Positions 1 to 44,845 of a stretch of 44,845 bases of DNA are shown piece after piece. Origin of the DNA: Candidatus Gastranaerophilales bacterium (lineage in GTDB: Bacteria > Cyanobacteriota > Vampirovibrionia > Gastranaerophilales > Gastranaerophilaceae); contig CALVAS010000007.1 of assembly GCA_944325585.1 (NCBI GenBank), positions 1-44,845 of the forward strand, read 5' to 3'. A model generated the notes under the pieces. It saw only the letters and a program-made list of their open reading frames with translations. It did not search any database and was not told the origin of the DNA. A program made the position numbers and the translations under genes. The first letter of the stretch is position 1; each line of letters starts with the position of its first letter.

Positions 1-61
1 GCAGCCTTATTTAAGCCCCCCCCCCCCCTGGCTGGAATCCTCTCATAGTTTGTGTTTTCAT
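1..61 (-). pseudogene. 5' end of a prepilin-like gene, out of frame at a G13 tract (cut by window edge)
   Basis: On the minus strand a strong ribosome site (AAGAGGAG, 68-75) precedes ATG at 61. The reading begins MKTQTMRGFQPGGGGA and meets TAA at 11-13, immediately after a run of 13 G (C on the plus strand, 16-28). One extra G would bypass the stop and read on as ...GGGGG-LNKAA to the window edge. The start closely matches the leader at 3921 (MKKQTMIGF, then a G run, then RNKA), which precedes a prepilin-like gene. By that analogy this is probably the start of another type IV pilin-like gene, currently OFF. The body lies outside the window, so the product is inferred. An assembly error in the homopolymer is the main alternative. 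Confidence 0.5.
16..28. repeat. C13/G13 homopolymer tract
   Basis: Thirteen consecutive C occur in an otherwise A+T-rich region, inside the leader of the minus-strand gene that starts at 61. G tracts of this length are classic slipped-strand sites for phase variation in other bacteria. The length read here may also be a sequencing or assembly artefact. Confidence 0.7.
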
Positions 62-131
62 AAATTTCTCCTCTTTGTTTATAAATATATTTTATCATAT
101 TTCGGGATTTAATCAACAATTTTATTTGTAA

Positions 132-137
132 TATAAT
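132..137 (+). promoter_or_regulatory. -10 box of dxr, placed for a leaderless mRNA
   Basis: A perfect TATAAT lies only 6 bases before the dxr ATG at 144, so transcription should begin at or within a base or two of the start codon. No Shine-Dalgarno is visible in the gap. I see no convincing -35 hexamer. Confidence 0.5.
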
Positions 138-143
138 AACTTT

Positions 144-1286
144 ATGGAAAAGAAGAGAAAAATCAGCATAATCGGTTCGACCGGTTCAATCGGCACTCAG
201 GCACTGGAAGTTATCGAAAAATTGAATGATAAATTTGAAATCATTGCGCTTGCCGGCGGAAATAATGTTGAACTTCTGGAACATCAGGCAAAAAAGTTTA
301 AACCAAAATATGTCTGCCACAACGCCAATGGCAAAGTTCTAAACGAAATTTCCGCGGAAATTTTGCATGGTGAAGAAGGTTTGGAACAAATTTGCTCCAA
401 CAAGGAAAATGATATTCTTCTCATTGCATGTTCAGGCAGAATAGGGCTTAAACCAACCCTGAAAGCCATAGAAAACGGTATAGATATTGCGCTTGCCAAC
501 AAAGAAACCCTTGTTATGGCTGGTGATATCGTGATGAAAAAGGCTCGCGAAAACGGTGTTAAAATAATTCCGGTCGACAGCGAACACTGCGCAATTCACC
601 AGTGCATAAAAGACATCCGACAGGTAGACAAACTTATTATTACGGCAAGCGGCGGCCCGTTTCTGCGCAAGAGCATTGAAGAAATGCAAAAGGCGACTGT
701 AAAAGAAGCCCTCGCGCACCCCAGATGGCACATGGGTAAAAAAATCACGGTTGACAGCGCAACTTTGATGAACAAAGGGCTTGAAATTATAGAGGCGCAT
801 CATCTTTTCGGAATGGATTATGATGATATAGAAGTTGTGATTCATCCGCAGAGTATTGTGCATTCAGCAATAGAATATAAAGACGGAAGCGTTGTTGCAC
901 AGCTTGGTCTGCCGAGTATGCATATTCCGATTCAATATGCAATAACCTATCCAGAAAGATTTGAAGGGATTGAATCAAAAAGTTTCAGCTTTGCGGATGC
1001 TGCGCGTCTTGATTTTGAAAAACCTGATTTTAAAAAATTCCCAGCACTCGGGTTTGCGTATCATGCGGGCAGAACAGGCGGAACGGCAACGGTTTGTCTC
1101 AATGCCGCAAACGAAGAAGCGGTTTTTGCGTTTTTAGACGGAAAAATCACACTATGTCAGATTGTTGAAATCGTTGAAAAAATGCTTTTAGAACACAAAG
1201 TTATCCAAAATCCTTCAATAGATGAGATTTTTGAAGTTGATAATAATGTTAGAATGCTTACAAAAAAAATGGTTGCATCTTATTAA
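144..1286 (+). CDS. dxr: 1-deoxy-D-xylulose-5-phosphate reductoisomerase
   Basis: This cytoplasmic enzyme makes 2-C-methyl-D-erythritol 4-phosphate from DXP with NADPH, the committed step of the MEP isoprenoid pathway that feeds undecaprenyl phosphate and quinones. The 380 residues are full length for the family. Visible signatures are the NADPH loop GSTGSIG (11-17), LANKET (117-122), the metal-binding DSEH (145-148), SGGPF (169-173), the HPRWHMGKK flap (192-200) and MNKGLEIIEA (209-218). The ATG at 144 is the natural N-terminus because the Rossmann strand begins at residue 7. It has no Shine-Dalgarno, and a TATAAT ends 6 bases upstream. The gene converges on priA and stands alone, without the usual uppS/cdsA/rseP neighbours visible here. 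Confidence 0.97.
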   Translation: MEKKRKISIIGSTGSIGTQALEVIEKLNDKFEIIALAGGNNVELLEHQAKKFKPKYVCHNANGKVLNEISAEILHGEEGLEQICSNKENDILLIACSGRIGLKPTLKAIENGIDIALANKETLVMAGDIVMKKARENGVKIIPVDSEHCAIHQCIKDIRQVDKLIITASGGPFLRKSIEEMQKATVKEALAHPRWHMGKKITVDSATLMNKGLEIIEAHHLFGMDYDDIEVVIHPQSIVHSAIEYKDGSVVAQLGLPSMHIPIQYAITYPERFEGIESKSFSFADAARLDFEKPDFKKFPALGFAYHAGRTGGTATVCLNAANEEAVFAFLDGKITLCQIVEIVEKMLLEHKVIQNPSIDEIFEVDNNVRMLTKKMVASY

Positions 1287-1325
1287 AAATAATCAAATTG
1301 GGCACATTATCCTCCCGCCGAACCG

Positions 1326-3551
1326 TTAAAGTATATCCAGCGGGTCAACATCAACAGTAAGTTTCACGTCTTTTGGCATAGTAATTTTGCTTAAGAAACT
1401 TGAAATAAAATGGTGGCCTTTTTCAGCCATTTTATTTTTTATAATAAGCTGGAACCTGTACATTCCGTTGATTCTTTCGATTACACACGGTGTCGGGCCG
1501 AGAACTTCCAAACGTTCGGAAATTCCGAATTTCTCAATCATAGTGCAGAGTCTTAGCGCGATTTCCTGAGCGGATTTTTCCGCGCGGAAATTGTTTACTC
1601 CGCTTAAAATCAAACGGATTATCTGGCTGAAAGGCGGATAGTCAAATTCTTCTCTTGCAACTATTTCCGTTGCGTAAAATTCGTCATAATTCTGTGCCTT
1701 TGCACTTGCAAGCGCGTAGTAGTCGGGATTGTATGTCTGAAAGAAAACTTTTCCGGAAAATTCGCCGCGGCCTGCGCGTCCCGCAACCTGTGTCAAAAGC
1801 TGAAAACCTCTTTCACTTGCTCTAAAGTCGGGCAGATTAAAACTTGCGTCCGCTGAAATTACACCGACAAGTGTGACGTTTGGATTATCCAGCCCTTTTG
1901 CAATCATTTGCGTTCCGACTAAGATATCAATTCCGCCGTTTTGAAATTTTTCAAGAAGTCTTATATGTTCCCCTTTTCTGACCAGAATGTCGCTGTCAAT
2001 CCTTTCAATATTTTTGTCGGGAAATAGGTCTTTTATGTATTGTTCGATTTTTTGGGTTCCCGTTCCGCTTGTTCTAAGGGCGTCAGAACCGCACGAAGGG
2101 CAAAAGTCGGGAAAATATTCCGTATGATTGCAATAATGGCATTTCAGCATTTGATCTTTTGCGTGCCATATCATAGGTATTGCACAGTTCGGGCATTCGA
2201 TTACATGACCGCAGGATCTGCATTGCGTAAATGTTGAAAATCCGCGGCGGTTTATCAAAAGTATTACCTGCTGATTTTTTTCTAATGTTTCTTTTATTGC
2301 GTTTTGAAGCGGGATTGAAATCACGTTTTTGTAAGCGGCTCTCCCGTATTCCTGCATATTAATTACTGTGACCGGCGGAACTTTTGCGTCATTGAATCTT
2401 TTTTTCAGTTCAAAAAGATTTCCGGAATTTACGGCGCGGTAGTAAACCGAAATATCAGGGGTGGCAGAACCTAAAATCAAAGGGCAGTTGTGGAATTCGG
2501 ATAATTTTTGGGCAACTACCTTAGCATCGTATCTCGGCGCGGGAGAAGTCTGTTTGTATGCGCTTTCATGCTCTTCGTCAATTATAATAAGCCCGATATT
2601 TTTTAACGGCGCAAAAACAGCGGAGCGTGCACCTGCAAGAATTTTAATTTCGTTTTTAAAAAGTTTCTGCCATACATCATATCTTTCACCATCTGAAATA
2701 CTGCTGTGCCAGATTGCAACGTCTTCGGTTCCGAATTTTTTAGCCAGACGTTTGGTAAGCTGTGAAGCAAGCGCGATTTCAGGTGCCAGAAAAAGAACAT
2801 TTTTCCCCGCATCAATGCAGTCCTTAATCAATTTAAAATAGACTTCTGTTTTACCGGAAGCGGTTACGCCATGGAGAAGAATCGTTTGCGGAATCGACTC
2901 CTCTTTTGGCAGATTAAACCCGCCGATTTTTTCCCTAATCCCTTCATAAACTTTCTGCTGCTCGCCGGAAAGTTCAAAAAGCGGTTCTTTTTCGGTTATT
3001 TTCAAAATATCAAGCGGGTTTCTGTAAATATTTTCTTCACTCAGTTTAAGACATCCGAGCGCTTCAAGTTTTTTTACTGTTGTTCTGGTTGTTTTTGCGA
3101 TTTTTTCAAAAGTTATCAGAGGCATTTTGCCTGAGTTTTTTAAAATTTCCAAAACTTCAATCTGGCGTTTTGTGGCACCTTCAAATCCGATAAATTCCAC
3201 CGCAAGTTCTGTTTTGGAGGCTTTTTCAATCAGCTTAAGCGGAATTGCCGCGTTCAAAACAGTTACTAAATCGCAGCAGTAATAATTCGCCACCCACTCG
3301 AGAAGTTTCAGATAATCAATTGAAAAAAGCGGGGTTTCATCTAAAATTCTGCTGACTTTTTTGGCTTTTATGCCGTCAGGCAGATAGTCTGAAAACCCCA
3401 CACAAAAAGCGTTCACAAGCCCCTGTCGTCCAAACGGAACAAGAATTGCCTGACCGATTTGGATTTTGTCTTTTATCTCGTCGGGAATCAAGTATGAAAA
3501 AGTTTTAACTCCCAATCCCTTAATATTGACAAGCGCAAGAGCGTATTTCAT
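1326..3551 (-). CDS. priA: Primosomal protein N', replication-restart helicase PriA
   Basis: PriA recognises stalled or D-loop forks and reloads the replicative helicase. It is a 3'-5' superfamily 2 DNA helicase. The 741 residues contain an N-terminal fork-binding domain, Walker A GVTASGKT (228-235), the DEEH box (325-328), GSATP (361-365), and eight cysteines between 444 and 487 in CxxC pairs that form the two-zinc module inserted between the helicase lobes. The GTQMIAKGLD motif of lobe 2 follows. The ATG overlaps the stop of the upstream PC4-like gene by one base (TAATG), so translation is probably coupled. It converges on dxr with about 40 bases between stops and no obvious terminator hairpin. 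Confidence 0.96.
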   Translation of the reverse strand: MKYALALVNIKGLGVKTFSYLIPDEIKDKIQIGQAILVPFGRQGLVNAFCVGFSDYLPDGIKAKKVSRILDETPLFSIDYLKLLEWVANYYCCDLVTVLNAAIPLKLIEKASKTELAVEFIGFEGATKRQIEVLEILKNSGKMPLITFEKIAKTTRTTVKKLEALGCLKLSEENIYRNPLDILKITEKEPLFELSGEQQKVYEGIREKIGGFNLPKEESIPQTILLHGVTASGKTEVYFKLIKDCIDAGKNVLFLAPEIALASQLTKRLAKKFGTEDVAIWHSSISDGERYDVWQKLFKNEIKILAGARSAVFAPLKNIGLIIIDEEHESAYKQTSPAPRYDAKVVAQKLSEFHNCPLILGSATPDISVYYRAVNSGNLFELKKRFNDAKVPPVTVINMQEYGRAAYKNVISIPLQNAIKETLEKNQQVILLINRRGFSTFTQCRSCGHVIECPNCAIPMIWHAKDQMLKCHYCNHTEYFPDFCPSCGSDALRTSGTGTQKIEQYIKDLFPDKNIERIDSDILVRKGEHIRLLEKFQNGGIDILVGTQMIAKGLDNPNVTLVGVISADASFNLPDFRASERGFQLLTQVAGRAGRGEFSGKVFFQTYNPDYYALASAKAQNYDEFYATEIVAREEFDYPPFSQIIRLILSGVNNFRAEKSAQEIALRLCTMIEKFGISERLEVLGPTPCVIERINGMYRFQLIIKNKMAEKGHHFISSFLSKITMPKDVKLTVDVDPLDIL

Positions 3552-3781
3552 TATTCTTCCATAAATTCTTTTTTAGCTTCCTGAATTGCTTCTTCCAATA
3601 AATCAAGCTGATCAGGCGTAAATGTTACCCCTTTTTTGGTCGGAAGCCAGCTTGCGCCGTCATCTGTTGTATAAAATATTCTCATATTCAAATAGCTTCT
3701 GCCTTTGTATTCGCTGATTGAAATCTGTAATTGTTCTGTGTCGCTTCTTTCAATTGTTGCCAAAATTTTTGCATCTGCCAT
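3551..3781 (-). CDS. PC4/YdbC-like single-stranded nucleic-acid-binding protein
   Basis: This is a 76-residue protein. Its middle carries the pattern of the PC4 (transcriptional coactivator p15) C-terminal domain: the beta-strand region ISEYKGRSYLNMRIFY, then the LPTKKGVTF turn, then an acidic helix (DQLDLLEEAIQEAKKEF). Bacterial PC4/YdbC homologues are small dimers that bind single-stranded DNA or RNA. The start has a good ribosome site (AAAAGGAG), and a TATAAT on this strand (3815-3820) gives a plausible promoter. It is the first gene of a two-gene unit with priA, overlapping by one base. A ssDNA binder co-made with the restart helicase suggests work at single-stranded DNA, but that role is inferred from the neighbour. 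Family assignment is by eye. Confidence 0.75.
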   Translation of the reverse strand: MADAKILATIERSDTEQLQISISEYKGRSYLNMRIFYTTDDGASWLPTKKGVTFTPDQLDLLEEAIQEAKKEFMEE

Positions 3782-3852
3782 TATTCTTCTCTCCTTTTAA
3801 AAAACTGTTACCGAATTATAATATCATAAAATGAGACATTTTTTATTTTTAT

Positions 3853-3880
3853 TGAAAAGTTTTTAAAAATCTTGTATAAT
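3853..3880 (+). promoter_or_regulatory. Sigma-70-type promoter of the prepilin-like gene
   Basis: TTGAAA (3853-3858) and a perfect TATAAT (3875-3880) are separated by 16 bases. The ribosome site AGAAGGAG and an ATG at 3921 follow at the expected distances, which argues that the true translation start is 3921 and not a later codon. Confidence 0.7.
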
Positions 3881-3920
3881 AAACTCTGTAAATACATAAA
3901 ACAAGAAGGAGCTTAAAAAC

Positions 3921-3992
3921 ATGAAAAAGCAGACTATGATTGGATTTACGGGAAGGGGGCAACCCGCAATAAAGCTCCTGAGACGATTTTAG
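3921..3992 (+). pseudogene. Leader fragment of the prepilin-like gene, stopped by a frame shift at a G5 run
   Basis: From ATG 3921, with a strong ribosome site, the frame reads MKKQTMIGFTGRGQP and stops at TAG 3990-3992. Adding one G to the run at 3955-3959 moves it into the frame of the pilin body, which is open from 3917 through 4816. The joined protein would carry a 52-residue leader containing ATRNKAPETILG and RTNDFLKHLHRKFFNPA before the cleavage site. The opening residues match the leader at the left edge of the window. The cause is either a real frameshift, a slippage site or a one-base sequence error. Confidence 0.6.
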
Positions 3993-4021
3993 GGCATTGT
4001 GATTCCTCTGAAAGCGTCAAT

Positions 4022-4816
4022 TTGCGTACGAATGACTTTTTAAAACATTTACACCGCAAATTTTTTAACCCCGCATTTACCATGGCAGAGGTCTTGATAA
4101 CACTCGGCATAATCGGAATAGTTGCCGCAATGACATTACCTTCTTTAATAGGCAAATGGCAGGAAAAAGTTCTTCAAGCACAGTTTAAAAAAGCATTTAA
4201 TATAATTAACGTTGCCACTCAAAAAACAGTTGCGGATTTAGGTTATGTGCCCGGATGTTATTACTGGGTAAAAGGTGACAGCCCCTATCCCAGTCTTGAG
4301 TGCGAAAAACAGGATGACGGCAATTGTATTTACAAATATCCGGGCGGTGATATGCCGTCGGATTACTACGGGCCAAACTCTGATTGTAGTGTGTTTTATG
4401 AAGCATTTGAAAAAAATTTAAACATTATCCAGCGCTGTCAGGATGCGGAAGAAGATGGCTGTACCGTGCATTATAAAGGTTCTGACACAATTTTAAAAGA
4501 AAGTGACGACTCGCTTTCACAGGAAGATATAAATGCCGCGACGACCGGTGATATAACATTGAAAGAAGATAATTTTAACAAAGTAAAAGCCATTGTTCTG
4601 ATTGACGGCATAACAATATTGGACTACCGTAATCACCATCCTTATATAGATATAAACGGCAAAAGAGGGCCTAACAAATGGGGGTATGACCTTTACCGTG
4701 TTATACGAAGAGGAACGCCTAAAAAAGGTATTTTTATTGATACTGACATAAGCCATCCTGTTGATAAAGGCGGAAAAACAGTCAGTGAAATGTATGAACA
4801 GTCATTTTTGCATTGA
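4022..4816 (+). CDS. Type IV prepilin-like protein (N-methylation motif)
   Basis: The coordinates are the body read from a TTG at 4022. The promoter and ribosome site point to ATG 3921 as the true start, one frame away. From residue 19 the sequence is the classic prepilin stem FTMAEVLITLGIIG: cleavage would fall between A18 and F19, with Glu at mature position 5, followed by a hydrophobic helix of about 20 residues. The remainder is a soluble domain of roughly 215 residues with cysteines near CYYW and ECEKQDDGNC that could form disulfides. Such proteins are processed by PilD-type peptidase at the inner membrane and join pili or type II-secretion-like pseudopili. No pilus assembly genes are nearby. 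The function is unknown beyond the family. Confidence 0.7.
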   Translation: MRTNDFLKHLHRKFFNPAFTMAEVLITLGIIGIVAAMTLPSLIGKWQEKVLQAQFKKAFNIINVATQKTVADLGYVPGCYYWVKGDSPYPSLECEKQDDGNCIYKYPGGDMPSDYYGPNSDCSVFYEAFEKNLNIIQRCQDAEEDGCTVHYKGSDTILKESDDSLSQEDINAATTGDITLKEDNFNKVKAIVLIDGITILDYRNHHPYIDINGKRGPNKWGYDLYRVIRRGTPKKGIFIDTDISHPVDKGGKTVSEMYEQSFLH

Positions 4817-4941
4817 TTTACAAAATTACTTTTTTGATTTATTCTTTTTGTAGCTGCGGATTGTCTGTTTGCAGGCAGAAAAAGCAAACAAAACAGGATA
4901 TGAGAGCGGTTTTAAAGAAAAGTCGAAAAGGAGAGAATTTT

Positions 4942-5691
4942 ATGATAAAAGTGGCTGTATGCGGTGCTTTGGGAAAAATGGGCAGAGAAGTTGTCAGTGC
5001 TGTGGAAGCGGCTGACGATATGGAACTTGTTGCAAAAATTGATATTGCGGCAGATGACATGTACCGTACGATAGAAGAAGCTCAGAGGGTTGAGGATATT
5101 GATATTTTAATTGATTTTACCCAGCCCGCGTCGATTTATGAAAATGCACTGTTCTGTTTAAATAATAATATCAAAATGATTATCGGAACAACCGGTTTGA
5201 CTGATGAGCAAATCGAAACTTTAAGAAAACTTTCCGTTGAAAAAAATACGGGATGTTTGATTGCACCGAATTTTTCAACAGGCGCGGTGTTGATGATGAT
5301 GTTTGCGCGTCAGGCTGCAAAATATTTTGATAATGCTGAAATTATTGAACTTCATCACAATCAAAAGAAAGATGCACCGTCAGGAACATCAATCAAAACC
5401 GCTCAGCTGATGGCCGAAGTTAAACCTGATTTTGCTCTCAATAACTGCGACGAAGTCGAAACAATTGAGGGCGCAAGAGGCGGAAATTCATATTCCAATA
5501 TTCAGATTCATTCAGTCAGAATGCCGGGGTATATCGCTTCTCAGGAAGTAATTTTCGGCTCCTCCGGCCAAATTTTGACTGTCAGACATGATTCTATGGA
5601 CAGAAAATGCTATATGCAGGGCGTTCTGCTTGCTGCAAGACACGTTTATAAAAATAATGATTTTGTTTACGGACTTGATAATATAATGTAA
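4942..5691 (+). CDS. dapB: 4-hydroxy-tetrahydrodipicolinate reductase
   Basis: DapB uses NAD(P)H to reduce the DapA product toward tetrahydrodipicolinate in the lysine and meso-diaminopimelate pathway, which also supplies peptidoglycan. Visible motifs are the nucleotide loop GALGKMG (8-14), APNFS (108-112), the catalytic His pair HH (138-139) and K-DAPSGT (143-149). The frame is open upstream to 4813, but ATG 4942 is preferred. It has AAAAGGAGAG in front, it starts directly at the Rossmann strand (MIKVAVCG), and it gives 249 residues, normal for the family. About 125 bases separate it from the prepilin stop, and I see no riboswitch there. dapA is not in the window, and asd lies about 23 kb away. 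Confidence 0.95.
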   Translation: MIKVAVCGALGKMGREVVSAVEAADDMELVAKIDIAADDMYRTIEEAQRVEDIDILIDFTQPASIYENALFCLNNNIKMIIGTTGLTDEQIETLRKLSVEKNTGCLIAPNFSTGAVLMMMFARQAAKYFDNAEIIELHHNQKKDAPSGTSIKTAQLMAEVKPDFALNNCDEVETIEGARGGNSYSNIQIHSVRMPGYIASQEVIFGSSGQILTVRHDSMDRKCYMQGVLLAARHVYKNNDFVYGLDNIM

Positions 5692-5707
5692 AATTAATGT
5701 GAATTTG

Positions 5708-5736
5708 TTGTCACAGGCGAATATTTTATTTATAAT
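5708..5736 (+). promoter_or_regulatory. Promoter of glyA
   Basis: TTGTCA (5708-5713), a 17-base spacer and a perfect TATAAT (5731-5736) lie 33 bases before the glyA ATG. A GAGG/AAGGG ribosome site follows. Confidence 0.75.
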
Positions 5737-5769
5737 TTTCAGGGAAAAACAGTTGTGAGGTGAAGGGAT

Positions 5770-7014
5770 ATGAATATTGAACATTTGAAAAAGACAGACC
5801 CGCTCGTGGCGGAACAGATTGAAAAAGAACTTGAAAGACAGCAAAATACAATTGAACTTATTGCAAGTGAAAATTGTACGTCGTTAGCGGTTATGGAAGC
5901 CTCAGGAAGCGTTTTGACAAACAAATACGCAGAAGGCAAACCTCACAAAAGATTCTACAACGGATGCGAACATATTGATATTATTGAAGAAATCGCACAA
6001 AAACGCGCGTGTGAACTTTTCGGGATGGATCATGCCAACGTTCAGCCTCACAGCGGTGCTCAGGCTAATATGGCAGTCTTTATGTATGCTTTAAAACCGG
6101 GCGATCACGTTCTCGGAATGGATTTGTCAAACGGAGGGCACCTCTCTCACGGTTCACCGGTCAATTTTTCGGGGCTTTACTTTAATGTAAAAAGTTACGG
6201 CGTTGATGAAAACGGAAATATTGATTACGACAACGTCCGCAAAATGGCGCATGAACATAAACCTAAACTTATTATTTGCGGTGCTTCAAATTATTCTAAA
6301 ATTATAGATTTCAAAAAATTCCGCGAAATTGCAGACGAAGTCGGCGCATATCTGCTTGCGGATATCGCGCATATTGCAGGACTTGTTGTTGCGGGGCTTC
6401 ACCCGTCGCCCGCGCCTTATGCCGATTTTGTGACAACCACAACTCACAAATCTCTTCGCGGACCGCGCGGCGGTATTACAATGTGTAAGGCAGAGCATGC
6501 TTTGGGCATTGATAAGGCTGTTTTCCCCGGCATGCAGGGAGGGCCTCTTGAACATATTATTGCCGCAAAAGCTGTTGCGCTTCTCGAGGCTTCCAAACCC
6601 GAATTCAAGGAGTATGCGGCACAGATTATCAAAAACGCAAAAGCGCTCGCGCAGGGTTTGATGGATGAAGGCATGGATATTGTCGGCGGCATGACCGAAA
6701 ACCATCTTATGACACTGGATTTGAGAAGAACAGGCAAAACCGGAAAAGATATGGCAAATGTTCTTGAAAAAGTCGGAATTACCGCAAACAAAAATACCGT
6801 TCCGAATGATCCGCAAAGTCCGTTCGTTACAAGCGGAATCCGTCTCGGTACTCCGGCAGTTACAACAAGAGGCTTTAAAGAAGATGATATGATTGAAGTT
6901 GCAAAAATTATTGCATCTGCAATATTTTCATCAGATAATGAAATGGGATTAAATAATTTGCGGGAACGTTCTCTCAAATTATGCAGAAAATATCCGCTTT
7001 ATCAGGATATTTAA
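5770..7014 (+). CDS. glyA: Serine hydroxymethyltransferase
   Basis: This PLP enzyme interconverts serine plus tetrahydrofolate with glycine plus 5,10-methylene-THF, the main entry of one-carbon units. At 414 residues it is standard length. Key features are IASENCTS (31-38), the PHSGAQAN loop (93-100), [11 protein letters not shown] (196-206), and the PLP lysine K227 in [14 protein letters not shown]. The start ATG follows GAGGTGAAGGG and its own good promoter. It may read on into the wecA-like gene 39 bases downstream. LipA, Lpd and an AcsE-like methyl-THF enzyme elsewhere in the window would fit a glycine/one-carbon network. Confidence 0.98.
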
Positions 7015-7053
7015 GGCAGAATTCGCCGAATCCATGAAACGGAAAGAAAAAAG

Positions 7054-8091
7054 ATGATTATTAAACTTACTCACGCTCATATAATCGGAACAATTATTGC
7101 ATACATATTCGGGGTATTTTTAGTGCCTCTGGTGATTAGTTTTTCCAAAAAAGAAGGTCTGGTCGACCTTCCAAATGAGCGTAAAATCCACAAAATACCC
7201 GTTTCACGGCTCGGCGGGGTCGCTATTTGGGCAAGTACAATGCTTACCTTTCTTTCCCTGATATTTTTAAGCTATTATCCGTACGGAAGCCTTTTGTCAG
7301 GAATTTTGCTCGGAAGTTCTCTGATGTTTCTCTTAGGGCTTGTGGATGATGTTTACAATCTTGATGCAAAGTTCAAATTGTTTATCCAGCTTTCTATTGC
7401 AACAGTTGTTTATCTTCTGGGCGTGAAAATAAATTCTCTGCCTTTTCTTGGCGGAATTGATCTGGGCTTCTGGTCTTATCCGATTACGCTTTTGTGGATT
7501 GTCGGAATTTCTAATGCCGTAAACTTTATTGACGGCGTTGACGGGCTTGCGGGCTCTGTTATTACCGTAAATTCAATTACGCTTGCAATTATTGCAATCG
7601 CAATGACCCCTTCAAATCCGATTGTCGCATTAATCGGGTTTATTCTTGCAGGTTCCATGCTCGCGTTTTTGACTTACAACTTTAATCCCGCAAAAATCTT
7701 TATGGGTGACAGCGGAGCGTTGTTTTCAGGCTTTTTGCTCGCAACAATCTCAATTGTCGGAGTTATGAAAGCTGCAACATTAACTCTTCTGCTTCCCTTT
7801 GTTGTTCTTGCGGTTCCCATTATGGATATTGTTTTCAGCAGTACAAGACGGATTTGCAAGGGTAAATCTCCGTTTGTTGCAGATGCCGAACACATTCATC
7901 ACAAACTTCTTCATGCGGGATTCTCTCAAAAGAAAACAGTTTTAATTCTGACTTCTGTTGCAATCGTTGCAGGCGCCATTGCGTCTCTTTTGATGGGCGA
8001 AAATACAATTAAGCATTATGCTCTATATATTTTAGTAATTGTATTTATAATGTTGTTACTAAATTTCATAAAGGTATTGACAAAAAAATAA
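7054..8091 (+). CDS. UDP-HexNAc:undecaprenyl-phosphate HexNAc-1-phosphate transferase (WecA/TagO family)
   Basis: This is a polytopic inner-membrane enzyme of the MraY/WecA superfamily. It starts a surface glycan by moving a sugar-1-phosphate, usually GlcNAc, onto undecaprenyl phosphate. About ten hydrophobic segments span the 345 residues. Diagnostic cytoplasmic loops are LVDDVYNLDAKFK (96-108, Asp pair for Mg), NAVNFIDGVDGLAG (154-167), FMGDSG (216-221), and the sugar-recognition loop EHIHHKLL (279-286), which places it with WecA/TagO/TarO and not MraY. The polymer it starts cannot be told from this window because no glycosyltransferases are nearby. It lies 39 bases behind glyA, with a weak ribosome site. 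Its 3' end contains a promoter for the next gene. Confidence 0.9.
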   Translation: MIIKLTHAHIIGTIIAYIFGVFLVPLVISFSKKEGLVDLPNERKIHKIPVSRLGGVAIWASTMLTFLSLIFLSYYPYGSLLSGILLGSSLMFLLGLVDDVYNLDAKFKLFIQLSIATVVYLLGVKINSLPFLGGIDLGFWSYPITLLWIVGISNAVNFIDGVDGLAGSVITVNSITLAIIAIAMTPSNPIVALIGFILAGSMLAFLTYNFNPAKIFMGDSGALFSGFLLATISIVGVMKAATLTLLLPFVVLAVPIMDIVFSSTRRICKGKSPFVADAEHIHHKLLHAGFSQKKTVLILTSVAIVAGAIASLLMGENTIKHYALYILVIVFIMLLLNFIKVLTKK

Positions 8092-8105
8092 TTTTATGAT
8101 ATTAT
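8077..8105 (+). promoter_or_regulatory. Strong promoter inside the wecA-like 3' end
   Basis: A consensus TTGACA (8077-8082), a 17-base spacer and TATTAT (8100-8105) form the strongest -35/-10 pair I found in the window. The predicted start is near 8111, giving a transcript leader of about 155 bases before the gene at 8268. Confidence 0.75.
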
Positions 8106-8110
8106 TCCGC

Positions 8111-8161
8111 ATGGATTTAATTACTCAGTTTTGGCTGGTGTATTTAGTGGCATCAGCATAA
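8111..8161 (+). CDS. Possible 16-residue leaderless leader peptide
   Basis: An ATG five bases after the -10 box would lie at the very 5' end of the transcript. It reads MDLITQFWLVYLVASA and stops at TAA. The hydrophobic WLVYLVA stretch and its position at +1 make a leader peptide possible, since other genes in this window look leaderless. There is no Shine-Dalgarno and the peptide is very short, so it may be chance. Confidence 0.25.
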   Translation: MDLITQFWLVYLVASA

Positions 8162-8267
8162 AATATTTAAGTGTAAATCTGCTATATATTTCTAACGCAA
8201 GGATGAAAAATTCCCTGCAGGTGAAGTATCGAAATTACGTGGTTAGTTAAGTAAGGGTTTATTAACT
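8162..8267 (+). other. Unexplained 5' leader of the 236-residue protein gene
   Basis: About 105 bases lie between the micro-ORF and the gene at 8268. They can form a closing stem CTAAC/GTTAG enclosing a palindromic CCTGCAGG and a GTA...TAC loop. I do not recognise any known riboswitch family here. The ribosome site in front of 8268 (TAAGGG) is weak and about 9 bases away, so regulation at translation is possible but only inferred. Confidence 0.3.
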
Positions 8268-8978
8268 ATGAGTGTAAATGCAGTACAAAATTATGAAAAT
8301 CGCAATCCGCTTGCACGAGTGATTAATTCGACAATTATAGGCGGGGTTATAGGCTACGGTTCAAAGTATGCAATCAAACTCCAGAAAGCGGAAAAGAAAG
8401 ACATCAATTACGCAGCGCTTGTAAATTCAAGCAGAAAAGACGTAAACTTGAAGAAAGTTAATTCTTTTAAAATTCTTAAATCCCGTACGCCTGCACAGGA
8501 TGAATTTATCAAGATGATAGATCACAAAGAAAGTTTTAAAAATCCGACTTTGCAGGATTTGGCAGAGCGTGTCGGCGGGGAAAAGAGCGCGTTAGGCAAA
8601 AAGGTTCTTGATATCTTGAAGGATGAAAATAACAAAGGCATTGATGTTGACGGAATTGTTAATGCTTTAGGCAAAGATACAAAAGAGGCAAAAGAATTTA
8701 AATACGCTTCCAAAATCACAAATTGCTTTGCTGATTACAACATTGACCGCATTGTCAACAAACTTGGCGGAAATGAAAGTTCTGCCGGCAAAGAATTCAG
8801 AAGAATCATCAGTGAAGTTGATCAGCAGTCATCATATGTTGCAAGAAAATTGCTGAAAGCAACTCACCACATTGTAAAAACTAAACGTTATACTGCACCG
8901 CTTGTTGCGGCAGGTGCAACCGCAGGTTTTGCGGCAGCGTTTATTCATAATATTTTATCACACAACACCGAAGCATAA
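8268..8978 (+). CDS. Lineage-specific protein with hydrophobic ends
   Basis: I recognise no known family in this 236-residue protein. It has a weakly hydrophobic glycine-rich patch near the N-terminus (VINSTIIGGVIGYGSKYA, 18-35), a long charged, mainly helical middle, and a C-terminal hydrophobic segment (APLVAAGATAGFAAAFIHNIL, about 210-230) followed by a short polar tail. It could be tail-anchored or membrane-associated. The middle contains two similar helical stretches (LAERVGGEKSALGKKVLDIL and IVNKLGGNESSAGKEFRRII), an internal duplication. It is transcribed from a strong promoter with a long leader and ends at a good terminator, so it is probably a well-expressed single-gene unit. Confidence 0.6.
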   Translation: MSVNAVQNYENRNPLARVINSTIIGGVIGYGSKYAIKLQKAEKKDINYAALVNSSRKDVNLKKVNSFKILKSRTPAQDEFIKMIDHKESFKNPTLQDLAERVGGEKSALGKKVLDILKDENNKGIDVDGIVNALGKDTKEAKEFKYASKITNCFADYNIDRIVNKLGGNESSAGKEFRRIISEVDQQSSYVARKLLKATHHIVKTKRYTAPLVAAGATAGFAAAFIHNILSHNTEA

Positions 8979-9017
8979 AGTATAAATAGCAATTTGAGTA
9001 ATAGTCAAAATTAAAGG

Positions 9018-9046
9018 CAGGGCGAATCCACCAACGTCCTGTTTTT
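9018..9046 (+). terminator. Rho-independent terminator after the 236-residue protein gene
   Basis: CAGGGCG (9018-9024) pairs with CGTCCTG (9035-9041) through one G-U pair, with a 10-base loop, followed directly by five T. Confidence 0.75.
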
Positions 9047-9069
9047 GGCTGTTTAAATGGGGGATTATC

Positions 9070-9843
9070 TTATTTATTGCCGGAATTGCAGAACATTTTA
9101 GAGCGTTTTTCTTTTATTCGTTTTATTGTTTCTGGGTAATCTTCCGCGGTCAAATCTCCGACGGATTTGTAGAGTTTAAGAATTGCATGTTCAATGTTTC
9201 GGCTGTTGAGGGACACCATATCTTCAGCCATTTCTGTATTGGACATTGCAAGGCGTGTCATATCGCGGAAACCGCTTGCCGCAAGTTCCATTGCAAGAGG
9301 ATTGTCTTCAGCAGCCATAAATAATGCCTGTGAAATTACCATCGGCATGTGTGAAATCAGAGCGACTGCCTCATCATGTTTTTCAGGTGTTGTAATAACA
9401 GGTTTTGCCCCGAGTTGTTTTATAATTTTTTCTAAAGTTTCTATTCCCGTTGTTTTGTAATACGGTGTAATTGCCCATTTTGCGCCTTTAAAAAGTTCCA
9501 GAAAGGAATTTTCAAATCCATGGTGCTCTGTTCCTGCCATCGGGTGTGAGGGAATGAAATTGTAAGGTCTTTGTTTTCTGCAGACGAATTCTTTGAGGCT
9601 GCAAACATCTGTTACGATAGTTTCCGGATGCAGAAAATGTTCCAGATCATCAAGAACCGCGAGTGCTCTGTTCATTGCAGAGCATACAAAAACGACTTCG
9701 CAATCCGTTAAAATATCGTAAGTTTTATAAATATTTTCGCCCTGTTGTGATTTGGAAACTCCGACAACGTCATAGCCTGCATCCGTTAATCCTTTAAAGA
9801 TGGATCCGCCGATAAGTCCCAATCCTGCAACACCGATTTTCAT
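9070..9843 (-). CDS. tyrA: Prephenate/arogenate dehydrogenase
   Basis: TyrA performs the NAD(P)-dependent oxidative decarboxylation of prephenate or arogenate on the way to tyrosine. The N-terminal dinucleotide loop GLGLIGG is at residues 7-13. The catalytic-loop signature SHPMAGTEHHG is present and the helical dimer domain follows. It is 257 residues from ATG 9843. An ATG three codons upstream (9852) touches the GGAGG ribosome site with no spacing, so 9843, nine bases away, is the better start. Substrate choice cannot be decided by eye; cyanobacterial enzymes commonly prefer arogenate. It runs in the same direction as proB-proA, but a TATAAT with extended TG (9874-9879) suggests its own promoter. 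Confidence 0.92.
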   Translation of the reverse strand: MKIGVAGLGLIGGSIFKGLTDAGYDVVGVSKSQQGENIYKTYDILTDCEVVFVCSAMNRALAVLDDLEHFLHPETIVTDVCSLKEFVCRKQRPYNFIPSHPMAGTEHHGFENSFLELFKGAKWAITPYYKTTGIETLEKIIKQLGAKPVITTPEKHDEAVALISHMPMVISQALFMAAEDNPLAMELAASGFRDMTRLAMSNTEMAEDMVSLNSRNIEHAILKLYKSVGDLTAEDYPETIKRIKEKRSKMFCNSGNK

Positions 9844-9911
9844 GTGATTCATCCTCCGTATGTGTTTAAGAAAATTATATCACATTTAAAGCGGATTTGT
9901 TTATTTTTAAC

Positions 9912-11162
9912 TTATGTCAAATCTTTGTGATGAAATTGTTTTCTGCCTTCAACGTAATCTGACACAACCTGACCGTTTCCGATAAGTTTGTATTTATAAA
10001 TAGTCAGCCCTTCGAGTCCGACAGGCCCTCTTGCATGGGTTTTGTTTGTGGAAATTCCGACTTCCGCACCGAATCCGTATCGGAATCCGTCCGCAAATCT
10101 TGTCGACACATTAAAATACACCCCTGCCGAGTCAACATTGTTCATAAACTTTTCGGCATTTTCAATATTTTTCGTGATTATACAATCCGTATGACCGGAG
10201 CCGTACCGGTTGATATGGGCAATTGCTTTATCAAGATTTTTGACTGTTTTAAAAGCGAGAATTTTGTCGCCGTATTCATGCGCCCAGCTTTCGGGTTTGT
10301 CTATGAGCTTGATTTCTTCAAGCTGAAGAGCAGCAAGAAGTTCGTCTTTGTGCGGAAATTTCTCGTGAATCAAAAGAGTTTCCACACTGTTGCAGGCGCT
10401 CGGATACTGGGTTTTTGCATCTGTTATGATTTTTTCGGCCGTAAGCAGATCTGCGCTTTCGTCTACAAAGATATGACAGATTCCGTCGGCGTGCCCCAGG
10501 ACAGGAATTTTCGTGTTTTCTTTGATGAATTTTACAAGACTGTTGCCTCCGCGCGGGATAATCAGGTTTATATATTTGTCGCATTTAAGCATTTCGGCAA
10601 CATCATCACGTGTAAACACCTGCTGAATAACATTTTTCGGAAATCCTTCAACCTTATCGAGTGCTGTGTTAATTATTTCCAGAATCTTTTTATTTGTATT
10701 TGTTGTTTCCTTTCCGCCTTTTAAAATCACTGCATTTGAGGATTTTATTGCGAGCGACGAAATCTGTGAAATTACATCGGGCCGCGCTTCAAAAATTATC
10801 CCCAAAACCCCGATAGGACACGAAACTTTATAAAGTGTCAGCCCTTCATCAAGTTCTCTTACAAGAAGTTTTTTATTAACAGGATCAGGAAGTTTTGCGA
10901 TTTCTCTAATTCCCGCAATCATATCACGCATTTTGTTTTCGTCCAGTTTAAGACGGTTGAACGTCGCTTTTGAAAGCTCGCCTGATTCAACAAGAGGCTC
11001 GGCAAGCTCTAAATCAACCTTGTTTGCGGAAAAAATTTCATCTTTTGCCATTTCAATCGCATCAGCCATTGAATTAAGCGCACTGTTTTTTATTTGCGCG
11101 TTCAATCCTGCCGTCAAAAGCGACGCTTCTTTAGCCTGTTTCGCAATTTCTGTAAAATCCAT
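9912..11162 (-). CDS. proA: Gamma-glutamyl phosphate reductase
   Basis: ProA reduces gamma-glutamyl phosphate with NADPH to glutamate semialdehyde, the second step of proline synthesis. The 416 residues match the family. Seen are PIGV (116-119), IFEARPDV (123-130), KGGKE (148-152), the PRGG loop (203-206) and the catalytic Cys257 in TQYPSACNSVET. The start has AAGGAG six bases upstream. It follows proB by only 9 bases, so the two form one operon, which matches the metabolic channelling known for the ProB-ProA pair. Confidence 0.97.
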   Translation of the reverse strand: MDFTEIAKQAKEASLLTAGLNAQIKNSALNSMADAIEMAKDEIFSANKVDLELAEPLVESGELSKATFNRLKLDENKMRDMIAGIREIAKLPDPVNKKLLVRELDEGLTLYKVSCPIGVLGIIFEARPDVISQISSLAIKSSNAVILKGGKETTNTNKKILEIINTALDKVEGFPKNVIQQVFTRDDVAEMLKCDKYINLIIPRGGNSLVKFIKENTKIPVLGHADGICHIFVDESADLLTAEKIITDAKTQYPSACNSVETLLIHEKFPHKDELLAALQLEEIKLIDKPESWAHEYGDKILAFKTVKNLDKAIAHINRYGSGHTDCIITKNIENAEKFMNNVDSAGVYFNVSTRFADGFRYGFGAEVGISTNKTHARGPVGLEGLTIYKYKLIGNGQVVSDYVEGRKQFHHKDLT

Positions 11163-11171
11163 AAAAACTCC

Positions 11172-12314
11172 TTACAAAATCGTTATATTGTCGCGTGTGA
11201 TTATCGCATCATAATTTTTGAATCCTAAGATTTTAATTATATCGTCCGAATGGCAGCCGATAACTTTCCGGCAGGATTCGGAATCATAGTTAACCATTCC
11301 GCGGGCAAACTCATGTTCATTCTCATCAATTATCGAAATAACGTCGCCCTTGTTAAATTCATGAATTACTTCAATCACACCGATTGGCAAAAGACTCTTT
11401 TCTTTTTCCACAAGTGCTTTTTTAGCCCCCTGATTAACCTTAATTTTGCCGATAATATTTGTTGCATAACCTATCCAGCGTTTTTTATCCGAAAGCCCCT
11501 GTGTTTGCGGAAGAAACATTGTGCCGATTTCTTCACCTTCAAAAACTTTTTTGATTACATAAGGAATTTTGCCGTTTGCAATCAAGACTTTTCCGCCGAA
11601 ACGTGTTACCATTCTTGCTGCCATCAACTTTGTCCGCATTCCGCCGCGGCCGCCGTCTGAGGCGTCGGTTCCGAGTTCTAAAATCTCATCTGTTACTTCT
11701 TTTACAACCGGAATAATCTTTGCGTCAGAATTTTCCTTCGGGTTTTTGTCGTACAGACCGTCAACATCCGAAAGTATCAAAAGCAAATCCGCATCAAGTT
11801 CGCTTGCCACAAGTGCAGAGAGTTTGTCGTTATCGGAAAAACAAACTTGCATGTGTTCATACCTTGGGTCAACTTCAATGCTTGAAACAGTATCATTCTG
11901 GTTGATTACAGGGATTACTCCAAGTTCAAGAAGTTTGTTTAATGTTGTTCTGAGACTCAAATACCTTGTTCTTATGCCGAAGTCGTCCTCTGTCAGAAGA
12001 ATTTGTGCAGCAACAAGCCCGTAACCGTCAAATCCGCTTTCGTAAATCGACATCAATTTCCCCTGTCCGATTGCGGCGCAGGCCTGCTTTAGGGCGGTTC
12101 CGGTTGTTCCTTCAAGCCCCAGCCTTTTACGGCCGAGCCCGACAGCACCCGAGGTAATTAAAATAACTTCTTTGCCTGATTTGACAAGAGATGCCATGTC
12201 TTCAATGAATGAAAAAATTCTGGGAAGAGACACGTAGCCTTCTTCATTTCTTAAAATATTTGTGCCTAATTTAACAACAATACGTTTTGCGTTTATAAAT
12301 TCTTTTCTCTCCAT
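11172..12314 (-). CDS. proB: Glutamate 5-kinase with PUA domain
   Basis: ProB phosphorylates glutamate on its gamma carboxyl, the first and feedback-controlled step to proline. The N-terminal amino-acid kinase domain starts RIVVKLGTNIL (11-21) and includes ITSGAVGLGRKRLG, the INQNDTVSS substrate loop and a GGRGGMRTK loop. The C-terminal part from about residue 280 is the PUA domain, making 380 residues in all. The ATG has no Shine-Dalgarno. An extended -10 (TGT-TATAAT) ends six bases before it, so the message is probably leaderless. No earlier start fits, and a later one would delete the first beta-strand. It is transcribed divergently from gyrA. Confidence 0.96.
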   Translation of the reverse strand: MERKEFINAKRIVVKLGTNILRNEEGYVSLPRIFSFIEDMASLVKSGKEVILITSGAVGLGRKRLGLEGTTGTALKQACAAIGQGKLMSIYESGFDGYGLVAAQILLTEDDFGIRTRYLSLRTTLNKLLELGVIPVINQNDTVSSIEVDPRYEHMQVCFSDNDKLSALVASELDADLLLILSDVDGLYDKNPKENSDAKIIPVVKEVTDEILELGTDASDGGRGGMRTKLMAARMVTRFGGKVLIANGKIPYVIKKVFEGEEIGTMFLPQTQGLSDKKRWIGYATNIIGKIKVNQGAKKALVEKEKSLLPIGVIEVIHEFNKGDVISIIDENEHEFARGMVNYDSESCRKVIGCHSDDIIKILGFKNYDAIITRDNITIL

Positions 12315-12320
12315 ATGCTG

Positions 12321-12326
12321 ATTATA
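12321..12326 (-). promoter_or_regulatory. -10 box of proBA, placed for a leaderless mRNA
   Basis: A perfect TATAAT with an extended TGT in front lies six bases before the proB ATG on the minus strand. I see no good -35, in keeping with an extended -10 promoter. Confidence 0.6.
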
Positions 12327-12459
12327 ACACGGAAAAGTTTTTGTTTTATTTGTTTTTACAAAAATTCAGTTGAAATTTCATAAATTATTTAATTAAGACC
12401 TGCAAATCACCTGTAATTTTGTAAAGATTAATTTAAAATTACCTAAACGCTTGTTTTTA

Positions 12460-12468
12460 TGCTATGAT
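12460..12468 (+). promoter_or_regulatory. Extended -10 promoter of gyrA
   Basis: TGC-TATGAT lies about 38 bases before the gyrA start. The -35 position reads TACCTA, a poor match, so the extended TGn motif probably carries the promoter. Confidence 0.5.
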
Positions 12469-12505
12469 ATGGATATAAAGATATCAGACACTGGAGGATA
12501 AGAGA

Positions 12506-15061
12506 TTGAGTAACCAACAAAGCATGTTCAGTGACGGGAAAATCGTTCCTGTTAATATAAGAGAAGAGATGAAACGTTCATATATAGATTATGCAATGAG
12601 TGTAATTGTAGGACGTGCGCTTCCGGATGTAAGGGATGGTTTAAAGCCTGTTCACAGACGTATTTTATACGCAATGAACGAACTCGGTATGACTCCGGAT
12701 AAACCGTTTAAGAAATGTGCGCGTATTGTTGGTGAAGTTCTCGGTAAATACCACCCGCACGGCGACAGTGCCGTTTATGAAGCGTTAGTTCGTATGGCGC
12801 AGGACTTTTCGACAAGATACCTGACGGTCGACGGACACGGAAACTTCGGTTCTGTTGACGGCGACGGTGCGGCTGCTATGAGGTACACAGAAGCCCGTAT
12901 GCACAAAATTACCCAGTCTATGCTTGCTGATATTGACTGCGAAACAGTTGAATTTGAACCGAACTTTGACGGCTCTTTGCAGGAACCATCAGTTCTGCCG
13001 GTAAGACTTCCGATGCTTCTTTTGAACGGATGTTCAGGTATTGCGGTCGGTATGGCAACAAATATTCCGCCGCACAATGTCTGCGAAATTGTTGACGGAA
13101 CAATTGCTCTTATCAACAATCCCGATATTACGGTTGCGGAACTTATGGAATACATTAAAGGCCCTGACTTCCCGACAGCGGCAACAATTATCGGGCTTAA
13201 CGATATCAAACAGGCTTACGAAACAGGCAGAGGTTCTATTAAAATGTCTGCTGTTGCAACCATTGAAGAAATTGCGGGCGGCGGCGGCCGTCAGGCACGT
13301 ACGGCAATTGTTGTAACAGAAATTCCTTATCAGGTTAACAAGTCAATGCTTATTGAAAAAATTGCGGAACTTGTTAAAGACCAGAAAATCAACGGAATTT
13401 CCGACATCCGCGACGAATCAGACCGTGAAGGTATGAGAATTGTTATTGAACTTAAGCGTGATGCAAAACCGGATGTTGTTAAAAATAATTTATTCAAATA
13501 TACTCAGCTTGCAACGACTTTCGGCGTAAATATGCTTGCACTTTGCGGCAAACAGCCGAGATTGATGAATTTGAAACAGGTTCTTGATGAATTTGTTGAA
13601 CACAGAGTTGAAATTGTTACAAGAAGAACTATCTTCTTCCTCAAAAAGGCAAAAGTCAGAGCGCATATTTTGGCAGGTTTGATTATTGCACTCGGTTCAA
13701 TTGATGAAGTCATTGAATTAATCAAAAATTCTAAAACAACGGATGATGCAAGAAACGGCTTAATGAGCAGATTCGGGCTTGACGCTGATCAGGCAAACGC
13801 AATCCTTGAAATGCAATTAAGAAGATTGACAGGATTGGAACAGGATAAAGTTAAAGCCGAATATGACGAATTAGTCAAGAAAATCGCAGAGTACGAAGAT
13901 ATCCTTGCAAGCCGTCAAAAGATTCTTGAAATTATTAAAACGGAACTTCTTGAAGACAAAGAAAAATACGGCGACGACAGAAAAACACAAATTCTGCCTG
14001 AGCAGGGCGAAGTGACAATTGAAGATTTGACGCCGAACACTCCGATGGCAGTATTTATTACTCATCAGGGGTATCTGAAACGTATTTCGCTTGACACATT
14101 TGAACGTCAAAACCGTGCTACAAGAGGCAAATCAGGAATTAAAACAAAAGAAGATGACGATATTCAGCATTTCTTCACAGCAATGATGCATGATAAAGTT
14201 CTGTTCTTCTCTTCAAAAGGCACTGTTTACAGCCTGAATGTTTACGACTTCCCTGAAGGCGGACGTCAGGCAAAAGGTTTGCCGATTGTGAACGTTCTCC
14301 CGATAGAACAAAACGAAACAATTACGGCAGTTGTTCCTGTCAGCACATTCTCACACGATTTGAACCTGATTATGCTGACACGCAAAGGTTACATCAAACG
14401 TATAGAACTCGACAACTTCTCCAACATCCGCCGCAACGGAATTATTGCAATCGGACTTGAAGAAGGTGATGAACTCTGTTGGGTTAAACTTGCAACCGCA
14501 CATGATGAAATTATTATCGGAACTTCCTGCGGTATGGCAATCAGATTTCCGATTCAAGACCTGAGACCGCTCGGCAGAAGTGCACGCGGTGTAACTTCAA
14601 TGAAACTCCGCTCAGGTGACACGATTGTCGGATGTGATATTGTTCCGAGAAATTACGACGCGGATCTTCTTGTTGTAACTTCCGACGGATTCGGAAAACG
14701 TACAAAACTTTCAGAATTCAGAAGCCAGAACAGAGGCGGTTTAGGATTGATTGCAACGAAATTCAAATCACCGAAATCAAGACTTGTTGCCCTCACAATC
14801 GTTAAAGAATCCGACGATATTATGATGGTTACGGCAAACGGAGTTGTAACACGTATTAATGCAGGCTCTATAAGCTGTCAGGGCAGACCTGCAACAGGTG
14901 TAAGAGCACAAAATCTGATGGATAACGACACTGTTGTTTCAGTAAACAAAATTCTTAATCCGGATGAAGATGATACAGTGCTTTCCGGTGATATGCCAAA
15001 ATCATCTGATGTTAACGTAGAACAAACAAAACTTCTTGATGGCGGTGAAACTCAAGAGTAA
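12506..15061 (+). CDS. gyrA: DNA gyrase subunit A (type IIA topoisomerase A subunit)
   Basis: This subunit cuts and rejoins DNA in the GyrA2B2 enzyme. Translation starts at TTG 12506, eight bases after GGAGG. Of 851 residues, 1-490 form the breakage-reunion domain with [11 protein letters not shown] (47-57), the quinolone pocket [12 protein letters not shown] (81-92; Ser88 and Glu92, no classic resistance change) and catalytic Tyr127 in AAMRYTE. The C-terminal half is a beta-pinwheel. The GyrA box, normally QRRGGRG, is degenerate here: Q535-N-R-A-T-R-G541. A weakened box is more typical of topoisomerase IV ParC, so gyrase-type supercoiling cannot be taken for granted. The gene ends at a 19-bp perfect hairpin terminator. 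Confidence 0.9.
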
Positions 15062-15073
15062 AAATTTGAAATA

Positions 15074-15112
15074 AAACAGGTCGTCAGGTTTATTAAACCT
15101 GACGACCTGTTT
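15074..15112. terminator. Bidirectional terminator between gyrA and the Ca-binding-like gene
   Basis: A perfect 19-bp inverted repeat (15074-15092 with 15094-15112) has A-rich and T-rich ends on both sides. It can stop gyrA on the plus strand. It also lies just past the stop of the convergent gene at 15122. Confidence 0.9.
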
Positions 15113-15121
15113 TTCTGCTGA

Positions 15122-15526
15122 TTAAAACCATTCCTTTATCGTATCATTTTTAGAGCCGTAAGCATCACTCATTTTGCGGTCTTCAGAATCCATATCATCA
15201 TTCAAATTGAGAATGTTTTCTCTTCCTGTCCAGTCGCTTTCTACAATCTGATCATAGTTTCCGTCATTATCAAGATCTTTGTATTCCTTTGTCTGTGCCG
15301 AACGCGAATCTACGTGATTAAATTTGATTGAAACAGCTTCCGAAAGCTCATACTTACCATCTTTATTTCTATCAACAAAGATTGATTGCTTTAAAATTTT
15401 ACCGTTTTTATTGTAGGCTGTTTCTATTTTCTGACCGTTTTCTTCGACGGTTTCAATTTTTGTGATTTTGTAATCCTCTTTTATAGAAAATCCGTTTTTA
15501 ATCCCAATCGTGTTTAATGATCCCAT
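15122..15526 (-). CDS. Small acidic protein with EF-hand-like calcium loops
   Basis: This 134-residue protein belongs to no family I can name. Two stretches look like EF-hand or dockerin-type loops: DRNKDGKYELSE (52-63) and DLDNDGNYDQIVE (about 84-96), both with the D-x-N/D-x-D-G spacing. There is no signal peptide or membrane segment. The N-terminus MGSLNTIGIKNGFSIK and the lack of a Sec signal leave its location open. The start has AAAGGAG at good spacing. It shares the loop type with the gene at 37963-38499, so both may belong to an expanded set in this organism. Calcium binding is inferred from the motif only. Confidence 0.6.
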   Translation of the reverse strand: MGSLNTIGIKNGFSIKEDYKITKIETVEENGQKIETAYNKNGKILKQSIFVDRNKDGKYELSEAVSIKFNHVDSRSAQTKEYKDLDNDGNYDQIVESDWTGRENILNLNDDMDSEDRKMSDAYGSKNDTIKEWF

Positions 15527-15690
15527 ACAAATATCTCCTTTCTGAATCCCCTGTATAAATTAGATATTTATATAAACAAATTTCGTTTGGAAAAATTGCA
15601 TGATACTATTTGGGATTAATAAGTAAAAGTCTTGATAGGTCTGTATTTTAATCTGTTTTAAATTCCTCTTAATATCCCGTTACATAAAAT

Positions 15691-16098
15691 TTATCGCACC
15701 CAGAATTCACCCATAGTCAGAACCTTTTGAGGGTTATCACGCGAGAAAATCTGCATAACATAGGCGCCGGGTTCGTTTATTACAATGTAATCGTCATAAT
15801 AATAAATATTTTCGTTCTTTAAACGAATGTTTTTCCCGTAATAAATTTTATATCCCAAACGTCCGTAATCATTGTCCTTTTTAATAATTTGAAGATACAT
15901 GTATCTCGAATGGATTTTTTCGGGCATCACAACAAGATAATAAATCCGTTTTCCTCTTTCGAAAACCTGTTCATAATTCATTACGGTATCTTCCGTAATA
16001 GGATATTTGTTAAATAAAATTCCGGGCTTGTCCCCGTCACAGCCGCAAACTGCAAGCATAACAAAACATATTGCAATTAATGTTAAAAATTTTTTCAT
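15691..16098 (-). CDS. Small lipoprotein, translationally coupled to the TPR protein
   Basis: The 135 residues begin with a lipoprotein signal: MKK, a hydrophobic stretch, then LAVCGC with a lipobox cysteine at 18 or 20. The mature part is a beta-rich domain of about 115 residues with many Tyr and Arg. I know no matching family. Its ATG overlaps the stop of the upstream TPR gene by one base (TAATG), so the two should be made together and may form an envelope complex. The protein is expected to be lipid-anchored in the cytoplasmic or outer membrane facing the periplasm. Confidence 0.7.
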   Translation of the reverse strand: MKKFLTLIAICFVMLAVCGCDGDKPGILFNKYPITEDTVMNYEQVFERGKRIYYLVVMPEKIHSRYMYLQIIKKDNDYGRLGYKIYYGKNIRLKNENIYYYDDYIVINEPGAYVMQIFSRDNPQKVLTMGEFWVR

Positions 16099-18206
16099 TA
16101 CTGAAGATTATTAATCCTGTCTTCCACAACTTTTACCATACCGGAGTCTTTATTGTATTTCAGGAAAAGCCGGTAATTTTTAACGGCTTCATCCTTGTTA
16201 TCTTCCCCTTCAAATGCAATCGCAAGCGCGTAGTATGCATATGCGTATTCCGCGTTCAGTGAAATAACTTTGTTGAAACATTCTTTGCTTTTATCAATGT
16301 TGTTTTCATTTGCATAAACCAATCCGAGATTGAACCAGCCGTCAGTGTAATCAGGATTTACAAAAATGGCTTTTTTATAAAAATCAAGCGCTTTGTTGTT
16401 GTCATCCTGCATTTTGTAAATATTTCCGATTTTCAGCAGAGTCACTTCATCATTCGGATTGATTTTTAATGCGGATTTGTAATTCTTTAAGGCTGCATCA
16501 AATTCATCTTTTTTGTAATTTTCATCGCCCTGCAAAATTAAATCCTTATTCTTGTCAATATTTGAAACGTTAACAACATTTTCGTTTTCTTCATTTTCCA
16601 CACTTATCGGCGGAAGTTTTCCGTCTTCTGCGGGAGTAGGATTAACTGGAGTTGTCACGGGATTCGTTTCTGCTCCTGCTGCCGGTTCAGTTTTGTTTGT
16701 ATCTGCGGATTTTGCCGCCGCTGCCGCAGCACTTGTTTCCGCAATAAATTCCGCATATTCATTGCTGTATAAAATTTTGTCAGGCGCCATTGAAATTGCT
16801 CTTTCATAAAATTCCGCAGCCTGATCGTTTACTCCGTTTGCGCGGTAAGCCTTAGCAAGTCCGTAATATGCAAAACTGTCTTTTGCACCTCTTGAAACAG
16901 CCTGTTCAAATTCTTCCTGAGCTTTGGTGTAATTTTTTGCATTCAAATCAATTTCACCCTGCGCAATCAATGCATCCGTTAAATTGCCGTCAACAACAGG
17001 GTTGGCTTTTTCTGCAAGAATTGTTTTGTATAAATCAATAGCATCTTCATATCTGTTAAGTGCATGCAGTGCAATTGCTTTATTGACTTTTGTATCATAA
17101 TCTTCAGGTTTTGCCTGTAAAACTTCGTCGTAATATTTAAGAGCTGTCTGGTAATCTTTTTTCATATGATAACAGCTTGCAAGTTCTTTTTTCAGATTTA
17201 CATCGTCGCCTTCAAGCGCAATTGCCTTTTCGTAATTTGCGATTGTGTTGTCATAATCGTTCATGCGTTTGTAAACAAGTCCGAGATTTTTGTACGCGCG
17301 GACATCCTTCGGATAATTTGATACATACATTTTGTATTGCGCGATTGCTTCGCCGTTTTTGCCCATGTCCGCAAGAAGGTTTGCATAATCAAAACGAACC
17401 GAATGTAAATTTGGGGCTTGCTTAAATACAATCTGGTATTGCTGTAATGCAAGATCATTTTTTTCAAGTTCCTGATATGAAAGCGCAAGGCTGATGTGAG
17501 AACTTAAACTGTCAGGATCTTTTTCAACCGCTTTTTCCAAAAATTCAGCGGCTTTTGTGTAATCTTTCGTCTGAAAAAGTGCAAGTCCGTAGTTTGCATA
17601 ATCCTTAAATTTTACGGCATCAGTTTCATACAATTTGGCGTATTGTTCAACGGCTTTTGCAGGATTTTTTGAAGCCAGATATGCATTTGCAAGACTTTCT
17701 CTTGCTTCTTTGTGATTTGAATAGGTCTCAAGAAATTTTGTATAATTTTCAATTGCTGCACTGTAATCGTTCATTTGATATTGAACGTTTGCAATGTTTA
17801 AATAATTATATTTATATTGCGGAAAAATTTTGAGCGCCTGATTGTAAGCCTCAAGTGCCTGAATGTATTTTGCTTGAGTTTCGTAGATATTGCCGATGCT
17901 GATATAGACAAAGGCATCATCAGGACGAACTTTCACAACGGTATTGTAAGCCTCAATGGCTTTTTCATATTGATTAGTATCAGAATAAAGCCCTGCAAGT
18001 TTTGTGTATAAAAGTGCATCTTCGCCTGCAATTTTAATAGCCTCTAAAACTTTTGCAATCGCTTCATCATAATTATGCTGATATTCAAGAGTGCAAGCCT
18101 GTTGGTACAGAGCATTTGCCTCTGCCGGCATATAAGCCTCAGCTTGAATATTTGATGTTAATGCAAGTGATAAAATCGCCGAAATGATTAATAACTGCTT
18201 TTTAAT
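16098..18206 (-). CDS. Secreted or periplasmic tetratricopeptide-repeat protein with ATT start
   Basis: The protein is built almost entirely of 34-residue TPR units (pattern AxxxYxxxLxxxPxx). There is a long array over roughly the first 450 residues, then a low-complexity linker rich in Ala, Thr and Pro, then about four more repeats. The first ATG (18131) gives 677 residues starting inside the fold. Upstream the frame stays open and encodes a good Sec signal, KKQLLIISAILSLALTSNIQA. It has no ATG, GTG or TTG; the only start that fits is ATT at 18204-18206, seven bases after AGGAG (18214-18218). With it the protein is 702 residues. It is coupled to a lipoprotein gene, suggesting an envelope scaffold, but no partner is known. 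Confidence 0.8.
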   Translation of the reverse strand: MKKQLLIISAILSLALTSNIQAEAYMPAEANALYQQACTLEYQHNYDEAIAKVLEAIKIAGEDALLYTKLAGLYSDTNQYEKAIEAYNTVVKVRPDDAFVYISIGNIYETQAKYIQALEAYNQALKIFPQYKYNYLNIANVQYQMNDYSAAIENYTKFLETYSNHKEARESLANAYLASKNPAKAVEQYAKLYETDAVKFKDYANYGLALFQTKDYTKAAEFLEKAVEKDPDSLSSHISLALSYQELEKNDLALQQYQIVFKQAPNLHSVRFDYANLLADMGKNGEAIAQYKMYVSNYPKDVRAYKNLGLVYKRMNDYDNTIANYEKAIALEGDDVNLKKELASCYHMKKDYQTALKYYDEVLQAKPEDYDTKVNKAIALHALNRYEDAIDLYKTILAEKANPVVDGNLTDALIAQGEIDLNAKNYTKAQEEFEQAVSRGAKDSFAYYGLAKAYRANGVNDQAAEFYERAISMAPDKILYSNEYAEFIAETSAAAAAAKSADTNKTEPAAGAETNPVTTPVNPTPAEDGKLPPISVENEENENVVNVSNIDKNKDLILQGDENYKKDEFDAALKNYKSALKINPNDEVTLLKIGNIYKMQDDNNKALDFYKKAIFVNPDYTDGWFNLGLVYANENNIDKSKECFNKVISLNAEYAYAYYALAIAFEGEDNKDEAVKNYRLFLKYNKDSGMVKVVEDRINNLQ

Positions 18207-18317
18207 TGTCCTGCTCCTAATTTTAATAACCTAAAACCTATATCCGCAAATTTTTTAAGGGCGGGATTATTATTGTGTGAATTCTGCAAAATTCACAACA
18301 GTATTTTAGCATAAAAA

Positions 18318-19238
18318 TTAAACTTGTGCAAAGCTGTTTGAGTAAATTTTTCTGTTCAAAAGAACTTCAAGAGTTTTAATAATTTTAATCTGTTCAATAT
18401 CATTTTTGTCGTAATTTAAGTCTTCAATTTCGCTGAAATTTTCAAACATTTTGGAAATTTCAAGATACAATTTGTCGGTGTTATTTTGCGGACTTTCGAA
18501 CTCAATCATTTTAAAAATTCTGTAAAGTTCATCATCTTTTGCATCCATAATAACGGCATCCAATCCTGCGCTATAGCAGAGTGTCCCGTAGACGCGGTTG
18601 AGAAGCGGGCGGAGTTGTCCGGGGGTTCCGTTTGAGATGTTGGACAGACCTACAATTGTTTTGACCGGCGGATCAAAACTTTCTTTAATCATTTTTAATG
18701 CATTTAAACTTTCAACTGCCTGAGATTGGTCGGCGCAAACCGGAAGAACAAGCGGGTCAAAATACATATTTTCTGATGAAATTCCTTTTTCAATACATTT
18801 TTCGTAAATTTGGAAAGCAATTTCCAAACGTCCGTCTGCGGTTTTGGGGATTCCCGTTTCTTTGGACATTGTAAGCAGAACAAGATTACAATTTTTTTCA
18901 AGTGCAAGGTCTGTCATTAAATTCAGTTTTTGCAAATCATAAGATACGCTGTTCAGAAAAACACAACTTTTATTCTCAATAAATGAAAACGCATTTTTCA
19001 TTTCGTCAAAATTCGTTGTATCAAGTGAAATTTTCAGCGCGGAATTTTTTTCAACAAGCGGACAAAGCCATGAAAAAATTCCGTTTAATTCTCCTTTTGC
19101 GGGGCCGACATTCAGGTCCGCAAAATCCATATTTTGTTCTTGTTGAAGAATATTTTTTATAAATTTTTCATCACGCGCAATCAATGCGTTCTGTACTGAT
19201 TTTGAAATTATGTGAATGTTTTCGCCGATAAAAATCAT
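18318..19238 (-). CDS. AcsE-like methyltetrahydrofolate:corrinoid methyltransferase
   Basis: This 306-residue TIM-barrel protein belongs to the pterin-binding family. It resembles the methyl-THF:corrinoid/iron-sulfur protein methyltransferase (AcsE/MeTr) of the Wood-Ljungdahl pathway. Seen are ADLNVGP (40-46), LDTTN (72-76, Asp73), FLNS (94-97), YFDPLVLP (159-166, Asp161) and VGLSNIS (196-202, Asn200). These correspond to pterin and active-site residues of MeTr. Its end (VLLNRKIYSNSF) is also MeTr-like. No corrinoid protein (AcsCD), CO dehydrogenase or methionine synthase lies nearby. The real methyl acceptor is therefore unknown. It could serve methionine synthesis or another corrinoid protein. 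A TAAAAT box six bases before ATG suggests a leaderless mRNA. Confidence 0.8.
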   Translation of the reverse strand: MIFIGENIHIISKSVQNALIARDEKFIKNILQQEQNMDFADLNVGPAKGELNGIFSWLCPLVEKNSALKISLDTTNFDEMKNAFSFIENKSCVFLNSVSYDLQKLNLMTDLALEKNCNLVLLTMSKETGIPKTADGRLEIAFQIYEKCIEKGISSENMYFDPLVLPVCADQSQAVESLNALKMIKESFDPPVKTIVGLSNISNGTPGQLRPLLNRVYGTLCYSAGLDAVIMDAKDDELYRIFKMIEFESPQNNTDKLYLEISKMFENFSEIEDLNYDKNDIEQIKIIKTLEVLLNRKIYSNSFAQV

Positions 19239-19244
19239 GCTCTG

Positions 19245-19250
19245 ATTTTA
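19245..19250 (-). promoter_or_regulatory. -10 box of the AcsE-like gene, placed for a leaderless mRNA
   Basis: TAAAAT preceded by an extended TGC lies six bases before the ATG at 19238 on the minus strand. There is no Shine-Dalgarno between them. Confidence 0.45.
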
Positions 19251-19385
19251 GCATGAAAAAATTCGGAAAATATTCATCGGTTTAACAAAACATTACATTT
19301 AAAAATTTATGAATATGATTAGATTTTAGAGGCGGATTCCAGAGAAGTAATTCTTAAGAGTGTAGTAAAAGTTATTTATATACGT

Positions 19386-19391
19386 TATAAT
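19386..19391 (+). promoter_or_regulatory. -10 box for the 53-residue protein gene
   Basis: A perfect TATAAT lies about 54 bases before the likely ATG at 19445. The -35 region is weak. Confidence 0.4.
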
Positions 19392-19444
19392 ATTACAATA
19401 AATTCAGGGGTATCGTAATGGTATTAGAAAAGGAGACGGATTAT

Positions 19445-19606
19445 ATGAAAACTGCGGAAAAACTAATGGAGGAAACTAAAAAAGTAAGATCAACTTTTAA
19501 CGATGAATTTGAAGCGTATTTGAAAAATCAGTGCTTGAAAACAACATTTAACGGTCTGGAGTTGGAAACATTTTCCTGGTATAAAAAAGTTTTAGGTCTT
19601 GTTTAG
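19445..19606 (+). CDS. Small charged protein of unknown function
   Basis: This gene encodes 53 residues starting MKTAEKLMEETKKVR and ending in an aromatic stretch, ETFSWYKKVLGLV. ATG 19445 is chosen because AAAAGGAG lies nine bases upstream. The in-frame ATG at 19418 has only a weak site and would contain this ribosome site within its coding sequence. The gene has its own -10 box and a perfect hairpin just behind it, so it looks like a real single-gene unit. It is predicted to be mostly helical with no signal peptide. I do not recognise a family. Confidence 0.55.
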   Translation: MKTAEKLMEETKKVRSTFNDEFEAYLKNQCLKTTFNGLELETFSWYKKVLGLV

Positions 19607-19620
19607 TGTTTATCTGATAA

Positions 19621-19661
19621 TAACGAAAATTCCGGTAAACATTTTACCGGAATTTTCGTTA
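19621..19661. terminator. Bidirectional hairpin between the 53-residue gene and the aminopeptidase gene
   Basis: A perfect 19-bp inverted repeat (19621-19639 and 19643-19661) has a three-base CAT loop. It lies between two convergent stops. The T-rich stretch is inside the arm rather than after it. Confidence 0.75.
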
Positions 19662-19664
19662 TGC

Positions 19665-20771
19665 TTAAATTAAAAATTTCCCGTTCTCATAAATCAATTT
19701 GTCATCGGCATATATTTTGCCGCCGTTTTTCATGCCCTTAATCATGTCCCAGTGTAGTCCGGAAACATTTTTCCCGCCTGTTTCAGGGTATGAAGCACCC
19801 GCCGCCATATGAATTGAACCGCCGATTTTTTCGTCAAACAGAATATTTCCGGTGACGTCCTGAATACAATCGTTTGTTCCTATTGCAATTTCTCCGATTC
19901 CGCGTGAGCCTTCGTCCATGTCAAGCATTGCATTAAGAAAGTCTTCGCCTTTATCGGCCGCTGCTTTTACAATTTTGCCGTTCTCAATCCACAGATGCAC
20001 TCCGTGTGCTTCGTTGCCTCTATATAATTGCGGAAAATCAAAGTAAATTTCGCCGTTAATGTCGTCTTCAACCGGTGAGGTGAAAACTTCGCCGTCAGGA
20101 TAATTATTTAACCCTGAACAACTTATCCATTTTCTGCCTTCGACTCCGAATGTTATATCGGTTCTGTCGCCGACAATTCTGACTTTTTTCACATTGTTCA
20201 GATAATTTGCCCATTTTGTTTGTTTTTCGTCCATTTCTTTCAACTTCGCAACAGGATCTTCTTCATCCAGATAGCAGGCTTTGAAAAGAAAGTCGGAATA
20301 TTCATCAAAGGACATCTTTGCTTCCTGTGCTAGCGCATGGGTCGGAACATCAGCGATAACCCAGCTCGCTTCTCCCTGTGCCGAACGTGTCAAAAGTTTT
20401 TCTGATAAAGGTTTGGTTGCGGCAGAGCGGCGCGCAAGTTTTTTCATATCAGCGCGCGCCATGTTTTTTGTGTTCATCGGCCCGCCGATTGAAATGAATT
20501 TGTCCACTGTTTCGTATTCAAGTTTTGTAACAGGATCAATATAATCCAACTGCTCATCAGAGGCGTATTTAATAAAAGTATCCGACAAGTCTTCAATTGA
20601 CGTTCTCACAATCGGATGCCCGCCGCGTTCCAGAACCCTTTTGTAAACAGCTTTTACAAGTTCTTTTGTGTAAACGCTCGTGCCTCTTATTTGTACAAGG
20701 TCGCCTTTTTGTACGTTTGTTGAGTAGTCTACAAGAACTTTTGCATATTTTTCCCAGATTGGATTTTCCAT
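19665..20771 (-). CDS. M29 family metallo-aminopeptidase (AmpS/PepS type)
   Basis: This cytoplasmic two-metal exopeptidase removes N-terminal residues from peptides. The 368 residues match the thermophilic aminopeptidase T/AmpS family. The C-terminal catalytic part carries the expected ligands: Glu in GEVFTSP, Glu in IGEIAIGTN, His and Tyr in GSIHMAAGASYPETGG, and the His-x-Asp of SGLHWDMI. The N-terminal half is the family's alpha/beta domain. ATG 20771 has AAGGA upstream. It follows lpxA by about 45 bases on the same strand and may be transcribed with it, though a link to lipid A is not expected. Confidence 0.92.
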   Translation of the reverse strand: MENPIWEKYAKVLVDYSTNVQKGDLVQIRGTSVYTKELVKAVYKRVLERGGHPIVRTSIEDLSDTFIKYASDEQLDYIDPVTKLEYETVDKFISIGGPMNTKNMARADMKKLARRSAATKPLSEKLLTRSAQGEASWVIADVPTHALAQEAKMSFDEYSDFLFKACYLDEEDPVAKLKEMDEKQTKWANYLNNVKKVRIVGDRTDITFGVEGRKWISCSGLNNYPDGEVFTSPVEDDINGEIYFDFPQLYRGNEAHGVHLWIENGKIVKAAADKGEDFLNAMLDMDEGSRGIGEIAIGTNDCIQDVTGNILFDEKIGGSIHMAAGASYPETGGKNVSGLHWDMIKGMKNGGKIYADDKLIYENGKFLI

Positions 20772-20815
20772 AGTTTTTCCTTCGTGTTTTGTCGTATTAA
20801 TTTAAAATTAAAATT

Positions 20816-21625
20816 TTATTCCTCGCTTTCGAGGGATTCATGACCCGATTTGTGTGATTTCAACAGAACTCCGCGTTTTGAAGTTTTGATAAACTCAATC
20901 ATTTTTTCAATATAAGGATTCATCGGGATTTCTGCCTTAATTTTTTCGATTGCCTGTGTTGTGTTGTATTCATCTGAAATCAGAAGTTTAAAGGCTTCAT
21001 TTGTATGAGTTCTTACATCAAGCGGAACTCCTCTTCTTTTCATTGCGACAATATTAAGTCCGCGCGGAACCGGCGGTCTGCCTTCACCTTTTGAATACGG
21101 TAAAATGTCCTGACGCGATGCTGAAAATCCGCTGATTATTGCCATATCTCCGATTCGGATATTCTGGTGGAAAACACTCATTCCGCCGACAAATGCTCCG
21201 AATCCGACATGAACATGTCCGCCGAGAGTAACAAGGTTTGCTAAAATTACTTCATCTGCCAAAACGCAATTGTGTGCAACGTGTGAGCCAACCATCAATA
21301 AACATTTGTTTCCGATTCTTGTGGTAAAATCGCCGCATGCTGCTCCTCTGTGAACCGTTACGTTTTCTTTTATTATTGTTCCGTCGCCGATTACAACTTT
21401 TGTCGGCTCACCTTTGTAACCCAGATCCTGAGGCTCTGAACCGATTGTCGCAAACGGTGATATCGTACAGTTTTTGCCGATTTCCGCAAACTCAATGTGT
21501 GCGTTTGAAATTACACGTGTGCCGCTTCCGATTTTTACATTTTCACCGATTACAACGTAAGGTCCGATAATCGCATCTTCTGCAATAACCGCAGACGGAT
21601 GGATAATTGCTGTTTTGTCAATCAT
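20816..21625 (-). CDS. lpxA: UDP-N-acetylglucosamine O-acyltransferase
   Basis: LpxA moves a hydroxyacyl chain from acyl carrier protein to the 3-OH of UDP-GlcNAc, the first reaction of lipid A. The 269 residues form a left-handed beta-helix of hexapeptide repeats (IIGPYV, VKIGSG and similar) followed by a helical C-terminus. The catalytic His is His118 in SHVAHNC, corresponding to E. coli His125. The family tail MKRRGVP is present. The start has AGAGAGGT upstream and a TATAAT further back, so it probably has its own promoter. Unlike the common lpxD-fabZ-lpxA order, it is separated from fabZ by two non-lipid-A genes. lpxB is not in the window. Confidence 0.95.
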   Translation of the reverse strand: MIDKTAIIHPSAVIAEDAIIGPYVVIGENVKIGSGTRVISNAHIEFAEIGKNCTISPFATIGSEPQDLGYKGEPTKVVIGDGTIIKENVTVHRGAACGDFTTRIGNKCLLMVGSHVAHNCVLADEVILANLVTLGGHVHVGFGAFVGGMSVFHQNIRIGDMAIISGFSASRQDILPYSKGEGRPPVPRGLNIVAMKRRGVPLDVRTHTNEAFKLLISDEYNTTQAIEKIKAEIPMNPYIEKMIEFIKTSKRGVLLKSHKSGHESLESEE

Positions 21626-21698
21626 AAATAATTACCTCTCTTTTACCATATATGTGTCAATTATAGTACAAATTGAGGCTTTCAACAATATTTTTATA

Positions 21699-23297
21699 TT
21701 ATTTTAATATAAAATCTTTGTGAAACTCCAGAGCCATATCAAAGCCGTCATCAAGTGCTTGATTGACAATATTGACAAGCTCAGGATTTTTAGATTCTGC
21801 TGCAATCATCGAAAGTTTCATAAAGTCATTCTGAGCCTCCGCTGTTGTTTGAATTTTGTAGGCTTTACCGTTTTTCTCAAGGTTTTCTTTTGCAATAAAC
21901 ATTGCATAATCCTGCATTGTTCTAAAATCTTTAGGTTTTGATTTTAAATTTATATCTTTAAGTTTACCGAGAACATTCCATACAGAAATTTGATAAGTGT
22001 CTGCCATAACGTTACTGATTCCGTCAATGTTTGTATATTTGGTGAGAATATTCTGTGAAAATTCGTCAATACTGCTTGTGCCAAGATACGGATTGTAGGT
22101 TGTATCAAAATTCAAAGTTCCGGCAGGCAGACCGGCTTTTGCCTCAATAAATTCATGCAATTTGCTCGGAACTGTTTTTAAAAAGAAAAAGGCTTCGTTT
22201 TCTTCTTTAATTTTTTTCCATGCATACTGCATATTTTTGGAAAAAGATTTTTTTGCCCATTCATTTTCCCGCCAGAAGCGCGACATAAATTTTGACTGTT
22301 CGTTTGTTATATTTTCAGGAGTTTTTTCCAAATCGAAAGATTTTACGCCGTTGGATTTCAAAAATTTTGACAGTGCGCCTTTGATTCTGTCTGCGCCGAA
22401 GATATTCCAGGCCCGTTTTAAAACTCTGCTGAATTCTTCCGATTTTTCAGGATTCTGTCTGTAAAACTCTTTTTGTTTTGCGGACATTGCCCAGATTCGT
22501 TCGGGATTTTCCTGATAATATTTTTTTAGCCCTTCTGATATATGTTCTCTGTGTTCTTTTGACAGCGGGCCTCTTGGAATGTAGACGGGTTCCCCTTCAG
22601 CTTTTGCTTTTTTATCTAATGAGAGTCTGCGTTTGTAAGTCATTTCCGCCATTAAACGTTCATTGTATTCAGGATCGGAAATTTTTAAAATATGTCCGTA
22701 ATGACGGCTTTGAAGCGGGATATTTAGTTTTTTCATTGTGTAATAAATATCTTTACCGCCCGTATAATTTTTTAAATCATTAAGTGAAAAACCTTCGCCA
22801 TAGTAGAGTTTTAAAAGCTGCAGGGATAAATCTTCATCTTTGCTGAAATATTCAAGGCTTCCTTTTTTAACCTCGTCGCCGAAAGAGCCTTCAGTGAATT
22901 TGACCTGAGCGTCTGACAAAACTTCAGCAAATTCAGGAAACTTGTTTCGGGCGTCGTCAAGTGTTGTACAATTTTTCAATGTTTCATAATATTTTTTATG
23001 AATGCCGATTAAGGTTTGTTTTGCTTTGTTTCCGCTTTCCAGAATCATTCCTGCCCATTCGCGGATATTTTTAGGATAAATTGATGAATCTTTTTGTGCG
23101 AGTTTATCAAGATTTTTGATTGTTTCGGCAAGATTCAGACTGTAACCGCCCGTAAAACTCAAATATTGCCGTGTTGAGGGAAGCGTTCCGTATTGCTGCG
23201 GAATATTTTCTGTTGTTTTCGTGTGCGGGGTTGAATTTTGCTGCTGATAATTATAAAAGCAGCGTTTGCTAAGCGGGGTAATAGTATTAATTTGCAT
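21699..23297 (-). CDS. Putative DNA-binding protein with HTH and NUMOD3-like repeats
   Basis: I can name no full-length family for this 532-residue protein. Residues 158-200 look like a helix-turn-helix (LYYGEGFSLNDL...TMKKLNIPLQS), of the kind found beside HNH and homing-nuclease modules. Residues 243-266 (GPLSKEHREHISEGLKKYY) match a NUMOD3-type motif. Related units follow at about 272-297 (AKQKEFYRQNPEKSEEFSR) and 335-361 (SKFMSRFWRENEWAKKSF). No nuclease motif (HNH, GIY-YIG, LAGLIDADG) is visible. The N-terminus ends a disordered stretch with YLSFTGG (45-51), an F-T-G sequence that may be a lineage tag. The start has AAGGAG. It sits between lpxA and the alpha/alpha-toroid gene on the same strand. 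Function is unknown; DNA binding is inferred. Confidence 0.6.
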   Translation of the reverse strand: MQINTITPLSKRCFYNYQQQNSTPHTKTTENIPQQYGTLPSTRQYLSFTGGYSLNLAETIKNLDKLAQKDSSIYPKNIREWAGMILESGNKAKQTLIGIHKKYYETLKNCTTLDDARNKFPEFAEVLSDAQVKFTEGSFGDEVKKGSLEYFSKDEDLSLQLLKLYYGEGFSLNDLKNYTGGKDIYYTMKKLNIPLQSRHYGHILKISDPEYNERLMAEMTYKRRLSLDKKAKAEGEPVYIPRGPLSKEHREHISEGLKKYYQENPERIWAMSAKQKEFYRQNPEKSEEFSRVLKRAWNIFGADRIKGALSKFLKSNGVKSFDLEKTPENITNEQSKFMSRFWRENEWAKKSFSKNMQYAWKKIKEENEAFFFLKTVPSKLHEFIEAKAGLPAGTLNFDTTYNPYLGTSSIDEFSQNILTKYTNIDGISNVMADTYQISVWNVLGKLKDINLKSKPKDFRTMQDYAMFIAKENLEKNGKAYKIQTTAEAQNDFMKLSMIAAESKNPELVNIVNQALDDGFDMALEFHKDFILK

Positions 23298-23344
23298 TAT
23301 TTCTCCTTGCAGGAAGTATAAAAATCGTGAAAAAATTTTTTTGC

Positions 23345-24517
23345 TTAATTCTTTTCGGAATTTAACAATTTTTTATATGTAATCCAGGCTGAAATTGCGT
23401 GTTGGACATTATCAATTCGGACTTCGCGGTCTTTATCATCAGCAGCCGGAGTATTCCAGATATATGTTCCGGGGATTCCGCCTTCCATTTCGCCTGATTT
23501 AACCTGATATTTATAAAGGTGTTCAAGTCCTGCTTCGATTGCATATTTGATGCGTGTTTTCATAACTTTGGCGGGCACACAGTCGTATGCAGCGATAAGA
23601 CCTTCCATAAGAGTTGCAAGCCCGCAGAGGGTTCTTGTTCCACGGAATGAACCGTACTCGTCATCTTTAGGGTCTGTGTTTTGCAGTTCTAAAATTGATT
23701 TGACATTTTTTTCAACAAAGCCTGTTATTATAGCTTTTTGCGCATCTGTCAGTCCGTTGTTTTCTGTTTGGAACAGTTTTTGAGCCGCTAAAATTCCCCA
23801 GTGGTCAAATTTTATATCGTGTTCAGGCTTTTCATTTGCGGTTCTTGCAATATGCATTATGCCTTTTTGAACGCCTATAAGCCATCTTTCATCTTTATCG
23901 ACTTCATAAAGGTAAAGGAGCCCGAGACATGCTTCGCCGGGGTAATATCTTGCCGAATGCAGTATGGATTTCTCTTTTTTAACGAACTCATAGCTCGGCC
24001 AGAAATCTCCGTCATTTGATTGCATCCAGAGGAGAAAGTTGCCCATTTTTCTTAATGTGTGAACGCTGATTAATTTTTCCGGTAAAAGATTTGACAGCGC
24101 AATTAGTGCAAGTCCTGTTCCGCCTGATGTTGCCAAATATACCGGTGCTTCTTCATCAGGTTTTGAGACAAGTCCGTAGCGGTCTGCGTTAACGCGTTTG
24201 ATATAATTTTTTACCAGATAATTGGACGCCAGAACCCTTTTATTTTTGAGAGTGTCGTTGTTCAAATATCTTTCGCAAAGATACATTGAATACAATGTGC
24301 CTGCGTGTCTTAAAGAACTGTATTTTCTGTCGGAATATTTTTTAGCTGATGTTGCGCTGTTACGATAAACAAAACGTCCGTCAAGACGGGTGTTGCGTGA
24401 AATATATAACATTGAAAGCAGGATGGCATTATCAAGAGCATCCTGATTTATAAGACTGTTCTCTTGTTTATCTTTCTTCTTTAAAAAGTTAAAAAGTATG
24501 GGAATATTATTTCTCAT
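23345..24517 (-). CDS. Predicted (alpha/alpha)-toroid protein of unknown function
   Basis: The 390 residues show repeated helical hairpins with small-residue turns, the pattern of (alpha/alpha)6 barrels found in glycoside hydrolases, lyases and sugar epimerases. Recurring motifs are SLRHAGTLYSMYL (69-81), ATSGGTGLALIAL, MQSNDGDFWPSYEF, YYPGEACLGLLYLYE, FDHWGILAAQKLF and GTRTLCGLATLMEGLIAAYD. Conserved acidic and aromatic residues (DGDFW, PGEA, DHWG) could line a sugar-binding cavity. No signal peptide is visible. A TATAAT ends seven bases before the ATG, and there is no Shine-Dalgarno. It lies inside the lipid A region between fabZ and lpxA, so a role in surface sugar metabolism is possible but not shown. 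Confidence 0.6.
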   Translation of the reverse strand: MRNNIPILFNFLKKKDKQENSLINQDALDNAILLSMLYISRNTRLDGRFVYRNSATSAKKYSDRKYSSLRHAGTLYSMYLCERYLNNDTLKNKRVLASNYLVKNYIKRVNADRYGLVSKPDEEAPVYLATSGGTGLALIALSNLLPEKLISVHTLRKMGNFLLWMQSNDGDFWPSYEFVKKEKSILHSARYYPGEACLGLLYLYEVDKDERWLIGVQKGIMHIARTANEKPEHDIKFDHWGILAAQKLFQTENNGLTDAQKAIITGFVEKNVKSILELQNTDPKDDEYGSFRGTRTLCGLATLMEGLIAAYDCVPAKVMKTRIKYAIEAGLEHLYKYQVKSGEMEGGIPGTYIWNTPAADDKDREVRIDNVQHAISAWITYKKLLNSEKN

Positions 24518-24524
24518 ACTTTTT

Positions 24525-24530
24525 ATTATA
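24525..24530 (-). promoter_or_regulatory. -10 box of the alpha/alpha-toroid gene, placed for a leaderless mRNA
   Basis: A perfect TATAAT lies seven bases before the ATG at 24517 on the minus strand. The gap (AAAAAGT) has no ribosome site. Confidence 0.5.
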
Positions 24531-24612
24531 CATCAGATATTTTTAATTTATGATTTTTTCGGAAAAATTCATCCGTTTGGTTCAATTTGCATGAAATATA
24601 AACTCGGAATGA

Positions 24613-25068
24613 TTATTTTAACGCAAAAGTCATGTCTGCTTCCACGCAAACTTTTCCGTCAACTTTGCCGATTCCGTGTGCTTTGCAAATCGGGCCTTTT
24701 ACTTTGGTAAGTTCAACTTCCATTTCAAACTTGTCACCTGGGCGGACGATATTTTTGAATCTTACGCCGTCGACGCCTGCGTATAAAGTTAATTTACCTT
24801 CAAACTCCGGCATTGTCATCAAAATCGGTGCTGAACACTGCGCCATTGCCTCAAGCTGTAAAACTCCGGGCATTATAGGATTTCCGGGGAAATGCCCCTG
24901 AAAAAACTGTTCATTCATTGTCAAATTTTTGTAACCTTTTGCGTATTTTCCCGGAACGCATTCTGTTATTCTGTCAACAAGAAGGAAAGGAAATCTGTGA
25001 GGAATCATTTCCATTATCTGCATTGTGTCGAAGCTCAAAACTTCTTGTTTGGTTTCTTCTGTCATCAT
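24613..25068 (-). CDS. fabZ: 3-hydroxyacyl-[acyl-carrier-protein] dehydratase
   Basis: FabZ dehydrates 3-hydroxyacyl-ACP in fatty-acid elongation. It competes with LpxA/LpxD for the same hydroxyacyl-ACP pool, which explains its place beside lipid A genes. The 151-residue hot-dog protein has the catalytic His59 in FFQGHFPGNPIMPG and Glu73 in QLEAMAQ. PHRFPFLLVDRI (23-34) is the family N-terminal signature. Two adjacent ATGs follow AGGAG; the second (25065) has the better seven-base spacing. It lies about 80 bases behind lpxC on the same strand. Confidence 0.96.
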   Translation of the reverse strand: MMTEETKQEVLSFDTMQIMEMIPHRFPFLLVDRITECVPGKYAKGYKNLTMNEQFFQGHFPGNPIMPGVLQLEAMAQCSAPILMTMPEFEGKLTLYAGVDGVRFKNIVRPGDKFEMEVELTKVKGPICKAHGIGKVDGKVCVEADMTFALK

Positions 25069-25146
25069 CTTTCTCCTATTATCTTTACTTTTTTATCTTT
25101 TATATTTAAATCAGTTTTATTTGGAAAGCATATTTAAAACTGAAAT

Positions 25147-25965
25147 TTATTTACATTCAATCAATTTGCCCTTAAGCATTTTTGCCGTTTTTATATGAAC
25201 TGCATGACCGGCTTCTTTTACAAGAATCTGGCATTTCATATTAAGCGGATTAACTCCGGTAAGATAAAAATCACCGATTAAATCAAGAATTTTATGTTTT
25301 ATCGGTTCATTGTCGCTTTTTAAAGGCGATGTGTAGCCTTCATCCTCCAGACCGAGAGTGTTTTCAATATTTACACCCTGCGCGAATCCCAGCATTTGAA
25401 ATTTTTTCAGATCTTTGTAAAACCCGAATGTTCTTGCTTCAATAATTTCTTCTTTGTTTTTGGGATTGTAAGCCGCCCATCGTCTTGTTAAATCCGGATG
25501 GTCATAGTTTACCGAATATGATATGTACAGTTCATCCGCAGGGAGCACAACAAGACTCGTTTTACCGTTAAGATAATAAACAGGTTCTCTTACTGTATAA
25601 AATTGTTTCTTTTCAAAAAGATGTTTTTCTATTCCCGCTTTGTTAAAAAGTTCAACCCATTTTTTTGAACTTCCGTCAAGCGCCGGAACTTCGGTTTCAT
25701 CCATACAGATGTCAATGCTGTCAATTCCGCAAAAAGCCAGAGCCGCTGATAAATGTTCCGTCAGCATGGCTTTTGCTTTTTTATTTCCGAGAACAACACA
25801 GTGGTCTGTGGACAAAACGTTTTCAACATCCGCTTCAAACGGCTCTTCGCCTTTGACAAAGTATCTGATTTTTCCTGATTGGGACGGGAAAAATTTTACT
25901 GTGCAAGGTTTGTTTTTCATCAAACCGTTTCCGGATATTGAAATTTCCTGTTTAATTGTTGTCAT
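25147..25965 (-). CDS. lpxC: UDP-3-O-acyl-N-acetylglucosamine deacetylase
   Basis: LpxC is the zinc amidase that commits the cell to lipid A. The 272 residues are shorter than the E. coli enzyme (305) but keep its active site: Glu70-His71 in TEHLSAAL, His224 and Asp228 in HKILDLIGD (zinc ligands with His71; Asp232 follows), and the general acid His254 in AGHAVH. The ribosome site is only a weak AAGG. The gene follows lpxD by about 35 bases and precedes fabZ, giving the order lpxD-lpxC-fabZ. The protein acts in the cytoplasm, and its level is controlled by proteolysis in enterobacteria. The short C-terminus ends KGKLIECK. Confidence 0.96.
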   Translation of the reverse strand: MTTIKQEISISGNGLMKNKPCTVKFFPSQSGKIRYFVKGEEPFEADVENVLSTDHCVVLGNKKAKAMLTEHLSAALAFCGIDSIDICMDETEVPALDGSSKKWVELFNKAGIEKHLFEKKQFYTVREPVYYLNGKTSLVVLPADELYISYSVNYDHPDLTRRWAAYNPKNKEEIIEARTFGFYKDLKKFQMLGFAQGVNIENTLGLEDEGYTSPLKSDNEPIKHKILDLIGDFYLTGVNPLNMKCQILVKEAGHAVHIKTAKMLKGKLIECK

Positions 25966-26000
25966 TTGCTGCCTTCAAAACTCTCTTTTCTTAATGCAAA

Positions 26001-27095
26001 CTACTCTTTGTTTAAATTTTCTTCAAATTCTTTTAAGAACGGTTCATACTTGCGGAATTTTGCGAAAATTTCCTGAGCATCTTTCATTGTTTTTAATTGT
26101 TTGATAAATTCTTTTCTCGGAACCGCAGGGATACCGACAATGATTGATTTTTCAGGGAATGATTTTGTAACACCGGCTTTTGCCGTGATAATTGTATCAG
26201 AACCGATTTCGATATGGTCAGCCAGACCTGCCTGACCTGCAATAACTACTCTGTCGCCGATTACACAGCTTCCTGCGATACCGACCTGAGATACTATCAA
26301 ACATCCCTGACCGATTTTGCAGTTGTGGCCTATCATTACAAGGTCATCAATTTTTGTATTGTCGCCAATTGTTGTGTTTTCGATTGTACCTCTGTCGATT
26401 GCAGTGTTAGCTCCGATTTCAACGTTGTTTCCGATTTCAACAGCGCCGATTGATGGGATTTTGAAAATAACATGTTTTGTGTTTGTTTCTTTAATTTCTC
26501 CGTCTTTTCTTGCCTGTTCAATGTTGTCGGGATTTTCCGTAACAAAGCTGAATCCGTCGGCGCCGAGGGATACTCCGTGGTGAAGAATTACATCATTTCC
26601 GATTTTAACTCTGTCACCGATATTTACGCCCGGGTGGAAGAAACAATTTTTACCGATTTTAACTCCGCCGCCGATGTATGTATTTGCAAGAATTTTTGTG
26701 TTGTCACCGATTACGGCATCACGTCCGACAACAACATTCGGCCCGATTTGTACATTTTCGCCCAGTTTGGCTGTTTCATGAATAACTGCGGTCGGGTGAA
26801 CTCCTTTGTTAACTTCCGGTGCTGTATAAAACAGGTTGAGAAGTTTCATCATTGCAAGCCGCGGACGTTCAACTTCAATTGTTGTGAATCCGTCGATTTG
26901 AACTCCGAGCGGAACAAGTGCTGCTTTAGCTTTGGATTTCGCAAGGTTTGCGATTTCTTCTTCACCTAATGCAAGCGCCAGAGTGTTTTCGTCAGACAAG
27001 AGCGGCGGTGCGATTTGTGTAATTTTTGCATCTTCCGCTTTCGTTAGCATTCCGCCTACAATTTGTGAAATTTCTTCAACCGTAAAAGTTTTCAT
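26001..27095 (-). CDS. lpxD: UDP-3-O-(hydroxyacyl)glucosamine N-acyltransferase
   Basis: LpxD adds the second hydroxyacyl chain, at the 2-amino group freed by LpxC. The 364 residues have an N-terminal uridine-binding domain (about 1-95), a long left-handed beta-helix of hexapeptides from about residue 100, and a C-terminal helical tail (KEFIKQLKTMKDAQEIFAKF). Catalytic His257 lies in LVMIGHNCKIG, matching E. coli His239. The ATG has AAGGAG upstream. It follows the heptose-phosphate nucleotidyltransferase gene by 13 bases, so the transcript probably covers rfaE2, lpxD, lpxC and fabZ. Confidence 0.96.
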   Translation of the reverse strand: MKTFTVEEISQIVGGMLTKAEDAKITQIAPPLLSDENTLALALGEEEIANLAKSKAKAALVPLGVQIDGFTTIEVERPRLAMMKLLNLFYTAPEVNKGVHPTAVIHETAKLGENVQIGPNVVVGRDAVIGDNTKILANTYIGGGVKIGKNCFFHPGVNIGDRVKIGNDVILHHGVSLGADGFSFVTENPDNIEQARKDGEIKETNTKHVIFKIPSIGAVEIGNNVEIGANTAIDRGTIENTTIGDNTKIDDLVMIGHNCKIGQGCLIVSQVGIAGSCVIGDRVVIAGQAGLADHIEIGSDTIITAKAGVTKSFPEKSIIVGIPAVPRKEFIKQLKTMKDAQEIFAKFRKYEPFLKEFEENLNKE

Positions 27096-27108
27096 AAGTT
27101 TTATCTCC

Positions 27109-27579
27109 TTAATTATTTCTCATTTTTTCGATTGTATTAGTGGTTGATTTGCCCTGAACAAACTCAATGAATTCAACACGGGTTCCGTTTTTTTTCATAA
27201 TATCCGCTTCCGGAAGTGTTTCCATCGTATAATCAGCGCCTTTTGTGTAAACATCCGGTTTAATTTCATCAAGAAGATCACGCGGGCTGTCTTCATCAAA
27301 TAAAACAACAAAGTCCACACATTTTAGAGCGCACAGAATTTCGGCACGATCGTTTTCGTTATTTATGGGACGTCCTTCGCCTTTTATAGAGCGCACTGAT
27401 TTGTCGGAATTCAGAAGAACAATCATGTAATCCGCAAAAGATTTTGTTTTTTCGAGGTATCTGACGTGTCCGACATGGAGAATGTCAAAACAGCCGTTTG
27501 TCGCAACAACGGTTTTGCCGATTTTATGAAGGTTTGAAACAAATTCCGCAACCTTGTCTCTTCTTAAGATTTGTCCCAT
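27109..27579 (-). CDS. rfaE2: D-glycero-beta-D-manno-heptose 1-phosphate adenylyltransferase domain protein
   Basis: This is a stand-alone nucleotidyltransferase equal to the C-terminal domain of HldE. It activates heptose-1-phosphate to ADP-heptose for the LPS core. The 156 residues contain TNGCFDILHVGH (27-38) with the HxGH nucleotide motif, the SIKGEGRP loop with an RAEIL helix, and a late KGKSTTNTI motif, all typical of RfaE2. The kinase half (HldA/RfaE1) is not in the window. The start has AAGGAG. It heads the lpxD-lpxC-fabZ run and ends 13 bases before lpxD. Members of this fold also use glycerol-3-phosphate, but the sequence favours the heptose enzyme. Confidence 0.88.
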   Translation of the reverse strand: MGQILRRDKVAEFVSNLHKIGKTVVATNGCFDILHVGHVRYLEKTKSFADYMIVLLNSDKSVRSIKGEGRPINNENDRAEILCALKCVDFVVLFDEDSPRDLLDEIKPDVYTKGADYTMETLPEADIMKKNGTRVEFIEFVQGKSTTNTIEKMRNN

Positions 27580-27653
27580 ATTACTCCTTATTCTGTTATT
27601 TTACCAGAAACAAAGAATAATAAAGCTCATTTTTAACAAAAAGTAATAAAAAA

Positions 27654-27671
27654 GACCTCATTTTTGAGGCC
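27654..27671. terminator. Bidirectional terminator
   Basis: GACCTCA (27654-27660) pairs with TGAGGCC (27665-27671) over a TTTT loop, with one G-U pair on each strand. A-rich and T-rich runs of about six bases flank the stem on each side. On the minus strand it closes the 42-residue gene, just upstream of rfaE2. Confidence 0.8.
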
Positions 27672-27693
27672 TTTTTTATTATCTGTGTAAATT

Positions 27694-27822
27694 TTATGCT
27701 ATCTGAAGTGTTTGTTCCAGCATATCAACTGTTGAACGGGGCATTTTGTATTCCTGTTCTTTGGATTTTTCTTCTTTTTTAGAATCATCCTTCTGGATAT
27801 TTAATTTTTTGATATTTTCCAT
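27694..27822 (-). CDS. Small highly charged protein of unknown function
   Basis: ATG 27822 follows a near-perfect ribosome site (AAAGGAG, seven bases away) and encodes 42 residues beginning MENIKKLNIQKDDSKKEEK. The middle is a run of Lys and Glu, and the end is MPRSTVDMLEQTLQIA. It lies between the 87-residue gene and a terminator. No family is recognised. The good ribosome site and the terminator directly behind support a real gene. It could be a small regulatory or adaptor peptide. Confidence 0.5.
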   Translation of the reverse strand: MENIKKLNIQKDDSKKEEKSKEQEYKMPRSTVDMLEQTLQIA

Positions 27823-27861
27823 AAAATTCTCCTTTGTCCGGTTATAAAAAATACGTAAATT

Positions 27862-28125
27862 TTATTTTTGAACTATTTGCCATAATCTTTTCATATTTTC
27901 AGAAGCAATTGTTACCGCATCTTTGGCTTTATTAAAGCTGAACGAATCCTGAAGCATGGCAATTACTCTTTTATCATTATCCGAATTTAGAAATTCTACA
28001 TTAGGAATTTTAACTTCCTCGAATGTATTATTTCTGACATATTTCAAGCTCTCAGGAGCCAGTTGGGGTCTTACAGCATTACGGGTGATGGCTGCGTTTG
28101 AGGCAAATGAATTTACTTTTAGCAT
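27862..28125 (-). CDS. Small protein of unknown function
   Basis: This 87-residue protein begins MLKVNSFASNAAITRNAVRPQ. It continues with a polar region and a C-terminal helix with alternating charged and hydrophobic residues (DAVTIASENMKRLWQIVQK). The ribosome site AAAAAGGAG is strong. It lies 13 bases after asd, so it is likely on the asd transcript. The short N-terminal style (M, two to three residues, VNS/INT, then a disordered polar stretch) resembles the 532-residue protein at 21699-23297. I recognise no family. Confidence 0.5.
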   Translation of the reverse strand: MLKVNSFASNAAITRNAVRPQLAPESLKYVRNNTFEEVKIPNVEFLNSDNDKRVIAMLQDSFSFNKAKDAVTIASENMKRLWQIVQK

Positions 28126-28138
28126 TTATTTCTCCTTT

Positions 28139-29155
28139 TTAAAACAAGTCCATGTCTATAACTTTTTTGCAAATGCGAACGGTATTTAGTGCAGCGCCGA
28201 TTCGCAGGTTGTCCGCTACACACCAGAGTGAAATCCCGTTTTTGAACGCGAGATTTTTTCTGATTCTGCCGGCAAAGACAGGATCAACTCCTGCTGCGTC
28301 GCGGGTTGTGGGGTATTCGTAATTTTCAGGATTATCAATTACTTTTACGCCGAAAGAATTTTTTAGAATTTCGCGGACTTCATCCGGTGAAATTTCCTCT
28401 TCAAATTCAATATCAACAGCTTCGCTGTGGCCTGTGTAAACCGGTACTCTGACTGCTGTACAGGATATCGGCAGGTCAGCGGGAAGATGAAGAATTTTTT
28501 TAGTTTCTTTAACGACTTTCATTTCTTCTTTTGTGTAACCGTTTTCGCAAAAAACATCTATCTGCGGAATTACGTTAAACGAAATCGGTTTTTTGAAACA
28601 TTTATTTTCAAACTTTTCACCTGCAAGGTTTGCCTTTGTGTCTGCGGTAAGTTCGTTCATTGCAGCAAGTCCTGCGCCTGAAACCGCTTGATAAGTTGAA
28701 ACAATCAGTCTTTTAATTTTTGCTTTTTCATGAAGGGGTTTTAAAATAAGCATCAATTGAGACGTTGAACAATTTGGGTTTGAAATAATTCCTTTGTGTT
28801 TTCTTAAATCCTCATCATTTACGTTTGCAATAACAAGCGGAACATCTTCGTCCATTCTGAATGCGCTTGAATTGTCAATCAAAACGCCGCCTCTTTTTAC
28901 GATTTCGGGAGCAAATTTTTGAGAAGTTGAACCGCCTGCTGAGGCAAGAACTATATTTATGCCGTCAAAACTTTCGGGTTTTGCTTCTTCAACAATGTAT
29001 TTTTTCCCTTGAAATTCAATTTCTGTTCCTGCGCTTTTTGCACTGGACAAAAATTTGATTTCATTATATGGAATTTTCATCTCATCAACTATTTTAGTAA
29101 TTTCGCGGCCGACAACGCCTGTTGCGCCGAGAATTGCAATGTTTGGTTTTCTCAT
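28139..29155 (-). CDS. asd: Aspartate-semialdehyde dehydrogenase
   Basis: Asd reduces aspartyl phosphate to aspartate semialdehyde, the branch point to lysine/DAP, threonine and methionine. The 338 residues show the NADPH loop GATGVVG (10-16), the catalytic Cys129 in SNPNCST, and VPVYTGHSEAV with the active-site His. The C-terminus has the RIGAALNTV segment. The start follows GGAGAGG. This is the Gram-positive/cyanobacterial style of Asd rather than the enterobacterial one. It heads a unit that includes at least the 87-residue gene. dapB of the same pathway is far away at 4.9 kb. Confidence 0.97.
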   Translation of the reverse strand: MRKPNIAILGATGVVGREITKIVDEMKIPYNEIKFLSSAKSAGTEIEFQGKKYIVEEAKPESFDGINIVLASAGGSTSQKFAPEIVKRGGVLIDNSSAFRMDEDVPLVIANVNDEDLRKHKGIISNPNCSTSQLMLILKPLHEKAKIKRLIVSTYQAVSGAGLAAMNELTADTKANLAGEKFENKCFKKPISFNVIPQIDVFCENGYTKEEMKVVKETKKILHLPADLPISCTAVRVPVYTGHSEAVDIEFEEEISPDEVREILKNSFGVKVIDNPENYEYPTTRDAAGVDPVFAGRIRKNLAFKNGISLWCVADNLRIGAALNTVRICKKVIDMDLF

Positions 29156-29250
29156 TTGACAGCCTCTCCGGTTATTTGTAATTATTTTTATTATTATATA
29201 TTAGCAGAAACAAAAAGGATTAAAACTTGATATTACAAAACGTAAAAAAA

Positions 29251-29273
29251 GGCGGTTGATTATATCAACCGCC
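29251..29273 (-). terminator. Rho-independent terminator of the flotillin operon
   Basis: GGCGGTTGAT (29251-29260) pairs with ATCAACCGCC (29264-29273), a perfect 10-bp stem. On the minus strand it is followed by seven T. It lies just downstream of the flotillin stop. Confidence 0.9.
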
Positions 29274-29295
29274 GATTACTTTTACAGTAGAAATT

Positions 29296-30756
29296 TTATT
29301 TGTTTTCTTTTTCCTGTTTTTTAGGAGCAGCCGGAGCCTGAACTGTTACGGGTTCCGCTTCTATATCTTCCTGAGATGCGACTTTACCGAGGATTTGTGG
29401 GAGTTCAATTCCTGCCTGACCTGCAAGATCGTGCATTGCAGGAAGTGCCTTAATCAAATCTCTCATAAAGTTTGCGGTTGTGCTTCCGCCTTTAGAACCT
29501 GCACCGCCATCCCAAACAGTAATTTTATCAAATTTGATATTTTTAATAGCTTCAACCTGTTTGCCAACAATATCTTCAATTTTTTCAATCATTAAGAAAC
29601 TTGTTGCAATTTCGGGTTTGTTGTTGCTGATTTTTACCAGTTGGTCGTAACCTTTTGCTTTAGCTTCAAGAACAGCACGCACACCTTCTGCTTCGGCAAA
29701 GTATTTTGCCTTAATTGCGTCAGCTTCACCGTTTGCGATACGTCTCAATCTTTCAGCTTCGGCGTCTGCTTCTACCTGAATTTTAAGTTTTTCAACTTCC
29801 TGACGTGCAAGCTCTTCTTTCTTTAATCTTGCTTCTTCCATTTCTTTTTGCGCAATCAAAACATCGCGTTCTGCGTTGGCTTTTGCAACTTCACCAAGTT
29901 TTAAAGCATCTGCCTGTTTAACTGCAAGATTTGCATTTGAATCCGCAATGTTTGCTTTTGCAATGTTCTCACCGTCGACGGCTTCTGCTTCAAGACTTGC
30001 TGTTTTGATACGCTGTTCTTTATCTGCATTTGTTTTACCGATTTCTGTTTGAGCGGTTTGTTCTGCAACCTGAACTTCTTTTTCTTTATTTGCTTCGGCT
30101 TCACCGACGGCACCGAGTTTTTCCTGTTGAGCAACTTCTACTTTTGCTTTGTTAATGGCTTCTGCTGCTGCTTTTTTACCGATTGCGTCAATGTAGCCGG
30201 ATTCATCCGTAATATCTTTGATGTTTACGTTGATAATTTCAAGCCCGATTTTATTAAGTTCTGTGTTTACGTTTGCGTTAATCTGTTCCAGAAATTTTTC
30301 TCTGTCCTGATTGATTTCCTCAATTGTCAGAGTTGCGATTGCAAGACGCAATTGACCGAGAATAATATCGCTTGCCTGAGTGATTATATCTACTTTAGTC
30401 AAACCCAAAAGACGTTCTGCCGCATTAATCATTATGTTTTCTTTAGTTGAAATACCAAATGTAAATGTTGAAGGCACCGCAACACGGATATTACCTTTTG
30501 AAAGAGCGCCTTTCAAATCAATATCGGTTGTCATAGGTTCCAAAGATAAAACTCCGTAATCCTGAATCAGCGGAATAATAAAAGTTCCGCCGCCGTGAAC
30601 ACATTTTGCAGTGGATGTTCCGCCTGTTTTACCGTAAACTACGATAACTTTGTTTGACGGGCATCTTTTGTACTGGTTGGCAACAAATATCAGCGCCGCC
30701 ACCAGTATCAGTGCCGGAACCGTTACAAATGCCATAAAACTCGGATCTAAAAACAT
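29296..30756 (-). CDS. Flotillin-like SPFH/band-7 membrane scaffold protein
   Basis: Flotillins are membrane-anchored oligomers that organise lipid domains and signalling complexes. The 486 residues have one N-terminal membrane segment (about 9-27), an SPFH/band-7 domain (roughly 30-210), then a long alanine- and glutamate-rich coiled coil (about 210-390) with the repeated EAEA pattern of the family. A short C-terminal region with GAGSKGGSTTANF and an Ala/Gln-rich tail follows. It resembles YqiK/FloT. The ribosome site is AAAGGAG. It is the second gene of a pair: the NfeD/YuaF-like gene lies 16 bases upstream. This pairing of flotillin with an OB-fold membrane protein is common in bacteria. 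Confidence 0.92.
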   Translation of the reverse strand: MFLDPSFMAFVTVPALILVAALIFVANQYKRCPSNKVIVVYGKTGGTSTAKCVHGGGTFIIPLIQDYGVLSLEPMTTDIDLKGALSKGNIRVAVPSTFTFGISTKENIMINAAERLLGLTKVDIITQASDIILGQLRLAIATLTIEEINQDREKFLEQINANVNTELNKIGLEIINVNIKDITDESGYIDAIGKKAAAEAINKAKVEVAQQEKLGAVGEAEANKEKEVQVAEQTAQTEIGKTNADKEQRIKTASLEAEAVDGENIAKANIADSNANLAVKQADALKLGEVAKANAERDVLIAQKEMEEARLKKEELARQEVEKLKIQVEADAEAERLRRIANGEADAIKAKYFAEAEGVRAVLEAKAKGYDQLVKISNNKPEIATSFLMIEKIEDIVGKQVEAIKNIKFDKITVWDGGAGSKGGSTTANFMRDLIKALPAMHDLAGQAGIELPQILGKVASQEDIEAEPVTVQAPAAPKKQEKENK

Positions 30757-30772
30757 TTCTTTCTCCTTTTAT

Positions 30773-31321
30773 TTAAACTCGTACAATATAAATTTTGTTA
30801 TCTTCTACTTTTTCTATTTTGACAGGCATGAAGGCATGAATTTCTTCATCCGTCATGTTGAATGCGTTCACAACCGAAAGCTGGTCATTAATTGTTATTT
30901 CAATTTGGCCTTCGCTTTGCGGTTTGAAGGCGGTGTATGCTCTTCCTACTGTGCCCACAAAATCTTCCAGATTAATTTTTGCTTTTTTATCAAGTTTTTT
31001 AATTAAAAACATCAGATATGCTGACAAAAACATAAAAATTAATCCGAACACAAACGCTGTAATGAATGAAATAATAGCACCCAGCTTAAATTGTGCAAAA
31101 CAAGCAAGTCCGACCCAGCCGAATCCCATTAAAAATGCAAGAATTGACTGGATTGAAATAAAGTCAAACGCAACATCCGTATCGCATAGAGTTGTGAAAT
31201 CCGAATGGACTTCCACATCTCCGCCTGTAAAGAGAAACAGGCAGATTTTTATAATATAAAACACTGTTGCGAAAACTCCGACTGCCAAAAACATATTTGT
31301 AATATTTAAAAATTCAGGCAT
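30773..31321 (-). CDS. NfeD/YuaF-like membrane protein with OB-fold domain
   Basis: This is the partner of the flotillin gene just downstream. The 182 residues have three hydrophobic segments (about 9-31, 58-78 and 82-107) and a C-terminal soluble domain (about 115-182) with the beta-rich, GTVGRAYTAF-containing pattern of the NfeD/YqiJ OB fold, which probably faces the cytoplasm. Members usually lie beside flotillin or stomatin genes, and YuaF of B. subtilis affects membrane fluidity. The start has GAAAGGAG. A TAAAAT box further upstream may be the promoter. Confidence 0.8.
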   Translation of the reverse strand: MPEFLNITNMFLAVGVFATVFYIIKICLFLFTGGDVEVHSDFTTLCDTDVAFDFISIQSILAFLMGFGWVGLACFAQFKLGAIISFITAFVFGLIFMFLSAYLMFLIKKLDKKAKINLEDFVGTVGRAYTAFKPQSEGQIEITINDQLSVVNAFNMTDEEIHAFMPVKIEKVEDNKIYIVRV

Positions 31322-31451
31322 ATAAAACTCCTTTCAAGGGTATATTTTACTTTGAAAAGTGTTTTTTTAAGTCATACATTTACATTATTTTATTGAATGT
31401 GATTATTAAGAGTGTTGTTCGGCGCTGTGTTTTTTAACAATTATTATTTTA

Positions 31452-31479
31452 TTGCACTGTAGAAATTTCGTTTTATAAT
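31452..31479 (+). promoter_or_regulatory. Promoter of alr, placed for a nearly leaderless mRNA
   Basis: TTGCAC (31452-31457) and TATAAT (31474-31479) are 16 bases apart. The box ends eight bases before the alr ATG, leaving no room for a ribosome site. Confidence 0.55.
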
Positions 31480-31487
31480 ATTTAGAT

Positions 31488-32612
31488 ATGAAAAACGTAA
31501 AACAATCTAATGTAAATATTCACAGAGACAGCTGGGTTGAGATTAATCTTGATTATCTGGCGCAAAATATAAAAAATATTAAAAAACAGACACCAAAAGA
31601 CGTTAAACTTCTGGCTGTTGTAAAGGCCGACGCTTACGGCCACGGGGCTGTAATGCTTGCTCCGACACTGCTTGCAAGCGGTGCTGATATGCTTGGAGTT
31701 GCTTCAATTGATGAGGGCGCCGATTTAAGAAATGCCAAAATAATGGCGGACATTCTTGTGCTTGGTGCTGTTCCTGTCTGGGCGGTTGAAAGTGCGGTTA
31801 AACTGGATCTTGCAATTTCTGTTTTTTCAAAAGACCATATTCTTGCCTGCCGTCAGACTTATGAAAGAACCGGAAAAAAGCCGAAGGTTCATGTGAAAAT
31901 TGATACGGGTATGAACCGTATTGGTGTGGCTGCTGAAGATGCGGTTGATTTTATTAGTGAAGTGAGAAATTCTGATTTCATAGATTTTAAAGGTGTGTTT
32001 ACACATCTTGCAAATGCCGAAAACCGTGACAAAACAAATCTTCAGATTGCTAAGTGGAACAATGTCATCTCAAAAATTAACACGGATGGTTTGCTGCTGC
32101 ATATTTTAAATACAGCAGGACAAATGTGTTATGATGTGCCGAATTCAAACATGAGACGTGCGGGAATTGCGATTTACGGGCTTTATCCTGACTTTCCGGA
32201 GAATGGCGAAAAACATATTCCGACCCTTAAACAGATTCTTTCTTTAAAAGGCAGAATAGTTCATATTCACGAGGCAAAAGATAATGAAGGCGTAAGCTAC
32301 GGACATACTTTTGTTGCTCACGGCACACGCAAAATCGCAACGGTTCCGCTCGGCTATGCAGACGGGATTCCGCGCGGGCTTTCAAATAAAATTTCGGGCG
32401 TTCTTAACGGCAAAAGAGTGCCGCAAATCGGAAACATTACAATGGATCAAATGATGTTTGACATAACAGGTGTTGAGGCAAAGGTCGGGGACGTAATTAC
32501 GCTTCTGGATGAAAACAATTCAATTGATGAGTGGGCTAAGATTCTCGGAACAATAAATTACGAACTGACCTGCCGTTTGAAAGTCAGATTGCCGCGTGTT
32601 TATACAAGATAG
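31488..32612 (+). CDS. alr: Alanine racemase
   Basis: Alr makes D-alanine for peptidoglycan. The 374 residues are standard: the PLP lysine Lys46 in VVKADAYGHG, the second catalytic residue Tyr271 in GVSYGHTF, and the C-terminal beta domain with NITMDQMMFDI. The N-terminus has about ten extra residues before the fold (WVEINLDYL). The ATG lacks a Shine-Dalgarno and has a -10 box eight bases upstream. It is followed 33 bases later by lpd on the same strand, which may share the transcript. Confidence 0.97.
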   Translation: MKNVKQSNVNIHRDSWVEINLDYLAQNIKNIKKQTPKDVKLLAVVKADAYGHGAVMLAPTLLASGADMLGVASIDEGADLRNAKIMADILVLGAVPVWAVESAVKLDLAISVFSKDHILACRQTYERTGKKPKVHVKIDTGMNRIGVAAEDAVDFISEVRNSDFIDFKGVFTHLANAENRDKTNLQIAKWNNVISKINTDGLLLHILNTAGQMCYDVPNSNMRRAGIAIYGLYPDFPENGEKHIPTLKQILSLKGRIVHIHEAKDNEGVSYGHTFVAHGTRKIATVPLGYADGIPRGLSNKISGVLNGKRVPQIGNITMDQMMFDITGVEAKVGDVITLLDENNSIDEWAKILGTINYELTCRLKVRLPRVYTR

Positions 32613-32645
32613 AATTAATATAGTCTGAAAATCAGGGAGTAAAAT

Positions 32646-33902
32646 ATGGTTTTAAAATATGATGTGGGGATTGTCGGCGGAGGCCCTGCGGGATATACTG
32701 CAGCTTTTTATGCAAGAAAGTCAGGTAAATCAGTTGTGCTTTTTGAAAAAGATTTGATAGGCGGTGTTTGTCTTAACCGCGGTTGCATTCCGACAAAAAC
32801 AATTCTTCATTCAGCGGAACTTTTTGATGAGATGAAAAATGCTTCCTGTCTCGGGATTGAAGTTTCTGATGTGAAAGTTGATTTTGAGAAAGTTATGGAG
32901 CATAAAGATGAAGTCGTTGCAAAGCTCCGTAAAAATTTGGAATTATCTCTCAAAAATTCAGGCACTGTTGTTAAAAATGAATTCGCGGAAATTTTAGACG
33001 CTCATCTGATTAAAACGCAGAATGAAACTTATGAGTGTGAACAAATAATCTGTGCGGTCGGTTCGGAGCCGTCGGTGCCGTCTGATTTTCGATTTGACGG
33101 AAGATTCATTTTAAATTCCGATGACGTTCTGAATTTGAAAAAATTACCGGAAAAAGTTGTGATTGCGGGTTCGGGTGCAATCGGGTGCGAATGGGCAAGA
33201 ATTTTTTCCTCATTCGGCGTTGAAGTTGTTCTTGTTGAGCTTGAAAACCATATTCTTCCGCTTGCGGATGTTGAAGTTTCCAAACGGATTGAGCGGATAT
33301 TCAAGATGAAAAAGATTAAATTTTTTACTTCGGTTTCAGTTTCCAAAATCGTTCCCGAAGATGAAAACAGTGTTTGTGTGACGCTTTCAAACGGCGAGGT
33401 TTTGTCTGCGGATTTTGTTTTGATGGCGACCGGCAGAAAACCGGTAAAACATCAAAAAATAGCGGGCGTCAAATATATCGGGGATGCGGCGGGTTCAATT
33501 CAGCTTGCGCATTTTGCGATAAAGCAGGCAATTTTTGAAACGGCACAAATACCGTATGATGAAAATCTGATTCCGTCGGTTGTTTACGGTACTCCTGAAA
33601 TTGCATGGATTGGCTTGCGTGAACAGGATTTGGATGAAGGAACTTATCAAAAATCCGTATTTTTGATTTCGGCACTCGGCAAATCGCATTGTGACAATTG
33701 TGCGGAAGGTTTTATCAAACTGCTGTGCCGTGAAGGTTTAATTATCGGGGCGCATATTGTTTCTAAAGAAGCCTCTTCTTTGATTCAACAAATTGTTATT
33801 GCTATGCAGAATAAAATTTCTGTTGAAAAATTAAAAGAAATTTGTTTTGCGCATCCTACTTATTCCGAGGGTATTTTTGAATGTATTTGTAATTTGAAAT
33901 AA
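32646..33902 (+). CDS. lpd: Dihydrolipoyl dehydrogenase-like flavoprotein
   Basis: This FAD enzyme reoxidises dihydrolipoyl groups with NAD in 2-oxoacid dehydrogenases or the glycine cleavage system. The FAD loop GGGPAG (11-16), the redox disulfide Cys42/Cys47 in GGVCLNRGCIPTK, the NAD loop GSGAIGCEW and the C-terminal HPTYSE pair (His403, Glu408) are all present. At 418 residues it is 30-50 shorter than most, with shortened insertions but no lost motif. The ribosome site is AGGGAG. No E1 or E2 gene is near. With lipA 0.6 kb away and glyA present, a glycine cleavage role is a reasonable inference. Confidence 0.88.
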   Translation: MVLKYDVGIVGGGPAGYTAAFYARKSGKSVVLFEKDLIGGVCLNRGCIPTKTILHSAELFDEMKNASCLGIEVSDVKVDFEKVMEHKDEVVAKLRKNLELSLKNSGTVVKNEFAEILDAHLIKTQNETYECEQIICAVGSEPSVPSDFRFDGRFILNSDDVLNLKKLPEKVVIAGSGAIGCEWARIFSSFGVEVVLVELENHILPLADVEVSKRIERIFKMKKIKFFTSVSVSKIVPEDENSVCVTLSNGEVLSADFVLMATGRKPVKHQKIAGVKYIGDAAGSIQLAHFAIKQAIFETAQIPYDENLIPSVVYGTPEIAWIGLREQDLDEGTYQKSVFLISALGKSHCDNCAEGFIKLLCREGLIIGAHIVSKEASSLIQQIVIAMQNKISVEKLKEICFAHPTYSEGIFECICNLK

Positions 33903-33904
33903 TA

Positions 33905-33935
33905 CAAGTGGCGCGGGTTTTACCCGCGCCACTTG
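33905..33935. terminator. GC-rich hairpin between convergent lpd and the small secreted-protein gene
   Basis: A 14-bp perfect stem (33905-33918 with 33922-33935) has a TTT loop in an A+T-rich context. It follows the lpd stop by two bases. It lacks a T run on either side, so it may stop transcription in an unusual way or protect mRNA ends. Confidence 0.6.
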
Positions 33936-33959
33936 GTTAAAAAATCTAAATTCCAAGAT

Positions 33960-34460
33960 TTATTGACCGTAACCTTGTCCGAAACCTTTGCTCTTAAATC
34001 CTGTTCCGCCAAAGTTGTAGTGATTTTCACTTGCATTTTTGTTCCAGCGTCTTTTCGGTGCTTGTTGAACGGTTGCGGCACCTCTGGTTTTGGAAGAAAC
34101 GTTCGTATTCGCTGTTGTGCCCTGATATTTGGGCGAATTGATGTTCATCCCTTGATTTGAATACCCCTGGGAAGTTGTTGTATCTGTCGTTTGCCCTGTG
34201 GTTGTTTCTGTTGTGTTATAAATATAATGTCCGTTCGGCTGAGTGTTTGTATAAGGTCCGTTAGTGCCGTAAACTTGCGGATCATAGTTATAAGGCTGTC
34301 CCGGAACATACAGATTTGTTGAATCCCAGGAGTTTAAGTCTTTGAAATATTTATCAGTCTGCCCGACAGAAAGAGGGCTTGATGTTCTGTTATAATCAGC
34401 AGCTGCATATGCGCTTCCCGTAAATGCAAGAAGACATAAAATTAAAAGTAATTTTTTCAT
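33960..34460 (-). CDS. Small secreted protein, low complexity, unknown function
   Basis: The 166 residues begin with a clear Sec signal (MKKLLLILCLLAFTGSAYA, cleavage after AYA). The mature part is rich in Asn, Gly, Gln, Thr and Tyr, with stretches such as NTTETTTGQTTDTTTSQG and a basic tail with KRRW and FGGTGFKSKGFGQGYGQ. The composition suggests a disordered, exported protein, perhaps in the envelope or outer surface. The ribosome site (AAGGAGG) is excellent. It is divergent from lipA. No family is recognised. Confidence 0.65.
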   Translation of the reverse strand: MKKLLLILCLLAFTGSAYAAADYNRTSSPLSVGQTDKYFKDLNSWDSTNLYVPGQPYNYDPQVYGTNGPYTNTQPNGHYIYNTTETTTGQTTDTTTSQGYSNQGMNINSPKYQGTTANTNVSSKTRGAATVQQAPKRRWNKNASENHYNFGGTGFKSKGFGQGYGQ

Positions 34461-34461
34461 A

Positions 34462-34490
34462 TTTACCTCCTTGTTATTTTATTATATAAT
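34462..34490 (+). promoter_or_regulatory. Promoter of lipA
   Basis: TTTACC (34462-34467) and TATAAT (34485-34490) are 17 bases apart. This leaves about 26 bases before ATG 34517. A second overlapping TATAAT occupies 34490-34495. Confidence 0.45.
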
Positions 34491-34516
34491 ATAATTTGAA
34501 AAAAAGTAAGGGGTAT

Positions 34517-35359
34517 ATGCAAAAAAGATTGCCGGAATATTTAAAACGACCGATTATTGATACTGAAAAAACGAAAAATGTCAGACGAATTTTAAAGAAA
34601 AATTCTTTAAATACAGTGTGTGAAAACGCGAGATGTCCGAACAAAAACGAGTGCTATACCTGTAATACAGCCACTTTTCTAATAATGGGAAATGTTTGTA
34701 CACGCAATTGCCGTTATTGTAATATTTCCTGTAAAAAGCCGGAGCCTCTGGATGTTAATGAACCTTTACATATTGCATCAGCTGTTAAAGATTTGGGACT
34801 AAAATATACCGTAATTACTTCCGTAACACGTGATGACTTGCCAGACGGCGGCGCAGGGCATTTTGCAAATTGTATTTATGAAATCAGAAAAATATCACCG
34901 GAGGTTAAGATTGAAATATTAACTCCGGATTTTAAAGGTGATAGGGAAGCTCTGGACAAAATTATTATTGCGCACCCGCAAGTGTTCAACCATAATATTG
35001 AAACCGTAAAAAGACTTTTCAAAACAGCCCGTCCGCAGGGAAATTATGACTGTTCGATTGATGTTTTAAAATACGTTAAAAACAACAGCAGCATTATTAC
35101 AAAATCAGGTTTGATGGTCGGACTTGGCGAAACGTTTGAAGAGATTGAAGAAACTTTAAAAGATTTGAAATCCGCAGGTGTTGATATTTTGACAATCGGT
35201 CAGTATATTCAGCCTTCCAAAGCTCATCTTGAAGTTGAAAAATATTATACGCCGGATGAGTTTAAAGAGCTGGATAAACTCGCGCTGAAAACAGGATTTA
35301 ATCACCGTCAAATCGGTCCTCTTGTGAGAAGCTCTTACCGCGCTGCGGAATTGGTTTAA
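34517..35359 (+). CDS. lipA: Lipoyl synthase (radical SAM)
   Basis: LipA inserts two sulfurs into protein-bound octanoyl groups to form lipoate. It holds two 4Fe-4S clusters. The auxiliary cluster uses Cys35, Cys40 and Cys46 (CENARCPNKNEC) and the radical SAM cluster uses Cys61, Cys65 and Cys68 (CTRNCRYC). The C-terminal RSSY (271-274) supplies the serine ligand. With ATG 34517 it has 280 residues. A TTG at 34496 is also in frame but overlaps the -10 region; ATG after AAGGGG is better. lipB is not visible. Lpd lies 0.6 kb upstream on the same strand, beyond a divergent gene. Confidence 0.96.
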   Translation: MQKRLPEYLKRPIIDTEKTKNVRRILKKNSLNTVCENARCPNKNECYTCNTATFLIMGNVCTRNCRYCNISCKKPEPLDVNEPLHIASAVKDLGLKYTVITSVTRDDLPDGGAGHFANCIYEIRKISPEVKIEILTPDFKGDREALDKIIIAHPQVFNHNIETVKRLFKTARPQGNYDCSIDVLKYVKNNSSIITKSGLMVGLGETFEEIEETLKDLKSAGVDILTIGQYIQPSKAHLEVEKYYTPDEFKELDKLALKTGFNHRQIGPLVRSSYRAAELV

Positions 35360-35444
35360 ATATTAATGATAAATCCGTATTTTGCATGATTTTTTATTTG
35401 CAAATGTTTGATAATATGTGATTTGAAAGGGCAAGGCTCTAAAT

Positions 35445-35496
35445 CTCCCGTTTCTTTAAAAACGACTGTAAATCGTAAAAAGTTTAAGAAAGGGGG
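35445..35496 (+). promoter_or_regulatory. Stem that can hide the ribosome site of the 24-residue peptide
   Basis: CTCCCG-TTTCTTTAAA (35445-35460) can pair with TTTAAGAAAGGGGG (35483-35496), giving about 14 pairs with two single-base bulges. The second strand is exactly the Shine-Dalgarno of the micro-ORF at 35504. The loop holds a smaller hairpin (ACGA/TCGT). This layout is typical of type I toxin mRNAs and other translation switches. Confidence 0.55.
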
Positions 35497-35503
35497 TGGT
35501 AAA

Positions 35504-35578
35504 ATGGTATTCGCAACAAGCGAAAAAGCACTAATAATATTATTTCTAATACTGTTAGTGCTTAAATTAATCCATTAA
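35504..35578 (+). CDS. 24-residue hydrophobic peptide, type I toxin-like
   Basis: ATG 35504, seven bases after AAAGGGGG, encodes MVFATSEKALIILFLILLVLKLIH. That is a short polar start, a hydrophobic stretch of about 15 residues and a basic end, like membrane-acting type I toxins such as Ibs, Ldr or Fst. The ribosome site is buried in a stem, and a strong two-part terminator follows the stop directly. The transcription unit fills the otherwise empty 35.36-35.75 kb gap between lipA and nusB. No antisense RNA gene can be shown from sequence alone. It could also be a benign small membrane protein or a leader. I do not recognise a named family. Confidence 0.5.
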   Translation: MVFATSEKALIILFLILLVLKLIH

Positions 35579-35625
35579 AGGGGCTTTCAGGAGGATGTTA
35601 GCGCATCCTCGCCCTTTCTTTTATT
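35577..35625 (+). terminator. Two-part terminator of the 24-residue peptide
   Basis: An inner stem GAGGATG/CATCCTC (35591-35597 and 35604-35610) sits on an outer stem AAAGGG/CCCTTT. CTTTTATT follows. It begins at the stop codon. Confidence 0.75.
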
Positions 35626-35747
35626 ATAACTTGTTTTTTGCAAATTTCAAGTCTTAATTTTAAATTATTCTCTTGTCGTGAGTTTTTTTTCATGATAGCA
35701 TTTTTTCGTGTAGATAACTAGAAAAATTTCAGCAAAGAGGTAAATAT

Positions 35748-36407
35748 ATGCAAGCTCGACGAGCAGCCAGAGAATTGGCATTTATATTATTTTCACAATT
35801 CGATAAAAAAATTACTAACTATTCAAAATCAGATTTGGAAGACATTATTTTAAAATCAGTCAGAATTTTGACAAGCAATGCAAGTGACGAACTTAAAACA
35901 GCAGTGGGTTCACTTGTTGCAATGCGTGATGAAATTGACAACTACGAAGCCGAACATGAAACCAATCTTAACAGACCTTTGGGTGTGGCAAACGTTCCGG
36001 TTCCGATTGTTATGACTTCTGAAATGTCTGCAAGAGTTAACGAAATGATTGATATAGCTGAAAAAACACTTTTGGCCTTGGAAATCGCGGAATTTACCAC
36101 TCTTGATTCACAGAATGAAGTTAAAGATTACGCAATTCAAATTGCAGAATATTTTCAAAAAAATCACAAAGAAGTGGACGATATTATTCAAAAACACGCA
36201 AGAAACTGGGATATTCAGCGTCTTGTGAAAATGGACAAAGATATTTTGAGAATCGCAATTGTCGAACTTCTTTATATAAAAGATGCGCCGATGAAAGTTG
36301 TTGTTGATGAAGCTCTTGAACTGGCTAAAAAATATTCAACCGACGACAGTGCCGCATTTATCAACGGAATTCTCGCAAAAGTTATTGTTGAAAACGGACT
36401 TAAGTAA
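35748..36407 (+). CDS. nusB: Transcription antitermination/termination factor NusB (long form)
   Basis: NusB joins NusE (S10) on boxA RNA during rRNA antitermination. The typical all-helical domain is split. Residues 1-25 (RRAARELAFILFSQFD) and the C-terminal 110 residues (NWDIQRLVKMDKDILRIAIVELLY, DDSAAFINGILAKV) are NusB-like, with an insertion of about 80 residues between them. The 219 residues exceed the E. coli protein (139), as cyanobacterial NusB proteins also do. The ribosome site is AGAGGT. Its stop overlaps the ftsY ATG by one base (TAATG). Confidence 0.92.
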   Translation: MQARRAARELAFILFSQFDKKITNYSKSDLEDIILKSVRILTSNASDELKTAVGSLVAMRDEIDNYEAEHETNLNRPLGVANVPVPIVMTSEMSARVNEMIDIAEKTLLALEIAEFTTLDSQNEVKDYAIQIAEYFQKNHKEVDDIIQKHARNWDIQRLVKMDKDILRIAIVELLYIKDAPMKVVVDEALELAKKYSTDDSAAFINGILAKVIVENGLK

Positions 36408-37321
36408 TGTTCAAATTTTTTTCGGATAAGTTTAATAACCTTAAGCAGACCATTTCAAAAACGGCTGAAAATCTGGTCGGAAATGTTGTTGATGCAGTCG
36501 AAAATGAGGAAGAATTTTCGGAATTCGTTCTGGATGATATGGAAGATTTGCTTATAAGTGCGGATTTGGGCGTAAATTATGCGTCCGAACTTGTAGACAA
36601 ACTTCGTTCTCAGGACAAAATCAAGCCTTCGGATGTTAAGAATTATCTGAAAGACGAATTTTTAAAAACTTTAAAAGAAGCCGGCGACAACAATCTTTAT
36701 TATAAAGACAATGAACTGAATATTTATTTTATTGCAGGTGTAAACGGTGTCGGAAAAACTACTTTAATCGGCAAACTTGCATATAAATTCAAAAACGACG
36801 GCAAAAAAGTGCTGATTGCCGCAGGAGATACGTTCCGTGCGGCAGCGGAAGAACAGCTTGATATCTGGTCAAAGCGTGCTGGTGCAGACATTGTCCGCCG
36901 TGACAAGGCTGATCCCGCGTCTGTTGTATATGAAGCGATTCAAAAAGCTAAAAACGAAAATTATGATGTAATTCTGGTTGATACGGCAGGCAGACTGCAA
37001 AATAAATACAATCTTATGGAAGAACTTTCCAAAATTAAATCGGTTATTGACAAAAATGCTCCGGAAAATTTGAGAGAAACTATGCTTGTTCTGGATGCAA
37101 ATACGGGTCAAAACGGTTTGCAGCAGGCGAAAGTTTTTCTTGAGGCAGTCAATCTTACATCTGTTGCATTGACTAAACTTGACGGGTCTGCAAAAGGCGC
37201 AATTGTTCTTGCGGTTGCAAAAGATATGAAACTTCCGGTAAAACTAATCGGCGTCGGCGAAAAAATGGAAGATTTAAAGAGCTTTAACAGCGAAGAGTTT
37301 ATCGAAGCTCTTTTTGGCTAA
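36407..37321 (+). CDS. ftsY: Signal recognition particle receptor FtsY
   Basis: FtsY receives SRP-ribosome complexes at the inner membrane and delivers them to SecYEG. The 304 residues hold a short N-terminal membrane-targeting region (no long acidic A domain), the N helical bundle and the GTPase G domain. Motifs are GVNGVGKT (111-118), DTFRAAAEEQL (141-151), DTAGR (192-196) and TKLDGSAKG (256-264). It is coupled to nusB by TAATG and followed 18 bases later by mpaA. Confidence 0.97.
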   Translation: MFKFFSDKFNNLKQTISKTAENLVGNVVDAVENEEEFSEFVLDDMEDLLISADLGVNYASELVDKLRSQDKIKPSDVKNYLKDEFLKTLKEAGDNNLYYKDNELNIYFIAGVNGVGKTTLIGKLAYKFKNDGKKVLIAAGDTFRAAAEEQLDIWSKRAGADIVRRDKADPASVVYEAIQKAKNENYDVILVDTAGRLQNKYNLMEELSKIKSVIDKNAPENLRETMLVLDANTGQNGLQQAKVFLEAVNLTSVALTKLDGSAKGAIVLAVAKDMKLPVKLIGVGEKMEDLKSFNSEEFIEALFG

Positions 37322-37339
37322 TTTAAAAGGCTTTCGGCT

Positions 37340-37957
37340 ATGAAAAAACTTAAATCCGTAAAAACTCAAAATCAAAACGAAATTTCATTATTCGGCAGCG
37401 GCAAAAAGTGTAAAACTCTTGTAATCGGAGTTTTTCACGGTGACGAGCCGCAGGGAAAGTTTTTGATAGAAGAATATATCAAAAAAAATCCTGAAAGCAG
37501 TCTTTATTTTATTTCTTGTCTGAATCCTGACGGGATGGCATCGGGAACGAGAACAAATGCGTCCGGTGTTGATTTAAACCGTAATTTTCCGACAGACAAC
37601 TGGGAATATACAGCTCATGACGAATTTTTCGGCGGGGAAAGCCCAGCTTCTGAAATTGAGACGAAATTTTTGATTGATGTTATTGAAGAGCTGAATCCGA
37701 AAATTATTTTGACGCTTCATGCACCGTTTAAAGTTGTAAATTACGACGGAGATGCAAAAGAAATCTCAAAGAAAATTTCTCAAATTATAAACTATCCGGT
37801 TGAGGAGAATATAGGATACCCTACCCCCGGAAGTTTCGGCACTTATGCAGGCATAGAAAAGAAAATCCCGACTATTACACTGGAACTGGATGAAACCTGC
37901 CCTGTTGAAGAGCTGATTTCACCCGTTCACGAAATATTTGATATGCTTGAAAAATAA
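37340..37957 (+). CDS. mpaA: M14 carboxypeptidase, murein tripeptide amidase MpaA-like
   Basis: MpaA-type enzymes cut the gamma-D-Glu-DAP bond of murein peptides during wall recycling. The 205 residues show zinc ligands His33 and Glu36 in FHGDEPQ and His127 in LTLHAP, the substrate motif LNRNFP (79-84), and catalytic Glu182 in ITLELDE. GYPTPGSFGTY (159-169) near the end is a stretch I recall from E. coli MpaA. The short length also fits. There is no signal peptide, so a cytoplasmic recycling role is favoured. It lies 18 bases after ftsY. Confidence 0.85.
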   Translation: MKKLKSVKTQNQNEISLFGSGKKCKTLVIGVFHGDEPQGKFLIEEYIKKNPESSLYFISCLNPDGMASGTRTNASGVDLNRNFPTDNWEYTAHDEFFGGESPASEIETKFLIDVIEELNPKIILTLHAPFKVVNYDGDAKEISKKISQIINYPVEENIGYPTPGSFGTYAGIEKKIPTITLELDETCPVEELISPVHEIFDMLEK

Positions 37958-37962
37958 TTATA

Positions 37963-38499
37963 TTATTTCCAAAACTCATACCAGGCTTTGTTATCAGGCA
38001 TCTTCGCCTGCCGTTTGTCGGCATCTTCAAATTCTATTTCCAAACGTCCGCGTTCACCCTTTTGATTTTCTACATTTGCATAGATAATCCCGTGTTCAAG
38101 CGCATCTGCGTCCCCATGTAGAGCAGGCGGGTCATTCATGGTGTCTTTTCTAACGTGATACTCGGATTTGACATCCTGAAGAGCTTTTTCTGCCGCCTCT
38201 CCGTAGGATGCTCCGATTAAATCATTGCTGTCTAATACTTTGCCGTCCCCGTCGCCTTCGGCAGCCGCCTTAATCAATGCAGCCTGATATCTGGTGACTT
38301 CAAGTTCGTTATCTTTCACTTCTTTTCCGTTCTTATCAAGAACTTTGCCGTCTTTAATTGTCCATTCGGCCTCATTGCCTCGTACTTTTGCGTTTTTAAA
38401 GTCAATAACGAAACTTTTGCCTGTGTCTTTGTCTTTCACTTTGACCTTTGTGTAGCCGTTTTGCGGTTGTCCTGCACCATTCACTTCATTAATTGTCAT
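37963..38499 (-). CDS. Acidic protein with EF-hand-like loop, unknown function
   Basis: ATG 38499 is preferred over the earlier in-frame ATG at 38568 because GAGGT lies six bases upstream. It gives 178 residues. The N-terminal part is beta-rich with many Lys and Asp (TKVKVKDKDTGKSFVIDF, WTIKDGKVLDKNGKEV). A helix-loop of EF-hand/dockerin type follows (GDGDGKVLDSNDLIG), then helices and an aromatic C-terminus (WYEFWK). There is no signal peptide. It resembles the gene at 15122 in loop type. Calcium binding is inferred. It converges on mpaA with only five bases between stops. Confidence 0.55.
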   Translation of the reverse strand: MTINEVNGAGQPQNGYTKVKVKDKDTGKSFVIDFKNAKVRGNEAEWTIKDGKVLDKNGKEVKDNELEVTRYQAALIKAAAEGDGDGKVLDSNDLIGASYGEAAEKALQDVKSEYHVRKDTMNDPPALHGDADALEHGIIYANVENQKGERGRLEIEFEDADKRQAKMPDNKAWYEFWK

Positions 38500-38645
38500 A
38501 ATAATACCTCGTTTTCCTTTATATATTTTATAAATATTTTTGCTATATACAAATTGCCATTTGTTCATAATTAATTTACAATTATTAACAATAAAAATTT
38601 TTTGTTGTAGAATTTGATTAAACAGAATAACAGAGGGATTTTTTG

Positions 38646-40019
38646 ATGAAATTACACAATTCTTTTACCAATCAAATTGAAGATTTTAAACCGATTGAAG
38701 AAAATAAAGTTAAAATGTACGTCTGCGGGCCTACAGTATATGATTATGCACACTTGGGACATGCAAGATGTTATATAACTTGGGATGTCTTATACAGATA
38801 TCTTAAATTCAAAGGTTATGATGTCACATATTGTCGCAACGTAACTGATGTGGACGACAAAATTTTGAAAAAAGCCGAAAAGGAAAACAAAACTCCGGAA
38901 GAAGTTTCTCAATACTGGTACAAACAGTTTGAAAATTCCATGAAGGCATTGAACACCTTAAAACCTGACATTGAACCGTTTGCAACAAAAACTCTCGGTG
39001 AAATGATAGGAATGGTAAAAGATTTGATTAATAAAGGTTTTGCATATGAAGTTGACGGGGATGTTTACTTTCGGGTGAAAAAGTTCCCGCATTACGGCTA
39101 TCTTTCAAAACAGCCGATTGATAAATTAGAGAGCGGAGCAAGAATTGAAGTCGGAGAAAAGAAAGAAGATCCGCTGGACTTTGCACTCTGGAAAAAGGAT
39201 GAAAAATTCGGTTACAAGAGCCCGTGGGGTGTTGGCCGCCCCGGGTGGCATATTGAGTGTTCCGCAATGAGCCGCAAATATCTGGGTAAAACAATTGATA
39301 TCCACGCTGGCGGGGCGGATTTGATTTTTCCGCATCATGAAAATGAAATTGCCCAGTCCGAATGTGCAAACGGCTGTAAATTCGTAAACTATTGGCTGCA
39401 CAACGGTTTTGTGACTATAAATAAAGAAAAAATGTCAAAATCTTTGGGAAATTTTCTGACGATTGACGATTTGCTTAAAAAATATGATGCAAACACAATT
39501 CGTTTCTTTATTTTGACGAATCATTACAGAATGCCTGTGGAATTCAGCGACGAAGCTCTTGCGTCTGCGGCGGCAGGCGTTAAAAGAATGCTGAATGCAA
39601 AAAGAACACCTGTTGATGAAAGTTTTGACATCACAAAAACTGATGAATATAAAGAATTTGTTGAAGCGATGGATGACGATTTAAACACCTCCCGCGCACT
39701 TGCTGTTCTTTTTGAACTTGCAAACAAAGCTAACAAAGGCGAAGACGGGGCATTTACCACTCTTTACAAACTTGCGGGTGCACTCGGCTTCAGTTTTGAA
39801 AAAGCAACTCTGTCAGATGATGAATTAAATGATGTGGTAAAACGAGTAAGCGAAAAACTCGGTGAAGAATTTAAATCTATGGATGAAATTCTTGCTTATC
39901 GCAAAAAAGCCCGTGAGGATAAAAATTGGGATATTGCTGACAAAATCCGTATAGCATTTGATGATGAAGGAATAGTTCTGAAAGACACAAAAGAGGGAAC
40001 AACGTGGGAGTTAAAGTAA
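38646..40019 (+). CDS. cysS: Cysteinyl-tRNA synthetase
   Basis: This class I synthetase charges tRNA-Cys. The 457 residues have the zinc Cys27 in [13 protein letters not shown] (36-39), WHIECSAM and FPHHENE with the other zinc ligands, KMSKS (262-266), and a C-terminal helical anticodon-binding region. ATG 38646 is chosen; a TTG one codon earlier is possible because AGAGGG lies between six and nine bases upstream. It overlaps the spoIID-like gene by 16 bases, so the two are probably translated together. Confidence 0.97.
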
Positions 40020-41755
40020 AACGCCGGATTTCTGGATGGTTATTTATTTGGGCAATGTTAATTGCTGTGCCTGCAAATGCCGTCTCTTTTCAGCCGTTTA
40101 TTCCGCAGGAAACCATGCAAATTGCGCATGAAGCGGAAGTCAGAGCGTCAAAAATGAAACCTGCATCCGATATTGTTCGTGTCGGAATTGCAACAACAGG
40201 ATTCGGTACTTATGATTATAACGAAATTTCGATTTTCGGAACCGATGATATTCAAATATTTAACAACGGTATGCCTGTTGCCAAATTCGGGGCAAACGAG
40301 GATGTAAAAGTTACATATAAAAACGGATTTTATACAATTTATGATTCTGACGGAAGCATTCTGGATGAAGTGAGCGGGCCTGTGACTTTTACATGCGACG
40401 GCGGACTTCTCGGTGTAACAGGGCTTAAGCGCGCTGGAAAACAGGCTTTATATCACGGAGCGCTTCAGCTTACAACGAAAAATAATGACAAGTTCAATCT
40501 TGTAAATCTTATTGAGGTTGAACAGTATTTACGCGGTGTTGTACCGAATGAAATGCCTGTGCGGTTCGGGCTGGAAGCCTTAAAGGCTCAAAGTGTTGCG
40601 GCAAGAAACTATGTTTTGACGCCAAGAACAAAGTCTTCCGTAAACTATGACGTTGTTGATTCAGTTGCAAGTCAGGTTTACTACGGCGCAAATACCGAAA
40701 CAGAAATTTCCGACAGAGCGGTTGCGGAAACAACGGGAATTGTTGCTCTGAGCGGCTGGGATTTGATTCTTGCTCTCTATTCATCAACTGCCGGCGGATA
40801 TACTGAAAGTTATGCTTACGCTTTTTCTGATCCGAAAACAAAAGAGTTTCCTTCAGAAGACAGAGTTTATTTAAGAGCAAAACCTGATATATTAAGTCAG
40901 CAGTCTTTGGAAAGTGAAGAAGCCGCGACTGAGTTCTACAAATCAACACCGGATTCGTATGATATCAGATCACCATATTTCAGATGGACGCGTGAGTGGG
41001 AACCGGAAGAACTTCGGAAGGCTTTAGAATCAACGCTTGCCGTGCAGTCTTCCACCGGTTTTGTAAAGCCTGCATTTAATAAAGGTGACAAACTCGGAGA
41101 TATTCTTGCAATTAACGTTAAAAAACGCGGTCAATCAGGTAAAATTGTTGAAGTTGATATCGTAACAAATTCGGGAACTTATAAAATTTATAAGGAACTT
41201 GTAATCCGTCGTTTGTTTACCAAGGACGGAAAGGCTTTGCCGAGCGCAAATGTTGTTTTTGAACCTCAGTTTGATGATGAGGGCAAATTGATTTCAATAA
41301 AAGCATTCGGCGGCGGCTACGGGCATGGTGTGGGAATGAGCCAGTTCGGAGCAGGATTTATGGGCGGAGAGATGAAACTTCCGTTTTATAAAATTCTTCA
41401 ACATTATTACAACGGGATTACGCTTGCCACAAAGCCGGTAATACTTTCTGCCGACGAATCTCAAAAGACAATTACTCAGACTTTTTATCTTCCGGAAAAG
41501 CAGGCTGAAATCGTTATTGATAACAAATATTTAGTCACAACTCTTGTTGCGGATATAAACGGTAAAGAGTATGTTTTTGAACTCTGTAAAGGCATTCTTC
41601 CTTCAAACAGAATTTGCAGAATAGATATTTCAAAATATTTGAAAAAAGGATTGAATACAATAACTTTTTCGTATCCGGAAAATGAAGGCAATAAAAAGGC
41701 TTTGAGATTATTCGTGGAGCTTGTTAAGCAAAGCGATTCCGGTTATGACTGGTAA
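40004..41755 (+). CDS. Exported SpoIID/LytB-domain protein, probable peptidoglycan lytic transglycosylase
   Basis: A GTG start at 40004 with AGAGGG six bases upstream gives 583 residues. The N-terminal signal (RRISGWLFIWAMLIAVPANA, cleavage after residue 26) sends it across the membrane. The SpoIID domain includes VEQYLRGVVPNEMP (172-185; catalytic-type Glu183), ALKAQSVAARNYVL (192-205), STAGGYTE and GGGYGHGVGMSQFGAG (about 437-452). SpoIID enzymes cut glycan strands that lack peptide stems. Here it is not a sporulation gene, since no sporulation genes are seen and the organism appears Gram-negative. SpoIID homologues also occur in cyanobacteria. Neighbours cysS (overlapping) and murJ place it with growth and wall synthesis. 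Confidence 0.87.
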   Translation: MGVKVKRRISGWLFIWAMLIAVPANAVSFQPFIPQETMQIAHEAEVRASKMKPASDIVRVGIATTGFGTYDYNEISIFGTDDIQIFNNGMPVAKFGANEDVKVTYKNGFYTIYDSDGSILDEVSGPVTFTCDGGLLGVTGLKRAGKQALYHGALQLTTKNNDKFNLVNLIEVEQYLRGVVPNEMPVRFGLEALKAQSVAARNYVLTPRTKSSVNYDVVDSVASQVYYGANTETEISDRAVAETTGIVALSGWDLILALYSSTAGGYTESYAYAFSDPKTKEFPSEDRVYLRAKPDILSQQSLESEEAATEFYKSTPDSYDIRSPYFRWTREWEPEELRKALESTLAVQSSTGFVKPAFNKGDKLGDILAINVKKRGQSGKIVEVDIVTNSGTYKIYKELVIRRLFTKDGKALPSANVVFEPQFDDEGKLISIKAFGGGYGHGVGMSQFGAGFMGGEMKLPFYKILQHYYNGITLATKPVILSADESQKTITQTFYLPEKQAEIVIDNKYLVTTLVADINGKEYVFELCKGILPSNRICRIDISKYLKKGLNTITFSYPENEGNKKALRLFVELVKQSDSGYDW

Positions 41756-41764
41756 GGGATTGAA

Positions 41765-41792
41765 CAGGCGCCCGCCGTGCGGCGGGCGCCTG
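41765..41792. repeat. GC-rich hairpin between the spoIID-like gene and murJ
   Basis: CAGGCGCCCGCC and its exact complement form a 12-bp stem with a GTGC loop. No T run follows on either strand, and the next gene starts 19 bases later on the same strand. It may attenuate read-through or stabilise mRNA, or be one copy of a dispersed repeat. Confidence 0.5.
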
Positions 41793-41810
41793 AGAAAACA
41801 GTAAAAGAGT

Positions 41811-43418
41811 ATGGAAAATCAAACAGAAGTAAATAAAGACACAAAAACAACAAGTGTATTGAAAGCTGCATGGCTTATTGCAGTCGTGACGATTGTGAGT
41901 AAATTAATCGGATTTGTAAGAGATGTTGTAATCGCAAATTACTACGGCGCAAATATGGTGTCTGACGCTTATTATTATGCATATCAAATACCATCTTTAT
42001 CTTTGATTTTATTGGGCGGTGTGGGCGGCCCTTTTCACAGTGCAACCGTTGCGATTTTTTCAAAACTAATCACGTCGTTAAAAGACAAACCGTCTGAAAA
42101 AATCAACAAACTTTATTCAACATTTATGACGGCGACGATTTTATTCTTTCTTGTTCTGTCTGTTTTGATTTTCATTTTTCCGAAAGAAATTATGGGATTA
42201 ATCATTTCAAACGGTTCACAGGAGATGATTAATCTTGCGGCAACTCACTTAAAAATAATGACGCCTTTGCTTGTTGTTGGCGGAATAGTCGGAATTTATT
42301 ACGGAATTTTGATTATATATAAACAGTTTATGCTTCCGAACCTGTCGCCGATAATTATGAGCGTTTCAATAATTGCTATGTCTGTGGCGGCGGCTCCTGA
42401 TGACAAGAAAGGGCTTGCGCTTGCCTGGGCAACAACAATCGGTGCGGTTTTACAACTTGTGATTCAATATCCGAATATCAGAAAACTCGGCTTTAAACTA
42501 AGACCGAATTTTGAATTTACAAACAATCCGCATTTTAAAGAAATCTGTGAGCTTCTTTTTCCGGCAGTTTTAAGTTCAACCATCGGACAGGTGCATATTT
42601 ATGTTGATATGTTTTTTACCTCTTCAATTTCCGAAGGTGCATGGACCGCAATAGGTTATGCCAACAGAGTTTTCCAGTTTCCCGTCGGAATTCTGGTGAC
42701 GGCATTTCTTGTTCCGCTTTTCCCGATTTTTGCAAGGCTTGTGGCGGACAAAGACTATGACGGAATACGAAATTATTTTAACAAAGGTGTCGGTGTTTTG
42801 TTTTTTGCGGCAATCCCGATAATAATCGGAATTCTGGTAGTCGGGCTTGATAGTGTAAGACTTGTATTTGAACGCGGTGCGTTTGATGAAGAAGCTACGT
42901 TTATGGTGACAGAAGCTCTCTGGTTTTTGTCAGTTTCAATTTTGCCGTATGTTTTCAGAGATTCAATTACAAGGGTTTATTATTCATTTAATGACAGCGC
43001 AACACCGTTTTTAGTTGCGTTTTCATCAATCATACTGAAATTCTTTTTAAATATCTTATTCATCACTCACTGGCATATGGGAATCGGCGGGATTACATTG
43101 TCAACGTCGCTTGTAACTCTTTTTAACGCCTGTGTTCTCGGCTTTTTGATGACTAAAAAGATGAAAATGGATTATAAATCGTTGTTTATAAATCTTTTCA
43201 AAATGCTGGCTGCCGGTGCTTTTACCTTTGCCGTATGTATGCTTGCCGCATACGCATATGACAAATATATAAATTTCCCTCTGATGATTTTTGAACTGGT
43301 TAAAATTGCAGTTATCTTTGTAATCTGTATGGCTGTTTATGTTCCGCTTAATCTTGTGATGAAAATGGATTATGCCTCAGAGCTTGTTCAGAGAGTTATC
43401 GGAAGATTTAGAAAGTAA
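41811..43418 (+). CDS. murJ: Lipid II flippase MurJ
   Basis: MurJ is a polytopic protein of the MOP superfamily that moves lipid II across the inner membrane. The 535 residues form about 14 transmembrane helices. The first is preceded by KAAWLIAVVTIVSKLIGFVRD, with the conserved GFVRD that contributes to the central cavity, and YYGANMVSDAY follows. The family segment GLDSVRLVFERGAFD appears in the second half. The ribosome site is weak (AAAGAG). It follows the spoIID-like gene through a GC-rich hairpin. Confidence 0.95.
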   Translation: MENQTEVNKDTKTTSVLKAAWLIAVVTIVSKLIGFVRDVVIANYYGANMVSDAYYYAYQIPSLSLILLGGVGGPFHSATVAIFSKLITSLKDKPSEKINKLYSTFMTATILFFLVLSVLIFIFPKEIMGLIISNGSQEMINLAATHLKIMTPLLVVGGIVGIYYGILIIYKQFMLPNLSPIIMSVSIIAMSVAAAPDDKKGLALAWATTIGAVLQLVIQYPNIRKLGFKLRPNFEFTNNPHFKEICELLFPAVLSSTIGQVHIYVDMFFTSSISEGAWTAIGYANRVFQFPVGILVTAFLVPLFPIFARLVADKDYDGIRNYFNKGVGVLFFAAIPIIIGILVVGLDSVRLVFERGAFDEEATFMVTEALWFLSVSILPYVFRDSITRVYYSFNDSATPFLVAFSSIILKFFLNILFITHWHMGIGGITLSTSLVTLFNACVLGFLMTKKMKMDYKSLFINLFKMLAAGAFTFAVCMLAAYAYDKYINFPLMIFELVKIAVIFVICMAVYVPLNLVMKMDYASELVQRVIGRFRK

Positions 43419-43426
43419 GATTAACA

Positions 43427-43720
43427 ATGGATGAAAGTTTATATTTTGTTTATATTTTAACAAATAAAAACAATAATGTTTTTTACACAGGAGTAACTTC
43501 AAATCTTGTAAAAAGAATATTTGAACATAAAACGAAAGCAGTTGATGGGTTTTCAAAAAGATATAATCTTACGAAACTGGTTTATTACGAAGTTTCTAAT
43601 AATATAGAAAATGCAATAAAAAAAGAAAAACAAATAAAAAACTGGCACAGAGAATGGAAAATCAATAAAATAAAAGAAACAAATCCGGAATTTAAGGATT
43701 TATATAATGATATATTATAA
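43427..43720 (+). CDS. GIY-YIG domain protein (small URI/UPF0213-type)
   Basis: The 97 residues are a minimal GIY-YIG nuclease fold. They show VYILTNKNNNVFYTGVTS (8-25), where YTG replaces the usual YIG, the Arg30 helix LVKRIFEH (27-34), YNLTKLVYYE, and a catalytic-type Glu region with EKQIKNWHREWK. Proteins of this size are common in bacteria, often in many copies, with no settled role. The gene lies nine bases after murJ with a weak ribosome site and is followed 8 bases later by a palindromic element. Base composition is more A-rich than its neighbours. It may be part of a mobile or selfish unit with that element. Confidence 0.8.
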   Translation: MDESLYFVYILTNKNNNVFYTGVTSNLVKRIFEHKTKAVDGFSKRYNLTKLVYYEVSNNIENAIKKEKQIKNWHREWKINKIKETNPEFKDLYNDIL

Positions 43721-43727
43721 ATTTTGT

Positions 43728-43809
43728 TCGGTTTTGTCATGCTGAATTTATTTCAGCATCTCGACGGGATCCTGAAACAAGTTCAGGATGACCTGTAAGA
43801 CAAAACCGA
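43728..43809. repeat. Double-hairpin palindromic element
   Basis: An outer 11-bp inverted repeat (43728-43738, TCGGTTTTGTC, and 43799-43809, its exact complement) encloses two tandem hairpins. One is ATGCTGAA/TTCAGCAT with loop TTTAT (43739-43759) and the other is ATCCTGAA/TTCAGGAT with loop ACAAG (43769-43789). CTCGACGGG lies between them. The core TTCAGCATCTCGACGG resembles a dispersed intergenic repeat I recall from other bacterial genomes. It could fold as DNA cruciform or RNA multi-branch. Confidence 0.8.
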
Positions 43810-43838
43810 TTAAATAAAAATTGAAAGGAAACATAACA

Positions 43839-44429
43839 ATGCTGGAAAACAAAGAAGAAATAAAACATATTTTAGAAAACGGCGGAGTAATCGCATACGT
43901 AACAGATACAGTCTGGGGTCTGGGGTGTCTTCCTGAGAATGAAAAAGCAGTCCAAAAAATTTATGAAATCAAACACCGTGAAGCACAAAAGCCTTTGATT
44001 TTAATGTCAAACGAGGCGTACCATCTTCTTGAATATGTAAAGCAGCCGCTTTCAAAAACAGCGTCAAAACTTATCAAAAAATACTTTCCCGGCGCCCTGA
44101 CGCTTGTATTGGAAAAAAGTTCAAAAACACCTGACTTTGTGACGTCTGGCATGAATACTGTCGGGATAAGAGTGCCTGATAATGAAGTGTTCAGAGAAAT
44201 ATGCGACATTGCCCCCGGTCACGTTCTTGCAACAACCAGCGCAAACCTTTCTCATCAGCCTTCCGCCAAGACTTACGAACAGGCGCTTGAAAATATGAAA
44301 GATTTAGCTGATATTGTAATTTCTGATTACGGATATTTTGCCAAAGGTCTGGAATCAACTGTTGCCGGAATTTTTGATGATGAAATAAAAATCTTCCGTC
44401 AGGGTGCGATTAAATTAGAGATTGATTAA
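43839..44429 (+). CDS. tsaC: L-threonylcarbamoyladenylate synthase (YrdC/Sua5 family)
   Basis: This enzyme makes threonylcarbamoyl-AMP from threonine, bicarbonate and ATP for the universal t6A37 modification of ANN-decoding tRNAs. The 196 residues from ATG 43839 show the YrdC fold: GGVIAYVTDTVWGLGC, KHREAQKPLILM, the FPGALTLVLE loop, VGIRVPDN and TTSANLSHQPS. ATG 43839 is chosen over TTG 43821 because AAAGGAA lies nine bases upstream of it. There is no Sua5 C-terminal domain. It follows the palindromic element. Confidence 0.93.
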   Translation: MLENKEEIKHILENGGVIAYVTDTVWGLGCLPENEKAVQKIYEIKHREAQKPLILMSNEAYHLLEYVKQPLSKTASKLIKKYFPGALTLVLEKSSKTPDFVTSGMNTVGIRVPDNEVFREICDIAPGHVLATTSANLSHQPSAKTYEQALENMKDLADIVISDYGYFAKGLESTVAGIFDDEIKIFRQGAIKLEID

Positions 44430-44432
44430 TTC

Positions 44433-44460
44433 TTGACTTGCCCCCTTCAGCACGTACAAT
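44433..44460 (+). promoter_or_regulatory. Promoter of the NifU-like gene
   Basis: TTGACT (44433-44438) and TACAAT (44455-44460) are 16 bases apart. The ribosome site AAGGGAG and ATG 44493 follow. Confidence 0.65.
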
Positions 44461-44492
44461 AGTCTTGTATATAACCGAAGGGAGTATAGAAA

Positions 44493-44845
44493 ATGTTGGA
44501 TCGTATACAACTTACACACGAAGTAGAAGAAATGTGCTGCGTAAAACGCGGCGTAAAAGGCGAACCTGCTCCGATTCCGCAAGAAGGCGAATGGACTAAG
44601 GTTAAAAAAATCGAAGAAATTTCAGGTTTAACTCACGGCTGCGGATGCTGTGCTCCTCAGCAAGGTACCTGCAAATTAACTCTTAATGTTAAAGACGGTA
44701 TTATTCAGGAAGCGCTTGTCGAAACTCTCGGCTGCTCAGGTATGACTCACTCAGCTGCTATGGCTGCCGAAATTCTTCCGGGCAAAACTATCCTTGAAGC
44801 ATTGAACACTGACCTTGTCTGCGATGCAATCAACGTTGCAATGAG
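44493..44845 (+). CDS. NifU-like iron-sulfur scaffold protein (cut by window edge)
   Basis: The first 117 codons of a gene that runs off the window read MLDRIQLTHEVEEMCCVKRG and continue with ISGLTHGCGCCAPQQGTCK and ALVETLGCSGMTHSAAMAAEI. The cysteine-rich GCGCC and the LGCSGMTHSA segment are typical of the NifU N-terminal/IscU-like scaffold family, which carries clusters for delivery to other proteins. It resembles the longer stand-alone scaffold form found in anaerobes, sometimes beside GGGtGRT-family genes. What follows is not visible. AAGGGAG precedes the ATG, and a good promoter lies upstream. Confidence 0.75.
   Translation, partial: MLDRIQLTHEVEEMCCVKRGVKGEPAPIPQEGEWTKVKKIEEISGLTHGCGCCAPQQGTCKLTLNVKDGIIQEALVETLGCSGMTHSAAMAAEILPGKTILEALNTDLVCDAINVAM

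Follow-up and report, generated by a model that had tools for sequence, protein, structure and literature searches.

Known systems of switchable surface proteins

Switching by a variable repeat in a leader is already known from Neisseria Opa and from Streptococcus gallolyticus Pil1. In Neisseria gonorrhoeae, about 11 opa genes contain CTCTT repeats within the sequence coding for the leader peptide (PMC3745409). The genes described here resemble them as a multigene surface family in which each copy has its own repeat in a leader inferred to be cleaved, so that the mature protein is not affected by switching. The two families differ in that the repeat unit is here one base, G, and not a pentamer, the products are pilin-like instead of outer-membrane adhesins, the genes are about three times as numerous and the mature bodies are diverse, with an identity of about 27-31%. 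These genes do not fit the description of an Opa-type outer-membrane beta-barrel with CTCTT repeats, since the products are pilin-like and the repeated base is G. The genome of Campylobacter jejuni NCTC11168 contains 29 poly-G/poly-C tracts of 7 or more bases (PMC4965091), which are comparable in length, are located inside reading frames, occur many times per genome and set ON or OFF states by frame. The tracts of C. jejuni are found mostly in surface-modifying enzymes, whereas nearly all of those reported here lie in the leaders of one structural gene family. In Streptococcus gallolyticus, GCAGA repeats are found in the leader peptide of Pil1 (PMC3894217). The repeat number in that short leader switches pilus expression, with most cells low, as is proposed for the genes described here. 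The Pil1 leader, however, is a separate ORF acting on a terminator upstream of the pilus operon, whereas leader and pilin form here a single ORF.

The encoded proteins share with type IV pilins and type II pseudopilins (TIGR02532, PF07963, GspG/ComG) an F-x-x-x-E N-terminus and a long hydrophobic helix, together with a beta-rich C-terminal part in the structural model and a prepilin peptidase in the genome. They depart from typical members of these families by their dozens of divergent copies in a 1.8 Mb genome, their long homopolymer leaders and their weak matches to curated models. Type IV pilus genes are already known in Gastranaerophilales (PMC5877343), and no paper joining this group with phase variation was found in the literature searched. 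If the reading proposed below is correct, this would be, as far as that search shows, the first phase-variable surface repertoire described in Gastranaerophilales, a common and mostly uncultured lineage of the animal gut related to cyanobacteria. As a family of a single structural protein switched by homopolymers, it would also be among the largest, with more than 30 tract genes in this genome and more than 80 G tracts in some relatives, most of the sampled ones at pilins. The selection behind such variation in a commensal would then become testable. A practical warning can also be drawn, as many of these genes will look startless to gene callers and assemblies break at the tracts.

Two tract leaders in one contig

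The window analysed here is the whole of contig C7 (44,845 bp), from a genome of 1.76 Mb assembled in 105 contigs and 96% complete (G000). Its relevant features are the following.

1..61, minus strand: start of the leader ORF, MKTQTMRGFQP followed by the G tract; it stops after the tract, is OFF at 13 G and runs off the contig edge
16..28, minus strand: 13-base G tract (C on the plus strand), proposed to act as the switch, with 11 or 14 G predicted to give ON
68..73, minus strand: Shine-Dalgarno-like GAGGAG of the window-edge leader, read from the sequence
144..1286, plus strand: dxr-like gene, divergent neighbour of the pilin leader, with synteny in two congeneric species
3906..3913, plus strand: Shine-Dalgarno AAGGAGCT of the second leader, complementary to AGCTCCT at 3973-3979
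3921..3959, plus strand: second leader, MKKQTMIGFTG, with an interrupted tract (GGGAAGGGGG, 3950-3959), out of frame
4073..4810, plus strand: mature pilin-like frame FTMAEVLITLG..., 246 aa, open, with no start codon in its own frame ahead of the leader

On the minus strand from position 61, the window-edge leader reads ATG AAA ACA CAA ACT ATG AGA GGA TTC CAG CCA, 13 G, GCT TAA. Its translation, MKTQTMRGFQPGGGGA, thus ends at a stop two codons past the tract. With a single added G, the leader would read on through LNKAA and, in the continuation on contig C17, into FTMAEVLITLG, the N-terminus of a prepilin. Runs of at least nine G are matched five times (overlapping matches) in the window, for 0.06 expected from shuffled sequences. 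The second gene, at 3921, is probably a family member locked OFF, an inference made from the sequence because its tract is interrupted and out of frame and its pilin frame has no start codon.

The original prediction, made from sequence alone, had described a minus-strand leader with 13 G and a prompt stop of the frame, which one added G would extend into LNKAA. Both points held, except that the Q between F and P had been missed. It had also called such an arrangement hard to attribute to chance, and the G runs are far above the shuffle expectation. The claim of two leaders each followed by a G tract held only in part, as the leader at 3921 does exist while its tract is interrupted and not pure G.

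Probable continuation of the edge gene on another contig

Contig C17 starts with the identical leader and 13 G, followed in another frame by LNKAA-FTMAEVLITLGIIG and an open pilin-like frame of 243 residues. The sequence of the window is taken up on C17 from base 77. The overlap between C7 and C17 amounts to 137 bases, the final ~61-76 of which are identical, and all 13 mismatches fall in its first ~61-76 bases. The mismatched start of C17 resembles degraded reads, as do several other contig ends adjoining G tracts. That C7 and C17 adjoin in the genome is inferred and not shown. This adjacency is nevertheless supported by synteny, since the same dxr-like neighbour, taken to be a 1-deoxy-xylulose-5-phosphate reductoisomerase from its STGSIG start, has a homologous tract leader and pilin in two other species of the genus. 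In both, a homologous leader with G12 or G13 runs into a pilin, divergently upstream of the dxr-like gene, and both pilin genes are out of frame as assembled.

More generally, contigs of this lineage frequently terminate at tract leaders, and the assembled sequence is garbled by low-complexity errors within ~70 bases of G tracts, for instance at C17:1-76, at C59:1-60 and at the end of L115. Tracts in the interior of contiguous genomes have these same lengths and frames too.

A large pilin-like family in the genome

A search of the genome for pilin-like N-termini returned 52 matches. The leaders of 48 of these could be parsed: 32 contain a run of 7-14 G, two an interrupted run, and the remaining 14 are short plain leaders without a run, such as MKKG or MNKSA. 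Seen from the tracts, the genome holds 39 runs of at least eight G, 31 of them at identified pilin genes and five more in a leader context truncated at contig ends; no pilin context was found at the tracts of C61, C65 and C73. The leader pattern of the MKxQTMxGF type is matched 10 times in the genome, against none for the reversed-pattern control. One of these matches, on C24, was rejected as a chance occurrence without tract or pilin. Among the members in frame, L038 (GGGGGAGGGGG) is likely to be locked ON.

The original prediction was to be abandoned if no pilin-like sequence lay beyond the left edge of the window, or if no other gene of the genome had such a leader. Neither circumstance applies, with a pilin found on C17 and in the syntenic relatives and more than 30 other tract-leader genes in the genome. 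The size of the family, the prevalence of OFF genes and the exchangeable nature proposed below for the leader had been overlooked.

The pilin identity of these proteins rests on their motif and on weak profile hits. It is likely, and cleavage, filament assembly and surface display are inferred. F1, T2 and E5 are invariant in an alignment of 46 members, and position -1 is mostly occupied by Ala, with Gly in other members. GspG is matched by 43 of the 46 at E<=0.01, TIGR02532 by 13 and PF07963 by 5, the C17 pilin itself remaining below the cut-offs of the curated models. The predicted structure (model pLDDT 81) consists of a long N-terminal helix (3-55) and a beta-rich C-terminal part. A sequence search of the PDB gave no relative, and a Foldseek search of the model against the PDB gave no match at E<=0.001. 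With VIA-align, the gonococcal pilin 1ay2_A was recovered at Z 3.7 (rmsd 3.9 over 121 residues), among weak rows and not as the top one. The genome encodes a prepilin peptidase, a secretin and four assembly ATPase genes.

Distribution among relatives

The metagenome-assembled genomes matched by the leader pattern are named Candidatus Gastranaerophilales, Melainabacteria or uncultured bacterium, and no match to this pattern was found in viral contigs. A generic test independent of the leader peptide (nine G followed, after 20-50 bases, by the prepilin motif, with a reversed pattern as control) was applied to 382 genomes of the class. It was met in 62 of them, distributed over 11 genera that all belong to the family of the window, and the reversed control gave 0 everywhere. 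The arrangement of tract and prepilin was not found in the sampled genomes of other families. The number of G8+C runs, counted in 117 genomes of the family, varies between 0 and more than 80 per genome, and this strong patchiness among genera suggests that the system was gained or lost repeatedly.

Sampled tracts were followed by a pilin in 20 of 22 cases in one species of another genus and in 22 of 23 in a second, with leader peptides quite unlike those of the window's genus and sometimes with poly-C. Sampling one or two tracts in each of 30 other tract-rich genomes showed that 18 of 31 precede a pilin. The presence of unrelated leader peptides, and of poly-C at the same place, indicates that it is the homopolymer and not the peptide that is conserved. 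In the poly-C leaders (L171, L177 of G034, L206 of G092, L218 and L219), proline codons replace those of glycine. At another locus, L236 (G076:C1), an 11-G tract lies within a frame that resembles by eye a glycosyltransferase; poly-G switching may possibly reach beyond pilins in some genera.

Reading frame, tract length and selection

The frame could be determined at 124 loci with a recognisable start. Only 21 are ON, 64 being one base over and 39 two bases over. The share of ON genes is below one third (p = 5e-5), with the caveat that related loci are not independent. Most genes of the family are thus OFF as assembled, a result shown for the assembled frames and only inferred for expression. 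In the window's genus, tract length tracks frame and 50 of 77 loci have one G too many, whereas independence of length and frame would give 31 (permutation p < 0.0001). Most loci of genus g22 are two bases over, which amounts to one G too few, and ON, +1 and +2 frames are all found on near-identical leaders of one genome. As the preferred frame differs by genus, there is no single programmed frame; the loci tend rather to lie one step away from ON.

Variation in length is observed among close sequences. Near-identical leaders of G092 have 9, 10, 11 or 12 G, and orthologs have tracts of G12 and G15. One pilin, 94% identical between the window's genome and G007, is ON in the former and OFF in the latter, and G007 itself contains two 96% identical paralogs, one ON and one OFF. 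The tract-length variation called for by the original prediction is therefore present among paralogs and between species, and is only inferred within a population. At what is seemingly one pilin locus, C71:72 (L159) has 13 G and C43:14102 (L166) has 10 G with identical downstream sequence. This difference is suggestive only, and could reflect a mixed population or a read artefact, either being possible.

The out-of-frame pilins are full length, with more than 100 open over more than 110 codons. In the ortholog pairs tested, OFF in both species, dN/dS ranges from 0.06 to 0.13. In these pairs, the OFF pilin genes are intact and under purifying selection.

Proposed mechanism and rival explanations

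The most likely reading is that a large pilin family, the majority of whose genes are OFF, undergoes phase variation through its homopolymers, reversible switching and mixed populations being inferred. Translation would begin at the leader, cross a poly-G tract of ~8-14 bases and enter the prepilin N-terminus FTxAEVLITLG, where a prepilin peptidase would remove the leader. Slipped-strand events during replication would alter the tract by single G's, at a rate that is itself inferred. Leader and pilin would share a frame at every third length only, 11 or 14 for the window gene, which is assembled with 13. Because the tract lies within the leader to be removed, a change in length would switch expression and leave the mature pilin unaltered. 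Given independent switching and a majority of OFF genes, the cells of one population would therefore be expected to show differing and changing sets of pilins. The inferred role would be an escape from host immunity or phage, or an altered adhesion. The phase-variable pilin originally predicted is in this way supported by the tract, the frames, the family and the differences between close relatives, mixtures within a population being inferred. The reading is limited by the fact that length variation is seen between species and paralogs only, and that long G runs are error-prone in short-read assemblies.

The main rival remains a programmed slippage, because of the frame bias. According to this explanation, the slippery tract is fixed and the RNA polymerase or the ribosome slips on it, giving a low and set expression without genetic switching. 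The bias towards one G too many and the tracking of frame by length in the window's genus, which pure slippage in replication does not predict, as well as the purifying selection on OFF genes, speak in its favor. It is nevertheless unlikely, since the preferred state varies by lineage (mostly one G too few in g22), all three frames are found together in one genome on near-identical leaders, pilins that are 94-96% identical differ by being in or out of frame, and unrelated leaders and poly-C tracts are used as well. A universal programmed +1 frameshift was downgraded, since the reverse preference is seen in g22 and tract length varies between near-identical leaders. A UUG/CUG start lying immediately upstream of the tract in the +1 frame (ATGATTGAA, noted from the sequence only) was rejected, as it cannot serve the loci that are two bases out.

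Two other explanations are very unlikely. Homopolymer miscalls in the assembly, or decaying pseudogenes, are suggested by the garbled contig ends beside tracts and by the discordant lengths on C71 and C43. Against them, the interior tracts of contiguous genomes have these lengths and frames too, more than 100 out-of-frame pilins are open with a dN/dS near 0.1 in the tested pairs, and miscalls would not explain why nearly all the G runs of a genome belong to a single gene family. Attenuation by a leader peptide, as for Pil1 of S. gallolyticus, would make the leader a separate regulatory ORF whose tract length sets the ribosome stop relative to a hairpin. It finds support in the Shine-Dalgarno complement (AGCTCCT and variants) located after the tract, with a perfect pairing of 6 or more nt at 55% of 137 loci against 9% of mononucleotide shuffles. 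However, most genes have no independent in-frame ATG between the tract and FTxAEV, so that leader and pilin must be one ORF; several genera show only weak pairing or none, and an Rfam scan of eight loci detected no RNA family. The post-tract complement could fold back onto the ribosome binding site.

Leaders as proposed exchangeable cassettes

Leader identity is 55-87% within a genome and ~37% between genera, the latter value being in our judgement near the chance level for such a comparison. The mature parts of the pilins are ~26-31% identical in all comparisons. The C1/C75 pair of the window's genome shares 95% identity along 235 bases that begin ahead of the start codon and end near residue 26 of the mature pilin; beyond this, identity falls to 27%. 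At the dxr-like site of the three species, the leaders are homologous while the C17 pilin is 30% identical to the two others, which are 90% alike. It can be inferred that leaders are homogenised in each lineage independently of the mature pilin, for which recombination between the conserved sequences of the leader and of the N-terminal helix is the simplest account. A bolder reading, somewhat less likely than not, is that of a mobile-like cassette of tract and leader. In each lineage, gene conversion would spread a single leader type through dozens of pilin genes and homogenise it, and mature modules would be swapped underneath, giving a combinatorial and independently switched display.

Three leaders of the window's genome, L031, L045 and L041 (on C9, C89 and C16), contain inserted palindrome-like repeats reading CHSELDSES or CHSELAAKSVETK, which extend the leader to ~70-90 residues and leave the pilin frame unbroken.
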